A stretch of DNA of 64,000 nucleotides, taken from assembly GCF_014174165.1 (NCBI RefSeq), contig NZ_JABEQN010000017.1, positions 1 to 64,000 of the forward strand, written 5' to 3'. Positions 1-64,000 of this stretch are shown piece after piece. How positions within the stretch are numbered: the stretch's first letter is position 1; every line of letters starts with the position of its first letter. Below the pieces are notes generated by a model. That model was not told the DNA's origin and did not search any database. It saw only the letters and a program-made list of their open reading frames with translations. The translations under genes were made by a program, and so were the position numbers. Source of the stretch: Gluconacetobacter dulcium. Its GTDB lineage: Bacteria > Pseudomonadota > Alphaproteobacteria > Acetobacterales > Acetobacteraceae.

Positions 1-124
1 TGGCGCGTGCCCAAAATTCGGTTTCCTGTTACGAAAACAGATCAGAACCGCTCGCAACCAGCTGACGGCGCTCCGTCAGACCGCCCCACATCAGCGTGTG
101 AGAAATGCGGGCTAAGCCGCCTGC

Positions 125-1051
125 TCAGTAACCGCGTTGGCGATCGACCAGCCCGACCGGCGCCTCGCCCCGTTGCAGGCATTTCAGGTTCTCGATCACC
201 TGGGCGGCGGCGCTGGCCGGCGTCGTGTCACTGGCGACATGCGGCGTGATGGTCACACCGGGATGGTCCCAGAACGGATGATCCACGGGCAGCGGCTCCG
301 GCGTCGTGACATCCAGAATCGCATGGGACAACTGGCCGGACGCCAGCGCATCGAGCAGATCCTGCTCCACCAGATGGCCGCCGCGCCCGCAATTGATCAG
401 CGCCGCCCCGCGCGGCATGGCGTCGAAATGGGCTGCCGAGAGGATACCGCGCGTCTCGTCGGTCAGCGGCAGCAGACAGATCAGAATGTCGGTCCGGGCG
501 AGGAACGGCTGAAGCCCTTCCGCCCCGGCAAAGCACATCACGCCGTCGAGCACATGCCCCCCCCGGCTCCAGCCGGCGCAATCGAAACCGAACAGCCGCA
601 GGCGCTCCAGCAGGGCGCGCCCCAGCACGCCGAGCCCCAGCACGCCCACCCGCCGGTCGCGCGCCAGCATATCAGGCAGGCCCTTCCATTCATGGGCCGC
701 CTGCGCCCGCTGATAGGCCGGAATCCGCCGATGCAGGGCCAGCGTGGCCCAGGTGCCATATTCCACCATCATCCCCGTCAGCGCCGGATCGACGATCCGC
801 ACCAGGCTGACGGTCTCCGGCAGGTCCAGCGAAAGAAACTGATCGACCCCGGCACCCTCCGAGAAGATAACCCGCAGGTTGGGAAAACGCTGCACGAGAT
901 CGGGCGGCGCTTTCCAGGTCAGCAGCGCGGTGATTTCCGCCGGGTCGCCGCATTCGGGCCATACCCGGATATCGAGATCGGGGGCCGCCTGATGCAGCGC
1001 CGTGCGCCAGGCCGCCGACCGGTCGCGTGAAGTTCTGACAAGCAACGCCAT
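125..1051 (-). CDS. ghrA: Glyoxylate/hydroxypyruvate reductase A-like D-2-hydroxyacid dehydrogenase
   Basis: A 308-residue NAD(P)-dependent D-2-hydroxyacid dehydrogenase of the GhrA type, expected to reduce glyoxylate and hydroxypyruvate in the cytosol. The Rossmann dinucleotide-binding motif GLGVLG lies at about residues 139-144. The catalytic Arg is in INCGRGGHL, and the Glu and His are in TPEPLP and ITPHVAS near the C-terminus. Length matches the family (about 310). The start is the ATG at 1051. It stands alone, reading toward the left edge, about 100 bp downstream of the DNA polymerase IV gene on the same strand. The exact substrate cannot be told from sequence. Confidence 0.85.
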   Translation of the reverse strand: MALLVRTSRDRSAAWRTALHQAAPDLDIRVWPECGDPAEITALLTWKAPPDLVQRFPNLRVIFSEGAGVDQFLSLDLPETVSLVRIVDPALTGMMVEYGTWATLALHRRIPAYQRAQAAHEWKGLPDMLARDRRVGVLGLGVLGRALLERLRLFGFDCAGWSRGGHVLDGVMCFAGAEGLQPFLARTDILICLLPLTDETRGILSAAHFDAMPRGAALINCGRGGHLVEQDLLDALASGQLSHAILDVTTPEPLPVDHPFWDHPGVTITPHVASDTTPASAAAQVIENLKCLQRGEAPVGLVDRQRGY

Positions 1052-1152
1052 TTCATGCTATCCCGCGATGCGCCCGGCCACGATATCGGCGCCGGAAACC
1101 CGTGATTTATGGGCCATTTCTCCCGCTCGCGGCAAGCGCCCAGCCGCCGGCG

Positions 1153-2259
1153 TCAGGATGCGTCCAGCGCGAGGGCGAACTGCGTGCCCGATGCGGCGGT
1201 TTCCCCATCATCGAGGTTCGAAAGCGTCACCCCCAGCAGGCGCACCCCCATTTCGGGCGGAAAGAACGGCCGCATCAGCCCCACCGCCACCTCCCGCAAT
1301 GCGGCGCGGGAGGCAAGAGGCGCGGCGAGCGAACGAGCCCGGCCAGTATGACGAAAATCGGCATAACGAACCTTCACCGTAACCGTGCGCCCGCCCAACC
1401 CCCGCTTGGCGCAAGCCTCCCACACCCGGTCGACCAACAGATCGAGCACAGGCAGGGCCTGCTCCCAATGATGGATATCCTGCTCCAGCGTACGTTCGGC
1501 GCCGATGGATTTGCGCTTGCGGTCGGGCTCCACCGGCCGCTCGTCCACCCCGCGCGCGATGCCATGATAAAACGCGGCGGCCCGACCGAAATGGCGCGCC
1601 AGACGCTCCATGTCCCACGCCCGCAGATCCAGCCCGGTGCGGATGCCCAAAGCGTGCATGCGCGCCGCCGTGGCGGGGCCGATGCCGTGGAACCGCTCGA
1701 CCGGCAGGGCCTCGACAAAGCGCGGCCCCATGCGCGGAGTAATGACATATTGCCCGTTGGGCTTGCGGACATCCGATGCCAGCTTGGCCAGGAATTTGTT
1801 GTACGACACGCCGGCCGAAGCCGTCAGCCCCGTCTCCGCCCGGATCGCGGCCCGGATTTCCTCGGCAATCGCGGTGGCGGACGGATGCGCGATCAACGAT
1901 ACCGTGACATCCAGATAAGCTTCGTCGAGCGAAAGCGGCTGGATCAGCTTCGTATAGCGGGCGAAAACAGCGTGGATCTGGGCCGAAACCGCCCGATAAA
2001 CATCAAAGCGCGGCGGCACGAAGACCAGTTCGGGGCATTTGCGCCGCGCGGTGACCGATGGCATGGCCGAACGCACGCCATATTGCCGGGCCTCGTAACT
2101 GGCGGCGGCGACCACGCCGCGCTGCCGACTGCCGCCGACGGCGACCGGCCGCCCCCGCAAGGCCGGATCGTCCCTCTGCTCGACCGACGCATAGAACGCG
2201 TCCATGTCGACATGGATGATCCGCCGGATCACGGGCGCCGCCTCTTCCCATCCCGCCAC
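1153..2259 (-). CDS. dinB: DNA polymerase IV (Y-family translesion polymerase)
   Basis: A 368-residue Y-family DNA polymerase, which copies past damaged bases without proofreading. The two metal-binding acidic clusters are present: HVDMDAFYASVE at residues 16-27 and SLDEAYLDV at 110-118. The little-finger region follows (EQDIHHWEQALP). Length fits DinB (about 350-370). The start is uncertain: GTG at 2259 gives the longest product, and a second GTG at 2232 would begin just ahead of the conserved IRRIIHVDMD. No strong ribosome-binding site is visible for either. Confidence 0.92.
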   Translation of the reverse strand: MAGWEEAAPVIRRIIHVDMDAFYASVEQRDDPALRGRPVAVGGSRQRGVVAAASYEARQYGVRSAMPSVTARRKCPELVFVPPRFDVYRAVSAQIHAVFARYTKLIQPLSLDEAYLDVTVSLIAHPSATAIAEEIRAAIRAETGLTASAGVSYNKFLAKLASDVRKPNGQYVITPRMGPRFVEALPVERFHGIGPATAARMHALGIRTGLDLRAWDMERLARHFGRAAAFYHGIARGVDERPVEPDRKRKSIGAERTLEQDIHHWEQALPVLDLLVDRVWEACAKRGLGGRTVTVKVRYADFRHTGRARSLAAPLASRAALREVAVGLMRPFFPPEMGVRLLGVTLSNLDDGETAASGTQFALALDAS

Positions 2260-2322
2260 GACTTTACCCGCGAGACCGGAAAGGCACCGCCCCGGCGCGC
2301 GGCCGGGACGGAGACTGGAGGC

Positions 2323-2442
2323 TCAGTTCTTGTTGCAAAACACTTTCTTGACCACGAAGGCCAGCGCCGCAACCAGACCCACGGCCAGGAGCCCCTTCAC
2401 GCAGGGGGACTTGATCTTACAATTCGTCGGACATTCAGCCAT
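2323..2442 (-). CDS. 39-residue Cys-rich single-span membrane peptide
   Basis: A small gene read directly from the sequence. The peptide begins MAECPTNCKIKSPCVKG, has one hydrophobic helix (LLAVGLVAALAFVV) and ends in a basic tail KKVFCNKN. Three cysteines precede the helix (C4, C8, C14) and one follows it (C36). A strong Shine-Dalgarno AAGGAAG sits about 9 bases upstream of the ATG at 2442, which is the main support for translation. It lies just upstream of dinB on the same strand. Function is unknown. The Cys spacing could bind a metal, but that is speculation. Confidence 0.6.
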   Translation of the reverse strand: MAECPTNCKIKSPCVKGLLAVGLVAALAFVVKKVFCNKN

Positions 2443-2647
2443 CGGTCTCACTTCCTTGGATGCGACAATCGGGGCGCACTGCCCCGGTGCCTACGGTATT
2501 TTATCCGCCTCTCCTTCCCCCTGACTAGTGCCGGAAAACCGGATTCGTCCAGATTTACGTTTCTTAACCTCAGATAAATCAATATTTTAGCGGCCATCCA
2601 TGCGAAAAGAGGCCCCCATGCACCGATGGCGTGCATAAAGCCGGGTG

Positions 2648-3700
2648 CTAGCCTGCGAGCGGACGCACCGTATCGCATACGGCCGGGTCGCCATCCGGGG
2701 CATAGGGCAGACGCAGCACATCACGCAGATAATCGCGCGTGGCCCGACACACGGCGTCCGGGGTGCGCGAGCGCAGCGGCGAGGCGATCACATGACTGTC
2801 GGCCTGCGGAAAATCCACCTGACGGCGCAGGGCCGCCGGCGTGCCCAGTTGCCCGAACATCTCCCTCATCGCCGGCACCTCCACCGTCGGGTCGGTATGC
2901 GCCGGATCACGATCGTAATAACCGAGGAAGACCGGCGCCGTGACCTGGTGAAACACCGGCGCGACCATCCGCCCGCGCGTCAGTTCGGCCAGCGCGACAT
3001 AGCCATCGACATGCACATCCCCGGTCCAGACCGGCCCCAGCGCGGGAGCATGCGTCACGTCATGGCCGTGATTATGCACCAGCCACATCAATTGCAGTCC
3101 CCACGGCCAGAACAGCGGGTCCAACTGGTTCCCCCGTTCGCGCACCAGTGGCGACCACAGAACCAGCCCGGAGAGCGCCTGCGGAAAGCGCGCCGCGAGA
3201 TCCAGCGCCAGGGCGCCGCCGGTGGAGGTGCCGATCACGATCACCCGCTCGCCGATCGCCCCGCCGATCGCCAGTGCCCGCGCCGCCCCCTGCGCCAGCC
3301 GCTCCGCCGTCAGGCCACGCATGGCGTCCGGCGCCTGTAGCCCATGGCCCGGCAGACGCGCCAGATAGAGATTGCAGCCGAACAGACGCGCGAGATCGGC
3401 ATGAACCGGCGCGCCCTCGCCCTGGCTGGCGGTGAAACCATGCAGATAGACGATGGCGCAGGCGGTGCGCGCAGGATGCGCCGGATCGGCCCAGACGATC
3501 CGCGCTTCAGCACCGGGCCGCAGGGGGCCGGCCGCCGCTTCACCAGCCGCGATCCACGCCGTCAGCGCGGCGGGGTCGGAGGGCACGGCCGGCATTGCGA
3601 GCGCACCGTTCCACGGCCGCACACGCGGCCCCAGCCCGACCACCAACCCGATCACCAATCCCAGCATCGCCGCCAGGAGAACGATCCGTCGCGCCCTCAT
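2648..3700 (-). CDS. Membrane-anchored alpha/beta hydrolase
   Basis: A 350-residue alpha/beta-hydrolase with an N-terminal hydrophobic segment (residues 5-24) that acts as a signal anchor or signal peptide. The oxyanion region YLHGFTAS is near residue 85. The nucleophile elbow is GTSTGG with Ser at about 159, and a late His sits in QADSHVIASP. The ATG at 3700 is chosen because GGGAG lies 7 bases upstream; an in-frame start 30 bases earlier lacks one. Substrate is unknown; esterase or lysophospholipase-like activity is the general expectation for the fold. Confidence 0.75.
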   Translation of the reverse strand: MRARRIVLLAAMLGLVIGLVVGLGPRVRPWNGALAMPAVPSDPAALTAWIAAGEAAAGPLRPGAEARIVWADPAHPARTACAIVYLHGFTASQGEGAPVHADLARLFGCNLYLARLPGHGLQAPDAMRGLTAERLAQGAARALAIGGAIGERVIVIGTSTGGALALDLAARFPQALSGLVLWSPLVRERGNQLDPLFWPWGLQLMWLVHNHGHDVTHAPALGPVWTGDVHVDGYVALAELTRGRMVAPVFHQVTAPVFLGYYDRDPAHTDPTVEVPAMREMFGQLGTPAALRRQVDFPQADSHVIASPLRSRTPDAVCRATRDYLRDVLRLPYAPDGDPAVCDTVRPLAG

Positions 3701-4029
3701 CGCCGACTCCCAATTTTCAAGTCCACGCATTGCGCCCTATACTGAAATGGCCGCCGAAAAAAGAACGCTCTTTCCATATTTTATGAATATTTCATCATTC
3801 TCCGCCTTCCTCCACACTGCTGCGACATGGAAGCGTTCATGATTTCGATCATGTCACGGTATGGCCCACCTGGTGTTGCTGTCCCGTATCGCGACATTTC
3901 CGAGCATAACGGTCAGGCTCCGCCCGAACCCGGAAGGGTACAGTCGTCCCCTTCATCCCTGCTCGTTGCCCGAGAAGAAATTTTCGAAGACGACTGCCTT
4001 GGGTGGGTGCGGGCCGAAGCCTCGCGCAC
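3701..4029. other. Intergenic region, no gene seen
   Basis: About 330 bp between the hydrolase and the ABC importer operon. No coding frame with a credible start and ribosome-binding site was found on either strand. It holds one copy of the dispersed palindromic repeat (3930-3968) and probably the hydrolase promoter. Confidence 0.5.
3930..3968 (+). repeat. Dispersed palindromic repeat, copy A
   Basis: A 39-base segment whose arms GGAAGGG and CCCCTTC can fold into a hairpin, followed by ATCCCTGCTCGTTG. It matches the reverse complement of 47101-47139 at 34 of 39 positions. Extragenic location, palindromic core and more than one copy suggest a REP-like family. Confidence 0.6.
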
Positions 4030-5021
4030 TCATTCCCCGGCTAACGGATAGTGACAGACCACTTCACGCCCATCCGCCAGGGCATGCAGCACCGGCGGAT
4101 CGACCCGGCATCGGTCGCGCACCACCGGGCAGCGCGTGTGAAACCGGCAGCCCGGTGGCGGTGCGATCGGGCTGGGCACGTCGCCGCGCAATGGCGGCGG
4201 CAACCCTTCCTTGCGCACCACCGGCTCGGGCACGGCAGCGATCAGGGCGGCGGTGTAGGGATGGGCCGGATGGTGCAGCACGGCGTCGGCCTCGCCCAGT
4301 TCGACGATCGCGCCCAGATACATGACCGCAACGCGGGTCGAAATCTGCCGCACCACCGCCAGATCGTGCGCGACGAACACATAGGTCAGCCCCAGCCGGT
4401 CACGCAGATCCATGAACAGATTCACGATCTGCGCCTGGATCGACACATCCAGCGCCGCCACCGGCTCATCGGCGACCACCAGCCGGGGGGAAAGCGCCAG
4501 CGCGCGGGCGATGTTGATCCGTTGCCGCTGGCCGCCGGAAAATTCGTGCGGATAACGCTCCAGCGCCGCCTGCGGCAGGCCCACCAGATCCATCAGTTCC
4601 GCCAGCCGGGCGGCGATATCGGCCCGACTGCGCCGCCCGCCGCCGGGGGCGGGATGCACCCGCAACGGCTCGGCAATCAGGTCGCCGACCCGGCGACGCG
4701 GATTCAGCGCGGCATAGGAATCCTGAAACACCATCTGCATGTCCTGCCGCAGCGGGCGCAGGCGCCGCTCGGGCAGCGTGGTGATGTCGGTGCCATCGAA
4801 GACGACGCGCCCGCTACTCGGCTGCACCAGCCGCAGCAGGCAGCGGCCGAGGGTCGATTTGCCGCAACCGGACTCGCCCACCAGCCCCAGCACCTCGCCG
4901 GGCCGGACGGCGAGCGACACCCCATCGAGCGCGCGCAGCACCTGCCCGCGCCCGACGCGGTAGGTCATGCGCAAATCCTCCGCTGCAATCAGCGGAGATG
5001 GCGGAGCGTCCGGCCGGGTGG

Positions 5022-5025
<4 letters not shown>
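4030..5025 (-). CDS. Oligopeptide/dipeptide ABC transporter ATP-binding protein (DppF/OppF type)
   Basis: A 331-residue ATPase subunit of a peptide-type ABC importer. The Walker A motif is GESGCGKST, the signature is FSGGQRQR, and Walker B is LVVADEPVAALD. The C-terminal oligopeptide-transporter extension has CRFHTRCPVVRDRC. The start is the ATG at 5025 (MTTRPDAP), which overlaps the stop of the preceding ATPase gene by four bases (ATGA), so the two are probably translationally coupled. It is the last gene of the leftward cluster 8021-4030. Substrate is predicted only as peptides or related compounds. Confidence 0.9.
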
Positions 5026-6021
<996 letters not shown>

Positions 6022-6032
<11 letters not shown>

Positions 6033-6996
6033 CGCGCACCCGGGGGTCAAGGAAGAGATACAGCATGTCCACGACGGCATTGGCGATCACGACGAACACC
6101 GCCGAATACATCACCGTCGCCATGATCAGCGGCAGGTCGAGGTTCGACAGCGCCTGATAGGTCAGCCGCCCAACGCCCTGCAAACCGAACACCACCTCCG
6201 TCAACAGCGCGCCACCGCCCACCAATTGCGCGAAATCCAGCCCGAACAGCGAAACGAACGTGATCATCGACGTGCGCAGCCCATGGACCAGCAGCACCCG
6301 CACGGGCGACAGCCCCTTGGCACGGGCGGTACGCATGAAATCCTCGCTCTGCACCGCCACCAGATCGGCACGCAGCACGCGGCTGTAAATGCCCACGAAC
6401 AGCACCGCCAGCGTCAGCCACGGCAGGACCAGCGCGCGGAACCAGCCCAGCGGGTCCTCGGTCAGCGGCACATAGCCCAGCCCCGGCACCCAGGAAAACA
6501 GCCAGCTATCGTGATAGCGGCTCTGCGTGACCAGATTCACCACCTGCCCCAGCCAGAAGACCGGAATCGAAATCCCGACCAGCCCCAGCATCATCAGGCC
6601 GCGATCCACCCAGCCGCCACGCAGAGCCGCCGCCGTCATGCCCATGGCCACCGACAGCACCACCCAGATCAGCGCCGCGCCGGAAACCAGCGACACCGTG
6701 ACCGGCGCCGCCTCCAGAATCTCCGGCACCACCTTCTGCCCGCGATTGACGTAGGAGGTCAGATCCCGCGTCACGAACAGCTTTTCCATCATCCGCGCAT
6801 ATTGCACCGGCAAGGGCCGGTCGAACCCGTATTCCACGCGCACCCGCGCCATCGTCTCGGGCGAGGCATTGCGGCCGGCGATGCGCGCCGTCGGGTCCGC
6901 TCCCGGCGTGGCGAAGAACACCAGGAACACCAGCACCGAAATCCCGAACAGCACGAACAGCGTCTGGCCCAGACGCCGCAGGACGCTCATGACCAT
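6022..6996 (-). CDS. Peptide ABC transporter permease (DppB/OppB type)
   Basis: A 324-residue inner-membrane permease with the characteristic DppB N-terminus (a membrane helix after LRRLGQTLFVLFG, then a TPGADPTARIAG-like loop). Several further helices follow, and the EAA-type cytoplasmic loop is near FMRTARAKGLSP. The ATG at 6996 overlaps the stop of the upstream permease as TGATG; a second ATG at 6990 is possible. It is the second gene of the operon. Confidence 0.88.
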
Positions 6997-8021
6997 CAGC
7001 CGCGCTCCCGCCCGCTGTCGCGCACATCCAGCGCGTCGCGCATGCCGTCCCCCAGCACGTTCAGCGCCAGCACCACGATCACGATCGCCAGCCCCGGCGC
7101 GATGGCCACCATCGGGCGGGTATAGATCAACCCCTCGCCATCCTGGATGATCGTCCCCCACGACGCGCCGGGCGCCTGCACGCCGATGGAAAGGAACGAC
7201 AGCGCCGATTCCGCCATCATCGCCAGCGCCATCATCAGCGGCGCCAGCACCACCAGCGTGCCGGTGACATTGGGCAGGATATCCCGCAGCACGATGCGAT
7301 AACCCGGCACCCCCAGCGCCCGAGCGGCGGTGACGAACTCCGCCCGACGCAACGTCATCACCCGCCCGCGCACCGGCCGCGCCGCATAGGGCACATAGAC
7401 CAGCGCGATGATGCAGATCGGGATCAGCAGATTATCGCTGCCGATCACGATCGGCCCCAGCTTCAGCCCCTGGCTGACGGTCACGATGGAAAGCGAGATC
7501 GCGAACAGATAAACCGGCACCGCCCACATGATGTCCATGATGCGCGACAGCACGGCATCCACGATCCCCCCGACATAACCGGCGACGATGCCCACGACGG
7601 CCGCCAGCACGATGCACAGCGCGGCGGCACAGAAGGCAATCAGCAGCGAGGTCCGCCCGCCATAGAGCAGGCGCGCCGCCAGATCCCGCCCCTGGCTGTC
7701 CGCCCCCAGCAGGTCGGCCGAGGCGCGCCAGGTCGGTCCGATCGGCGACAGGCCCAGATGCAGCGGATTGTCATTGGGCTGCATGATATCAACGCTGCGC
7801 CCGTCGATCGTCACCGCCCCCGCGACGTTGGAGGTAAACGGATCGGTATGCGCCACGTCGCGCGCATAAAGCGGCGCCATCAGGCACGCCGCCGCCACCG
7901 CCAGCAGCACCGCCAACGCCACCATCGCCGCCCGATCGCGCACCAACCGCCGCCCGGCGCGGCGCCACGGCCCGGCTGGTCTGGGCGTATAAGACGCCGA
8001 CGATGCAGCCGGCATATTCAT
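6996..8021 (-). CDS. Peptide ABC transporter permease (DppC/OppC type)
   Basis: A 341-residue permease with a cytoplasmic Arg-rich N-terminus, a first membrane helix at about residues 30-50, a periplasmic loop (YARDVAHTDPF), and the binding-protein-dependent transport domain with an EAA loop near FVTAARALGVPG. The start at 8021 (MNMPAASS) is preferred; ATG 8015 is an alternative. As the first gene of the leftward operon it has no solute-binding protein gene in front of it. The nearest family-5 binding protein is at 20640-22394 on the same strand. Confidence 0.85.
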   Translation of the reverse strand: MNMPAASSASYTPRPAGPWRRAGRRLVRDRAAMVALAVLLAVAAACLMAPLYARDVAHTDPFTSNVAGAVTIDGRSVDIMQPNDNPLHLGLSPIGPTWRASADLLGADSQGRDLAARLLYGGRTSLLIAFCAAALCIVLAAVVGIVAGYVGGIVDAVLSRIMDIMWAVPVYLFAISLSIVTVSQGLKLGPIVIGSDNLLIPICIIALVYVPYAARPVRGRVMTLRRAEFVTAARALGVPGYRIVLRDILPNVTGTLVVLAPLMMALAMMAESALSFLSIGVQAPGASWGTIIQDGEGLIYTRPMVAIAPGLAIVIVVLALNVLGDGMRDALDVRDSGRERG

Positions 8022-8733
8022 AGGGGCAACCGCATCAACTCGACTTTCCGCATTCTGGAATGTGTCGCGGCTATATCGCTGGCCAGAAGATATCCTCCAA
8101 TGCGACGAACGACAGGGCGTTGCCGATGGCCAGAATGGTGCGCCCAGAGAACGCGACGCTGGTCCAACATTCTTTCCGCAAGGACCGATAGCCCCCCCCA
8201 ACAGGACCGATCTGCCCCGGATTCCGCCAGATGACAGAGGCTCCGGCAGCGGCGCGCCAGAGCATATAGCCACGATTGCGGCATTCCCCAATTTTTTGCC
8301 TATGACGGCATCTGAAGCGCGCGATGCGCTGGGTGATCGGATCGGTCATGACGGCGGATGATAATCCGGCCACCCGGCGGATGTCACTGCTTGCCGATTC
8401 CTGCAGAGTGACCACCTCTTCGCTTCTCCGATCCTCAAGGCATCCCGGCATTCGGGCGCGCAGGTGTTCCGTCGCTCCGGCCGACGAGTCGCATATCCCC
8501 AATCCCCATATAGGGCACCGTGCCTGGATTGCGTTTCCATCATAAATCTGACGTCTACCGACACTATCCATCACGACATGGCTTCAGAGCCCCATGACAT
8601 TCACAGAAAACGTTTCAATTTTATGGATAACATGCACGTAGCGGACCAAACCCACGGAGGCCCGTTTCTTATAAATAACAAAGGGAGTCAACGGAATTTG
8701 ACCGGTGGAGAACAGTACGCCGCCCCGGAGCCG
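8022..8733. other. Intergenic region of about 710 bp, no convincing gene
   Basis: An open frame on the minus strand (about 8071-8574) encodes an unfamiliar, compositionally odd sequence with no ribosome-binding site and is not called. The region separates the importer permease from the Lrp gene. It forms the left border of the block that may have been inserted into the importer operon. No clear repeat was found at the border. Confidence 0.4.
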
Positions 8734-9213
8734 TCATCCGACAGAAGGCGGAACGATCCGCTGAGCAATTTTGCGGATCACAAAACTGCTGCGAATATGG
8801 GCGACATGCGGCAGTGTCGACAGTTCGTCGCGGTAAACCCGATCATAGTCGTCAATCGACCTGACATGCAGGATAAGGATAAAATCCGTATCCCCCGAAA
8901 CAAAATAGCAATATGTTACGGACGGACAGCGGACCGCCACATTTTCGAAATCGTCGAGCGCTTGGCCAGTTTGGGACGTCAATTCGATCCGGACAAGGAC
9001 CGTGACGCCCATTCCAAGACGTTCCAGATCAATGGTGGCGGTATATCCCGTAATAACGCCCGTTTCTTCGAGTATTTTTCTACGACGAGCCGATGCGGTA
9101 CTGGAGAGATGGATTTTTTCTCCCAACTGGACGTCGCTGACTCGTCCATTGGCGGCGACTTCGCGTAGGATTCTGAAATCGGTGCTATCGAGAGCAGACG
9201 TGACGGCATTCAT
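8734..9213 (-). CDS. Lrp/AsnC-family transcriptional regulator
   Basis: A 159-residue regulator. The N-terminal helix-turn-helix (about residues 10-55; DSTDFRILREVAANGRVSD, then ARRRKILEETGVITGYTA) binds DNA. The C-terminal RAM domain (about 65-145) normally senses amino acids and drives oligomerisation. ATG 9213 is chosen over a TTG just upstream, with AAGGG about 8 bases ahead. It is divergent from the SHMT-like gene starting 207 bp away, so it probably controls that operon in response to an amino-acid ligand. Confidence 0.9.
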   Translation of the reverse strand: MNAVTSALDSTDFRILREVAANGRVSDVQLGEKIHLSSTASARRRKILEETGVITGYTATIDLERLGMGVTVLVRIELTSQTGQALDDFENVAVRCPSVTYCYFVSGDTDFILILHVRSIDDYDRVYRDELSTLPHVAHIRSSFVIRKIAQRIVPPSVG

Positions 9214-9419
9214 CAAAAAAAGCCCTTATCTTAGCGAGATTCGAATATTTTGCGGCCAAAATTACCGATATCGTTACTATCACGTTATGTTATCCCATAA
9301 GCAAGTCATTTTGAACCGTTTCTTCCGCACTCTGGAAACACACGCGCTTGTCCCCATGAACGCTCTCCTCCGGACCGAAAACGCTGGAAGGCAACAAGGC
9401 AACCATGAAAGGCTTCATC

Positions 9420-10727
9420 ATGACCGAAACAGCGCTCAAGCGCTTCTTTCGTTCGCCCCTCGACGAGACCGACCCAGAGATCGCGGCGGCGATTGCCGGC
9501 GAAATGACGCGTCAGCGTGACGGGATCGAACTGATTGCCAGTGAGAACATGGTGTCCGAGGCTATTCTACAGGCGCAGGGCAGCGTTCTCACCAACAAAT
9601 ATGCCGAAGGCTATCCCGGACGACGATATTATGGCGGGTGCCGCGAGGTGGATAAGGTCGAGACACTGGCGATCATGCGCGTGACCCGCCTCTTCGGCGC
9701 GGCTTATGCCAATGTGCAGCCCCATTCCGGTGCCAATGCGAACCAGGCAGCGTTCATGGCCATACTCTCTCCGGGAGACACGATACTCGGCATGAGCCTG
9801 GCCGCGGGCGGCCATCTGACTCATGGCGCGGCGCCCAACTACTCCGGCAAGTGGTTCAATGCAGTACAGTACGGTGTACGACGTCAGGACGGATTGCTGG
9901 ATTACGACCAGATGGAAACCCTGGCCCGCCGGCACCGGCCGAAACTGATCGTGGCTGGCGGTTCCGCCTACCCGCGCATCATCGATTTCGCACGCTTCCG
10001 CACAATCGCCGACGAGGTCGGCGCGAAGCTGATGGTGGACATGGCGCATTTCGCCGGTCTGGTCGCGGCAGGACTCTATCCCAGCCCAATTCCCCATGCC
10101 GACGTGGTGACCAGCACGACGCACAAGACATTGCGGGGTCCGCGTGGCGGCCTGATCCTGACCAATGACGAGACCCTGTTCAGGAAGATCAATTCGGCAG
10201 TGTTCCCCGGTCTGCAGGGTGGACCGCTGATGCATGTCATCGCGGCGAAAGCTGTGGCGTTTGGCGAGGCGCTGGCACAGGAATTCAGCGATTATCAAGC
10301 AGCGGTCATGGCAAACGCCCGCGTGCTGGGAGAAGTCCTGGTCGCGCGCGGCTTCGAACTGGTGACGGGCGGCACGGACAGCCACCTGCTGCTGGTGGAC
10401 CTGCGGGCGAAGAAGGTGACGGGCAAAGCAGCGGAACACGCTTTGGAACGCGCGGGGATCACCGCGAACAAGAACGCCGTGCCGTTCGACCCCGAGAAAC
10501 CCGCCGTGACGTCGGGTATCCGCCTGGGCAGCCCGGCGGCAACGGCGCGCGGATTCCGAGAGGCGGAATTCCGCCAGATCGGCGAGATGATCGACGAAGT
10601 ACTGACCGCCCTGGCCGCTTCCGACGGCAACGGTGACACGTCCGTCGAAAACAGCGTCAATGAACGCGTCAAAACATTGTGCGCACGATTTCCCATCTAT
10701 CAGAAAACCCCCGGAGACAAGGAATGA
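9420..10727 (+). CDS. glyA: Serine hydroxymethyltransferase-like PLP enzyme
   Basis: A 435-residue fold-type I PLP enzyme of the SHMT family, which interconverts serine and glycine with tetrahydrofolate and can cleave other beta-hydroxy amino acids. The PLP lysine is in [40 protein letters not shown] and [16 protein letters not shown] are the usual SHMT blocks. ATG 9420 has GAAAGG seven bases upstream; ATG 9405 is an alternative. The stop overlaps the next gene as ATGA. Its place between an Lrp regulator and exported hydrolases suggests a catabolic copy rather than the housekeeping enzyme. That is inference. Confidence 0.88.
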
Positions 10728-12535
10728 TCGATATGAACCGGTGGCGTATCCGCTTGTGGCTCGGCGCATCATGGGTCCTCGCAGGCTCTGCCCCGCCCCT
10801 GCCCACTTACGCTGCCGGGCCAACCGCGCTTGCGATCGAAGGCGCCGATGTTTTCGACGCGATTGACGGGAGGACCCGCAGGGAGACCGTCCTTGTTCGA
10901 GGCGATCGGATCACGGCCGTCGGCGAGCATGTCGCGGTACCGCCCGGCACCCGGATCGTCGACGCGACTGGCCTGACGCTCACCCCCGGTCTGTTCGACC
11001 TTCATACGCACTGGACATCGGCCGGCGTACCCGCAACCGTTCCTGCTATCGCTACGGCCTATCTCAAATCCGGTGTCACGACCGTCAATGACTTCAACGA
11101 AGCGCCGGAGGCCTATGCCCCGTTGCGCGCCTGGCTGACCGGCCTGGCCGCACCGCATGTCCGCTTCGCGGCCAGGATCAGCACAGTCGGGGGTCACGGG
11201 GCCGATTGGGCCGACCAGGCGACGACCCGCTGGATCACGACCGCCGAGGACGGACGCGCGGCGGTCTCCGCCGCCCTGCCCTATCGTCCCGACCTCATCA
11301 AGGCGTTCACGGACGGCTGGCGCTATGGCATGTCACCCGACAACACCAGCATGAACGAGGACGCGCTGGCGGCGGTGGCGTCCGCAGCCCACGATGCGGG
11401 GCTGAAGGTCTTTACGCACACGGTCACGGTCCAGCGGGGGCTGATCGCGGCGCGGGCACATGTCGACGCTCTGGCGCATATCCTGCAGGACAGCGTGCTG
11501 ACCCCCACGGAGGTGGAAGAGATCCACCGGAGCGGCATGGGGGAAGTCCCGACACTTGCCGTCTACGATCCCGACAAGCCGGGCCCGCTGAGTTCCAAGG
11601 CCCCGCAACAGGTCGCGCAGCGTCACGAGAAATTCGCCAACGCACTCAGGAACGTCAAGCTGCTTCACGATGCCGGCGTTCCGATCGGCGTCGGGACGGA
11701 CGCTGGCATGCCGGGGACGCCACACGGCCCCTCAACCCTACATGAACTCGCACTTCTGGTTCGTGCCGGGCTGACGCCAGCGGAAGCCCTGACGGCGGCA
11801 ACCGCCACCAGCGCGCGACTGGCCGGAATCGCAGCGGACCGGGGCACGATTGCCGTCGGCCAGCGGGCCGACCTCGACCTGTTCCAAGACAATCCGGCCA
11901 CGGATATTTCCGCCGTCCATCATCTGGTCGCAGTCATCGAAGACGGCCGGCTGATCTGGGGCATGGATGCACCGCCGCTGCCCGACGCCAATCGGCAGGA
12001 CCATCGTCCCGCAACGCCGGCACAGCTCCTGATCGACGATTTCGAACGCTCCGACGGACGGACATCCCTCGATACGTTGCGTACCGTGGCCGCCGATCGC
12101 GGCCCCGATCGCAGCATCGTGGTCGCGACCATCATCCCGGACGACGCGGGGCACCATATTCTCTCGATCCAGGCCGAAATGTCGCAGAAAAAGGCCCCTT
12201 ATGCCGGCATCGTGCTACCGCTCTCGCGCGGAGCGATCGATCCGGTCGATGCGCATCGCTGGGCCGGCGTCCGATTCATGGTGCGCGGAAGCGCGTGCCC
12301 AGCCCGCATCACCCTGGATCAGGCGGCCTTGCCATCCCTGGAGGCACCCTTCACCGTCCAGGACCGCTGGCAGACGGTCAATGTGCCGTTCTCGACCTTT
12401 CACGGTTCCCCGGCACACGGCCGGCCCGACACGCTGGCCGGCAATGGCAGCGACCTCACCGCCATTGGGCTGGGCGGCGCCTGCACGGCGGGTTCGCCTT
12501 TCTGGATGCAGATCGGCCAGGTCCGCTTCTACTGA
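10724..12535 (+). CDS. Exported metal-dependent amidohydrolase with C-terminal beta domain
   Basis: A 603-residue exported protein with a signal peptide ending near TYAAG. The amidohydrolase barrel shows the HxH metal site in LFDLHTHW, a possible carboxylated Lys in LIKAFTDGW, later His in VFTHTVT and ALAHIL, and the Asp in [10 protein letters not shown], as in imidazolonepropionase/prolidase-like enzymes. After about residue 425 a separate region begins [11 protein letters not shown] and resembles the CIA30-type beta-sandwich. The start overlaps the SHMT stop (ATGA). It probably hydrolyses amide or peptide bonds in the periplasm; the substrate is unknown. Confidence 0.8.
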
Positions 12536-13104
12536 CACCAACCGTTGGGTTGCCTGACGTGTTTGACAGGCACCTTCAACGCGATTCCAGTCGATCGTCC
12601 TCAGGCTTGAGGCGCAGACTGAAGATGACGGATCAGAGCATTTGCACCGAACACCGGCTCGGTGGAGACGCTCACGTCAGGCGCGCCCTGGGTCCTCTTC
12701 CTTTAGAATGAGGCATTGACGGACGAAAGGCATCCATTCCCGTCCGACGCCACCGCGTGCACCGCGATGGACGGGGTTCCGCCCGTGCGCGCCATGCCAC
12801 TCCTGAACGACACCACACCGAAACGCCACGATCAAGCGTGCCGGCTGCGCACGAAATCTGGGCCAGATGCATCCTTGCAGTGGAGAGACATCAAAGGTCC
12901 CCCGATTTCATGCTCAAAATCGTTACGAAATCGATAGAATATGCGGAAATCCATCACATATTCTCACCGTAACCCCGTTAATTCGCGGAATTCGTTTCGA
13001 TGTTTGATTTACTATCCGTTTCTGGATCGGAATAGTGTTGCCCAGAGAAGCTCCGGCAACGCCCGACGCCGCTTTGCTACCTGAAATTTAGGCGGGTGTA
13101 TGGA
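12536..13104. other. Intergenic region of about 570 bp
   Basis: No gene is supported here. The right half becomes AT-richer toward the TonB receptor gene and likely holds its promoter. The gap implies that the receptor and following genes are a separate transcription unit from glyA and the amidohydrolase. Confidence 0.4.
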
Positions 13105-16100
13105 ATGAAAGCGACAGTGACAAGAAGACCTGCATTGCAGTCCTTGTATCGGTATCTTCTGACAGCGACGATACTGGTCCCCCTACCCGTCATGTTGCAT
13201 GCGACAGCAGCGACGCCGACACCGCATGCAAAGACACGAGTACCGGCAACGGCCCCGCGGGTGGCCCCACCGGCGACCAAGACGACTGCCGGAGACAACG
13301 CTGCGACGTCTGCCATCCAACGCAAACGCGTCATGGCTGCAGCGGCCGCGCCTCGCCGCACATCCGATGGCGAACAGGTGATGGTGACCGGCAGCCATAT
13401 CGCGCGAACGGGCTTCTCCTCGCCCACGCCGGTGACGGTCATGGGGGCCGCCGACATCGCGGCCCAACAGCCGGCGAATATATCCGATCTGGTCAATCAG
13501 ATGCCGTCCGTGACCCAGGGCTCGACCTCATCGAGCAGTTCCGGCTTCCTGTCGTCCGGCCTCGCAGGTATCAACTCGGTGAATTTGCGGGGTCTGGGCG
13601 CCAATCGTACGCTGATCCTGATCGACGGCCAGCGTTCCATCGCGTCATCTTCGACCGGCCTTGTGGACGTCAACACGATTCCGCAAAATCTCGTGCAGCG
13701 TGTCGAAGTCGTGACGGGCGGCGCATCGGCCCAGTATGGGTCCGATGCGGTCGGCGGCGTCGTGAATTTCATTCTGAACAAGAATTTCAAGGGCGTAAAA
13801 CTCGACGCCAGCACCGGGTTCACGACCTACGCGGACGACCCGTACTACAAGCTCGACGCAACAATAGGCAAGACTTTCCTCGGCGGAAAGCTCCACGTCC
13901 TTGTGGATGCCCAGTACTACCAGCGATTCGGGGTCGATTCCATCGATCGTCCATGGAACAACAGCGGCTATTTCCAGATCGACAATCCAAACTACACGCC
14001 GCACAATGGACAACCGCAGCTTCTCGTCGGATCGGGTTTTGCACCGTTCACCTATAGCGCGGGTGGCCTGATCACATCAGGTCCCCTGACCGGTACCTAT
14101 TTCAAGGGCAACGGGCAGACCGGGCAACTGAATTACGGCGTCCATAACGCGACGTCGAATCCTTATATGATCGGGGGTGATACAGCCACAACGCTGGATG
14201 GCCATGTGGGGACCAACTCCCTTGCCCCGAGCGAGGACAGAATCGGCGTCTTTAACCGCACATCCTATGACATCTCGGACAATACGGAAATCTTCGGCCA
14301 GTTCTCGTGGAACAAGTATCAGGGACAAAGCTACTATCAGCAGACGCCGAGCACAGGCGTCGTCATCAATTCTGATAACGCATATCTGAACCAGTATTAT
14401 CCCGCAGTCGCCGGGAAACTTGCCGCAGCAGGCCAGAAATCATTCACGATGGGAACCAGCAATGCCGGCTTCCCGGTTCCCGGAAGCAACATCGATCGTG
14501 AAGTGTTCCGCTATGTCGGCGGAATGAACGGCAAATTCAATTTTGTCGGGAACAAATGGCATTGGGACTGGTACTATCAGTATGGCAGGACGCTCGATCA
14601 TGTCCGGCTGATCAATACATGGAATAACGCGCGGATGGCCCAGGCGCAGGATGCCGTGGTGAATAACGGGCAGATCGTCTGCCGTTCCTCAATTACCGAT
14701 CCGAACAATGGCTGCGTGCCCATCGACCGCCTCGGCACTGCCGGGCCGTCCGCTGCCGCGCTGAATTACATCTACGAAGGCAGCGCCAAGGACGGGCCGA
14801 CGCGCGACCAGACGCTGCAGCAGCACGTCGCCGCCTTCGATATCGGCGGCACCATGTTCCACCTTCCCGGCGGCAACGCCTCGATCGCCATGGGCGGCGA
14901 CTGGCGTCGTGAATCGATCGATGGCGATGTCGATCCAATCTATACGTCCGGCTGGCTGTATGGAAACTACCGGGTCACCAAGGGCGCCTATAACGTGAAG
15001 GAAGGCTATATCGAACTCGATATGCCGGTCTGGAAAGGGTTCGATATCGACGCGGCGGGCCGCTATACTGATTATTCGACATCGGGTAGCGTCGAAACTT
15101 GGAAAGCCGGTGCCACATATTCCCCGATCCCGGACATCAAGTTCCGCGGCACGTTCAGCCATGATATCCGCGCGCCCAATCTGAACGAAATGTTCGCGGC
15201 AGGAACGGCACGGACCAACACCGTCATTCTTCCAGCGAATGCGCCTCTCACGGGCTCCCAGGCCTTCACCGAAAACACGGTCGGCAATCCACACCTCGCC
15301 CCCGAAACGGCCAACACATGGACCGTCGGTGCCGTGGTCAGTCCGCGCTTCCTGCCCGGCTTCATGGCGTCGTTCGATTATTACGATATCGATATTAAAA
15401 ATGCCATCGGATCGGTCACCTCCCAGCAGACTGTCGATTTCTGCTATTCGGGCGGCGCGGCCTATTGCAACAATATCCACTACACGAACGGCCAGCTCAG
15501 CACGATCACCATCCAGCCGTTTAACTTCGCAAGCCAGAAGGAGCGAGGATTCGATATCGCGGCCAGCTACCGCATCCGCATGTCGAATATCTGGAAGAAG
15601 CTGCCGGGCGTCTTCAATGTCCATGGCGAGATCACCCGTTACATATCAAACGTCATCAATAATAACACGTATCCGATCAACTACGCTGGCGTGAACGGCG
15701 GAACCCTGTCGGGAACCTATAATGAACCCAGTTGGGATTACCGCATCAGCGCGTTCTATAATCTCGATAATTTCACATTCAACCTGACGGCACGCGGCTT
15801 CAGTGCGGGCGTCTATGGAAATGACTATGTGCAGTGCACGACAAACTGCCCAGTGTCGACGCCGCAATACCGCACGATCAACAATAACAGGATCGCCGGC
15901 GCGGTCTATTTCGACACGTCCCTGTCTTACGAATTCAACCTCTACGGCCGCGCGGCCCGGACGACGTTCGTGATGAGCAATATGATGAACACGTATCCGG
16001 TGCTGGTCGGCAACGGGCCCAGCGGCAACAACGTACCGGCTTATGCCCAGACCAATCCATCCCTGTATGACACCGTCGGTCGTACCTTCCGGCTCGCCAT

Positions 16101-16116
16101 GAGCGTCAGTTTCTAA
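13105..16116 (+). CDS. TonB-dependent outer-membrane receptor
   Basis: A 1003-residue TonB-dependent receptor. A signal peptide occupies about the first 40 residues and a low-complexity Ala/Pro/Thr linker follows. The plug domain (about 90-240) includes VMVTGSHIAR, LRGLGANRTLILIDGQR and VEVVTGGASAQYGSDAVGG. The 22-strand barrel ends in the aromatic tail FRLAMSVSF. ATG 13105 is preferred to an upstream GTG. The plug style is that of large receptors for organic nutrients rather than of classic siderophore receptors. With the neighbouring exported peptidases it may import peptides or modified amino acids; the substrate is inferred from context only. Confidence 0.88.
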   Translation: MKATVTRRPALQSLYRYLLTATILVPLPVMLHATAATPTPHAKTRVPATAPRVAPPATKTTAGDNAATSAIQRKRVMAAAAAPRRTSDGEQVMVTGSHIARTGFSSPTPVTVMGAADIAAQQPANISDLVNQMPSVTQGSTSSSSSGFLSSGLAGINSVNLRGLGANRTLILIDGQRSIASSSTGLVDVNTIPQNLVQRVEVVTGGASAQYGSDAVGGVVNFILNKNFKGVKLDASTGFTTYADDPYYKLDATIGKTFLGGKLHVLVDAQYYQRFGVDSIDRPWNNSGYFQIDNPNYTPHNGQPQLLVGSGFAPFTYSAGGLITSGPLTGTYFKGNGQTGQLNYGVHNATSNPYMIGGDTATTLDGHVGTNSLAPSEDRIGVFNRTSYDISDNTEIFGQFSWNKYQGQSYYQQTPSTGVVINSDNAYLNQYYPAVAGKLAAAGQKSFTMGTSNAGFPVPGSNIDREVFRYVGGMNGKFNFVGNKWHWDWYYQYGRTLDHVRLINTWNNARMAQAQDAVVNNGQIVCRSSITDPNNGCVPIDRLGTAGPSAAALNYIYEGSAKDGPTRDQTLQQHVAAFDIGGTMFHLPGGNASIAMGGDWRRESIDGDVDPIYTSGWLYGNYRVTKGAYNVKEGYIELDMPVWKGFDIDAAGRYTDYSTSGSVETWKAGATYSPIPDIKFRGTFSHDIRAPNLNEMFAAGTARTNTVILPANAPLTGSQAFTENTVGNPHLAPETANTWTVGAVVSPRFLPGFMASFDYYDIDIKNAIGSVTSQQTVDFCYSGGAAYCNNIHYTNGQLSTITIQPFNFASQKERGFDIAASYRIRMSNIWKKLPGVFNVHGEITRYISNVINNNTYPINYAGVNGGTLSGTYNEPSWDYRISAFYNLDNFTFNLTARGFSAGVYGNDYVQCTTNCPVSTPQYRTINNNRIAGAVYFDTSLSYEFNLYGRAARTTFVMSNMMNTYPVLVGNGPSGNNVPAYAQTNPSLYDTVGRTFRLAMSVSF

Positions 16117-16129
16117 AAGGCATAAGGTC

Positions 16130-17710
16130 ATGACCCGTCATCAATTCCTGCTCGCAACCACATTCTGCATGGCGACTTTGCCGGTGGTCGCCCTCGCCGC
16201 CGCGGACCCGGCCCTCAAGGCCGAAGCGATCGCCGATGTCGATAGTCAGGCGAAGCAGATCCAGGTCGGAACCGACACGATCTTCAGCTATGGCGAACCG
16301 GGATTCCAGGAATTCAGGACATCCGCCTATCTTCAAGGGGTTCTCAGGAAGGCCGGTTTCAAGGTGACTCCCGGCGTCGCGGGAATCCCCACAGCCTTTA
16401 CCGCCACATGGGGAAGTGGCGGTCCATTGATCGCCGTCGGCAGCGATATCGACGATCTGCTGGGCCTGTCGCAGACGCCCGGCATTCCCAACGTGAAGCC
16501 CCTCGTTCCCGGCGCGCCCGGCCATGGCGAGGGCCACAATGCCGGCATGCCACTGGTCGTGGCCGCAGCGATCGCGGCCAAGGAGGTGATGGAAAAGCAC
16601 CATATTCCGGGCCGCTTGCTTATCTGGCCCGGCGTGGCGGAGGAAAATCTCGCTTCCAAGGCCTATTACGTGCGCTCGGGCCTGTTCAAGGGTGTCGACG
16701 CCTGCATCTTCAACCATGTCAGCAACATGTTCTTCACCGGATATGGCGATGCAGGAATGAACGGCATGGTTTCCGTCGAATATACGTTCCACGGAAAGAC
16801 CGCCCATTCGGCAGGCATGCCCTGGGAAGGGCGCAGCGCACTCGATGGCGTGGAACTGATGGACGTCGCGTGGAATTTCCGGCGCGAGCACCTACCGGTG
16901 ACACAGCGTTCCCATTACGTGATCACGAACGGCGGCGGCCAGCCTAACGTCGTGCCCGATACGGCGTCCGTCTGGTACTTTCTGCGGGACCGGACATTCA
17001 GTGCCGTCAAATCTCTCTACGATACCGCAAACCAGATAGCCGACGGTGCCGCGCTCCAGACAGGTACAACGGTAACGCATCAGATTCTGGGATACGCGGC
17101 GCCGAATTTCGGCAACAAGCCGATCGCCGAAGCCGCCTATGCCAATATCGTTGCCGTCGGCATGCCGAAATGGTCGGCGGATGACCAGGCCTTCGCCAAA
17201 GCGGTGCAGCAAGCCAATCACAGGAAGGTCGAGCCGCTTCGCGACAAGGTGGCGCCCCTCTCGACGCCGGAAAACCGCCCGACATCCATTGGCGGCGGAT
17301 CGGATGACATCGGCGATATCATGTGGACGGTGCCGACGATCACGATGTGGTTTCCATCGAATATCCCCAACATGATCGGTCATCATGTGACATCCGCCAT
17401 GTCGATGGCGACACCGATCGCCCATAAGGGCGCGGTCGCGGGCGCCAAGGCGCTTTCGATGACGATCCTCGACCTGATGACGACACCGAAATTGATCGCG
17501 GATGCAAAGGATTACTTCAATAATGTTCAGCTCAAGACAGATCATTACGCGCCGCTGATAACAGATTCCGACAAGCCGGCGATCTGGCTGAACAGAAAAG
17601 TCATGGAGGAATACCGACCGCAAATGGAGAAATATTATTACGACAGCACAAAATACGACACGTATCTGGATCAGCTTGGAATAAAATATCCGACATTGAC
17701 TGAGAAATAG
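16130..17710 (+). CDS. Exported M20-family metallopeptidase (AbgB-like amidohydrolase)
   Basis: A 526-residue protein with a clear Sec signal peptide (FLLATTFCMATLPVVALAA). It belongs to the M20 amidohydrolase branch that includes p-aminobenzoyl-glutamate hydrolase subunit B and aminoacylases. Zinc-binding blocks are seen in GHGEGHNAGMPLV, WPGVAEENLASKAYY and IFNHVSN, and the dimerisation domain follows (FHGKTAHSAGMPWEGRSA). The gene starts only 13 bases after the TonB receptor stop, so they are co-transcribed. Export is unusual, since AbgB-like enzymes are normally cytoplasmic. It would cleave N-acyl or peptide amide bonds in the periplasm. Confidence 0.85.
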   Translation: MTRHQFLLATTFCMATLPVVALAAADPALKAEAIADVDSQAKQIQVGTDTIFSYGEPGFQEFRTSAYLQGVLRKAGFKVTPGVAGIPTAFTATWGSGGPLIAVGSDIDDLLGLSQTPGIPNVKPLVPGAPGHGEGHNAGMPLVVAAAIAAKEVMEKHHIPGRLLIWPGVAEENLASKAYYVRSGLFKGVDACIFNHVSNMFFTGYGDAGMNGMVSVEYTFHGKTAHSAGMPWEGRSALDGVELMDVAWNFRREHLPVTQRSHYVITNGGGQPNVVPDTASVWYFLRDRTFSAVKSLYDTANQIADGAALQTGTTVTHQILGYAAPNFGNKPIAEAAYANIVAVGMPKWSADDQAFAKAVQQANHRKVEPLRDKVAPLSTPENRPTSIGGGSDDIGDIMWTVPTITMWFPSNIPNMIGHHVTSAMSMATPIAHKGAVAGAKALSMTILDLMTTPKLIADAKDYFNNVQLKTDHYAPLITDSDKPAIWLNRKVMEEYRPQMEKYYYDSTKYDTYLDQLGIKYPTLTEK

Positions 17711-17853
17711 AATTCAAAACTCCTTGCCAACACCGAGAGAGCAACCACGGCCCTGAAGCAGGCCGACGCCCGCCCCGACCGCAGCACGGGTGACGGGCGG
17801 ACCTCTCAGGCGGGGACATCCAGATTCAATCCTGAAAGCAGAAAGGTCCATCC

Positions 17854-20352
17854 ATGTTACGCCTGCGTCATCATATTCTCGGCGGCGTGTCGTCGCTGGT
17901 CATCGCACTGCCCGTCGTGACATCTAGCCTGTCGCTTCCGGTCCCGGCCCTTGCCGCGGCGACGGAGCCGGCTTTGCTTTCCATGAAAACGGACGCGAAA
18001 TCCGGAAAAATCTTTGTCACACTGCCCTCGCCGGACGAAAACGGCGTGTATGGGCGGTATTTATATGCGTCCGCCCTGCGCACCGGCGTCGGATCGGCCC
18101 GTATCCGGCTTGACCATGGAATGCTCGGTCCGACACGGGTCCTCGCATTCCGCAAGATCGGGAACAAGGTCGCAGTCATATTCGAAAACCCGAAATTCAC
18201 GTCCCGCGGCGACAAGGATATCCGCGAAGGTGTCGAACGCAGCTTCCCGTTCAGCGTAATCTGCATGCTCGACATGATCTCAACCGGTCCCGGCGGAACG
18301 GTCACCGCCGACCTGACGCCGTTTTTTCTTCATGATACGATGGATATCGCGACCAGCCTGAATGGCGGCGGCCTGAAACTGCCCGATGTTCTGGACAGCG
18401 GGGCCAAGGGTTTCCATCAGCTTCCGTCCCTGGGCGGCGTCGATCTCTCCAGCCTCAAATCATTCCCCGAGAATATCGAGGTCGAAGCGGTCCAGACCTT
18501 CGCGTCCGAAACGCCCGGCCCTGAAATGTCGCTCCTCTCGCCCGATCCCGGGCAGGTGAGTTTCACGGTCCATCACTCTCTCGTGAAACTTCCGGATGCC
18601 GGCTTCGTGCCACGGAAGTTCGATATCCGCTCCGGCTCGCATGCCAGCCCGGTCTATGATTTCGGGGCGCCGCTGGGCGAGGATGTACTCCTCCAATACG
18701 CCAACCGTTTTCGCCTGGTAAAAATCGACCCCACGGCCGCGAAATCGCGCGTCGTCAAGCCGATCGTGTTCTATATCGACAATGCGGCGCCCGAGCCCGT
18801 CCGTTCCGCGCTTGCCGAAGGCGTGTCCTGGTGGAATCAGGCGTTCGAGGCCGCGGGCTTCATCGACGCCTTCCAGGTCAGGATCCTGCCGCCCGGCGTC
18901 GATCCGCAGGATATCCGCTACAATATCGTCAACTGGAACGAACGGCAGACTCGCAGCTATTCATACGGCATGGGCGTCATCGATCCACGCACGGGTGAAA
19001 TCATCCGCGGAAACGTCGTCCTCGAAGGTCTGCGTCTACGGCAGGATCTCATGATTTTCGAGGCCCTGGCCGGCACGGCTGCCGAGAATAGCGGGGGCGC
19101 CAACGATGCGGTCAGGGTCTCGCTTGCCCGCATCAGACAGTTGGGTGTCCACGAAGTCGGCCATGCGATCGGCCTGATCCATAATTTCATGGGCAGCACG
19201 CAGGACCGGACCTCGGTGATGGATTATCCAGGGCCGCGCATCGGTATCAAGGACGGCAAGATCGACCTCTCCGACGCCTATGCCACCGGTGTCGGGGCAT
19301 GGGACAAATATATGATCGACTGGCTCTATGGCGATCCGGCCCCCGGAAAGGATCCCGATGTCGCCGCCGCGCAAAAGGCGGATGCCATCGAAAAGGCGGG
19401 CTTTCGCTTCGGCACCGACATCGACGGGCGCGATCCCGATACGGGCCTGCCCGGAAACAGCATGTGGACGGATGGAGCCGACAAGCCCGCGGACCTGAAA
19501 CATATGCTCGACGTCCGCCAGATCGCTCTTTCGAATTTCGGACCAGGCACGTTGCGCAAGGGCGAGGCACTGTCCGACCTTCGCAGGAAATTCGTGCCGC
19601 TGTGGCTTCTGCATCGCTACAATATCGAAGCGACGGCCAAGATCATCGGTGGCGTGGATTTTCGGTATGCCGTGGTCGGCGGCGTCAGCGCGAAGCCGGT
19701 GCCAGCAGATGCCGGCTTGCAGAAGGCCGCAATTGACGCGCTGCTCGACGCACTGTCACCGAAAGTGCTGGCGGTGTCACCGGCACTGGCGCTCGAACTC
19801 TCATTCGGGGTCAACGGCAACGAGGACCCTCAATATAATACTGAAATCTTCCGGACGGCCGGGTCAGCCGTCTTCGACCCGCTCAACGCCACCGACGTCG
19901 CGGCCCAGATCACACTCAATGCCCTGCTGGGGCCGAACCGGCTGGAGCGTGTCCATCTGCAGCACGGCCACGACCCTGCCCAACCGGGGCTCGATTACCT
20001 GCTCGACCGCATTGCGTCGCAGATTATCGCCAGACACAGCACCGAAGTCGAGCAGCGCATTGCCTACCGGACATTGGTGACGATGGCCAGCGTCCGCGAC
20101 AACCCCAAGGTCACGCCCGACGTCGCTCTCGCCTTGTCCGGGGCCCTCAAGACGGCTGCCGATCAGTTGGGAACGGTCCATGATACAGATGCGGATGCAT
20201 CATGGAGCCATCGGATGAGCGCGCTCCTGAAAGACCAGCCGCGTCTGGCCAGGGAGGCCGCGAAAGCCACCCGACCGGCTCCAACCATTCCCCCCGGAAC
20301 GCCGATCGGCGGAGGAGAGGATGACTGGCTGACGGAAGAACAACCCTTCTGA
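17854..20352 (+). CDS. Exported zinc-dependent metalloprotease (DUF5117/DUF4953-type)
   Basis: An 832-residue exported protein. The signal peptide ends near PVPALAAATEP. The extended zinc motif HEVGHAIGLIHNF places H433, E434, H437 and H443, followed by a Met-turn-like SVMDYPGPRIG, as in metzincins. The N-terminal part carries a YLYASALRTGVGSARIRLD block typical of these large zinc-dependent metalloproteases. It is the last gene of the rightward cluster, 143 bp after the M20 peptidase. It is expected to digest proteins or peptides in the periplasm or outside the cell. Confidence 0.85.
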   Translation: MLRLRHHILGGVSSLVIALPVVTSSLSLPVPALAAATEPALLSMKTDAKSGKIFVTLPSPDENGVYGRYLYASALRTGVGSARIRLDHGMLGPTRVLAFRKIGNKVAVIFENPKFTSRGDKDIREGVERSFPFSVICMLDMISTGPGGTVTADLTPFFLHDTMDIATSLNGGGLKLPDVLDSGAKGFHQLPSLGGVDLSSLKSFPENIEVEAVQTFASETPGPEMSLLSPDPGQVSFTVHHSLVKLPDAGFVPRKFDIRSGSHASPVYDFGAPLGEDVLLQYANRFRLVKIDPTAAKSRVVKPIVFYIDNAAPEPVRSALAEGVSWWNQAFEAAGFIDAFQVRILPPGVDPQDIRYNIVNWNERQTRSYSYGMGVIDPRTGEIIRGNVVLEGLRLRQDLMIFEALAGTAAENSGGANDAVRVSLARIRQLGVHEVGHAIGLIHNFMGSTQDRTSVMDYPGPRIGIKDGKIDLSDAYATGVGAWDKYMIDWLYGDPAPGKDPDVAAAQKADAIEKAGFRFGTDIDGRDPDTGLPGNSMWTDGADKPADLKHMLDVRQIALSNFGPGTLRKGEALSDLRRKFVPLWLLHRYNIEATAKIIGGVDFRYAVVGGVSAKPVPADAGLQKAAIDALLDALSPKVLAVSPALALELSFGVNGNEDPQYNTEIFRTAGSAVFDPLNATDVAAQITLNALLGPNRLERVHLQHGHDPAQPGLDYLLDRIASQIIARHSTEVEQRIAYRTLVTMASVRDNPKVTPDVALALSGALKTAADQLGTVHDTDADASWSHRMSALLKDQPRLAREAAKATRPAPTIPPGTPIGGGEDDWLTEEQPF

Positions 20353-20639
20353 CATCGGCCCCGGCGAGAGACCCGGCCTTGTGTGAGCAAGGCCGGGTTC
20401 CCCGTCCAACGGACCGATTGGCGTACGACCGTCCCGGCCCCATGATGCCCCCAGCCCGTCATGGAGCGGGGCCTCAATCCGTAGAGTCTGTTGCGCGCAG
20501 TCTATTGCGCGCACGCAATCCGCATATCGACCGAACCGCCGAAGAACGCTGCCATCAGTTCCAGCGTAGCACCGCGATGCGCCACCATCGGCGCTCCGTC
20601 ATCCATGCCATGCACCGAGCAGGCGCGCCGGGAACCCCC
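20353..20639. other. Convergent intergenic region with terminator
   Basis: The region between the metalloprotease stop and the stop of the binding-protein gene. Besides the hairpin at 20371-20398 it shows the 9-mer TTGCGCGCA repeated twice near 20490-20512. A possible 34-codon minus-strand frame (20502-20606, beginning MDDGAPMVAHR) lacks enough support to be called. Confidence 0.35.
20371..20398 (+). terminator. Rho-independent-like hairpin after metalloprotease gene
   Basis: A perfect 11-bp stem ACCCGGCCTTG / CAAGGCCGGGT with a 6-base loop TGTGAG begins 18 bases after the metalloprotease stop. There is no long T-run, but position and stability suit a terminator for the rightward cluster. 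Confidence 0.6.
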
Positions 20640-22394
20640 TCACTGAACCCAAACCTGCGAGAAGATCATGTGATAGAGGTCCGAATAGAAATAATTCCCC
20701 AGCCGCGACGATACCAGATCAATATAATTGATGCGAATGGCCGGTGCGGCCGGAGAATCCCGGGCGATGATCCGCCCCGCCTGCGCCCACAGTTCCGCCG
20801 CCCGTGCCGGATCGGTTTCCTGCTTGGCCGCGTCCATCGCCGCCTGGGCGTCCTTGTCGCAATAGCCCGCGATGTTGATCGAATTGTCGGTGCCGGGATG
20901 GAAATTCTCGCAGCCGAACAGATCGTCCAGAAAATTCGAGGCCCAGGGATAATCGGCAAACCAGTCCGTCAGGCTGATCTGCACATGGTTCGATGTATTC
21001 TGGATGTATCCAAGCTGCACCGCATGGGCCAGAGGCTTGACGCTGGCGTCGTAGCCGATGGCCTGGAGCATGTTGCGCAGCCACACCCCCATGCTCATCT
21101 CGACATTGGTGTTCTGCACCACCACCGTCACTTTCTGCCCGGCGGTGCCGCTGGCCGCCACCAGCCGGCGTGCGCCCTCCAGATCCGGCCCCTGCCAGGA
21201 GGGCGCCGGATGGTCCAGGTCCGCCCCCTTCGTATAGGCGCATTCATCCAGCGCGCCGGGGATGCCGGGCGGCACCATGGTGCAGAGCGGCCCGGCGACG
21301 GCGCTGCCGCCATACAGGATGGTCATCGCCCGCCGGTCCAGCGCCCGGTTCACCGCCTGACGGGCCAGACGGTTGTTGAAGGGCGGAAGATTGACGTTCA
21401 TCGGCACGTAATAGATGCCGTAGAGCGCGCGGATATGCACCTGCCGGGTATGGCGCGCGCCCAGTTCGCCCAGCCGGTCCAGCGGCTTCATGTCGAACAT
21501 CCAGTCATACTGGCCGTTTTCCACCGCCGTCACCGCCGCTTCGTCCGGCAGGCCGAAATCGTAGTGGATATGATCGACATAGCCATCGGGCTGCGCCTCG
21601 GCGCTCCACACATGGAAGAACGGATTGCGCTCCAGCACCGCCCCCCGGTCCGGATCGTAGCTGACGAACCGGTACGGCCCCGTGGTCGGTGCCGGCACAT
21701 TGCCCAGATCATGGTCCGGCATGTTCGCCGGCAGGATCGAGGCATGCGGAAAAGCCAGTTTCTGCGGAAACTCGGCGTCCGGCTGCTTCAGGTGAAAGAC
21801 CACTTCCCGCGTGGCCGGATCGACCTCCAGCCCACCCGCCAGCGTGCAATGCGCGGGGTCGCGCAGGCACAGATCCGCCCCGACGATGGCACCGTAGAAC
21901 GCCCCCGCCGTCGGGCTGCCGACCCGGAACAGACGCCGGATCGAGGCCGCGACATCCGCCACCGTGACCTCCTGCCCGGTGGAGAACCGCACCCCCTGCC
22001 GCAGGGTGAAACGCCAGGTCCGCCCGCCATCCTCGGGCTGCGGCACCGCCTCGGCCAGATCGGCCACCACCTCGTCACTGGTGCGATCGTCCGCCTTGCG
22101 GAAATTCAGCAGCCCGTCATACAGCACGGTGAAAAGCTGGGCATATTCCGAGGTATAATTCACCTGCGGGTCAAGTGTTCCGCCCGAGGATGACGCCGTG
22201 AGCCGCAAGGTTCCCCGACGATGCGGGCTACCCAGCGTCTGCCCGTCTCCCACCGGCCGGGCGCTGCCCGGCGGCGCGGAATCCTGCGCGCGGGCGGCTG
22301 GCATACCCGCCAGCACCGCCAGCATGCCGACGAACAGAAAAGGCAGGCTCACAGCCTGTCTGCAAACGCGCGTCGGATCGCCGCCAGAGCGCAT
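20640..22394 (-). CDS. Family-5 peptide-type ABC transporter substrate-binding protein
   Basis: A 584-residue periplasmic solute-binding protein with an N-terminal signal peptide (hydrophobic core LPFLFVGMLAVLAG, cleavage after ARA). It shows SBP_bac_5 features: TLDPQVNYTSEYAQLFTVLYDGLL, then WRFTLRQGVRFSTGQEVTVADV. ATG 22394 is preferred; a GTG directly after the SCO stop (22427) is possible. It follows polA and the SCO gene on the same strand. It is the most plausible partner of the importer genes at 4030-8021, which lack their own binding protein. Confidence 0.88.
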   Translation of the reverse strand: MRSGGDPTRVCRQAVSLPFLFVGMLAVLAGMPAARAQDSAPPGSARPVGDGQTLGSPHRRGTLRLTASSSGGTLDPQVNYTSEYAQLFTVLYDGLLNFRKADDRTSDEVVADLAEAVPQPEDGGRTWRFTLRQGVRFSTGQEVTVADVAASIRRLFRVGSPTAGAFYGAIVGADLCLRDPAHCTLAGGLEVDPATREVVFHLKQPDAEFPQKLAFPHASILPANMPDHDLGNVPAPTTGPYRFVSYDPDRGAVLERNPFFHVWSAEAQPDGYVDHIHYDFGLPDEAAVTAVENGQYDWMFDMKPLDRLGELGARHTRQVHIRALYGIYYVPMNVNLPPFNNRLARQAVNRALDRRAMTILYGGSAVAGPLCTMVPPGIPGALDECAYTKGADLDHPAPSWQGPDLEGARRLVAASGTAGQKVTVVVQNTNVEMSMGVWLRNMLQAIGYDASVKPLAHAVQLGYIQNTSNHVQISLTDWFADYPWASNFLDDLFGCENFHPGTDNSINIAGYCDKDAQAAMDAAKQETDPARAAELWAQAGRIIARDSPAAPAIRINYIDLVSSRLGNYFYSDLYHMIFSQVWVQ

Positions 22395-22427
22395 GTCCGG
22401 ACAGGCTCCGAACCGTCGCCCCCGCAC

Positions 22428-23039
22428 CTATTGCGCCGCCATCAGGCTGTTCAGACGGTCCGCGATATCCTGTGCCGAAGCATCGGACTGGATCGTGCCG
22501 GCATAGCGCCCTTCGGGCGACATGATGACGATACGCGGTGACGGTTCCATGCTGTAATCGCCATCCTTGCCCTCATGACGCACGTAGGGCGCATGATATT
22601 CGGCGGTCACGGCCTTGAGCATGGTCGGCGCGCCGGTCATGGCGAAGATGCGCGGCCCGAAGCGCAGCGTATAGGCGCGCATCGCCTCGGCCGTGTCGCG
22701 CATCGGGTCCACCGAGATGAACAGCGGCGCCACGGACCGATGTTTCGGCCCCAGCAGGTCCATCGCCCCGGCCATCGCCCGCAGCGTCGCGCCGCATTGC
22801 TCGTCGGGGCAGTGCGTGTAGCCGAAATAGACCAGCATCCAGCGGCCCCGGAAATTGCTGTCCGACACCTCGCCCTCGGCCGCGCTGACCAGCCGGAACG
22901 ACCCGCCGATCTCGTTGCCGTGGGTGGAAAGCAGCGGGCCGGCGCGATCCATCGCCCAGTAGCCCGCATAGCCCCCCACCGCCGAAAGCACGGCAATGAC
23001 CGCCCCGATCGCCAGCCGGCGCTTGTCCCGTTTCTGCAT
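22428..23039 (-). CDS. SCO1/SenC-like membrane-anchored thioredoxin-fold protein with altered copper site
   Basis: A 203-residue protein with an N-terminal membrane anchor (LAIGAVIAVLSAVGGYAGYW) and a SCO thioredoxin-like domain (SFRLVSAAEGEVSDSNFRGRWMLVYFGYTHC). SCO proteins deliver copper to cytochrome c oxidase with a CxxxC motif and a distant His. Here the cysteines are in CPDEQC, spaced CxxxxC, and the usual His position reads SMEPSPRIVI with no His. Its ATG overlaps the polA stop as TGATG, so translation is coupled. The altered ligands suggest a redox or chaperone role rather than standard Cu(A) insertion. Confidence 0.82.
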   Translation of the reverse strand: MQKRDKRRLAIGAVIAVLSAVGGYAGYWAMDRAGPLLSTHGNEIGGSFRLVSAAEGEVSDSNFRGRWMLVYFGYTHCPDEQCGATLRAMAGAMDLLGPKHRSVAPLFISVDPMRDTAEAMRAYTLRFGPRIFAMTGAPTMLKAVTAEYHAPYVRHEGKDGDYSMEPSPRIVIMSPEGRYAGTIQSDASAQDIADRLNSLMAAQ

Positions 23040-25879
23040 CAATGTGCGTCCGCCCAGTTCGTTCCGGTCCCGGTTTCCACCACCAGCTTCACCGAAAGGT
23101 CGGCGGCGGATTCCATGACCTGTTTCACGAGTCCCGACAGATCGCCCTCCTGGCCCTGCCGTACCTCGAACACAAGTTCGTCATGGACCTGAAGCAGCAG
23201 CCGTCCGTCAAGCCCGGCATCGGCCAGCACACGCGGCAGGCGCACCATCGCGCGCTTGATGATGTCGGCCGCCCCGCCCTGCAACGGCGCGTTGATCGCC
23301 TGCCGCTCGGCATAGGACCGGCGGGCCGCGTTGCGGTCGCCGATGCCCGGCACCCAGCACCGCCGCCCGAACGGGGTGGTGACGTAGCCGTTCGCCTTCG
23401 CCTCTTCCTTCATCCGGTCCATATAGTCGCGGATCTCGGGATAGCGGGCGAAATAGGCGTCGATATACGATCGCGCCTCGCCCGGCGGAATGCCGAGCTG
23501 CCGCCCCAGCCCGAAGGCGCTGATGCCGTAGATGATGCCGAAATTGATCGCCTTGGCCCGCCGCCGCGTCAGCGGGTCCATCCCTTCGATCGGCACGCCG
23601 AAGACCTCGGACGCCGTGCGGGCATGGATATCCTGCCCCAGCGCGAAAGCCTCGCGCAGGGCTGGAATGTTCGCCACATGGGCCAGCAGCCGCAATTCGA
23701 TCTGCGAATAATCCGCCGACAGCAGCACATGGCCCGGCGCCGCGACAAAAGCGCGGCGAATGCGCCCGCCCTCCTCGGTGCGGATGGGAATGTTCTGCAA
23801 ATTCGGCTCGTTGGACGACAGGCGACCGGTCGAGGTAATCGCCATCTGGAACGAGGTATGCACCCGCTCCGTCCCCGGATCGGCCTGGCTCACCAGCGCA
23901 TCGGCATAGGTCGATTTCAGCTTGGCCAGTTGCCGCCAGGCGAGAATGCGCGCCGGCAGGTCATGCCCCTGGTCGGCCAGATCCTGCAACACCGACGAAT
24001 CGGTCCCCCAGGCGCCCGATTTCATCCGCTTGCCGCCGGCCAGACCCATTTCGTCGAACAGGATCTCGCCCAACTGCTTGGGCGAGCCGACATTGAACGA
24101 CCGGCCGGCCAGACGATGGATCTCCACTTCCATCTCGCCCATGCGCGCCGCGAAATCGGCCGACAGACGCCGCAGTTCGGTCACGTCCACCGCAATGCCG
24201 GCCCGTTCCATGTCGGCCAGCACAGCCACCAGAGGCCGTTCCAGCTCCTCATACAGCGCCAGCGCCCGGTTGGGCCGCAGGGTCGGATGCAGCGACAGCC
24301 ACAGCCGCAGCGTCACATCCGTATCCTCGGCCGCATATGCGGTCGCCCGCGCCACATCGACCCGCGCAAACGGCACACGGTTGCGCCCGGTACCCGTCAC
24401 CTCGTCATAGGAAATCGGCGTATGGCCCAGATACAGCCGCGACAATTCGTCCATGCCCTGCCCATGCCGTCCGGCATACTGGGCATAGGAAATCAGCATG
24501 GTGTCGTCGATCGGCGTCGGCTGCGGCGCGCCGGCACGGGTCAGTACCAGCAGGTCGAACTTGGCATTCTGGAAAATCTTCAGCACCGATGGGTCGATGA
24601 ACAGCGGACCCAGACTGTCCAGCGCGGCGGCAACCGGCATCTGAACGCCGACGGGGTCTTCTTCCACCCCCTCCTCGGGCAGAAGCTGCGCCTGCGCCGG
24701 CGCGCCCTCATGGGCCAGCGGAATGTAGCAGGAGCGCCCCGGCGCCACCGCCAGCGAGATCCCGACCAGCCCGGCATGCAAGGGGTCCAGCCCGTCGGTC
24801 TCGGTATCGACGGCGCAGAACCCGACCCGGCGCGCCTCCGCCACCCAGGCGTCCAGCGCCTCGGCGGTGCGTACGGTCTCATAAGGCCCAAACGGCGCCC
24901 GATCGGGTGCGGCAGGCGCCGCGCCCGGCGCGACCTCCGCACCGGCCTCCGCACCGGCGCGCGCCACGGCCGGGGCCGCCGCGTGACTGGCGACACCAAC
25001 CGCCGCCGCCGTCTGCTTCAGCCCCATCCGATGCACCAGCGAGCGGAAACCCATCCGGCCCAGCCACGCGCCCAGTTCCGCCTCATCGGGCTCGCGGCAG
25101 ACCAGTTCCTCCAGCGGCACCGGGCACGGCGCGTCCTCGCGCAACGTCACCAGTTCCCGCGACAGGCGCGCGCGCTCGGCATGTTCGATCAGATTATCGC
25201 GCCGTTTCGAAGCCTTCATCGCGGGCGCGGCCGCCAGGATCGCATCCAGCGACCCATATTCCGCAATCAGCGCCGAGGCGGTCTTGGGTCCGATCCCCGG
25301 CACGCCCGGCACGTTATCGACCGAATCGCCGATCAGCGCCTGCACGTCGATCACCTTGTCGGGCGTCACGCCGAATTTCGCCTCGACCTCGGCCGGCCCG
25401 ATCGGCTTCTGGCGGATCGGGTCCTGCATCTCCACACCCGGACGGATAAGCTGCATCAGGTCCTTGTCGGACGAAACGATGGTGCAGCGCCCCCCCGCAT
25501 CGGTCACACGGCGGGCATAGGCCGCGATCAGATCGTCAGCCTCCCACCCCGCTTCCTCGATCCCCGGCACACCGAAGGCCGAGGTCGCGTCCCGCACCAG
25601 GGCGAATTGCGGCCGCAGATCCTCCGGCGGCTCCGGCCGATGGGCTTTGTACTGGTCATAAAGTTCGTTGCGAAACGTCAACCGGCCCGCATCGAAAATG
25701 ACGGCGAGATGCGTGCCCACATGGTCGCGCAGCAGCCGCGCCAGCATGTTGGTGAAGCCGAACACGGCGTTGACCGGCGTGCCATCGGGCGCGGTCATCG
25801 GCGGCAGGGCATGGAAGGCACGGAAGATGAACCCCGATCCGTCAACGAGGATCAGGTGAATCGGGGCGTCGCTGGACAT
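23039..25879 (-). CDS. polA: DNA polymerase I
   Basis: A 946-residue DNA polymerase I for Okazaki-fragment processing and repair. The N-terminal 5'-3' exonuclease region (about 1-290) has ILVDGSGFIFRAFHALPP. The 3'-5' exonuclease domain keeps its acidic motif in CAVDTETDGLDPL, so proofreading is probably active. The C-terminal polymerase carries SADYSQIELRLLAHVA and the palm motif QVHDELVFEV. ATG 25879 (MSSDAP) matches the family N-terminus. The upstream zinc-finger gene ends 12 bases earlier, so the two are likely co-transcribed. Confidence 0.96.
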   Translation of the reverse strand: MSSDAPIHLILVDGSGFIFRAFHALPPMTAPDGTPVNAVFGFTNMLARLLRDHVGTHLAVIFDAGRLTFRNELYDQYKAHRPEPPEDLRPQFALVRDATSAFGVPGIEEAGWEADDLIAAYARRVTDAGGRCTIVSSDKDLMQLIRPGVEMQDPIRQKPIGPAEVEAKFGVTPDKVIDVQALIGDSVDNVPGVPGIGPKTASALIAEYGSLDAILAAAPAMKASKRRDNLIEHAERARLSRELVTLREDAPCPVPLEELVCREPDEAELGAWLGRMGFRSLVHRMGLKQTAAAVGVASHAAAPAVARAGAEAGAEVAPGAAPAAPDRAPFGPYETVRTAEALDAWVAEARRVGFCAVDTETDGLDPLHAGLVGISLAVAPGRSCYIPLAHEGAPAQAQLLPEEGVEEDPVGVQMPVAAALDSLGPLFIDPSVLKIFQNAKFDLLVLTRAGAPQPTPIDDTMLISYAQYAGRHGQGMDELSRLYLGHTPISYDEVTGTGRNRVPFARVDVARATAYAAEDTDVTLRLWLSLHPTLRPNRALALYEELERPLVAVLADMERAGIAVDVTELRRLSADFAARMGEMEVEIHRLAGRSFNVGSPKQLGEILFDEMGLAGGKRMKSGAWGTDSSVLQDLADQGHDLPARILAWRQLAKLKSTYADALVSQADPGTERVHTSFQMAITSTGRLSSNEPNLQNIPIRTEEGGRIRRAFVAAPGHVLLSADYSQIELRLLAHVANIPALREAFALGQDIHARTASEVFGVPIEGMDPLTRRRAKAINFGIIYGISAFGLGRQLGIPPGEARSYIDAYFARYPEIRDYMDRMKEEAKANGYVTTPFGRRCWVPGIGDRNAARRSYAERQAINAPLQGGAADIIKRAMVRLPRVLADAGLDGRLLLQVHDELVFEVRQGQEGDLSGLVKQVMESAADLSVKLVVETGTGTNWADAH

Positions 25880-25890
25880 GCTGGGTCGGA

Positions 25891-26121
25891 TCAGTGCGCG
25901 CTGTCTTCCCCGGCATCGGGGCTCAATACGAACAGGCGCGAGCAATAGGGGCAGAAGGTCTGGTGCCCGGCAATGCGCAGCCACACGCGCGGATGCCCCA
26001 GCGCCCCCAGCCCGCCGTCACAGGACAGCACGCGCGACTGCACGATCACCGTCTCGACATGGCCGAGGCGCGGATGGGGGACCGGATCGCCGGATTGGGC
26101 CGGAAGGGTCTGGACCTGCAT
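25891..26121 (-). CDS. Zinc-finger domain protein (zf-CHCC type)
   Basis: A 76-residue protein of the zf-CHCC family, related to the NDUFS6-like subunit region of complex I. The ligands appear in VLSCDGGLGALGHPRVWL and TFCPYCSRLFVL (pattern Cys, His, CxxC). Length is normal for the bacterial family. It directly precedes polA on the same strand. Confidence 0.85.
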   Translation of the reverse strand: MQVQTLPAQSGDPVPHPRLGHVETVIVQSRVLSCDGGLGALGHPRVWLRIAGHQTFCPYCSRLFVLSPDAGEDSAH

Positions 26122-26179
26122 ATGTTCGCTCCGCCTCGTGATGATGGCCCCATCGGCCGGTAGTCAGGATGATGGGGGG

Positions 26180-27262
26180 ATGATACGCAGGATCACCGTG
26201 CTTTCAAACCTCCGCCTGTCACGCCTGCGCTATCTGGCCCCGCTCCTGCTGCTCGCAGGCTGCGCGATGCAGGATCCGCCGCCGCCACATCCGCCCGCCG
26301 CCTGGGCGGCGGATGGCCGTCTGGTGCCGCCCGACACCATCCTGCACCTGCCCGACGGCACCGCAATCCCCACCCGCGTCTGGCCCGCGCGCGGACAGGT
26401 CCGGGCGGTCATGCTGGCGCTGCATGGATTCGACGACAGCCGCGACGCCTGGGAATTCGCGGCCCCCGCGCTCGCGGCACAGGGCATCACCCTCTACGCC
26501 CCCGACCTGCGCGGCTTCGGCGGCATGCCGGATCGCGGCCTGTGGGCAGGCACCAACCGCATGGTCGCGGATGCGCGCGACGAAGCCCTGATCATCGCCA
26601 GCCGCCATCCCGGCGTGCCGCTTTACCTGCTGGGCGAGAGCATGGGCGGCGCGGTCCTGACCTGCCTGATGGCGCGCCCGGACGCACCACCCGCCGCCGG
26701 CACCATCCTGCTGGCCCCGGCGATCTGGAAACTGGGTCCCGCCCCCGAAACCGTGCTGCACCTGCTGGCCGCCACGGCACCCGACTGGCGCCTGACCGGC
26801 CATGAACTCCCCGTCCACGTCGTGGCGGGCGACGACATGGCGGCCATGCGCCGCCTCTATTTCGACCCGCTGACCCTGCGCGCCACGCGCATGCGCGCCA
26901 TCGCCGGCCTGGCCACCCTGATGCACCAGGCCGCCGACGCCGCCCCGCATCTGCGCGGTCCCACGCTGGTGATCTATGGCGGCCACGACCAGCTCGTCCC
27001 CCCGTCGGCCATGGCCACCCTGTGGCGCCACCTGCCACCCGGCGTGCGGCGCGACTTCATCCCGCAGGGCTACCACCTGCTGCTGCGCGGCCGCAGCCGT
27101 CAGGCCACGACCGCCGATATCGCCCAATGGATCACCGACCCCGACCGCCCCCTCCCCTCGGGCGGCGACCTCGCCGCCGCTGCCTGGCAGGCCCTGCCCC
27201 ACGATGGCAGCGACACCCCACCCCCGTTTCTGGCGCCGCTGGGCGCCCTGGCCGGCAAATAA
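26180..27262 (+). CDS. Alpha/beta-hydrolase lipoprotein (lysophospholipase-like)
   Basis: A 360-residue protein with a lipoprotein signal and lipobox LLAGC, so it is probably anchored in the outer membrane or periplasm. The hydrolase fold shows [21 protein letters not shown], the nucleophile elbow GESMGG, an acid in [12 protein letters not shown], and a His in PQGYHLLLR. The arrangement is that of serine aminopeptidase/monoacylglycerol-lipase type hydrolases. The start is ATG 26180, after a G-rich ribosome-binding stretch. It is divergent from the polA operon. Confidence 0.82.
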
Positions 27263-27314
27263 TTGCCCACAAGGGCTGGCGCCCCGAAACGGTTCGGGGT
27301 ATTGAGGCGTCACT

Positions 27315-27391
27315 GGACCCGTAGCTCAGCTGGATAGAGCGTCGCCCTCCGAAGGCGAAGGTCGAAGGTTCGAATCCTTTCGGGTCCGCCA
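27315..27391 (+). tRNA. tRNA-Arg (anticodon CCG)
   Basis: A 77-base cloverleaf. The acceptor stem GGACCCG pairs with CGGGTCC. The D arm is GCTCAGCTGGATAGAGC. The anticodon stem TCGCC/GGCGA encloses the loop CTCCGAA, giving anticodon CCG for CGG codons. The T arm contains GGTTCGAATCC, and the 3' CCA is encoded. CGG is a plausible common codon in this GC-rich genome. Confidence 0.96.
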
Positions 27392-27397
27392 ATTCCC

Positions 27398-27417
27398 TGA
27401 AAAATCGTTTTTTTTCA
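27398..27417 (+). terminator. T-rich terminator after tRNA-Arg
   Basis: TGAAAAA and TTTTTCA can pair around TCG, and the sequence holds a run of eight T (27408-27415) directly after the tRNA 3' end, as expected for its transcription stop. Confidence 0.55.
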
Positions 27418-27455
27418 TCCTGCGCTCTCAGGGCTTCTCCCACTATATGCGCTGC

Positions 27456-29021
27456 TCAGAACTGCGCCAGAAGCCGGAAGCCGGCCTCCAGAGCATTCGG
27501 ATAGGTCCGCGTCGCATCCGGATGAATGACGTATTGCAGATCCGGCAGGATCTTCAGCCCTCTGGTCAGGAAGGCCGTGTAGGTCAGTTCCACGACCTGA
27601 AAGCTCGCCTGCGGCATCCGCACACCGCCATGCAGCGTCTCGTAGCCCAGGTCCGCCTGCATTTCCTGTAGTCGTGTGATCTTGCGATTGACGTTCTGCC
27701 ATGACCAGAACAGGGAAATCGCATCCGTCACACGGGCGGGAAACATGCCCTGCGAGATGATGCCGACCGTATACTGGCTCTGCGCGGGCAGCGATGCCCC
27801 CATATCCCAACCGGCGATGCCGAAGAGAATGAGCCCCTGGTCTTTCGCCGTGCCGTAACGCAGCACCATCTGGTCCGCCCCCACATACCACGCCCCCCGC
27901 TGACGTTCGATCCGCGCCGGCCGGTGAGAGAGCAGAATCGGCGTACCGTCCTGCGCGGTGAAGGGATCGGGATGATCGGACGTATCGATATATCCGCCGA
28001 GCTTGTAATGGCCGGTCAGCCGATCGCGCCCGAGCGAGGGTTCCCACCCCAGTTCCATCGGAATGACATAACCAAGAGGCGCAAACGAGAAATTGAATCC
28101 CGCCCGCCCTCCTTCGGTTGCCGATGCTTCGAAGAAGCCAGCCTGCGCATAGAGGTGCCGACCGGGATTGAACCGTGCCATCATGCCCCATTGCGAAAAA
28201 GGCCAGGACCGCCATTTCGTGCCGGCCGACAATGCCGTGGGATGCGCGCATGTCACGTTATTGAGCGCATAGCACGCGAAATACGATGTGCCGAACTTGA
28301 GATTGGCCGGCATGTGGCCGACATCCACCAGCAGCTTTCCACCGAACAGCTTCTGCTCAAGATAGATATAAACCAGTTTGTAGAGCACGTTGCCGCCAAC
28401 TCCATAATCCTCCTGCGGCTGGGTCAGGCCCGTCACCCCCAGATAATCGGTCGCAACACTCCGGCCCGCGCGCTGGACACCCAGCATGTGGAACGAAAGC
28501 CCTTTTGCACCCATCATCTTTTCAAGATCGAAATCGGTTCCCATGACGATCTGGTGCGAATAATCCACCCCTCTCCGACGCCCGCCCGCCACATTGCCGA
28601 CGGTCTCCGCCAGATAGCTCAAGGTGAAATCGAAACCGGCATCCGACAGGCGCTGCCGCCAGCCACCCATCGCGCCCAGCAGCCGGTCCAGTGTCGGCAC
28701 GACACGCACTTCCGACCAGGTCGACCCCAGGGCGGATGCGTTCACGCCCAGGTTTTCGCGCTGCCGCGTCGAAGAAGGCATGTCGTCGGCTGACGCCACA
28801 TGCAGGTTATCGGCAGGCAGGATTGCTGAAGACCGCACGACCGCCCCCTTGTTCACAATCACGCGCGTGCTGGCCTTGCCGGCCGGTTCGGGGGCAGGAG
28901 AAACGACAGGCGCCGCCGCATGCGTCCCAAGAGAATCCGGCCCGGCCCATGCAGGCATATCCTGAAGACACAGCAGGGCCATGGCGGACAGCAAGGTCCG
29001 CGATACATCGTGAATTTTCAT
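27456..29021 (-). CDS. OprB-family carbohydrate-selective porin
   Basis: A 521-residue outer-membrane porin of the OprB family, common in acetic acid bacteria for sugar uptake. The signal peptide ends near DMPAWAG and a Pro/Ala-rich linker follows. OprB-type segments include FTLSYLAETVGNVAGG, GKLLVDVGHMPANL and LKILPDLQYVIHPD, and the last residues end in an aromatic (RLLAQF). It is divergent from the galactonate operon 365 bp away, which suggests outer-membrane entry of the acid sugar and shared control. That functional link is inferred. Confidence 0.88.
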   Translation of the reverse strand: MKIHDVSRTLLSAMALLCLQDMPAWAGPDSLGTHAAAPVVSPAPEPAGKASTRVIVNKGAVVRSSAILPADNLHVASADDMPSSTRQRENLGVNASALGSTWSEVRVVPTLDRLLGAMGGWRQRLSDAGFDFTLSYLAETVGNVAGGRRRGVDYSHQIVMGTDFDLEKMMGAKGLSFHMLGVQRAGRSVATDYLGVTGLTQPQEDYGVGGNVLYKLVYIYLEQKLFGGKLLVDVGHMPANLKFGTSYFACYALNNVTCAHPTALSAGTKWRSWPFSQWGMMARFNPGRHLYAQAGFFEASATEGGRAGFNFSFAPLGYVIPMELGWEPSLGRDRLTGHYKLGGYIDTSDHPDPFTAQDGTPILLSHRPARIERQRGAWYVGADQMVLRYGTAKDQGLILFGIAGWDMGASLPAQSQYTVGIISQGMFPARVTDAISLFWSWQNVNRKITRLQEMQADLGYETLHGGVRMPQASFQVVELTYTAFLTRGLKILPDLQYVIHPDATRTYPNALEAGFRLLAQF

Positions 29022-29385
29022 GAAAAGATCCGCTTGCACAGAACAGCTCAAGCCGGGCACGCCGTCTTGCCGGGCGTGCCGCAACCGCTAGCGCCGACGA
29101 AGACTCCCGTCCCGCCACCGATTCCGCGAACGATCTCTGTTTCTCTGGTTACGCATGTGACGCCTCATATGACGCTCTTGATATTGAACCCCGTCTCGCA
29201 TCCCGAACTTGTCCCGAAATACCAGGATAAATTTCCAGGATGCTGCGCAGTCTTCCGTATCGATAGAAGCAAACCCATCGGCTGATCAACCAACATATCC
29301 CACTATATGAGATGTCATTCCAAAATATTGACGACACCCCATCACCCGCCTCATGGTGCCGGCAAGCAGACGGAAGAACACGGAC
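29022..29385. promoter_or_regulatory. Divergent promoter region between porin and galactonate operon
   Basis: No gene is seen. A hairpin at 29056-29080 (GGCACGCC / GGCGTGCC, 9-base loop) lies in the likely 5' leader of the porin gene. A short inverted repeat CATAT-N6-ATATG at 29294-29309 lies upstream of the IclR gene and is a weak candidate operator for it. Neither site is confirmed. Confidence 0.4.
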
Positions 29386-30192
29386 ATGACAGGAACCGAT
29401 AGCGTCGCCTTTCCCGCCGGGACACAGACCCTGACGCGCGGCCTGGCAGTGATCGAGGCCGTGGCGGCGGGCCATCGCACATTGACCGACATCGCCGCCA
29501 CCATCGGATGCAGCCGCAGTACCACCCACCGGCTGGCCAGTGCCCTGGTGCAGGCGGGCTATCTGCGCGCACCGTCCAGCGGTGGCGGCCAGACGTTCAT
29601 TCTGGGTCCCCGCCTGGTGGAAATGGGTTTTCTGGCCCGCGACACCCTGCCGGTGGTGGCCGTAGCCCGCCCGCATCTCGATGCCCTGGGCGCCACCACC
29701 CGCGACACCGTGCATCTGGGCATCCGCGAAGGCATCGAAGTGCTGTATCTGGACAAGATTGCCGGGCAGCGCGGCCTGGAAATGCGGTCGCGCGTGGGCA
29801 AACGCATGCCGATCGCCTCCACCGGCCTGGGCAAGGCACTGATGCTGGATCTGCCGGAAGCCGAGTGGCGGACGCTTTACGACGCGGCTCTCAGCCATCC
29901 GGCCACGCCCAACGCACGGCTGCCCGCCTGGCCCGACTATCGCGCAGGGCTGCGCCAGTCCGGCCTTGCGGCCTGCGCCTTCGATTTCGAGGAGAACGAG
30001 CCCGGCATTCGATGCGTGGCCGCCGCCATCCGCGACGCGACCGGCACGGTGATCGCCGCCGTCAGCGTCGCCAGCGCCACGGTTTATATGTCCGAGACAC
30101 GCATGCACGAACTGGCCCCCGCCGTGGTCGCCACCGCGCAGGCCATCTCGCGCGAACTGGGCTGGCTACCCCGGCGGAGGGCCTTCGCATGA
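29386..30192 (+). CDS. IclR-family transcriptional regulator of the galactonate operon
   Basis: A 268-residue IclR regulator. The N-terminal winged helix (about residues 10-65: TLTRGLAVIEAVAAGHRTLTD, IGCSRSTTHRLASAL) binds DNA. The C-terminal effector domain includes RSRVGKRMPIASTGLGKAL and AVSVASATVYMS. ATG 29386 is chosen; ATG 29353 is possible. Its stop overlaps dgoK (ATGA), so it is the first gene of the operon it probably controls, with D-galactonate or KDGal as likely effector. Confidence 0.88.
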   Translation: MTGTDSVAFPAGTQTLTRGLAVIEAVAAGHRTLTDIAATIGCSRSTTHRLASALVQAGYLRAPSSGGGQTFILGPRLVEMGFLARDTLPVVAVARPHLDALGATTRDTVHLGIREGIEVLYLDKIAGQRGLEMRSRVGKRMPIASTGLGKALMLDLPEAEWRTLYDAALSHPATPNARLPAWPDYRAGLRQSGLAACAFDFEENEPGIRCVAAAIRDATGTVIAAVSVASATVYMSETRMHELAPAVVATAQAISRELGWLPRRRAFA

Positions 30193-31124
30193 CACCCCGT
30201 CTGATCGCGCTCGACTGGGGCACGTCCTCGCTGCGCGCATTCCTGCTGGGAGCCGACGGCACGGTGCTGGAACGCCGGGCCGAACGGTTGGGAATCATGC
30301 AGACGCCGCCGGATGGTTTCCCAGCCTCCTTCGCACAGATCGCCGGAGCGTGGCGCAGGCGGTGGCCGCATCTGCCTGCCATCGCCGCCGGCATGATCGG
30401 CAGCACGCAAGGATGGGCGCAGGCCCCCTATCGCCGCAACGCCGCCGGTGCCGCCGAAATGGCCGAGAGCCTGATCAGCGTTCCCTCCGGCGATGGCGGC
30501 GTGCTGCACATCGTGCCCGGCTTGGCGATGGACACCCCGCGCGCCGAAGTCATGCGCGGCGAGGAAACACAGATCATCGGCGCGCTGACGATTGATCCCG
30601 GCCTGGCCCGCGGCCGGCTGCTGCTGCCCGGCACCCATAGCAAATGGGCCGTTCTCGCAGACGGGCGCATCGCCGGCTTCGCCACCTTCATGACGGGTGA
30701 ACTCTTCGCCGTACTGCGCGGCCATTCCATCCTGGGGCGCCTGCAAGGCGACCTGCCCCCCGACGAGAGCGGCTTCGACGCGGGCGTCACGACCGCCCGC
30801 GACGGCGACGGGCTCGCGGCGCTCCTATTCTCGGCACGCGCGCAGGTGCTGCTGGGCACGCTGCCCGCGGCCGCCAGCCTGCCCTATCTGTCCGGCCTGC
30901 TGATCGGCGACGAGATCCGCGGCGCGCTGGCCGCCGGCCATGGGGCCGGTCGGCTGGCCCTTATCGGCGATGCGGCGCTCTGCGCCCGTTACCGCCGCGC
31001 CCTCAGCCATTTCGGCATCACCGATGTCCCCGCCATCGAAGGCGCGGCCGAAGCCGGCCTGTGGCGCATCGCCTGCCTGGCCGGACTGGTCATCCCCGAA
31101 CCCGTCCAGGAGACCATGCCATGA
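30189..31124 (+). CDS. dgoK: 2-dehydro-3-deoxygalactonokinase
   Basis: A 311-residue DgoK kinase that phosphorylates 2-dehydro-3-deoxy-D-galactonate at O6. The ASKHA-like N-terminus is LIALDWGTSSLRAFLL, followed by IAAGMIGSTQGWAQAPY and LLPGTHSKWAVL, typical of the family. Length is normal. It is coupled to neighbours at both ends by ATGA overlaps, in the order of the DeLey-Doudoroff galactonate pathway. Confidence 0.93.
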   Translation: MTPRLIALDWGTSSLRAFLLGADGTVLERRAERLGIMQTPPDGFPASFAQIAGAWRRRWPHLPAIAAGMIGSTQGWAQAPYRRNAAGAAEMAESLISVPSGDGGVLHIVPGLAMDTPRAEVMRGEETQIIGALTIDPGLARGRLLLPGTHSKWAVLADGRIAGFATFMTGELFAVLRGHSILGRLQGDLPPDESGFDAGVTTARDGDGLAALLFSARAQVLLGTLPAAASLPYLSGLLIGDEIRGALAAGHGAGRLALIGDAALCARYRRALSHFGITDVPAIEGAAEAGLWRIACLAGLVIPEPVQETMP

Positions 31125-31741
31125 TCCAGCGCTTCCTCGACCGTTTCCCCCTGGTCGCAATCCTGCGCGGCGTGCGGCCCGACGAGGCGGTACCGATCGG
31201 CCAGGCGCTCGTCACCGCCGGCTTCGCCATCATCGAGGTGCCGCTCAACTCGCCCGACCCCTTCGACAGTATCCGCCGCCTCGCCGCGGAGCTGGGGCCG
31301 GACATCCTGGTCGGCGCCGGCACCGTCACCGCAGGGGAACAGATCGACCGGCTGGCCGAAGCCGGCGGCCGGCTGGCGGTGATGCCCCACAGCGACCCAC
31401 AGGTCATCCAGGCCGCCAAAGCCGCCGGCATGGTCTGCACGCCGGGCGTCGCCACCCCTACCGAAGGCTTTGCCGCCCTGCGCCATGGTGCCGACGCGCT
31501 GAAGCTGTTTCCTGCCGAGTCCATGCCGCCGGCGGTCCTCAAGGCATGGCGCAGCGTCTTTCCGCAGCGCACACGCTTCCTGCCCGTCGGCGGCATCACG
31601 CCCGAGACCATGGCGCCCTATGTCGCGGCCGGTGCGGCGGGGTTCGGCCTCGGTTCGGCCCTCTATCGCCCCGGCGACAACGCAGGCCAGGTTACCGACC
31701 GCGCGCGCGCCTTCGCCGATGCGTGGGCCGCGCTCGAATAA
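31121..31741 (+). CDS. dgoA: 2-dehydro-3-deoxy-6-phosphogalactonate aldolase
   Basis: A 206-residue class I aldolase of the KDPG/KDPGal family, splitting KDPGal into pyruvate and glyceraldehyde 3-phosphate. The active-site Glu lies in IIEVPLNSPDP, which marks the galactonate-specific branch. The Schiff-base Lys is in ADALKLFPAE, with GAGTVTAGEQ and PVGGITPE as further conserved blocks. It follows dgoK with an ATGA overlap. Confidence 0.93.
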   Translation: MIQRFLDRFPLVAILRGVRPDEAVPIGQALVTAGFAIIEVPLNSPDPFDSIRRLAAELGPDILVGAGTVTAGEQIDRLAEAGGRLAVMPHSDPQVIQAAKAAGMVCTPGVATPTEGFAALRHGADALKLFPAESMPPAVLKAWRSVFPQRTRFLPVGGITPETMAPYVAAGAAGFGLGSALYRPGDNAGQVTDRARAFADAWAALE

Positions 31742-31805
31742 TCCTCCCCACCAGAAAACAACAATAAGAACGCGCCGGAAAACGGCGCCTGCGGGACACA
31801 CGCCC

Positions 31806-33140
31806 ATGTTTGATGAAAGACAGCGCGCGGACACGATCCGGCGCATTTCCTGGCGGCTGCTACCCTTCCTGATGCTGTGCTACTTCGCCGCCTATATCGA
31901 CCGCTCGAACATCTCGATCGCGGCGCTGGCAATGAGCGCGGACCTGAAGATGACCGCGGAAATGTACGGCATCGCCGCCGGAATATTCTTCATTACCTAT
32001 ACGATTTTCGAAATCCCCAGCAATCTGGCCCTTGTGCGGTTCGGCGCACGGCGCTGGATCGCGCGCATCATGGTCTCGTGGGGTGTCGTCGCCGTCCTGC
32101 TCGGCTTCGTCAACAGCCACTGGCAGCTCTACGGGGTCCGCCTGCTGCTCGGCGCGGCCGAAGCCGGCTTCACGCCCGGTGTCATCTATTACCTCTCGCT
32201 GTGGTATCCGGCCCGCGAGCGGGGGCGTGCGATGTCGTTCTTCTATATCGGCGCGGCCCTTGCCTCGGTCATCGGCCTGCCGGTCTCCGGGCTGCTGATG
32301 AAGCTCGACGGCGTGGGAAACATTGCCGGATGGCGCTGGCTGTTCATGATCGAGGGCCTGCCGGCGGTTCTGCTCGGTGCGCTGGTCCTGGTCTGCCTGC
32401 CGGACAGCCCGACCACGGGCACGTTCCTGTCTCCCGAGGAAAAGACATGGCTGGCCAGGACGCTCGCGGCCGACCATGCCCAGCAAGGCCCGGACCATTC
32501 CCATGACTGGCGCCCGGCCCTGCGCAGCGGCCGGGTATGGGCCCTGGCCATGGTATGGCTGTTGCAGGCATTCGGCACGATCGGCGTCACGTTGTTCATG
32601 CCGCTCCTGATCAAGAGCATGTCGGGCGGCGACACGCTTCTGGTCGGCCTGCTCTCGGCGCTGCCGTTCCTGCTGGCCTGCATCCTGATGTACGCCAACG
32701 GCCGTCATTCCGATCATACCGGCGAACGCGCGCTGCATCTGGGCCTGCCACTGCTCCTGTCCGGCCTGCTGCTGGCGGGCAGCATCCTGGTGGCACGGAC
32801 GGGCGCATCCGTCGCCGCGTATGGGCTGCTGATCGCGGCCGTGGGGCTGAACTGGGCCGCCACGCCCGTCTTCTGGGCCACTACCGCCGGCCAGCTTTCC
32901 GGCGCGGCATCGGCCGCCGGCATCGGGCTGATCAATGCCATGGCGCAGTTCGCCGGCATGGGTCTGCCCCCCCTGATCGGCCGGATCAAGGATGCAACCG
33001 GCAGCTACGACTCCGGCATGCTGCTGATCGCCGCCGCCCTGACTACCGGCGGCCTTGTTGGTCTGAAAGCCGCCGGCCGGCCACGCCACCCGACACCCAC
33101 ACCAATGTCCCCCATCATCGAACAGAGGGTCCGCTCATGA
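31806..33140 (+). CDS. MFS transporter, anion:cation symporter family (galactonate uptake)
   Basis: A 444-residue major facilitator protein with 12 predicted membrane segments. [18 protein letters not shown] in helix 1 and the ARERGRAM loop are typical of the ACS family that includes the DgoT and ExuT transporters. ATG 31806 matches the family N-terminus. It sits 64 bp after dgoA and overlaps dgoD by ATGA, so D-galactonate is the likely substrate by context. Confidence 0.88.
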
Positions 33141-34285
33141 AGATCACCAAACTCACCACGTTCATCGTGCCGCCGCGCTGGTGCTTTCTGAAGATCGAAA
33201 CCGATGAAGGCATTTCCGGCTGGGGCGAGCCGGTGCTGGAGGGGCGCGCCCATACCGTCGCCGCCGCCGTCGACGAATTGTCCGATTACCTCATCGGCCG
33301 CGATCCGTTCCTGATCGAGGATCATTGGACGGTGATGTATCGCGGCGGCTTCTATCGCGGCGGTGGCCAGCATATGAGCGCCATCGCCGGCATCGACCAG
33401 GCTCTGTGGGACATCAAGGGCCGCGCTCTGGGCGTGCCGGTGCATCAATTGCTCGGCGGCAAGCTGCGCGACCGCATCCGCGTCTATTCCTGGATCGGCG
33501 GCGATCGGCCGGCCGACACGGCGGCGATGGCGCGGGACGTCGGCAGCCGTGGTTTCACGGCCGTGAAGATGAACGGCACGGAGGAAATGCAGTTCGTCGA
33601 CAGCCACGCCAAGGTGGACGCGGTGCTTGCCCGCGTCCAGGCGATCCGCGAGGCGATGGGCCAGGATTTCGGGATCGGGGTCGATTTCCACGGCCGCGTC
33701 CACCGGCCGATGGCCAAGATCCTGGCCCGCGAACTCGACCCGTTCCGCCTGATGTTCATCGAGGAACCGGTCCTGAGCGAACATGCCGAGGCGCTGGAAG
33801 AGATCACCCGCCACTGCTCCACGCCCATCGCATTGGGCGAGCGCCTGTATTCCCGCTGGGACTTCAAGAAGATCCTGGCCGACGGCCATGTGGACATCAT
33901 CCAGCCGGACCCCTCCCACGCCGGCGGCATCACCGAAACGCGCAAGATCGCGAACATGGCGGAAGCCTACGATGTCGCGCTGGCGCTGCACTGTCCGCTC
34001 GGCCCCATCGCCCTGGCGGCCAACCTGCAACTCGATGCCGTCTGCTACAATGCCTTTATCCAGGAACAGTCGCTGGGCATTCATTACAATCGGGGCAACG
34101 ACCTGCTGGACTACATCACCAACCCCGAAATCTTCGCCTACAAGGACGGCCACGTCGCCATCCCCGACTCGCCGGGCCTGGGGGTGGAGATCAACGAGGA
34201 TTATGTCCGTGCGCGGGCGGCCGACGGGCACCGCTGGCGCAACCCGGTCTGGCGCCACGCGGACGGCAGCTTCGCGGAGTGGTGA
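33137..34285 (+). CDS. dgoD: D-galactonate dehydratase
   Basis: A 382-residue enolase-superfamily dehydratase that turns D-galactonate into 2-dehydro-3-deoxygalactonate. The N-terminal capping domain begins [20 protein letters not shown]. The metal/catalytic blocks are [21 protein letters not shown] and [13 protein letters not shown], and a His lies in LALHCPLGP, all as in DgoD. The length equals the characterised family. It is the last gene of the operon and supplies the substrate for DgoK. Confidence 0.95.
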
Positions 34286-34300
34286 CGGCCGCACGGCATT

Positions 34301-34335
34301 GGACAGGTGGGCCGGCTCCCCCGGCGCCCCTGTCC
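34301..34335. terminator. Hairpin between convergent dgoD and TonB receptor genes
   Basis: An imperfect inverted repeat with outer arms GGACAGG / CCTGTCC and GC-rich inner arms lies between two convergent stop codons, 16 bases after dgoD. It lacks a T-run, so it is only a candidate bidirectional terminator. Confidence 0.4.
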
Positions 34336-34345
34336 CGTCATGCTC

Positions 34346-36667
34346 TCAGAACCCGCAGGACACCCGGCCGCCGATGAAACGCGGTGAACCAGGAATGTAG
34401 AGATACGTCGTCGTCGCCTGCCCGCCGGAGGTAAAATACTGCCGGTTCAGGATGTTCGACGCATAGACCGTCACCTGCCAGCGATCCGACGCCGGTCGCA
34501 GCGTCACATGCGCGCCCAGCAGGAAATAGGGCGGCAGGCGATAGAAGCCCGTCCCACCCGGCGTCATGGCCTGCGCGCCGCGATAGACCCAGTTCGGCCC
34601 GAACTCGACCGCATAATCGTGGCTGATGGCCTGGCGCCAGTCGAGCTGCCCGTTCAGCGTCAGTTTCGGCTGCCCGTTATCCACGCCCGAAAAATTATCG
34701 TTGATCGCCTTCCATACGCCCGTCCGCGCATAATAGGCATTGGTCTTCGCACGATTGACGGTGGGAAAATTCTGGAAATTCCCGCGCTGCCAGCCGACAT
34801 TCTGGGTCACGAATACATGGCGGAACGGATGCAGGTCGATCGTGCCCTCGAAGCCCCAGCTTTCCGATTTCGGCACATTGGTCAACTGGCTCAACGGCCC
34901 GTAATTCGGGATCAGGATCGTGCCGAGAATCTGCTGATTGTGAAAATCGTTGTAGAACGCAGCGGCATTGATCCGCAGCACGTTGGGAATCGGGTCGCTC
35001 TTCAGCCCCAGTTCATAGGTCAGCACGCTTTCGGGCTTGAAAGGGTCGAGCTGCGCCTGAACCTGGGTGTTGTTGGCGGTAAAGCCCCCCGGTTTGAAGC
35101 CCTTGCTCATCTTGTAATAGAGCAGGACATTCTTCGTCGCCTGCCACGACACCCCCACCTGCCCGGCAAACTGCGCCGCCGCCGTGTTCTCGCCGTGGAA
35201 ATTCAGCGTGCGCCCGCCATAGATCCGCGACGTCAGTCCGGTAATCCCCCGGTCGTCGATTTCATGCAGCAGCCCCACAAACAGCGTCACATTGCGCGGC
35301 AGGCGATAGCTGACATGGCCGAACTGCGACGTGGCCTCCTGATTCAACCCGAAGGTGGAGACCTGCATGTAGCCACGGGCCGGCAGGTAATCCGTGTAGT
35401 CGAACGGAAAGGCCTGATTCATCCGCGAACGCTGGTAATAGGCGCCGACCACCCATTGCAGCCTGTCGCTGGCGTGACTGTTCGCCAACCGCACTTCCTG
35501 CGTAAAGCTGTTGGCGGCAATCGTGCGATAGGCATCCGCCTGGGCCGCCGCCGTCGCATCCTGATCGGTGTACTCGGCTTCGCGCTCGGTCTCGAAGGCG
35601 CTGACTGCCGTCACGGTCACTGGGCCGAAATCATGGGCAATATGCAGGTCCGCGCCCCAGAACCAGTTATTCTCGCTGGGCTTCAACCCGTGCTGGCGCC
35701 CGATCACATCGGTAAAGGCATTCCTGGCCGACCATTCCGTCTGCGTCCAGCCCAGATGCGGGATCGGCGCCGAACCGATCAGGCGCGCGACGGGCACACC
35801 GCCCACCACCTCGCTCTGGTCGCGGACCACATGGCCCGAGAGCATCACCGTCGTCCGCGCGTCAGGCGTCCATTTCAGCTTGGCCCGCAGTGCCCAGCTA
35901 TCGGCATCGCCCAGATGCGCGCCATTCAGCGGATCAGTCTGCCAGCCACCGCCCTGCCTTACCTGCCCGGCGAGGCGAAAGCTCAACCCGTCGGCAATCG
36001 GCCCCGAGACATAGGCATCGCTCCGACTGCGGGCATAGGACGCAATGTCCTCGCTCGCGCCATAATGGAACGTATCGGTGGGGTCGTTCGTCCGCAGCTT
36101 CACCTCGCCGCCGGTGGTCGATTGGCCATGCTCGGTGCCGACCGGGCCGGGCGTGACGGTCACACCCGCCATGTCGAACATCAGCCCCGAAGCCATGGTC
36201 GAGTAGGGAAAGGCCACGTCGTCCACATAGGTCACGACCGGCCCCATATTGTTCTGGGTAAAGTCGTTGAAGCCCAGGCCACGCAGATAGAAATTGGTCG
36301 AAGCCGTGCCGTTGATGGTCTGCACCGTCAGGTTCGGCGCCACATATTCCAGCCCGCGCAGATCCACGACCCCGCGCTCGGTCAACCGCTCCGCCGTCAC
36401 GCGCGTATCGGCATCCGGCAGATGCTGGGCGGCCCCATAGGTAAAGGCGCGCCGGATTCCGTTGACCTCCACCGTCTCGGGCACCGTCGGAGCCGGCGGA
36501 GCTTTCCGCGCCGCCACCGGCCGGCGACCGCTCTCGGGCGTCGCGACCCGCTCCGGCGCGGTCTGCGCGGATGCAGCAGAGAGCAGCGCCACCATGCATG
36601 CCCCGATGGACACGCCCGAGGCCCACACCGATCCGGCACCCCGAAGCCTGCTGCAACGTGTGATCAT
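34346..36667 (-). CDS. TonB-dependent outer-membrane receptor
   Basis: A 773-residue receptor with a signal peptide (core ASGVSIGACMVALLSAASA), a Pro-rich linker, and a plug with LRGLGFNDFTQNNMGPVVTYVDD and a VTVTPGPVGTEHGQSTTGG block. The barrel ends FIGGRVSCGF. The plug resembles the subfamily for plant- or environment-derived compounds rather than FecA/FpvA. It is convergent with the dgo operon and stands alone, so its ligand cannot be assigned. Confidence 0.87.
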   Translation of the reverse strand: MITRCSRLRGAGSVWASGVSIGACMVALLSAASAQTAPERVATPESGRRPVAARKAPPAPTVPETVEVNGIRRAFTYGAAQHLPDADTRVTAERLTERGVVDLRGLEYVAPNLTVQTINGTASTNFYLRGLGFNDFTQNNMGPVVTYVDDVAFPYSTMASGLMFDMAGVTVTPGPVGTEHGQSTTGGEVKLRTNDPTDTFHYGASEDIASYARSRSDAYVSGPIADGLSFRLAGQVRQGGGWQTDPLNGAHLGDADSWALRAKLKWTPDARTTVMLSGHVVRDQSEVVGGVPVARLIGSAPIPHLGWTQTEWSARNAFTDVIGRQHGLKPSENNWFWGADLHIAHDFGPVTVTAVSAFETEREAEYTDQDATAAAQADAYRTIAANSFTQEVRLANSHASDRLQWVVGAYYQRSRMNQAFPFDYTDYLPARGYMQVSTFGLNQEATSQFGHVSYRLPRNVTLFVGLLHEIDDRGITGLTSRIYGGRTLNFHGENTAAAQFAGQVGVSWQATKNVLLYYKMSKGFKPGGFTANNTQVQAQLDPFKPESVLTYELGLKSDPIPNVLRINAAAFYNDFHNQQILGTILIPNYGPLSQLTNVPKSESWGFEGTIDLHPFRHVFVTQNVGWQRGNFQNFPTVNRAKTNAYYARTGVWKAINDNFSGVDNGQPKLTLNGQLDWRQAISHDYAVEFGPNWVYRGAQAMTPGGTGFYRLPPYFLLGAHVTLRPASDRWQVTVYASNILNRQYFTSGGQATTTYLYIPGSPRFIGGRVSCGF

Positions 36668-36781
36668 GCGGTGCCTCGGCCTGTAAAATTGAACATCTGC
36701 ATCAGGCTCGGGCTATGGCCGATCCGGCGAAGCGGAGCAACAGCCATTCCACCCCATGCGGACATTCACCCTCCCGCCGCC

Positions 36782-37201
36782 TCAGGCGAGGAAAACCGCC
36801 ACCCCCTTCTCCGGATGCGCCCGATAATGCGCCAGCCTCGAATCCAGAGACCCGACATGCACCTCCAGCTTGTGTCCGTCAGGATCGAGAAAATACGTCG
36901 ATGCCCCCTCGCTCCGGTTCTGCCGCCACACGCGGCACGAGGCACGCAGCCGTTCCGCCAACGCCGGATAATCCTCCTCGGACACGCTGAAAGCGATATG
37001 GGTATAATCCGGCCGGGGCATCTGCCCCATTTCCTCCTCACGGGTCAGGCAGAGCCATAACGCACCGGCTTCGAGATAGGCACCGTCAGGCCATTGCGCG
37101 CGGAGCACGCAGCCAAGCGTATCGCGATAGAAGGCCACGGACCGATCCAGATCCGTCACCGCAAGGGTAATATGATTCAGTCCGCTGATTGCCGGGGCCA
37201 T
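36782..37201 (-). CDS. fosA: FosA-type glutathione transferase (fosfomycin-inactivating VOC protein)
   Basis: A 139-residue vicinal-oxygen-chelate protein close in pattern to FosA, which adds glutathione to fosfomycin using Mn2+ and K+. The metal ligands appear as His in SGLNHITLAVTDLDRS, His in DYTHIAFSV, and Glu in GHKLEVHVG. The potassium-loop motif RQNRSEGASTYFLDPDG matches FosA. Length is typical (135-140). No mobile element flanks it, so it may be a chromosomal intrinsic gene. Confidence 0.85.
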   Translation of the reverse strand: MAPAISGLNHITLAVTDLDRSVAFYRDTLGCVLRAQWPDGAYLEAGALWLCLTREEEMGQMPRPDYTHIAFSVSEEDYPALAERLRASCRVWRQNRSEGASTYFLDPDGHKLEVHVGSLDSRLAHYRAHPEKGVAVFLA

Positions 37202-37266
37202 GGTTCGTCCTGTCGCGGGGTCTTTATCGGAGCATCAGCTTAACCGCCCCACAAGGACCCCGCACC

Positions 37267-38829
37267 TCAATCCGCAGCCTGCACGACCCTGCCCGCCGCC
37301 ACGCCGCGCACCCCCGGCACGGCCACGCATCCGGCTACCAGCAGGGCCGTCAGCGCGATGCCGCCGGAAATGCCGATCCCGTGCGCCGCCAGCCCCCCGG
37401 CCACGATGGCGAGAACCAGATTGGCCGCGGCCGTACCCAGCAGCAGAACCGGCGCCCCCGTCCGTGCCGTCAGACAGAACGCACCAAGCACGCACGCCAG
37501 GAAGACCGCATAATAGACCCAGGACAACACGGCATACGACGATGCACCGGGCGACAGCGCAGCGACAGCCAGCACGACAGCCACCCCGGTCATGCACCCC
37601 GTGGTGCAGCCCAGCGTCAGGCGCGACAGGACCCAGGTACCGCGCGTGTCCGTCACGACACCCGTCCGCCGTTCGGACCGCCGCCGGGCCATGATCCACA
37701 ACCGATTGCCCGTATAGAACAGAAACGCCCCGCCGAACCCGAGCACCAGATACCCCAAACGCACGGGCGCCCCGCCATAACTGCCGAAATGCAGCGAGAA
37801 GAACGCGGTCACGATCGCAAAACCGTTCGACTGCCGGCCGGGCAGATAGTCCGCCGAAATCACCCGACCGGTATAGGGATCAAGCCCGGCAAAGCCGCTG
37901 ACCGGCCCCCTCAGGCCGAAACGCGCATCATGCCCGGCAACGCGCAGCGTCAGCGTCCGGCCGCCCGGCCCCATCGGCCGCATGGCGTAATCGAGCGTAT
38001 CGGGCACGAATCCCGGCGCCTGCCGCGCCAGCGCCGCAACCAGTTCAGCCGGCGCCAGAGGCGCTGCCGGGCGGGGCATGGCTGCTTCCGGCCCATGCGC
38101 CATCCGCGCGACATGCGGCACTCTGTCCTGATGGAAAAGATGCCCCTGAACGGCGAAGATCTGTTCGTGGAAAGCGAAAACGACCGACGTGACCGCCATG
38201 ACGATATGAAAGGGCAGCGAAAAGAACCCGAACAAATTATGCAGGTCGAGCCACGCACGCGCCTTCCCGCCCTCCAGCCGCACCGCGAACAGCGTGCGCG
38301 TCAGCGCCGGCAGAAACGCGATCACCCCAGACACCAGGGCCACCGCATAGACCAGCGCAACCACCCCCATGATCGGCATCGCCACATCGTGCGGCAACGG
38401 CAGGCCGATTTTCTGATGCAGTTCGTCGATGAAATGCGCTGCCTCGGACGGCGCCTGCGTCACCGTCACCACGCTCCCGTCCGGTGCCAGAGCCGCCGCG
38501 ACACTGACGGCCGGCCCATGCCCATGGCCGCCGCCGCCCTTGGGCCAGATCAGCCGCCCCGGCTGCGTCGCATCGGGCGCCAGAACGACCGTATAATGCG
38601 CGCGTGCCTCGGGGAACGCGGCAAAGGTCTTTTCCATCAGCTCCGGCGTCCGGTCGAGCGACACCGGCGCGGGCAGGCCCGCCGGCGGCGTCAGCCACGC
38701 CTGAATCGGCTGCTCGAACATGCTGATGGCACCGGCATAAAAAGCGACGAAGAGAAACAGCCCCGCGAGAATCCCCGCCCAGCTATGAACCTCGCGATAA
38801 ACCGCGACGATATCGGACCGGATCTTCAT
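37267..38829 (-). CDS. PepSY-associated transmembrane protein, putative siderophore-iron reductase
   Basis: A 520-residue inner-membrane protein of the PepSY_TM family. It has an N-terminal helix (WAGILAGLFLFVAFYAGAISMF), a His/Gly-rich periplasmic segment (GGGGHGHGPAV), His-bearing helices (LHNLFGFFSLPFHIVMAV) and C-terminal membrane helices. Relatives occur next to siderophore receptors, and some reduce ferric-siderophores in the periplasm. It is the fourth gene of the operon 41667-37267 and starts inside the preceding gene (ATGA). Confidence 0.85.
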   Translation of the reverse strand: MKIRSDIVAVYREVHSWAGILAGLFLFVAFYAGAISMFEQPIQAWLTPPAGLPAPVSLDRTPELMEKTFAAFPEARAHYTVVLAPDATQPGRLIWPKGGGGHGHGPAVSVAAALAPDGSVVTVTQAPSEAAHFIDELHQKIGLPLPHDVAMPIMGVVALVYAVALVSGVIAFLPALTRTLFAVRLEGGKARAWLDLHNLFGFFSLPFHIVMAVTSVVFAFHEQIFAVQGHLFHQDRVPHVARMAHGPEAAMPRPAAPLAPAELVAALARQAPGFVPDTLDYAMRPMGPGGRTLTLRVAGHDARFGLRGPVSGFAGLDPYTGRVISADYLPGRQSNGFAIVTAFFSLHFGSYGGAPVRLGYLVLGFGGAFLFYTGNRLWIMARRRSERRTGVVTDTRGTWVLSRLTLGCTTGCMTGVAVVLAVAALSPGASSYAVLSWVYYAVFLACVLGAFCLTARTGAPVLLLGTAAANLVLAIVAGGLAAHGIGISGGIALTALLVAGCVAVPGVRGVAAGRVVQAAD

Positions 38830-39122
38830 GGCAACACGCTCTTCAGAACGGCGAACAACAGCCAGACCGCGACGGCCCCGCCCCCCAGCACACCCCAGGC
38901 CCACCCCCCGGAGCGAAACAGGAAACAGCCGGACAGGATCACCGCCCAAAGCAATCCGGCCAACCACAGCAGCAACTGCGCCGAGAGCGTCATCGGGCTG
39001 CCCGTCGTATGGCACAGCGCCCCGACCACGGCCATGACCGCGAGGGCCAGCGCGCAGCCCGGCACGATCCCGGCCGCCAGCTTGGCCACCCACTGGCGAT
39101 TATCCAGCCGCGCGCCTTTCAT
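38826..39122 (-). CDS. Small iron-uptake membrane protein (DUF3649-like)
   Basis: A 98-residue protein with three predicted membrane helices (VAKLAAGIVPGCALALAVMA; LSAQLLLWLAGLLWAVIL; a C-terminal helix). Size and position between a TonB receptor and a PepSY protein fit the DUF3649 iron-uptake family. ATG 39122 overlaps the upstream stop (ATGA). Confidence 0.7.
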   Translation of the reverse strand: MKGARLDNRQWVAKLAAGIVPGCALALAVMAVVGALCHTTGSPMTLSAQLLLWLAGLLWAVILSGCFLFRSGGWAWGVLGGGAVAVWLLFAVLKSVLP

Positions 39123-39403
39123 CGCCGCCCCTCCCGCTGCATCAGGAAGGCGACCATCGCCGGCACGATGCTCCAGACCGCCATCAGCAACAGCACGACC
39201 ATGAACACAGCCGTCGCCGGTCCCCGGACCTGCAACAGGCAGCCCAGCGCGACACAGGTTGCGACGGCCGCACCCGTCAGGCACGGCCCCGCAGCAGGAC
39301 GGGCAACCAGCAGGCGCTGGTGCCGCGAGGCGAGATAGCACAGCATCCCCCCCACAACCGACGCCCCACTCCCCACCGCGAGGAAGAAGACCGAAGCCGT
39401 CAC
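39119..39403 (-). CDS. Small iron-uptake membrane protein (DUF3325-like)
   Basis: A 94-residue protein with about three membrane helices, including an early LASRHQRLL segment like the RH motif after the first helix of DUF3325 proteins. The start is GTG 39403, overlapping the receptor stop as GTGA. It precedes the DUF3649-like gene in the same coupled operon. Confidence 0.68.
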   Translation of the reverse strand: MTASVFFLAVGSGASVVGGMLCYLASRHQRLLVARPAAGPCLTGAAVATCVALGCLLQVRGPATAVFMVVLLLMAVWSIVPAMVAFLMQREGRR

Positions 39404-41667
39404 CAGCGATATTCCAGACGCATGGTCAGGCTGCGCCCCTGCCCGTAATAGCAGGCCGACACGGCGGTGCAGGTCGCGACAAACCGCTTGTTGGCGATAT
39501 TGCGCATATTGACCGAGAACGACAGCCCGTCATAACGCGGATGCGCGGCACCGAAATCGTAGCGCAGGAACATGTCGAACAACGTATAGCCCGGAATCGA
39601 CAGCGTATTCGCCGTATCGCCATAGCTGTGGCCGGTATAGCGCACACCGCCCCCGACACCCGCGCCACGGAACATGCCCGAACGCACCCGCTGGTCAACG
39701 AACAGCGATGCCATCCATTTCGGCGCCTGCGGCAGATAATTGCCGACCTGCAAGGCGGTGTTCGATTTCGTGACCTTGGCATCGCTGCGGGTGCCGGTGA
39801 AGATCACCGCCATGTCCCACGGCAGGGTGGCGCGGCCTTCCAGTTCCAGCCCCCGGACGCGGCCTTCGCTGGTCTGCACCAGACAGGTCGTCGTGCCGCA
39901 CTGTTCCCCACCGGGCGAGACCGTCGTCATATTCTGCTGGGTGATCTGGTAACCACCAAACGTCACATAGATGGATTTGCCATACTGATAGCGCAGTCCG
40001 GCCTCGTACTGGTCGCCGGTCGTCGGCTTGAAGGGCTTGCCGTCCAGCGAAGTGGACGGGTCGGACACCAGCGGCAGGAACGAGGTCGCATAGCTGAAAT
40101 AAGGCGCCAGCCCGAAATCCAGCAGATAGACCGCCCCCGCCCGCCAGGTGAATTTATTGGAATCCGTGACATAGCGTTTCCTGGTCAGGATGTTGAGCGT
40201 ATCGTCCTCCGCCCAGTCCTGCCGCCCGCCGATCGTCACCCGCAACCGCTCATATTTGAGCTGGTCCTGAAAATACACGCCCTTCTGGCTCGATTCCGTC
40301 GCGCTATAGACCTGCGGCCTCAACCCGCGTTCATAACCCGCCGCCCCGCGCGAGACCGGATCGAAGATATCCAGCATGGGCAACACCAGCGCCGGGTTCG
40401 CCAGATCGCGCGAACTCTCCCAACTGGTATAGAAAAAATCCGTCCCCGCCAGCAATGTATGCTGCACAGGCCCGGTGCGTACATGCCCCTCGAGCTGCGT
40501 ATCCATGGCAACGCCCTGCGAGCGGCCCCGCCCTTCCACCGCACGGCGGTTGACCGTCTCGCCCGCCACACACCCTTTCAGGGTCGGCGGGCAGGCCGCC
40601 AGCGTGTCACCGGAGAGCACCGTCGCGCGATAGAGATTGTCGAGATAGGTATAGCGCAGATTGTTCCGCACCGTCAGAAAGCGGCTGAAACGGTGTTCGA
40701 GGAACGAACCGGCCAGTGCCTGGGTACGGTCGAACGTATCCCAGTCCGGCTCGCCGATATTCGCATCATTGGCGATACGGCGTCCTTTCGACGCAACAAG
40801 GGTGCCCGTCTTCGGCAGGAACTGAAAGGTGGACCCACCGGCATCCCGCTGATACTGCCCCAGAAGCGTCCAGGACGAGTGCGGCGCGAATTTCCAGGTC
40901 AGGCTGGGCGACACGTAATAGCGGCCGACCGACACATCATTCACCTGCGTCCCGCCATAGCGCGCCACCGCCACGATCCGCCCCGACACGGCCCCGTCCT
41001 TGGTCAGCTTGCCCGACACATCGCCCGAAGCCTGCCCCTGCCAGTTCCCCAGATCGGTAAAGCCTGCCGTTTGTAGGAAGAACTCGCCATGGCTCTGCTC
41101 GGTCGGCCGCTTGGTCGTCAGATTGACGATGCCCCCCGGTGCCGTCTGCCCGTAGAGAGCACCCGACGGCCCCTTGAGCACTTCGATCTGCTGCAACGCG
41201 AACGGATCGAACGATGTCCGCGTCCATTGCCCACCGGACGGCAGGCGCAGCCCATCGACGAAATTGTTGTTCGAGGAAAATCCACCGGCACCGAAACCGC
41301 GCACCGACACTTCATCGACACGGCTGTCGATACCGCTCGGCTCCGACTGCACCCCGGCGGTATAGGCCAGCGCATCCGCCACGGTCGGCGAGGCCCGCAA
41401 TTCGATTTCCTCGCGACTGACAATGGAAATGGTCTGCGGAGAGTCGATGATCGGCGTCCGCGTCTTGGTGGAAGACGTGGCGTGCGACAGCCCGGTCGCC
41501 GTCACCACGATCACTTCCTCCTTGCCGCCTTTCCCGTCCTGCTTTTCCTTTGCCGCCTTCTCCTGAACGACATCCTGTTCCGGCGCGGCCGCCACGGCCG
41601 GCACGCCGAACGACGCCATGAGCACAACGGGGGCAGCAATGCCCGCCAAACGAACTGACTGTCTCAT
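39400..41667 (-). CDS. TonB-dependent siderophore receptor
   Basis: A 755-residue siderophore-type receptor. The signal peptide ends near PAVAAAPEQ and a Lys/Glu linker follows. The plug shows IIDSPQTISIVSREEIELR, SVRGFGAGGFSSNNNFVDGLR and VLKGPSGALYGQTAPGGIVNL, and the barrel ends MRLEYRW. These are features of the FhuA/FpvA class. ATG 41667 has AAAGGGG about 4-10 bases upstream. It leads an operon with two small membrane proteins and a PepSY protein. A Fur-like palindrome lies 48-64 bases upstream. Confidence 0.9.
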   Translation of the reverse strand: MRQSVRLAGIAAPVVLMASFGVPAVAAAPEQDVVQEKAAKEKQDGKGGKEEVIVVTATGLSHATSSTKTRTPIIDSPQTISIVSREEIELRASPTVADALAYTAGVQSEPSGIDSRVDEVSVRGFGAGGFSSNNNFVDGLRLPSGGQWTRTSFDPFALQQIEVLKGPSGALYGQTAPGGIVNLTTKRPTEQSHGEFFLQTAGFTDLGNWQGQASGDVSGKLTKDGAVSGRIVAVARYGGTQVNDVSVGRYYVSPSLTWKFAPHSSWTLLGQYQRDAGGSTFQFLPKTGTLVASKGRRIANDANIGEPDWDTFDRTQALAGSFLEHRFSRFLTVRNNLRYTYLDNLYRATVLSGDTLAACPPTLKGCVAGETVNRRAVEGRGRSQGVAMDTQLEGHVRTGPVQHTLLAGTDFFYTSWESSRDLANPALVLPMLDIFDPVSRGAAGYERGLRPQVYSATESSQKGVYFQDQLKYERLRVTIGGRQDWAEDDTLNILTRKRYVTDSNKFTWRAGAVYLLDFGLAPYFSYATSFLPLVSDPSTSLDGKPFKPTTGDQYEAGLRYQYGKSIYVTFGGYQITQQNMTTVSPGGEQCGTTTCLVQTSEGRVRGLELEGRATLPWDMAVIFTGTRSDAKVTKSNTALQVGNYLPQAPKWMASLFVDQRVRSGMFRGAGVGGGVRYTGHSYGDTANTLSIPGYTLFDMFLRYDFGAAHPRYDGLSFSVNMRNIANKRFVATCTAVSACYYGQGRSLTMRLEYRW

Positions 41668-41714
41668 CGGCCCCTTTTCCGCGACTGAAACCATGCAGCG
41701 GGGCTTTGATGCAA

Positions 41715-41731
41715 TTGAGACTTACTGTCAA
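41715..41731 (-). promoter_or_regulatory. Candidate Fur-box-like operator
   Basis: TTGAGACTTACTGTCAA is an 8-1-8 inverted repeat (TTGAgAcT against TTGAcAgT, six of eight positions symmetric) upstream of the siderophore receptor operon. Position and AT-rich dyad suit repression by Fur or a related iron regulator. The match to a Fur consensus is only partial. Confidence 0.4.
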
Positions 41732-41890
41732 CAAAAGAGCACGAGCATCAATATTTTGATACATTCGCCACAATGTGACGCCCCCCTCTTCGCACATCCC
41801 GCGACAAAGACGTCATTTTCCCGAAAAAGGCGGAACGGGGCCGGGTTTTGCCCCTGTCCTGCGTCACCGGACCATGCGCCGGTCAGGCTC

Positions 41891-42340
41891 TCAGCGCAGA
41901 CTGCGTCGGAAAAACACGACCCGCTCGGTTTCGGCGAATCCCAATGCCGCGTGCATCGCATGGCTGTCCGTATTGGACACATCCGCATCCGATGCGATTT
42001 CCGCACATCCCAGCCCGCGCGCCCACGCCACCACCCGGTCGATCAACAGGCGCGCCACCCCGTGCAGCCGCCAGTCCGGCGATACATAAAGCCCCTCGAC
42101 AAAGGCGACGGGCGAGGTCGTGCACCCATTCACATAATCATGCCGCAGCGCCGCCTCGGCAAAGCCGCACACATCCCTTCCGGCAACGGCCAGAAAGGCC
42201 ACATGACCGGCATCCGGTGCCGCCATGGCCCGCTCGATCTCTTCCCGGTGCCCGGCAACACCCTCCGCCGGCCACAACGCCACCCGCAGGGCCGCATAAG
42301 CACCGATATGACCTGCGGACACCGCTATGATTTCCATCAT
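41891..42340 (-). CDS. AAC(6')-like aminoglycoside N-acetyltransferase (GNAT)
   Basis: A 149-residue GNAT enzyme with the block order of chromosomal aminoglycoside 6'-N-acetyltransferases: ALRVALWPAEG, ALRHDYVNGCTTSPVAFVEG, the acetyl-CoA loop region RLHGVARLLI, ASDADVSNTDSHAMHAALGF and ETERVVFFRRSL. The start is ATG 42340 or 42337. The native substrate may be another amine; the AAC(6') assignment rests on motif pattern only. Confidence 0.8.
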   Translation of the reverse strand: MMEIIAVSAGHIGAYAALRVALWPAEGVAGHREEIERAMAAPDAGHVAFLAVAGRDVCGFAEAALRHDYVNGCTTSPVAFVEGLYVSPDWRLHGVARLLIDRVVAWARGLGCAEIASDADVSNTDSHAMHAALGFAETERVVFFRRSLR

Positions 42341-42450
42341 CCGCCCTTCCGTCGCCCCGCGTGCGCCGGACAAGCCTCATCCGCCCCAAGGCGTGTCCAA
42401 ACGAAGCGCGCCCCGCCATGACGGTCACACCGTCGCAAGCACTCTCCCTG

Positions 42451-43278
42451 TCATCCCTCCAGCGCGCGCGACAGTTCGTCCGGGTCCATGCTGCTGCTCT
42501 GCGCCGCCGTGGGGAAGGCGCCGGATTGCACATCGCCCACATAGGCCCGCACCGCCTCCTCGATCGCGACACCGATATCGGCATAACGCTTTGCATGGCG
42601 CGGCGATTTACCCGGCAACAGGCCCAACAGATCGTGCCACACCTGCACCTGCCCGTCGCACCCCGCCCCGGCCCCGATGCCGATCACCGGAATCCGCAGC
42701 CGCTGCGTCACCGCTTCCGCCAGCGGCGCCGGCACCAGTTCCAGCACCAGGGCAAACGCCCCGGCATCCTGCAAGGCCAGCGCGTCCTCCACCAGCCGCC
42801 GTGCCGCCTCCGCCTGCCGCGCCTGCACGCGCAGGCCCAGCGTATGCTGTGCCTGCGGCGTCAGGCCCAGATGGCCCATCACCGGCACGCCCAGTTCGGT
42901 CAGCCGCCGCACCGTCGGGGCAATGGATACCCCGCCTTCCAGCTTCAGCGCCTGCACCCCGGCCTCCTGCATCACCCGCCGGGCGGAGGCGATGGCATCG
43001 GCCTCGGTCGCATAGGTCAGAAACGGCAGGTCGGCCACCACCAGCGCCCGGCTGCTGCCACGCACCACGGCACGCGCATGGCGGATCATGTCGTCCAGCG
43101 TCACCGGCAGGGTGGTGTCGGCCCCATGGACCACCATCCCCAGCGAATCCCCCACCAGCAGCATCGGCACCTGCGCCCGTTCAGCCAGCGCGGCGGATGG
43201 GTGATCGTACGCCGTCAGCATGGCGATCCGCTGCCCGGACTCCTTCATGGCCTGGATGTCGAAAACGGTGATACGCAT
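42451..43278 (-). CDS. panB: 3-methyl-2-oxobutanoate hydroxymethyltransferase
   Basis: A 275-residue PanB enzyme, first step of pantothenate and coenzyme A synthesis. Typical motifs are [52 protein letters not shown] and [21 protein letters not shown] 43278 has GGA at a proper distance and is preferred to ATG 43290. panC is not adjacent. Confidence 0.94.
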
Positions 43279-43317
43279 GATACGATCCATGAAATTTGGC
43301 GGTTTATGAAAGGACGA

Positions 43318-43878
43318 TCAGGAAACGAGAGAAACCGGCCGCCGCATGGCGCACCGCCGCGCCCCCGGCAGGCCATGCGCCACTTCCGCCGCCAGAACGT
43401 CCCGCAAACGCGGCGTCAGCGCCACGTCGGGCAGGACCGCAAAACCGGCGCGCGCATAGAACGGCGCATTCCACGCCACATCCCGAAACGTCGTCAGGGT
43501 CACAGCCGCCATCGCCTGCGCCGCCGCATAAGCAGCCGCGTGCTCCAGCAACGCCCGGCCCAGTCCCCGGCCCTGATGCGCGGGTGCCACCGACATCTCC
43601 CACACATGCAGCACCGCCCGGCCGGCATCCGCGCCATCACCGTCCTCGCCCGCCACACGGGCGGACAGAAAACCGGCAACAGCCTCGCCATCCACAGCCA
43701 CCCAGCACGTTCCGGCCTCAATGGCCGCCAGATGCGCCTCCGCCGGCATCACGCCGTCATCCGCGATCCAGGCCAGATCGGGGATGGTGCGAAACAGCGC
43801 GCCCGACGCCTCTTCCACCGCCGGCAACAGCACGGCCTCATCCGGCCGGGCCGGCCGGATCTGCCAGTCACCATGCAT
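43318..43878 (-). CDS. GNAT-family N-acetyltransferase
   Basis: A 186-residue GNAT protein. The acetyl-CoA loop is in EMSVAPAHQGRGLGRALLEHAA, and the later motif is WNAPFYARAGFAVLPD. ATG 43878 is supported by GGGAGA seven bases upstream. The substrate is unknown. It lies upstream of panB on the same strand. Confidence 0.82.
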   Translation of the reverse strand: MHGDWQIRPARPDEAVLLPAVEEASGALFRTIPDLAWIADDGVMPAEAHLAAIEAGTCWVAVDGEAVAGFLSARVAGEDGDGADAGRAVLHVWEMSVAPAHQGRGLGRALLEHAAAYAAAQAMAAVTLTTFRDVAWNAPFYARAGFAVLPDVALTPRLRDVLAAEVAHGLPGARRCAMRRPVSLVS

Positions 43879-44016
43879 CTGCCATTCTCCCTGTCCCGAT
43901 GTCGCGCTTTTCATGACGCCGTGCATGGAACGGACCCGCCATGCGGTCAATCCACCCATGGCCGGCCTGGAAATCCAGGCCGGCGGCGATCAAGCACGCA
44001 TTTCCACGCAACGCTC

Positions 44017-45432
44017 TCACGGTGCCACCATGTGATACGGCACCACCCCGCGCTCCTCGCTGCCCGCGTCGATCCCGAAGCCGGTGGCCGGGATCGCCCG
44101 ATGGCGGCAATCGGTGCGGATGCAGGCCCGACACCCCGGCCCGATCGGGATCACCATCCGGTCGTCCGTCAGGTCCAGCCCCGCCGAATAGACCAGTTCC
44201 GGAGCATGCGACACCGCGCACCCCAGCACGATCGCCACCAGGCGCGGCCGGTCGAAATAGGAAACCGGAGAATGCCCCACCGTCCGCGCAACGCTGATAT
44301 AGACGGCCTCATCGGTGGTGCGCGACATCTGGACATGCAGCTTGCCCGGCGCCGAAAAACATTCGAACACATTCCATTGCGCGCACAACCCGCCGAACCG
44401 CGCGCGGCTGAAGCGGGTGGCGCTGTAGCTCTTCAGCACATTGCCGGCGATATCGGTCTTGATGAAATAGAACGGAATCCCCTCCGCCCCCGGCCGCTGC
44501 ATGGTGGAGAGCCGATGGCACACCTGCTCGAAACTCACCCCGAACTGGCGCTGCAACAAATCCAGATCATGCCGCGTCTGCCGCGCCGCCCGGCGAAACC
44601 GCTCATAAGGCAGCAGCAGCGCCCCGGCGAAATAATTGCTCATCCCCACGGTAGCCAGCGCCCGCGCATCGGCGCTGCCCAGCCCCGATCGGCGCACCGG
44701 CCGGGCCAGAACCTGCCCGTAATCCAGCCGCCCGATCACCTGCGCCAGCCAGAACGCACTGCTCTCCGGCGGCGCGCCCCCGGTCAGCGACAACCGGCGC
44801 GCCCGCCGGTCGAACCGCCACATCACCCCTTCCCGGTCCAGCCCCGCATCGGTCACGATCCGGATATCGTGCCGGTCGCGCAGATAACGCCCCAGCATCT
44901 CGGCCGGCCCGCCCTCGTCCAGCCGCGCGGTCTCGTACAGCCCTTCCGCCGCACGGTCGATCTCGTCGAAATAATTCCGTTCGGCCTGCACCCAGTCGCC
45001 CACCGAGTCATACGACCCGGTGCCCGGCTGCGGCGCCGGCGTCGCGGCCCCCCCCGGCCCCCGCTCCTCCCGCAACGCGCGAAAGGCGCGATAGAGCGTC
45101 ACGAACTGGTCGCACAGCCACGGCGCGCCCCGCACCGCCTCCTGCAACTGCCGCGGATAGGGCATGGTACTGAACAGCGGGTCCCCCAGGATCTCGCGCA
45201 GCACCTGCATGCGCTGAACATCGCCACTGTCGCTGAACCAGGTCGGCTCCACGCCGAACATCGTGCAAAGTTTTAACAGAATGCCGGGCGTCAAAGGGCG
45301 CTGATCGTTCTCGATCTGGTTGAGATAGCTCGCGGAGAGACCCAGCGCCGTCGCCAGTCCCTGCTGCGACTGCCCATTCCTGTTGCGCAAATCACGGATT
45401 CTCGACCCAGCGAAGATCTTCTCGCCCGCCAT
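44017..45432 (-). CDS. XRE-family regulator of propionate/short-chain acyl metabolism (ScfR/RamB type)
   Basis: A 471-residue regulator. The N-terminal XRE helix-turn-helix ([22 protein letters not shown]) is followed by an IrrE-like and DUF2083-type C-terminal region with Cys residues ([16 protein letters not shown]). This architecture is known for short-chain fatty acyl and 2-methylcitrate regulators. ATG 45432 is chosen. It is divergent from prpD across 124 bp, so it probably controls the prp operon in response to propionyl-CoA-derived metabolites. Confidence 0.88.
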
Positions 45433-45556
45433 TGCCACCTTCGCACCCTTCGCAAAACCACTGCCCGACCGTGGCACCATTTCGCCCGGATCGCCATTCC
45501 CGAATGCGCGAGAACGGCCATACTCCGCAGCAAGGCCCCTGAAGAGGAACGAAGCC

Positions 45557-47083
45557 ATGCGGCATTACGACATCACCGTTCACCCCGAGAGCGACCGGCT
45601 GGCGCGCAACGCGCAACTGGCCTGGCAGATCGCCGAGGTCGCGGCCGACCCGGTCGCCATCGTCCCCGACGTCACCGAGATGATCATCAATCGCGTGATC
45701 GACAACGCCTCGGTCGCCATCGCCTCGGTCAACCGCCACACGGTGGTCAGCGCCCGCGCCGAAGCCCTGGCCCATGCCAGGCCCGGCGGCGCCACCCTGT
45801 TCGGCTGCGGGCCGGACGTGCGCGTCCACGCCGAATGGGCCGCCTGGGCCAACGGCACGGCGGTGCGCGAACTGGATTACCACGACACGTTCCTGGCCGC
45901 CGAATATTCGCATCCCGGCGACAACATCCCCGCCATCCTCGCCGTGGCCCAGCAATGCGGCCGCTCGGGCGCCGAACTGGTGCGCGGCATCGCCACCGGC
46001 TACGAAATCCAGATCGACCTGGTGCGGGCGATCTGCCTGCACAAGCACAAGATCGACCATGTCGCCCATCTCGGCCCATCGGTCGCGGCCGGCATCGGCA
46101 CCCTGCTGGGCCTGCCCACCGAGACCATCTACCAGTCGATCCAGCACGCCCTGCACGTCACCACCGCCACCCGCCAGAGCCGCAAGGGCGAGATTTCCTC
46201 ATGGAAAGCCTACGCCCCCTCCCACGCCGGCAAGATGGCCGTCGAGGCCGTGGACCGCGCCATGCTGGGCGAAACCTCCCCCAGCCCGATCTACGAGGGC
46301 GAAGACGGCGTGATCGCCTGGATGCTGGACGGCAAGGATGCCCATTACCGCGTCGCCCTGCCCGAGGCCGGCGAAGCCAAACGCGCGATCCTCGACAGCT
46401 ACACCAAGGAACATTCGGCGGAATATCAAAGCCAGGCCCTGATCGACCTCGCCTTCCGCCTGGGCGCCGAGGTCAAAGCGTCCGGCCGCAGTTGGGACGA
46501 CGTGAAGGACATCCTGATCGAGACCAGCCACCACACCCATTACGTGATCGGCACCGGCTCCAACGACCCGCAGAAATTCGACCCCACGGCCTCGCGCGAG
46601 ACGCTGGACCATTCGATCATGTATATCGTCGCGGTCGCCCTGCAGGACGGCGCGTGGCACCATGTCCGCTCCTACCTGCCCGAGCGCGCGCAACGCGAAG
46701 ACACGGTACGGCTATGGCGCAAGATCCACACGGTGGAAGACCCGAAATGGACCGCCCGCTATCACGCCGACGATCCGGCGGTAAAAGCCTTCGGCGGCCG
46801 CATCACCATCGCCTTCAATGACGGCACGAAGCTGGACGGCGAACTGGCGGTGGCCAACGCCCACCCCCTGGGCGCGACCCCGTGGACCCGGCCCGACTAC
46901 ATCCGGAAATTCCGCGTCCTGACCGAAGGCATCCTGCTTCCCGCCGAAATCGAACGCTTCCTGGACGTCGCCCAACGCCTGCCCGCCCTGCGTGCCGACG
47001 AACTGCGCCATCTCGAAATCACCCTTCCGCCGCAATTGCTGAAAGCCACCGACAAGACCGGAATCTTCAATTTCCCGGCATAA
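45557..47083 (+). CDS. prpD: 2-methylcitrate dehydratase
   Basis: A 508-residue MmgE/PrpD-family dehydratase, converting 2-methylcitrate to 2-methyl-cis-aconitate. Conserved blocks include [35 protein letters not shown] and [21 protein letters not shown] 45557 has GAAGAGGAACG upstream. The first gene of prpDCB. Confidence 0.95.
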
Positions 47084-47100
47084 AAGACCACCCCACCCCT

Positions 47101-47139
47101 CAACGAACAGGGGTGAAGGGGACGAGAGTCCCCTTCCGG
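47101..47139 (-). repeat. Dispersed palindromic repeat, copy B
   Basis: Read on the minus strand, this 39-base segment matches copy A at 3930-3968 in 34 of 39 positions. It includes a perfect 8-bp hairpin AAGGGGAC / GTCCCCTT (47116-47135, loop GAGA). It lies in the prpD-prpC intergenic space. Confidence 0.6.
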
Positions 47140-47141
47140 GT

Positions 47142-47158
47142 GCAGGGCAGCGCCCTGC
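47142..47158 (+). repeat. Second perfect hairpin between prpD and prpC
   Basis: GCAGGGC-AGC-GCCCTGC forms a perfect 7-bp stem with a 3-base loop, six bases after the first hairpin. Paired hairpins inside an operon may stabilise or attenuate the transcript. Confidence 0.55.
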
Positions 47159-47184
47159 GAAAAGGCACAAAAAGGAGACGTGAC

Positions 47185-48345
47185 ATGACCCAAGCGTCCA
47201 AGCCCAAGAAATCGGTCGCCCTCTCCGGCGTCACCGCCGGCGAAACCGCCCTCAGCTCGGTCGGCCACACCGGCAACGACCTGCATTATCGCGGCTACAA
47301 CATCAAGGACCTCGCGGAATCCTGCGCGTTCGAGGAAGTCGCCCACCTGCTGATTCACGGCCACCTGCCCGACGCCGCCGAACTGGCGGAATACAAGGAG
47401 CGCCTGCGCGCCATGCGCGGCCTGCCCGTCCGCCTGCGCCGCCTGCTGGAGGACATCCCGGCCGCCGCCCACCCGATGGACGTCATGCGTACCGGCGTGT
47501 CCGCCCTGGGCTGCATCCTGCCCGAACGGCGCGACATGAACCCGGTCGGCGCGCGCGAAATCGCGGACCGGCTGCTGGCCTCCATGGGTTCGGTGCTGCT
47601 GTACTGGTATCATTTCTCGACCAACGGCAAACGCATCGACGTCGAGACCGACGACGAGACCATCGGCGGCCATTTCCTGCACATGCTGCACGGCCACGCC
47701 CCGCCGGCCGAGTGGGTCAGCGCCATGCACGCCTCGCTGATCCTGTACGCGGAGCATGAATTCAACGCCTCGACCTTCGCCTGCCGCGTGGTGGCCGGCA
47801 CGGGGTCGGACATGTATTCCGCCGTCACCGCCGGCATCGGCGCGCTGCGCGGCTCGCGCCACGGCGGCGCCAACGAGGTGGCGCTGGAAATCCAGCAGCG
47901 GTACCAGACGCCGGACGAAGCCCAGGCCGACATCCTGCGCCGGCTGGAAAACCGCGAGGTCGTGATCGGCTTCGGCCACCCGGTCTACACCATCGCCGAT
48001 CCGCGCAACGCGGTGATCAAGCAATGGGCGGAACGCCTGTCGGCCCGCAGCGGCGCGATGCGCCTCTACAACGTGGCGGAGCGGATCGAGGGCGTCATGG
48101 CCGAACGGCGGAACATGTTCGCCAATCTCGACTGGTTCAGCGCCGTTTCCTACAACATGATGCGCATCCCCACCGCCATGTTCACGCCGATCTTCGTCAT
48201 CGCGCGCCTGACCGGCTGGAGCGCCCACGTCATCGAACAGCGCGAGAACGGCAAGATCATCCGCCCCTCGGCGGACTATATCGGGCCGGACAAGAGGCCC
48301 TTCACCCCCGTGCACCAGCGCGGCGGCATGGAGAAAGCAGCATGA
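47185..48345 (+). CDS. prpC: 2-methylcitrate synthase
   Basis: A 386-residue citrate-synthase-family enzyme that condenses propionyl-CoA with oxaloacetate. Catalytic regions are [24 protein letters not shown] and a late Asp region. [16 protein letters not shown] is the usual N-terminal motif of PrpC. AAAGGAGA precedes ATG 47185. The stop overlaps prpB (ATGA). Confidence 0.95.
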
Positions 48346-49262
48346 TTTACCTGACAGGCGGCGCCGCCGCCGACAAATCGGCGGGCCAACGCTTCCGCGC
48401 CCAGCTCAATGCGCCCGGCATCCTGCAACTGCCCGGCGCCCATAACGGACAGGCCGCGCTACAGGCCAAGGACGCCGGCTTCGACGCGCTCTATCTCTCG
48501 GGCGCGGCCATGACGGCCAGCATGGGCCTGCCCGACCTGGGCATCATCACCATCGACCAGGTGACGTTCTTCATCCGCCAGATCGTCAACGCCACCGGCC
48601 TGCCCCTGCTGGTCGATGGCGACACCGGCTACGGCGAGGTGCTCAACGTCATGAACATGGTCCGCACCTTCGAAGATGCGGGCGCCGGCGCCGTGCATCT
48701 GGAAGACCAGATCCTGCCCAAGAAATGCGGCCACCTGAACAACAAGAAGCTCGCCACCCCGCACGACATGGCCATGAAAGTCGGCGCCGCCCGCAAGGCC
48801 GCGCGCGATCTGGTCGTCATCGCCCGCACCGACGCGGCGGCCAGCGAGGGCATCGACGGCGCCGTCGCGCGCGCCAAACTCTATATCGAAGCCGGCGCCG
48901 ACGCGATCTTCCCCGAAGCCCTGACGACGGCGGACATGTTCCGCGAATTCGCCCGCCGCATGCCCGGCGTCAAGCTGTTGGCCAACATGACCGAATTCGG
49001 CCGCACCCCCTTCTTCACCGCCAGCGAATTCGCGGACATGGGCTACAGCATGATCATCTGGCCCGTCAGTTCGCTGCGGGTCGCCAACAAGGCGCAGGAA
49101 GATTTGTACACCACCCTGCGCCGCGACGGCAGCACCGAGGCCATGCTGCCCCACATGCAAACCCGCGAGGCCCTCTACCGAACCCTGCGCTATCACGAAT
49201 ACGAGGCGCTGGATCAGTCGATCGTGGAAACGGTTCTGCCAAAGGTCGGCGAACCGGCATAA
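48342..49262 (+). CDS. prpB: 2-methylisocitrate lyase
   Basis: A 306-residue isocitrate-lyase-superfamily enzyme, splitting 2-methylisocitrate into pyruvate and succinate. The catalytic Cys is in [28 protein letters not shown] and [10 protein letters not shown] are metal- and substrate-binding blocks. It starts within the prpC stop (ATGA). Confidence 0.95.
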
Positions 49263-49293
49263 AAAACCCGGTCGTCAAACCCCGCGACCCGCC

Positions 49294-49316
49294 GGAAGGG
49301 GACACCATCCCCTTCC
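49294..49316 (+). terminator. Hairpin after prpB, related to the dispersed palindrome
   Basis: A perfect 9-bp stem GGAAGGGGA / TCCCCTTCC with the loop CACCA, 31 bases after the prpB stop and before a convergent gene. It shares the CCGGAAGGGGAC...TCCCCTTC core with copies A and B, so it may be both a terminator and a third, diverged repeat copy. Confidence 0.55.
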
Positions 49317-49344
49317 CCCCACCCGTTCCGCCGCGCGCGGCCCG

Positions 49345-49755
49345 TCATCGCACCGACGCATCGGCCGGCCGGCCGCGCAGGATGGTCGCGCCCGCCGCAT
49401 CATGGGGCAATGCCGCGCCATATGCCTGCGCATATCGCGCGGCGAAAGCCGCCCGCTCCAGCCTTTCACAATAATCGAGATACCGGATCAACGCCCGTTC
49501 CGCGCGCGGCGTCCGTCCATGGAGCCGTCTGTAATGGCGCCAGAGAACCATCACATTCACCGACCACGCATCATAAGCGTGTTCGGCGACCCGTTGACGG
49601 ATCGCGGGAGGCAGCACGTCGAACGCCTCCCAGTCATCCCCATCGTATCGCCGCCACATCTCATGCCGCACCGTCCGCTCGTTGCCCGCAACCGGCAGCG
49701 TCCCGGCCTCCGTGCCACCTGCGGACAACACGCAAACCCCAGCTCTTTCGTCCAT
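49345..49755 (-). CDS. Phage-associated DUF6525-like protein
   Basis: A 136-residue protein. The central part EMWRRYDGDDWEAFDVLPPAIRQRV and the C-terminal RAERALIRYLDYCERLE resemble small DUF6525 proteins found near phage genes in alphaproteobacteria. ATG 49755 follows a GTG. The family assignment is from memory of the pattern. It borders prophage relics that begin 340 bp away. Confidence 0.5.
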   Translation of the reverse strand: MDERAGVCVLSAGGTEAGTLPVAGNERTVRHEMWRRYDGDDWEAFDVLPPAIRQRVAEHAYDAWSVNVMVLWRHYRRLHGRTPRAERALIRYLDYCERLERAAFAARYAQAYGAALPHDAAGATILRGRPADASVR

Positions 49756-50096
49756 CACAGCGGCCGCCCATTCCGTTCTGTTCGGCCCAGTCTATATCGT
49801 ATATTATAACATAACAATATAGCCTATCGCGGACGACTCCCCTCCTCCGCCCGCGTCGATCACGCCCCCTCCTCTTCCGCCCCCGCGCACGCCGCCTCCC
49901 GTCCGGAAAAAGAGACAGGCCGGCGTCTGGCGCGGCGCGGTTTTCTATGGGGAAGGATGGAGGACGGAACACGCGAATAGGGCCTCCCGGAAACCCTATA
50001 ATCCGCCCCTTGGGAGGTGGCTGCGCTGGGGAGAATATCGGCGCTCTCACCGCGTGTTCCGCGCCTGCACGATGACGGACGGATACGGGAAAATCA
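49756..50096. other. Intergenic region with AT-rich patch beside prophage relics
   Basis: No gene is seen. An AT-rich patch at about 49793-49830 contains TATAAT on the minus strand (49808-49803) and may be the promoter of the DUF6525-like gene. A clear -35 box was not found. Confidence 0.35.
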
Positions 50097-50310
50097 ATGG
50101 CGCAGATCAGACTGACCGGGACGATGCGAGAGATCGCCTCGGCCCTGGATCGCATCGCCGCGATCGGGCGCTACCCGTCGCGGGTGCTGGCGGCGGTGGG
50201 CGAGGACTTGATCCAGTCCACCCAGTGGCGGTTCGAGACCCAGACGGCGTCGGACGGCACGCCCTGGACGCCGCTGAATCCGCATCACGCGGCGGACAAG
50301 GCGGCGGCCC
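50097..50310 (+). pseudogene. Mu-like phage virion morphogenesis protein (gpG-type), 5' fragment
   Basis: About 70 residues beginning MAQIRLTGTMREIASALDRI and running to RFETQTASDGTPWTPLNP match the N-terminal half of the phage virion morphogenesis (Mu gpG) family. The frame then continues into unrelated sequence, so the C-terminal half is missing. It is joined directly to a fragment of the next gene in Mu-type order. Confidence 0.7.
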
Positions 50311-50635
50311 GGCACCGGCCGTTGGCTGGATCGTCGCGATGCAGGCCCGCCAGGACGGCATCTGGGGGCGTGTCGAATGGACGCCCGACGGACGCGCCCT
50401 CGTGGAAGGGCGCGCCTATCGCGGGATTTCGCCCGCGTTCATGGCCCCGAACGGCCGGGTGACGCAGGTCGCCCGCGCATCCCTCACCAATCTGCCCAAC
50501 CTGCAACTCGCCTCTCTGCACAACCAGGGGAACCGAACGGACCTCGCTGACATCCGGCGGAGGCTCGGCCTCCCCGAAACCGCGACCGATGCCGACGTGG
50601 CCGCCGCGCTGGCTGGTGCGCCCCGATGGCTACGT
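50311..50635 (+). pseudogene. Mu-like phage protease (gpI-type), internal/C-terminal fragment
   Basis: In a different frame from the gpG fragment, GWIVAMQARQDGIWGRVEWT, YRGISPAFM and ASLTNLPNLQLASLH match the Mu-like prophage I protein (capsid protease/scaffold). The N-terminus is missing, and the frame runs into unrelated sequence near 50635. An internal deletion fused the two phage genes. Confidence 0.7.
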
Positions 50636-50726
50636 CGCCGCGACATCCCGCGCGGGAAAATGGTCACCCATCGAAGCGGCCCTGTCGAAGATCGTGGTCC
50701 CAACTGCCCACGACCCGAAAACGTAA
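50607..50726 (+). pseudogene. Possible 3' end of a flavoprotein monooxygenase gene
   Basis: A 39-codon frame ending at TAA 50724 reads RWLVRPDGYVAA and then IEAALSKIV. This recalls the last residues of FAD-dependent aromatic hydroxylases (LVRPDGYVAWR type). There is no start and no upstream homology, so this is a weak call. Confidence 0.25.
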
Positions 50727-50791
50727 GATCCTGTCGAAGAATCCACACCAGCGACAATCCGCCATCCCATGCGAACGGGCTCCGCTCCGGA

Positions 50792-52096
50792 TCAGGTCCG
50801 CCCCCGGCGCGGCGGCTCCTCACCGGTCACACGCTGCCAATATTCATCGGCCCGCTTCTCGAACGTCGCCGCATCGCGGGCATCGCTCTGATACAGCGTC
50901 CCCTTCGCGATCGGCGCATAAACCTGCTCCACCCAACCGCGCGGGTCGTCATGGGGAAAGCGATATCCGACATGGCCGAGCGACGCCGCCCCCTTGTAAT
51001 GGGTATCGCGCAGATGCAGCGGCACCGCGGCAGGCGGATTGCTCGTCACATACTGCATGGCGGTAGAAATCCCCCGGCACGCCGAGCCCGATTTGGGCGC
51101 CCGCGCCACATGCAGCGCCGCATGCGCCAGCACGATCTGCGCCTCGGGATACCCGATCTTCTCCACGGCCTGCATCGCCGCCACGGCGGTCTGGAGCGCG
51201 GTATTGTCGGCCAGCCCCACATCCTCCGACGCATGGATCATGATCCGCCGCGCGATATAGCGCGGGTCTTCACCGCCATGGATCAGGCGCGCCAGCCAGT
51301 ACAGCGTGGCATCCGGGTCCGACCCGCGCATCGATTTCACGAAGGCCGATACGACATCATAATGCGCATCGCCCGACCGGTCGTGATTGACGGGCGCCGC
51401 CGCATAAGCCTCATCCAGCATCGCGTCGCTGACCGTGACCGCCCGCGCTTCATGCCCCACCGCCAGGCTTTCCAGCGTCGTCAGCGCCCGGCGCGCGTCG
51501 CCCCCCGAACGGCCCGCGATCCGGCGAACCTGCTCCCCCGTCAGCCCGATCTCCACGCCCTCGGCGCGCAGATGGCCGATGCCACGCCGCACCACCTGCT
51601 CCATCTCGTCGAGACTCAGCGGCTCCAGCTTCAGGATCGTCGAGCGCGACACCAGCGCCGGGGTCAGCACATGATACGGGTTGCCGGTGGTGGCCCCGAT
51701 GAAATCGGCCGTGCCTTCCTCGCAGATCGCCAGCAGGTCATCGGTCTGGGTCGCCGTGAAACGCTGCACTTCATCGACGAAGATCAGCAGCGGCACCATC
51801 CGCGCCTCGTCCGCCAGCTTGCGGATGTCCGAAACACCGCTGCGCGTCGCATGCAGCGGGCGGAACCGCTTGCCGAGCATGTTCCCCACGGCCCGCGCGA
51901 TCGAGGTCTTGCCCACGCCGGGCGGTCCGTAAAGGATGACGCTGCCCAGCGCCCCGCCGGCAATCCGCCGGCGCAGGATAGACCCCGGCGCGATCGCCGC
52001 CGACTGCCCGATCACGTCATCCAGCGTCGCCGGGCGCAACTGGGCGGCCAGCGGCACCCGCCCCAGCGGCGCCCCGCTGTCGAAAAGATCGCTCAT
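50792..52096 (-). CDS. rarA: Replication-associated recombination protein A
   Basis: A 434-residue AAA+ ATPase of the RarA/MgsA/WRNIP1 family, which acts at stalled replication forks. Walker A is YGPPGVGKTSIAR, Walker B LLIFVDEVQRF, sensor 1 FIGATTGNP and the arginine region SGGDARRAL. The tetramerisation region has YDVVSAFVKSMRGSDPDA and HASEDVGLAD. ATG 52096 fits the family. Confidence 0.95.
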   Translation of the reverse strand: MSDLFDSGAPLGRVPLAAQLRPATLDDVIGQSAAIAPGSILRRRIAGGALGSVILYGPPGVGKTSIARAVGNMLGKRFRPLHATRSGVSDIRKLADEARMVPLLIFVDEVQRFTATQTDDLLAICEEGTADFIGATTGNPYHVLTPALVSRSTILKLEPLSLDEMEQVVRRGIGHLRAEGVEIGLTGEQVRRIAGRSGGDARRALTTLESLAVGHEARAVTVSDAMLDEAYAAAPVNHDRSGDAHYDVVSAFVKSMRGSDPDATLYWLARLIHGGEDPRYIARRIMIHASEDVGLADNTALQTAVAAMQAVEKIGYPEAQIVLAHAALHVARAPKSGSACRGISTAMQYVTSNPPAAVPLHLRDTHYKGAASLGHVGYRFPHDDPRGWVEQVYAPIAKGTLYQSDARDAATFEKRADEYWQRVTGEEPPRRGRT

Positions 52097-52144
52097 CGCT
52101 CACCCCGGGACCGAATTGCCCGGACCAACGTGGGCGCGCCCCGC

Positions 52145-52567
52145 CTAATCATCCAACCGCACCGAACGCCCCCGCTTGATACCCGCCCGATGGGCCTTGC
52201 CATCCAGCCGGCGCTGGCGCGCGGCCCGACCAGGCCGCGTGGCCACACGAAAGGCGGGGCGATGCGCCGCCTCGCGGATCAATTCGGCCAGCCGCTCGAT
52301 GGCATCCTCGCGGTTGCGCAGCTGCGTGCGAAACCGCCGCGCCGTGATCACGATCACCCCATCCCGCGTGGCACGGCTACCCGCGACTTCCAGCAGCCTC
52401 ACCCGCACCCGTTCGGGCAGCGAAGGCGAGCGCGCGGCGTCAAACCGCAACTGCGCCGCCGTGGCCACCTTGTTGACGTTCTGCCCGCCAGGGCCGGATG
52501 CAAGGATGTAGCTGACCTCCAGCTCGGTCTCGGCCAGCGACAGTCCGGGAAGGATCGGGATTGCCAT
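52145..52567 (-). CDS. arfB: Alternative ribosome-rescue peptidyl-tRNA hydrolase ArfB
   Basis: A 140-residue class I release-factor-like protein. The catalytic GGQ is in ASGPGGQNVNKVAT, and the basic C-terminal tail (ARQRRLDGKAHRAGIKRGRS) enters the empty mRNA channel in ArfB/YaeJ. ATG 52567 is preferred to 52579. It is located just upstream of rarA on the same strand. Confidence 0.92.
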   Translation of the reverse strand: MAIPILPGLSLAETELEVSYILASGPGGQNVNKVATAAQLRFDAARSPSLPERVRVRLLEVAGSRATRDGVIVITARRFRTQLRNREDAIERLAELIREAAHRPAFRVATRPGRAARQRRLDGKAHRAGIKRGRSVRLDD

Positions 52568-52631
52568 GGCGCGCGACATACCATGTTTCGCGCCGCCACG
52601 CGCTATTCCTCCGTGATCGCAGATCTGCCGT

Positions 52632-52915
52632 CTATCCGCTTGTGGGCAGTTCGAACATATCAATGGTTTCAGGTTCATCCTGTCCAGAGGCAAACCACGC
52701 CTGCGCCAGCGGGTGAGAGAGCATCCGCTCCAGATAGCGCCCGGCACGACCTTCCAAGGAAACACCGTAAGTCTGGAAGCGGGAAGCCACCGGCGCGAAC
52801 ATGATATCGGCGGCCGTGAAGTATCCAAACAGCCAAGGCCCCCCAGGGGGGTTCTCCGCCGTCTCCCCTATCGCCGCCACGCGCGCGATATCGGCTTCAA
52901 CTTCCAGCGTCCGCT
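52632..52915 (-). pseudogene. Glutathione S-transferase, C-terminal fragment
   Basis: The segment from about LEVEADIARVAAIG through GPWLFGYFTAADIMFAPVASR and YLERMLSHPLAQAW matches the C-terminal helical domain of GSTs. The thioredoxin-like N-terminal domain is missing. Upstream the frame runs into the recombinase relic, so the gene was cut at about 52915. Confidence 0.7.
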
Positions 52916-53647
52916 GGGGCCGCCGATTGCGCCCCCCCCGCAATACCCGATACCGACACTCCCGAAGCCCTGGCTCCGGGAGTGTTCGTGTTTTTGGCCC
53001 CCTGATCGCGTGACGCGGCGAAGTCGAGCAGGTTTCCGAGTTCGCCATGGAGCGTGGCGTGCATCTCGCCCCGGCCTTTGCCGGGATGAAGCACGATCTT
53101 CTCGATCAGGGCGCGGATGGCCTCGGACGCTTCCTGCCGGTCCTCGGGGTGGTTCAGGGTTTCCGCCAGCCGCTCGACCTTGTGCTTGAAGATCGCCGCG
53201 ACATTGGGATGGATACCCGCCTCGACCCGGCCCCGAAGGCCGCGATGGGTCTTCATCGCTAGGTCCTTGAGGAACAAAGCGTTCATCGTGCCTTTGAGGC
53301 CGCCGTGAAGTTCGGAGATCTCGCCCTCGGCCAGGGTGACAATGGTCACGCCGGCAAACTGGAGACGCTTGAACAGGGTAGCGACGTCGGCCTGGTCGCG
53401 GGACACGCGATCGAGGGATTCGGCCAGCACGACGTCGAACTGCCCGGCCTGAGCCGTCGCGCAGCACGGTCTGGATGCCGGGGCGCAGGATCATGCTGGC
53501 CCCGAAGATGGCCGCGTCGCGGTAATACTCCACCACCTGCCAGTCCTCGCGCGTGGCGCGTTCCTCACAGAGGCGGAACTGGTCCTCGATCGAAGCCCCC
53601 CGCTGGTTGTCCGAGGATTAGCGGGCATAGAGAGCAACGCGGGTCAT
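52897..53647 (-). pseudogene. Serine site-specific recombinase relic
   Basis: From ATG 53647 the frame reads MTRVALYAR, then TAA (53620-53618) where the family has the Tyr before the catalytic Ser, then SSDNQRGASIEDQF and EYYRDAAIFGAS. A frameshift near 53455-53465 leads into FDVVLAESLDRVSRDQADVA and MKTHRGLRGRVEAG. The central recombinase domain is deleted, and a C-terminal piece (HPNVAAIFKHKVERLAETL, IEKIVLHPGKG) follows. It therefore has a nonsense codon, a frameshift and an internal deletion. It abuts the truncated GST. Confidence 0.8.
52956..52985 (+). repeat. Inverted repeat at the recombinase/GST junction
   Basis: A perfect 9-bp stem ACACTCCCG / CGGGAGTGT with a 12-base loop. On the plus strand it is followed by TCGTGTTTTTGG. 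It lies near the 3' end of the recombinase relic and could be its terminator or part of an element end. Confidence 0.4.
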
Positions 53648-53679
53648 GGCGAATCTCCCGATAGGTGGTTTTGTAAGGT

Positions 53680-53887
53680 TTACCTCTTGCGGTTTCTGCC
53701 GCTGGGCTGATGTGTCCGATCGGCTGGCGTCTCCGGGATGCGCCCGGTTGCCGCCGTGTAGATGTCGCTATCCTCGCGGCGTCCGACCGCGATGACGAAG
53801 ATGACGATCCGCTGTTCCACGACCTGATAGACGAGGCGGTAGCCGTCCTAGAGCACGATCGTCGAACTCGATCGCGTATTCAGTCAT
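53680..53887 (-). pseudogene. RelE/ParE-family toxin, internally deleted
   Basis: The frame starts MTEYAIEFDDRAL at 53887, overlapping the antitoxin stop by 8 bases. It then jumps, in a shifted frame, to DGYRLVYQVVEQRIVIFVIAVGRRE, the C-terminal strand region of RelE toxins. About 50 central residues are missing and the frame is broken, so the toxin should be inactive. Confidence 0.7.
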
Positions 53888-54143
53888 CCGGATGGCGGGC
53901 CTTCAAGTCCGCCAGCGTCATGCGATGACGCGGCGCGGGATCGGCGAGGCGTTCGCGGACGATCTCGATCAGCCTTGCATCCTCGTCGGTCACAAGGCGG
54001 CGCTTGACCGGCGGCTGGCCGGTCTCGGCGATATAGGCCAGGGTATCGCGCAGCACGTCGGACAGGGACATGCCTTGCGCCGACAGCTTCGCGACAGCGG
54101 CGGCCTTGAGGGTGTCATCGACACGGAACGTCACGGCGGACAT
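53880..54143 (-). CDS. RelB/DinJ-family antitoxin
   Basis: An 87-residue antitoxin with an N-terminal ribbon-helix-helix (VTFRVDDTLKAAAVAKLSAQGMSLSDVLR) that would bind its own promoter, and a charged C-terminal tail that would wrap the toxin. ATG 54143 has GAGGA just upstream. It is intact while the downstream toxin gene is broken. Confidence 0.78.
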   Translation of the reverse strand: MSAVTFRVDDTLKAAAVAKLSAQGMSLSDVLRDTLAYIAETGQPPVKRRLVTDEDARLIEIVRERLADPAPRHRMTLADLKARHPDD

Positions 54144-54250
54144 GGCTTCCTCCTGATTGCAGGACAAATGTAATACATTTGTACGAATAAAGGAAGCGCA
54201 AAACAGGTGATCCCGGCCTGCCTGAAATGGTGCCCTGGATGGGACAGGCG

Positions 54251-54499
54251 TCATTCATCTGGTTCCTCTCGACTTGCTGTCCTTCGGTCTGACGGATCGT
54301 TGTCGTTGGCTGTGTCAATCTGACCCAGCCGCCGTTGGAATTCCTCGCGGGCGATCTGGCGTCCAAGCATCCTGGCGAGGATGAACACCAGTTCGTCCAT
54401 CCGCGCTTTCATCGCCGGATCGGATGCGGTTCCCGACGGGTTATTATCATTGGCCGGCGCGATCGGCCCAGTCTTCGCCCTGCGGTCCTTGCCCGTCAT
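54251..54499 (-). CDS. Hypothetical protein of the accessory region
   Basis: An 82-residue protein starting MTGKDRRAKTGPIAPANDNN. It has a helical core MDELVFILARMLGRQIAREEF and a second NDND stretch near the end. AGGA precedes ATG 54499. Such proteins often accompany recombinases of integrated elements, but no function is known. Confidence 0.55.
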   Translation of the reverse strand: MTGKDRRAKTGPIAPANDNNPSGTASDPAMKARMDELVFILARMLGRQIAREEFQRRLGQIDTANDNDPSDRRTASREEPDE

Positions 54500-54993
54500 C
54501 GTCCTGCCCTTCCCGTCTGGAGAGAACCGGATCATGGGGCATGAAAAACGAATACCTCAAGGCAAGGGCGTTGTACTTTGGAAGCGAGGACATGGTACTC
54601 GTGTCGGAAATTGTAGGCGTGTGCGTACTCTGGCGTATCCGGGCGTAATCCGGCGGACGACAAAAGGAGAACGTTCGGTGATATGATGAATAACTATTAA
54701 TTATTCTGATGGTTTTGTGAATAAGGCGGGGCGTCAGAAGCACAGAATCTTCAGTTGAAGCGCCGCATAATTCACGGCGTTGCTACACCTGCTTTTGCCA
54801 TAGCGCCGGATCGTGATGGGGCAGGCAATGAAGACGCGATAGAGGGCGCCCAAACCTGCCTTTCTGCATTTTTGATGCCTCTTGACACCATGCACGGAGT
54901 TCCCAGATTGAATTTGCCGGCCGCCGAAGGGGTCGGCAGACAGAACTATCAGTTTTGATCTTGTGTCCATGTTGCTCAAAGGAGGATATGGCT
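54500..54993 (+). promoter_or_regulatory. Hsp20 upstream region with RpoH-like promoter
   Basis: No gene is seen in this stretch of nearly 500 bp. CTTGAC (54881-54886) and CCCAGAT (54902-54908), 15 bases apart, resemble a sigma-32 promoter. A start near 54914 would give a leader of about 80 bases. A first hairpin TGCCGGCC / GGTCGGCA lies at 54915-54938, ahead of the thermometer hairpin. Confidence 0.5.
54967..54991 (+). promoter_or_regulatory. ROSE-like RNA thermometer hairpin
   Basis: The bases CCATGTT-G-CTC (54967-54977) pair with GAGGATATGG (54982-54991) around the loop AAAG. This gives ten pairs, including two G-U pairs, with G54974 bulged. The UUGCU element opposite the Shine-Dalgarno AGGAGG is the signature of ROSE elements that block Hsp20 translation until heat melts them. 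Spacing to ATG 54994 is standard. Confidence 0.6.
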
Positions 54994-55485
54994 ATGAGAG
55001 CCACCGTTGATTTTGCCCCCCTGTTCCGTTCGAGCGTGGGTTTTGACAGAATGCTCAATGCCCTTGATCTCGCCGGTCGGATTCCGACGGCCGATAACTG
55101 GCCGCCTTACGATATCATCAAGACCGGTGAGGATGATTACCGGATCGACATGGCGGTTGCCGGACTTGCCGAGAACGACCTTACGATCACCCAGGAGCGC
55201 AATATTCTTGTCGTGGCAGGACGAAAGGCGCTGGAGCCGCAAAGTGCCGGCGAATATCTCCATCGTGGTATTGCGGGCAGAGAATTCGAACGCCGCTTCG
55301 ATCTGGCCGAGCATATGAAAGTCACCGATGCGCACTTCGAGAACGGACTTCTGTCCATTACCCTGAAACGTGAGATACCCGAAGCGATGAAGCCGCGTCG
55401 TATCGCGATTACGTCCTCTACAATACGTGCGGACCGTGCGGAAGAAGCCGTGCCCCAGATCGAGGCACGGAAAGAGGCAGCCTGA
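54994..55485 (+). CDS. Hsp20/alpha-crystallin small heat-shock protein
   Basis: A 163-residue IbpA-type holdase chaperone. The alpha-crystallin domain (about residues 35-130) has YDIIKTGEDDYRIDMAVAGL, LVVAGRK and HFENGLLSITLKREIPEAMKPRRIAI, with the C-terminal I-x-I-like anchor. ATG 54994 is chosen because AGGAGG is eight bases upstream; ATG 54988 would be too close. Leader elements indicate heat control. Confidence 0.93.
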   Translation: MRATVDFAPLFRSSVGFDRMLNALDLAGRIPTADNWPPYDIIKTGEDDYRIDMAVAGLAENDLTITQERNILVVAGRKALEPQSAGEYLHRGIAGREFERRFDLAEHMKVTDAHFENGLLSITLKREIPEAMKPRRIAITSSTIRADRAEEAVPQIEARKEAA

Positions 55486-55499
55486 TAGCGTGACGAAAC

Positions 55500-55533
55500 C
55501 TCTCCCCCGGCCATTCATCCGGCCGGGGGAGAG
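55500..55533 (+). terminator. Strong hairpin after hsp20
   Basis: A perfect 13-bp stem CTCTCCCCCGGCC / GGCCGGGGGAGAG with an 8-base loop, 15 bases after the hsp20 stop. There is no T-run, but the stability suits a terminator. Confidence 0.65.
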
Positions 55534-55545
55534 TCTCGAAAGGTC

Positions 55546-55903
55546 ATGAGCATGAAGAGGATGAAAATATTTCTGCCATGCGCTGCTCTGGGCTTGTCTC
55601 TACTGAGCCAGTCGGACGCACATGCTGCTGATCTCGCCCGGGCGGCTGCAACATCGTTCGATGCGAGGGCGACTGAGGGAACGTCCACAATCCCCAAAAC
55701 CGGAGCGCGCACTCATTACGAATGACGCCACAGGTGATATGCTGGTCGACAGCTTGAACGCAAGCCAGTTGGATCAGAATTACAAGGGGCCGGTCTATTA
55801 TCCCGGACAACCCATTCCGCCGTTCCGGCCCATCGACACAGATCATCTGGCGCCGTCAGGGCCAGAGACGGCGAAGAAGTCGTCCTCATCGCACGGGACG
55901 TAA
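55546..55903 (+). pseudogene. Small exported protein gene, probably frameshifted
   Basis: The first frame (55546-55725, 59 residues) begins MSMKRMKIFLPCAALGLS with a signal peptide ending near DAHAADL, and has AAAGG upstream. A second frame continues from about 55710 as ITNDATGDMLVDSLNASQLD, NYKGPVYYPGQPIPPFR and ends at TAA 55903. The second part looks coding but lacks its own good start, so one shifted base probably split a single gene. Two separate small genes are the alternative. Confidence 0.45.
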
Positions 55904-55952
55904 TGGGGCTTTGAGTAAAGGCGGCGTTAGAGACCGCCTTTACCTCGACTCT

Positions 55953-56513
55953 TCAGGATGAAGACCGTTCAGGCTCACAGCGGGCCGCAGGATTATCTTC
56001 GAGATGCGCCTGTTCCCTGGCATCGCGCGCGACACGCGCATCCTGTTCGCGAACCAGCCAGTAGACGATGCCCAGAGCCAGAACAGCCGCCGAGAGAGCG
56101 AACAATTCCAGGGCAGTCACATCATGCAGATCCAGCAGGATGAATTTGCGGGCAATCGCCAGGAGAGCGATCAGGACGATGGTCCGCACCCGGATGACGT
56201 TCTCATGCTGGGCAAGAACGACCAGCAGGGAGTGCTTGAACTCAAGAGCGATGATAACAGTAAAGATCGCGCCAAAAATCGCCTGGAAGATCGTCTGATT
56301 GATCGGATCGATTCCGACATCGACGACCAAATGCCATACCGCGCCGATCAGATGAATCGTCGCTATGGCGGTTACCAGCATGATGAGCGCAATCAGGGTC
56401 AGAATGATCGCCTGTTCAAAACGCTCGTAGAATGTCAGGCCCCTGAACAGCTTGATGAGCCGGGACCAGTCCCTGCTCTGCCAGGAACGTTTCATGGAGA
56501 GGTCTTCCATAGC
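55953..56513 (-). CDS. PsiE-family phosphate-starvation-inducible membrane protein
   Basis: A 186-residue membrane protein with four predicted helices (FEQAIILTLIALIMLVTAIA; a second near AIFGAIFTVIIALEF; VRTIVLIALLAIARKFIL; ALELFALSAAVLALGIVYWL), matching the PsiE family. ATG 56513 has GGGA upstream; ATG 56498 is also possible. PsiE homologues occur with Hsp20 in transferable stress-tolerance loci, as here. Confidence 0.85.
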   Translation of the reverse strand, partial: AMEDLSMKRSWQSRDWSRLIKLFRGLTFYERFEQAIILTLIALIMLVTAIATIHLIGAVWHLVVDVGIDPINQTIFQAIFGAIFTVIIALEFKHSLLVVLAQHENVIRVRTIVLIALLAIARKFILLDLHDVTALELFALSAAVLALGIVYWLVREQDARVARDAREQAHLEDNPAARCEPERSSS

Positions 56514-56591
56514 CGTTTTCCCATCTATGAATTGCGTTATAGTTCCCACGTCCTGGGTCTGGCTTTTCTTTTAGTAATGGAGAACGTCCCC

Positions 56592-56786
56592 ATGCAGGAC
56601 ACGTTCCGGATCATGGGCGCTCACCGCCCGTTCGAACCGCCTCCGCTTCCTTTTCGGGAGAAGGAGCAGCGCCCGCATCCGGCGCCTGCACCTGACGAAG
56701 AGGAGCCACCAATCGATCCGGACAAGGAAGGACTGGTCGAACCGCTCGATCCCTCGGATGTGGATGCGGACCCACATGCGGACTGA
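56592..56786 (+). CDS. Small acidic proline-rich protein
   Basis: A 64-residue protein MQDTFRIMGAHRPFEPPPLP, then an acidic Pro/Glu/Asp tail ending DADPHAD. GGAGAA lies eight bases upstream of ATG 56592. An in-frame ATG 15 bases earlier is less likely. It is divergent from psiE. Function is unknown; likely disordered. Confidence 0.55.
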   Translation: MQDTFRIMGAHRPFEPPPLPFREKEQRPHPAPAPDEEEPPIDPDKEGLVEPLDPSDVDADPHAD

Positions 56787-56831
56787 AACAGTCTGCGGAA
56801 AGACACGTGGTCGTTCCGGCGCACATCCGGG

Positions 56832-57209
56832 TCAGAGCCGGTGCCAGCGTGGCAGACGACAGGACAATGTTCTGGCATGATCTCGCACGGCCTTTGGCAA
56901 GGCCGATGTCAGCTGGTTTTCGAGGGCTCCCAACGACCAGCCCAGGGCCTTGGCCATGTGCGTGCGGTCAGCGACAGGCAGGAGTTTTCGGACCACGGCG
57001 ACGGTGGTTGCTTCCGGGTCTGACGCGGTTCTCCAGCGAGAAACCCGATCGTAAACCCGGTGGTCGGCCGCCCGACGCATGAGGCCGTCATATCCCCGGC
57101 CTTTTTCCTCGTCGCCGAGATAGTCGGCCAGCAGGACCGCCAGTTCTGTGCCGATCTGAACGGTCGGAAGCGACAAAATTCTGTTCGGCCTGTCCGTGTG
57201 AAGAGTCAT
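56832..57209 (-). CDS. Hypothetical protein coupled to STN-domain protein
   Basis: A 125-residue soluble, helical protein (MTLHTDRPNRILSLPTVQIG; later HMAKALGWSLGALENQL) with no motif recognised. Its ATG overlaps the stop of the STN-domain gene (ATGA), so the pair is co-translated. A regulator partner is possible but not shown. Confidence 0.55.
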   Translation of the reverse strand: MTLHTDRPNRILSLPTVQIGTELAVLLADYLGDEEKGRGYDGLMRRAADHRVYDRVSRWRTASDPEATTVAVVRKLLPVADRTHMAKALGWSLGALENQLTSALPKAVRDHARTLSCRLPRWHRL

Positions 57210-57640
57210 GATGCAGTCCTCAGGCCGGCGCGCGTGTCGCCCGATGTCAGAGCCGTCGCATCCAGAGGGCTGACGCTCAAGCCCGAAACAGTAGCGGTGA
57301 CGTCGACATGCACGGACCCGAACAGATGCAGGAGGGCGGCCTGAGGCGTATAGGCGCCTTTTACGGCTGCGGAGGTCCGGCCGTCCATAAGAACCGGGTC
57401 GACAAGGACCGGGCACCCGGTCTGCCGGCCCAATATCTCGATGGCGCGGTCCAGTGGCATGGATGGAATGTTCACCGGCTGCGTTTCTGTCTCGCACGAC
57501 AGCACATCATGCGGCGCATGAGCCGATGCCGGCGAGGCCATTCCGACCAGCGGCATGAGGACGAGACCGACAGCGGCGTGTGGTCTATCCCTCTGCCGAA
57601 GGCGCCGAGGTTGCTTGGCAGTCTGTTCCGCGTGCGCCAT
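57206..57640 (-). CDS. Orphan STN-domain periplasmic protein
   Basis: A 144-residue exported protein. The signal peptide ends near ASPASAHA. A secretin/TonB short N-terminal (STN) domain follows: MPLDRAIEILGRQTGCPVLVD, then AVKGAYTPQAALLHLF and VTATVSGLSVSP. STN domains usually begin transducing TonB receptors or secretins; here the domain stands alone. ATG 57640 follows AGGAG closely, so the start is uncertain. Confidence 0.7.
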   Translation of the reverse strand: MAHAEQTAKQPRRLRQRDRPHAAVGLVLMPLVGMASPASAHAPHDVLSCETETQPVNIPSMPLDRAIEILGRQTGCPVLVDPVLMDGRTSAAVKGAYTPQAALLHLFGSVHVDVTATVSGLSVSPLDATALTSGDTRAGLRTAS

Positions 57641-57800
57641 CTCTCCTGCGGAGTGTGACCAAACTGGCCGCATTGTCCCCAGTGAACGGGGCACGGGGGG
57701 ATGGATGTTCCAATAGTGCTGAAGCGCCTTCAGGTTGAGAAAATGGATAAAACTTGACATCTCCCTGTTCTCGCTGCTTTCGACTTCACCTTCAGAGACG

Positions 57801-57824
57801 CGGGGCCTCCGATGGAAGGCCCCG
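57801..57824 (-). terminator. Hairpin downstream of the winged-helix gene
   Basis: A perfect 8-bp stem CGGGGCCT / AGGCCCCG with an 8-base loop, 90 bases beyond the stop of the minus-strand wHTH gene and before the STN gene. Probably a terminator separating the two units. Confidence 0.5.
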
Positions 57825-57914
57825 CTCCACCCTCTCGTTCCTGCGGTCGTTCCAGGGAAGACGGCGTTTCCGCTCGGAGAAGGCGTTTCTGATCTACCCG
57901 GCGCGGTCGGTACC

Positions 57915-58184
57915 TTACGCCGCGACCGGAACTGGCGGTACGGCTCTTGCCCGAAAGGAGAGACGGAACGCGAGATCAGAAGCCAGGGGATCGCACCCGG
58001 CAGGGGCGACCGCACCCGCCTGGACCAGACGTTCCAGCGTGGCGCGAAGTCTGATCCCCGGTATACCGGTGTGGGCCACCAGAGACGTTAGCGTCACGCC
58101 CCGTCCGTCATGACCGAGGCGGCGGAGCACGGAGAGGACACGCGGAGCTAGCGGATCGTCTTCGAAAAGGGGGCGGGTTACCAT
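57915..58184 (-). CDS. Small winged-helix DNA-binding protein
   Basis: An 89-residue protein whose core VLSVLRRLGHDGRGVTLTSL, TGIPGIRLRATLERLVQAGAV looks like an IclR/MarR-style winged helix with no effector domain. GGAGG lies seven bases before ATG 58184. Probably a small regulator of the local accessory genes. Confidence 0.55.
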   Translation of the reverse strand: MVTRPLFEDDPLAPRVLSVLRRLGHDGRGVTLTSLVAHTGIPGIRLRATLERLVQAGAVAPAGCDPLASDLAFRLSFRARAVPPVPVAA

Positions 58185-58584
58185 GATACGCCTCCCTCCA
58201 GTCGGTTGCGCCATCTCCGGGCGGCTGTGCGCAAGGAGCGGCGATAGCGGGAATAAAGTCCTTTCAGTGTCGACATCCACATCCTCCGATTAAAGCAACA
58301 TGGATTCCAGTTGTCTGGCTCACAGAGCCTATGCCGGACCCGATGGCGTCCAGCGAAAGCATGATTGGAAGAGATGCTTGCCTCGTCAAGGGGGTGCGAA
58401 ATGCAGATTCTTTTTAATGAATAATTTTATTATTTTTATTTGTGTTTGTTTTCTGTAGCGGTGTTGCGGAGAGAAATTACATGGGGTTTGTTGATTTTCG
58501 TTAACCATCATGGCGATGATCGCAGAAAATCAATATATTTCTCTCTGATGATGGTGGCCTTGGGTTTTCCGGCCACCACCTGTC
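58185..58584. other. Intergenic region with a strongly AT-rich patch
   Basis: No gene is seen. Bases about 58400-58460 are almost pure A/T with T-runs, very unlike the surrounding GC-rich DNA. The patch may be a promoter, a silencer-protein target, or the edge of transferred DNA. Confidence 0.4.
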
Positions 58585-59157
58585 TTAGAGAGCGCTTCCA
58601 GCGCGTCCGTTTGTCGGGACTTCCGTCCGCGTCTCGACGGCGGGCGTCAGAGCCATGGAACCAGTCTTTTGATCTCCGGGATTGTCAACTGCCATCGGCG
58701 CGGCGAGAGTCGGACAGGCTTTGCTTCCGGTGCGTGACACATGAACGATTGGCGCCCCCCGACCGTTTGATGTGATCGTGATCGTCTGCGTACAGGCGGT
58801 GGGTCCACCGGTGCTGACCGCCTCGAAACGCTGCCAAGACATGCTCTGTTTCGAGAGGTCGTGACCAACAGCCGGCACGGCGCGCAGGACGCCGTCCAGC
58901 CGCGAAGCCAATGTCCGATCGACTGCCTCCATGAGAGCCATATTGCGTGCCATCATGCGATCAACAGCCTCGAACATGTCGATATCAGGCATTGCCGCTG
59001 TCGTCGCGAAGCCCTGGACCGGGACCAGGATACCGACCTGGTGTCCCCGCGCGTCAACGACGCGCAACGCATCCTGAGCCTGCACAGGCAGGGCAGCCGC
59101 GCAGCAAGCCAGTGTAGCAATAAAGGCACCAGCCTGAATCATACGAGAAAAATGCAT
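58585..59157 (-). CDS. Hypothetical exported protein
   Basis: A 190-residue protein with a Sec signal peptide (MHFSRMIQAGAFIATLACCA, cleavage near VQAQD). The mature part has a helical stretch (MFEAVDRMMARNMALMEAVDRTL) and two cysteines that may pair (ACTQT, KACPT). GGAGG is eight bases upstream of ATG 59157. No family is recognised. Confidence 0.65.
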   Translation of the reverse strand: MHFSRMIQAGAFIATLACCAAALPVQAQDALRVVDARGHQVGILVPVQGFATTAAMPDIDMFEAVDRMMARNMALMEAVDRTLASRLDGVLRAVPAVGHDLSKQSMSWQRFEAVSTGGPTACTQTITITSNGRGAPIVHVSRTGSKACPTLAAPMAVDNPGDQKTGSMALTPAVETRTEVPTNGRAGSAL

Positions 59158-59239
59158 TTTGGAATCCTCCGTGTCTGTTAAGCAGTGTCGGACGACGCGG
59201 AAAATATGGAGTGCCAAGAACTAGCCCGCAAGGAGTTAA

Positions 59240-59719
59240 ATGGCGATATCTAGAGACCTTCCGGTGCTGATTACGACGGTCGAAGTGACGTGGATCGAAA
59301 AGGTGGTGGAACGCTGGCTGCGCTTCGGGCGGCCGATCGCGGACACGATCCTCGACCGTCAGCGGCGCATGCTCAGCTTCTCCCCAGACAACGTATTCGC
59401 CTTCGTTCTCTGGGCCGCTAACGAATACGGAACGGTTGAATCGCACATCGACATCGTGCGCACGGTCGGCTCCGGCGAAGACTACCAGACCGTCCCCTGC
59501 GTGCAACCGGGTGGCGAGGTGTTGCTGCACCAGAGTTCATGGCCGCGCGTCCAGCGCGTGCTGGAAGCGATCGATACGGTCGAGGCGCAGGATATCGACC
59601 CGACCGAGGTCAGCCCCGACTATTGGCGTCACCTGCACCAGCGACTGGAGGCGCGACAACAGCCCGACGCCTACACGAAGGCACGGCATCGGGCATGGCC
59701 CGAAAACGGCATGCCGTAG
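59240..59719 (+). CDS. DUF2840 domain protein of conjugative elements
   Basis: A 159-residue protein matching DUF2840 in pattern: RFGRPIADTILDRQRRMLSF, FAFVLWAANEYGTVESHIDI, QTVPCVQPGGEVLL and DPTEVSPDYWRHLHQRLEAR. Such genes typically sit with parA, traF and replication genes in integrative conjugative elements of alphaproteobacteria. Those partners are absent here, so this is a leftover of an element. AAGGAG precedes ATG 59240. Confidence 0.75.
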   Translation: MAISRDLPVLITTVEVTWIEKVVERWLRFGRPIADTILDRQRRMLSFSPDNVFAFVLWAANEYGTVESHIDIVRTVGSGEDYQTVPCVQPGGEVLLHQSSWPRVQRVLEAIDTVEAQDIDPTEVSPDYWRHLHQRLEARQQPDAYTKARHRAWPENGMP

Positions 59720-59821
59720 AGCGTCATCATCGGTGCGACCTTTCGTTCGCTGTCATCCCGGCAGGGTCATTGTTTTGCACAACCATGGCGAGACGCTATT
59801 CTGGCACGACAGTCTTTCGGA

Positions 59822-60121
59822 TTGCGGAACCTCATCGCGCAATACGATGCCCTAACCCGGACCGCCACGCATGAGGCGGATCAGCCCTCCGGCATGCTCC
59901 GTATCACGGCGCCGGCGACATTCGGGCGCCACCACGTTGCACCAGTACCGTCCGATTTCCTGGCACGGTTCGAAAACATTCAGGCCACCCCGGTCTTGTC
60001 GGACCGTAACCTTGATCTGATCGAAGAGGGTCTGGATGTCGCCATCCGCATCGGCGTTCCGCGCCTTCGCCCCCGAAGCCGCGCGCGAAAACATCCACCC
60101 AACTGCCGACGGGTGCGCTGA
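59822..60121 (+). pseudogene. LysR-family regulator fragment
   Basis: The frame has MLRITAPATFGRHHVAPVPS, FLARFENIQATPVLSDR and LDLIEEGLDVAIRIG, the first part of a LysR effector domain. The helix-turn-helix is missing, and the C-terminal half is lost after about 60065, where the sequence becomes unrelated. Confidence 0.75.
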
Positions 60122-60182
60122 CGGTCAATTCCTGAACCGAAAGCGCGCCGTCTCCCGCACGTCAGCCGCGTCAGGGCCTGTC

Positions 60183-60362
60183 AGAGCCTGACCGCAAATG
60201 TGGGCTGGCGAGCGAGAACGGCCCGTATCGGGCCGCGCCCGGCGTGTGTTTCCGAGCATCGGAGCAGAGTGGCCTTGATGGCCACGAGCACCGAAGCCCA
60301 GAAAACGCGCGGAGGAAACGCGCGGAGGACACGCCGCCAGCGCGCATTCGCGGTCAGGCTCT
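60183..60362. mobile_element. MITE-like 180-bp element with terminal inverted repeats
   Basis: The ends 60183-60210 and 60335-60362 are inverted repeats matching at 25 of 28 positions; the outer part is AGAGCCTGACCGC. The interior has no gene. The right end overlaps the stop codon of the first pirin gene. No target duplication is clear. Confidence 0.55.
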
Positions 60363-61252
60363 CAGGACATCGGCGGCGGCGACGGGTCGCCCGACGGCAG
60401 GGGAATGAATTCGTCATGGTCCGCCTCGGGCAGTTTCATCCGCCCGGCCTTCCAGTCCTCGGCGGCCTGCGCCAGCCGCGCCTTCGAGGAACTGACGAAA
60501 TTCCAGAACAGGAACCGTTCCCCGACAGGCTCGCCCCCCAGCACCATCGCGGTCGTCGGCGCCAGGGCCTGGAAAGATGAGGCCCCGGCCCCCAGCACCA
60601 GCATCCGCCCCGCCTCATACCGCTCGCCGTCGATCTCGATCGCTCCGGTGGCGATATAAAGCGCCCGCTCCGGATAGACGGTCGGAATTTCCGCCCGCGC
60701 GCCGGCCGCGAGTTCAAGATGCGCATAGAACAGCGGCGAATGTGTCCGCGCCGCGGCGGTCAGCCCATAGGCCCGCCCCGCAATAAGCTGCCCCCGCACG
60801 CCGGCCGCATCCCATTGCGGCAGATCGTCCCCTTCATGATGCGAAAAGGAGGGCGCGGCCTCCTCATCACCCTTCGGCAGCGCGACCCATGCCTGGATGC
60901 CATGCAGATGGTCCCCCACCGCACGCGCCTTCTCGAACCGCTCGCTATGCGTGATCCCGCTGCCGGCCGTCATCCAGTTGACCTCCTGCGGCCGGATCGC
61001 CTGCTCCGACCCCAGACTGTCGCGATGCACCACCTCCCCCGAAAACAGGTACGTGACGGTGGAAAGCCCGATATGCGGATGCGGCCGCACATCGAGGCTG
61101 CGATCGACCCCCGCCGCGATATCCATCGGCCCCATATGGTCGAAAAAGATAAAAGGCCCGACCATCCGTCGCCGCGCGAAGGGCAGGATGCGCCCCACTT
61201 CCAGCCCGCCGCCCAGACTGCGGCGACGCTGTTCGATCATCATCTCGATCAT
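60362..61252 (-). CDS. Pirin-family protein
   Basis: A 296-residue bicupin of the pirin family. The metal-binding N-terminal cupin shows FIFFDHMGPMDIAAG, VRPHPHIGLSTVTYLFSGEVVHRDSLG and NWMTAGSGITHSERF. Pirins act as redox-sensing regulators or quercetinases. GAAGGGGA precedes the ATG at 61252. It lies after a second pirin in the same direction, 50 bp apart. Confidence 0.9.
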   Translation of the reverse strand: MIEMMIEQRRRSLGGGLEVGRILPFARRRMVGPFIFFDHMGPMDIAAGVDRSLDVRPHPHIGLSTVTYLFSGEVVHRDSLGSEQAIRPQEVNWMTAGSGITHSERFEKARAVGDHLHGIQAWVALPKGDEEAAPSFSHHEGDDLPQWDAAGVRGQLIAGRAYGLTAAARTHSPLFYAHLELAAGARAEIPTVYPERALYIATGAIEIDGERYEAGRMLVLGAGASSFQALAPTTAMVLGGEPVGERFLFWNFVSSSKARLAQAAEDWKAGRMKLPEADHDEFIPLPSGDPSPPPMS

Positions 61253-61302
61253 GGTACAGTCTCCCCTTCGGCTGCGCGACCGGGCTGGCGGCACCCGCCC
61301 GG

Positions 61303-62172
61303 TCAGGCGGCAATCCCGCCGAAATGTCCGTTGTTGAAATCCTCGATCGCCTGGCGGATCTCCTCCTGCGTGTTCATCACGAAGGGGCCATAGCCGGCGA
61401 TCGGTTCGTTCAACGGCTGTCCGGTCAGGACAAGAAAGCTGGCCGCCTCCGTCGCCTGCAACGTCACCTCCGCGCCCTCCCGGCTGAGCAGAGCGAACTG
61501 CGCGCTCGCCAGTTCCATGCCGCCATTCACGACCAGGCGTCCTTCCAGCAGGACGATCGCCGTGCTGTGCCCGACCGGCAGGTCAAGCGTCACCTGCGCG
61601 CCCGCATGCAGCGTGCCGTCCCACACATTCAACGGCGAGAACAGCCGCGCCGGTCCATGCCCCGTCCCGTAATCCCCGGCGATCACACGCAGCGTGCCGG
61701 CATCATGGGGCAGAGAAACAACCGGAATATCGGCCGCGCGCAGCGTCTGGTAGGTTGCCGGCGCCCCCTTGTCCGCGGCCGGCAGGTTCACCCACAACTG
61801 CACCATGCGAAACGCACCGCCCGCGCGCGCATAGTCGGCCGAATGGAATTCCTCATGCTGGATGCCGTTCCCCGCCGTCATCCACTGCACGTCACCCGGC
61901 CCGATCACACCGCCGCCGCCCGAGGAATCGCGGTGCTCGACCTCGCCATCATAGACGATCGTCACCGTCTCGAATCCCTTGTGCGGATGCTCGCCCACAC
62001 CACGCCGCGCCTCCGTGGGGCCGAACGTATAAGGCCCGGCATAATCCAGCAGCAGGAACGGACTCAGATGCGCGCCGAACGCGCTGTAGGAAAACAGGGA
62101 ACGGACAGGAAAGCCGTCCCCCACCCAATGGCCGCGATCATTGCCGTAGCGGCCGAGAATCGTCTTCTGCAT
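61303..62172 (-). CDS. Pirin-family protein (second copy)
   Basis: A 289-residue pirin with FLLLDYAGPYTFGPTEARRG, EHPHKGFETVTIVYDGEVEH and QWMTAGNGIQHEEFH metal-binding cupin motifs, and a C-terminal pirin_C region (PLNEPIAGYGPFVMN). GGGAG is about eight bases upstream of ATG 62172. It is divergent from a LysR regulator. Confidence 0.9.
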   Translation of the reverse strand: MQKTILGRYGNDRGHWVGDGFPVRSLFSYSAFGAHLSPFLLLDYAGPYTFGPTEARRGVGEHPHKGFETVTIVYDGEVEHRDSSGGGGVIGPGDVQWMTAGNGIQHEEFHSADYARAGGAFRMVQLWVNLPAADKGAPATYQTLRAADIPVVSLPHDAGTLRVIAGDYGTGHGPARLFSPLNVWDGTLHAGAQVTLDLPVGHSTAIVLLEGRLVVNGGMELASAQFALLSREGAEVTLQATEAASFLVLTGQPLNEPIAGYGPFVMNTQEEIRQAIEDFNNGHFGGIAA

Positions 62173-62291
62173 TGCCATGCTCCCGATCGACGGGGCTCCG
62201 ACAGCGACGCCCCTGCATGACGGCAAGATGGGGCGCTCCCGCCCGCGCACAAAGATTGCCCCATCGAACGGTGCGTCCTATTCATAAGACG

Positions 62292-63212
62292 ATGAACGAC
62301 CTCAACGATCTCTATTATTTCGTGCAGGTCGTCCGCCACGGCGGCTTCACGCGCGCCGCACAGGCCACCGGCCTCCAGAAATCCCTCCTCAGCCGCCGGG
62401 TCCGGCTGCTGGAAGAACGGCTGGATACCGTGCTGCTCCAGCGGTCCTCCCGCCATTTCTCGGTAACCGAGGCTGGGCGTGGCTTCTACGAACGGTGCGT
62501 GGTCGTCCGGGAAGAGGCGGAAGCCGCGGAACAATCGGTCGCCCGGCATCATGCCGAACCGTGCGGCATCATCCGCCTCAGTTGCCCGGTCTCGCTCCTG
62601 ACCATCCAGTTCGGTGCGCTGCTGGCCCGGTTCATCATGCGCTATCCCGCCGTCACCCTCAGCCTCGAAAGCACGAACCGGCGGGTGGATCTGCTGGAGG
62701 ACCGGTTCGATCTCGCCATCCGGGTGCGCTTCCCGCCGCTGCAATCGGAAAACCTCATCATGCGCGTGCTCGACACCAGCACGCAGTGCCTGGTTGCCGC
62801 CCCCTCATTGATCGCAGCCCCCCTGGCCTCCCCGGCCGACCTGAACACGCTGCCGAGCCTCGATTTCAACACCCCGCCCGCCAGCCATTCATGGCTTCTC
62901 GAAAACGCGGACGGTCAGACGGCAACGATCTTCCACACGCCCCGCCTCGCCACCGACGACATGGCCGTCCTGCGTGAAGCCGCTCTGGCGGGCGCCGGCA
63001 TCGTCCAGCTTCCGACCATGATGGTCTGGCGCGATATCAAGGAGGGCCGACTGCTCCAGGCCCTGCCCGACTGGCGGCCGCGTGCCGGCATCGTACATGC
63101 CGTCTTTCCTTCCCGCCGGGGACTATCCCCCGCCGTGCGCGCGCTGATCGATTTTCTGGCCGCAGAATGCGCCGCCCAGCGGCAGGATGCGTCACATGTT
63201 CTGGAAACCTGA
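62292..63212 (+). CDS. LysR-family transcriptional regulator
   Basis: A 306-residue LysR regulator with an N-terminal winged helix (LNDLYYFVQVVRHGGFTRAAQATG, SLLSRRVRLLEERL) and an effector domain (ITNRR-like VDLLEDRFDLAIRVRFPP). The start is ATG 62292. Divergent from the two pirin genes across 119 bp, the arrangement expected for their activator. Confidence 0.92.
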   Translation: MNDLNDLYYFVQVVRHGGFTRAAQATGLQKSLLSRRVRLLEERLDTVLLQRSSRHFSVTEAGRGFYERCVVVREEAEAAEQSVARHHAEPCGIIRLSCPVSLLTIQFGALLARFIMRYPAVTLSLESTNRRVDLLEDRFDLAIRVRFPPLQSENLIMRVLDTSTQCLVAAPSLIAAPLASPADLNTLPSLDFNTPPASHSWLLENADGQTATIFHTPRLATDDMAVLREAALAGAGIVQLPTMMVWRDIKEGRLLQALPDWRPRAGIVHAVFPSRRGLSPAVRALIDFLAAECAAQRQDASHVLET

Positions 63213-63224
63213 CAAGCCGAACCG

Positions 63225-63683
63225 TTACAGGCACTCGCGAGACCATTGATAGCGGACGATCGTCACAGGCCAATGCTCATGCGGAAATTCGCCGATATTG
63301 CGCAGCCCATGCTTCTCATAGAAGCGTCGAGCCGCACCATTCGCCACACTGGTGCGCAGCCAGAACCCCTCGGGCATCTCCCGTTTGGCGACATCGAGCA
63401 GACTGCTCCCGATGCCCGCCCCCTTCCGCGCCGGGTCCACAAAAAGCTGCCGCAGCCAGGACGTTTCCGGCTCGAACGCCATAAACCCGGCGATGCCGGA
63501 TGCATCACACGCCACATAGACGCGCCACGCCCGCTTCCATTCCGCTTCGAGGCGCTCACGATATTCCGCCACGTCCGACACGATGTCGGCTTCGACGCCG
63601 ATAGAAAGCGCACTCTCACGCCAGAGCCGCGCGACGGCATCAATGTCGTCGCTGCGCAGCGCACGCACGGGACAGGTCGTCAT
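63225..63683 (-). CDS. GNAT-family N-acetyltransferase
   Basis: A 152-residue GNAT protein. The acetyl-CoA loop is LFVDPARKGAGIGSSLLD and the late motif NGAARRFYEKHGLRNIGEF. It converges on the LysR gene with a 12-bp gap. The substrate is unknown. Confidence 0.85.
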   Translation of the reverse strand: MTTCPVRALRSDDIDAVARLWRESALSIGVEADIVSDVAEYRERLEAEWKRAWRVYVACDASGIAGFMAFEPETSWLRQLFVDPARKGAGIGSSLLDVAKREMPEGFWLRTSVANGAARRFYEKHGLRNIGEFPHEHWPVTIVRYQWSRECL

Positions 63684-63877
63684 TTCCCTACGCGCTCATG
63701 TTTTCGTTCGCCGGTTCCGGGGACGTGTTGGTTTCACGATGCTATCCCTGATACCCTCATATACCCTTCCGAACCCCATACCCGCATATCGAATATGATC
63801 TCCGCGTCTTCGTCGTCTTTTTTATTCCGCGAATGTTTTACCCGCCCCATCTCGACGCGTATCGCGGCGAACAGATA

Positions 63878-64000
63878 ATGCTCAACGGGAAAAGGCACAT
63901 ACTCGCCGTTATCGTGCTCTGCGCCCTGCCGGCCGGATGTACGGATGATGATCAGGGCAAAGGCGACCTGCATACAGCCGTCTCCCGGTGTTTTGCCCGC
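63878..64000 (+). CDS. Lipoprotein, 5' part (cut by window end)
   Basis: From ATG 63878 the frame reads MLNGKRHILAVIVLCALPAG, then C and TDDDQGKGD. This is a lipoprotein signal with lipobox LPAGC followed by an acidic start of the mature protein. It is open to the window edge (41 codons seen). No strong ribosome-binding site is visible, so confidence is moderate. Confidence 0.45.
   Translation, partial: MLNGKRHILAVIVLCALPAGCTDDDQGKGDLHTAVSRCFAR

Follow-up and report, generated by a model that had tools for sequence, protein, structure and literature searches.

The polA-sco locus

The window, meaning the whole 64,000-nucleotide stretch of DNA analysed here, carries on its minus strand an ORF whose 203 aa translation matches the Pfam family SCO1-SenC (22428..23039; E 5e-37). 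The gene starts with an ATG at 23039 and stops at 22428-22430; the mechanically called ORF begins with a TTG at 23042, three bases ahead of this ATG. Its upstream neighbour is polA, encoding DNA polymerase I (23039..25984, minus strand; Pfam DNA_pol_A, 3.8e-151), and the two genes overlap by one base, the TGA of polA and the ATG of sco being joined as TGATG. At the other loci compared, the junction was an overlap or a short gap. As stated in the original prediction, the gene is uninterrupted and directly adjoins polA; the one-base overlap suggests translational coupling. Downstream follows a gene for a family 5 solute-binding protein (20640..22427, minus strand; Pfam SBP_bac_5, 2.8e-59), which recurs at many, but not all, loci of the clade described below. 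A large Met-zincin-like protein (DUF4953, DUF5117) is encoded on the opposite strand, close to the end of the solute-binding gene (17854-20352, plus strand).

Residues 3-32 (22944..23033, minus strand) form a helix in the predicted structure and a hydrophobic stretch in the sequence, and likely serve as a membrane anchor. The cysteine motif C77-P-D-E-Q-C82 (22794..22811, minus strand) reads FGYTHCPDEQCGATL, with four residues between C77 and C82 (C-x4-C).

The nearest named record, from G. liquefaciens, shares 99% protein identity with the window protein. Three SCO domains are encoded in the window's own genome and the copper site is missing in the window copy only: the second SCO has CPDVC and the His and lies behind oxidase genes with a CuA motif, and the third has CIDIC and the His. 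The CIDIC gene (L153:9519-13918, G000:C22) is found near genes that we read as encoding a TonB-type receptor-like protein and a PepSY-like protein containing the Met-rich stretch GMGGMADMPGMEMGGG. This locus is perhaps a copper uptake cluster.

A SCO domain without the copper ligands

The SCO1-SenC match scored 127.3 bits against a curated cut-off of 22.8. The AhpC-TSA match of the window protein remained below its cut-off, and an NCBIfam search with this protein gave no match. A structure was predicted from an alignment of 61 rows, 12 of them from the clade (pLDDT 86.7). In a fold search, the model matched the Arabidopsis SCO structure 6n5u_A with Z 24.2 (rmsd 1.9, 160 residues), followed by ResA (Z 14.8) and by peroxiredoxins including AhpC and BCP (near Z 14). 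By sequence and predicted fold, the window protein is a member of the SCO domain family, which agrees with its first description as SCO-like.

SCO copper chaperones are defined by a CxxxC motif and a distal copper His. The window protein has CPDEQC in place of CxxxC, and an HMMER alignment to solved SCO proteins revealed a one-residue insertion relative to CPDxC and P166 (22542..22544, minus strand) opposite the copper His. As judged from these residues, the protein lacks both features of a SCO copper chaperone; the unusual CxxxxC and the absent His had both been predicted. The DxxxD motif is present (D111 and D115), and some clade members have lost it.

Proteins of the ResA/TlpA type carry CxxC, where the window protein has C-x4-C. 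The domain of a canonical SCO from Lichenicoccus (L047) reached Z 25.3 to SCO structures and 15.3 to ResA, so that the fold search showed no shift of the window protein (ResA Z 14.8) towards thioredoxins. The idea of a thioredoxin-type protein rests on the motif. P168 (22536..22538, minus strand) directly precedes strand 169-173 in the model, and we assigned it by position to the thioredoxin cis-Pro slot. According to the accessible part of one paper, that strand begins with the cis-Pro, which may keep metals from binding (PMC2757866). A proline in this slot may thus exclude metal from the window protein.

Distribution of the clade

A first set of 60 relatives, 249 family genomes and 62 named loci plus further stretches yielded 124 distinct SCO sequences, which were aligned. 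Because the C-x4-C motif was itself the sorting criterion for the rows, the cysteine counts follow by construction: 46 of the 124 had C-x4-C and the other 78 had CxxxC. The copper His was present in all 78 CxxxC sequences and in none of the 46, which had P (41), M (4) or T (1). In the column of H149 (22593..22595, minus strand; part of a Y-H-A-P motif), the other SCOs mostly had Arg. On an unrooted tree calculated without the trait columns, a single branch (SH-aLRT 100) separated the 46 sequences from the others; this tree and the one with the Cys-less members described below were quick searches with long-branch warnings, the Cys-less rows included. The clade protein also occurs in 12 named records (10 from Gluconacetobacter and 2 from Komagataeibacter; these overlap with the genome set below). 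In a sample of the phylum, 303 of 398 genomes had a match. Among 30 loci from these 303, the four within the family belonged to the clade and the 26 outside had CxxxC and the His.

We then used a profile of 22 members, all with C-x4-C (A3), against 397 family genomes, and clade membership was assigned by profile score at a gap between 1.1e-55 and 5.8e-45. The clade protein was found in 96 of the 397 genomes, the window's own included, spanning 17 genus codes by our count. Exact C-x4-C was kept in 92 of the 96, which answers whether relatives retain the spacing, and the copper His in none. The altered copper site is hence a trait of the whole clade. A sequencing error or one-strain mutation was rejected on the same distribution; relatives from the clade likewise lack CxxxC, and no sequencing correction to this motif emerged. 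In the alignment, the column of the copper His contains no His in any of the 96; another histidine, H149, is shared by 94 of them, Cys-less members included. In some members, L018 and L106-L110 among them, a His lies two residues before the old site; a shift of the His within the loop was rejected as not general. In the aligned sequences, the copper ligands are lost, and the window protein likely binds no copper. The cis-Pro slot, two residues past the old His site, holds Pro in 69 of 96 genomes and other residues in 27. polA adjoins the clade gene in 94 of 96; the exceptions, in the stretch examined, are G720 and G077.

In smaller sets both cysteines had appeared invariant (46/46 and 22/22), which was rejected when weaker members without cysteines were found. 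Both are lost in four of the 96 genomes (L282, L283, L284 and L365, from G166, G214, G090 and G804). These four belong to one genus code, in which nine others keep both cysteines, form one branch in the tree and retain the Y-H-A-P motif.

C-x4-C is also the cysteine spacing of the peroxiredoxins PrxQ and BCP, which carry the motif PxxxTxxC. A PrxQ-like peroxidase would use the pair as peroxidatic and resolving cysteines, and it would fit this reading that C82 lies inside a helix beginning at residue 79 of the model and that the fold search also retrieved AhpC and BCP (near Z 14). However, PxxxTxxC is missing from the window sequence and SCO structures are a far better match (Z 24.2). Moreover, the Arg that peroxiredoxins have in the cis-Pro slot, according to the part of the source available (PMC2757866), occurs in none of the 96 proteins, all of which have P, S, T, D, N or Q there. 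We consider a peroxidase very improbable.

Origin of the altered site

Canonical SCO genes, with CxxxC and His, adjoin polA in four further loci (L047 from Lichenicoccus, L059, L064 and L370; judging by length and place, L369 is the same contig as L064). The solute-binding gene also follows in L047, L059 and L064. In L367, L368 and L371, the SCO is canonical and polA is absent from the stretch examined. A polymerase-SCO fusion, considered because L059 and L064 contain very long open frames, was rejected: polA ends with its own stop codon in both.

The occurrence of canonical SCOs next to polA in sister lineages suggests that the two genes were probably paired before the change and that the copper site was probably altered at this locus. 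In the unrooted tree of the first set, L047, L059 and L064 group with other canonical SCOs and not beside the clade, so that gene order is the basis for inferring a change in place. Replacement of the sco gene at the polA locus is the alternative.

Constraint on members with and without cysteines

Using our own Nei-Gojobori script and leaving out pairs with saturated dS, we obtained dN/dS values of 0.08-0.47 in nine Gluconacetobacter pairs. In two Cys-less pairs (G166 versus G214 and G090), dN/dS was 0.03, with dS of 0.41 and 0.38 and dN of 0.013. This value indicates that constraint on the gene persists even where the cysteines are gone.

Oxidases, copper handling and DsbD

Oxidase and SCO co-occurrence is given as raw genome counts, not corrected for kinship, and COX2 was counted with PF00116 alone (E 0.001). 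A COX2 match of any kind was found in 95 of the 96 clade genomes, with a best value of 2.1e-17; the exception is G698. In about 260 of the 301 other family genomes, by our own reading of the table, the match was at or below 1e-20. Taken with the CuA counts that follow, this contrast between the clade and the other family genomes indicates that absence of the standard subunit II goes along with the clade. Of the 45 clade genomes examined first, 19 had the CuA motif in a COX2 match and 26 did not, and none of eight further clade genomes had the motif. The CuA motif was thus missing from every COX2 match in 34 of 53 clade genomes. Three genomes (G167, G252, which by position is L059, and G673) keep a canonical polA-linked SCO with CxxxC and His, yet have no strong COX2 match.

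Among nine family genomes without an A3 match, four had no COX2 match and five had a quinol-type COX2 without the CuA motif. Small family genomes with neither a SCO nor a COX2 match are G066, G152, G102 and G106, and also G244, whose genus code g55 includes 12 other sampled members that carry the clade; G244 was absent from the SCO matches and had no COX2 match. G004 and G012 had three PF02630 matches each, two of them weak.

The SCO fold might bind a client, perhaps a quinol oxidase subunit, with copper and thiols dispensable and the cysteines accessory. Client binding is the main rival to thiol chemistry because of the Cys-less members, which are under strong constraint, and the link to oxidases: a COX2 match accompanies the clade protein in 95 of 96 genomes and is missing in four of the nine genomes without it, as it is in G244. 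The conservation of H149, also in the Cys-less proteins, and the existence of plant HCC2, described in the available text as a SCO lacking both Cys and His (PMC3971200), point the same way. This reading does not account for both cysteines being held at one spacing in 92 of 96 genomes; furthermore, five of the nine genomes have a quinol-type COX2 without the protein, and G698 has the protein with no COX2 match at E 0.001. We regard such a pseudo-chaperone as unlikely.

PCuAC was detected in 23 of 29 genomes, including 21 of the 26 CuA-less clade genomes, and 10 of these 26 also encode another SCO that has CxxxC and the His. These occurrences suggest that copper handling goes on in CuA-less genomes. 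They bear on the possibility that the clade protein is still a copper protein, in which C-x4-C, perhaps with H149, takes Cu(I) to, for example, CuB of a quinol oxidase. The cysteines kept in 92 of 96 genomes and the frequent PCuAC would agree with this, as would the role of SCO proteins in CuB synthesis in some bacteria, as given in the accessible part of a review (PMC9145763). Against it stand the loss of the copper His in all 96 genomes and of the cysteines in four, and the presence of further, canonical SCOs in 10 of the 26 CuA-less clade genomes and, twice, in the window's own genome. We judge a Cu(I) carrier to be quite unlikely.

DsbD_TM was found in 28 of 29 genomes. In G067 only (L277, G067:C20:23500-28500), polA-sco is immediately preceded by a dsbD-like gene of the same orientation; since many clade loci have little sequence above polA, we draw no conclusion from this arrangement. 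In six other loci (L084, L088, L091, L094, L131 and L136), a canonical SCO (CPDDC or CPDEC, with His) stands beside DsbD-like genes, which is a different SCO-thiol pairing.

Proposed function

We tentatively favour, at somewhat less than an even chance, a copper-free thiol-disulfide protein. Thiol chemistry is our first choice because 92 of 96 genomes retain both cysteines at the new spacing. The absence of the His from all 96, the slot Pro in 69 of 96, the grouping of the clade on one branch, the canonical SCOs beside polA in sister lineages, the dN/dS values in Gluconacetobacter, DsbD_TM in 28 of 29 genomes and the missing CuA motif in 34 of 53 also count for it. Against it count the four Cys-less members under constraint, the 27 of 96 proteins without the slot Pro, the PCuAC and second SCO genes of CuA-less genomes, the fold search without a shift towards thioredoxins, and the tree that does not join the clade to the polA-linked canonical SCOs. 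The product would be a membrane-anchored, periplasmic SCO-fold protein that arose when an ancestor of the acetic acid bacteria lost the copper site, in a single event, at a long-established polA-sco locus. It would no longer carry copper to CuA, and its cysteine pair would act on a client in the periplasm, probably a respiratory one, with DsbD as a possible source of reducing power. In the one small sub-lineage without cysteines, only a binding role could remain.

According to the accessible parts of two papers (PMC3971200, PMC9145763), there is debate over whether SCO proteins deliver copper, serve as thiol reductants, or combine the two roles. A broader claim would be that a chaperone was turned in place, group-wide, into a copper-free protein, in one lineage even without the active-site cysteines and under strong selection, so that the job of the fold needs neither metal nor thiol. 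We hold this to be possible but doubtful. If it were true, the SCO fold may serve to hold a client in the periplasm, such as a subunit of an oxidase, and copper transfer would so far have concealed this part of its function. The sister lineages with the full site at the same locus, the 92 members with re-spaced cysteines and no His, and the four without cysteines form a natural series in which a copper role, a thiol role and any third role could be told apart.

Comparison with known systems

In a literature search that covered mostly titles and the starts of abstracts, with most subscription journals outside it, we recognised no paper on this clade or on any C-x4-C SCO. The clade shares its cysteine spacing with PrxQ/BCP; it differs from them by the absence of the slot Arg and of PxxxTxxC, and their fold matches only near Z 14. 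With the SCO1/SenC chaperones (human SCO1, Bradyrhizobium ScoI, BsSco/YpmQ and PrrC), it has in common the Pfam domain, the fold, the N-terminal helix and DxxxD. In contrast to them, it has C-x4-C for CxxxC, no copper His, and polA instead of oxidase genes as neighbour. ResA and TlpA share the thioredoxin fold (ResA Z 14.8) and, by position, a Pro in the cis-Pro slot, but have CxxC, according to the part of the source available (PMC2757866), where the clade has C-x4-C, and the clade is overall much closer to SCO. Like the clade, Arabidopsis HCC2 lacks the copper His, and its authors place it outside metal transfer in the accessible text (PMC3971200). HCC2 has no cysteines, whereas the clade keeps a re-spaced pair in 92 of 96 genomes, and it is the remaining four that resemble HCC2.
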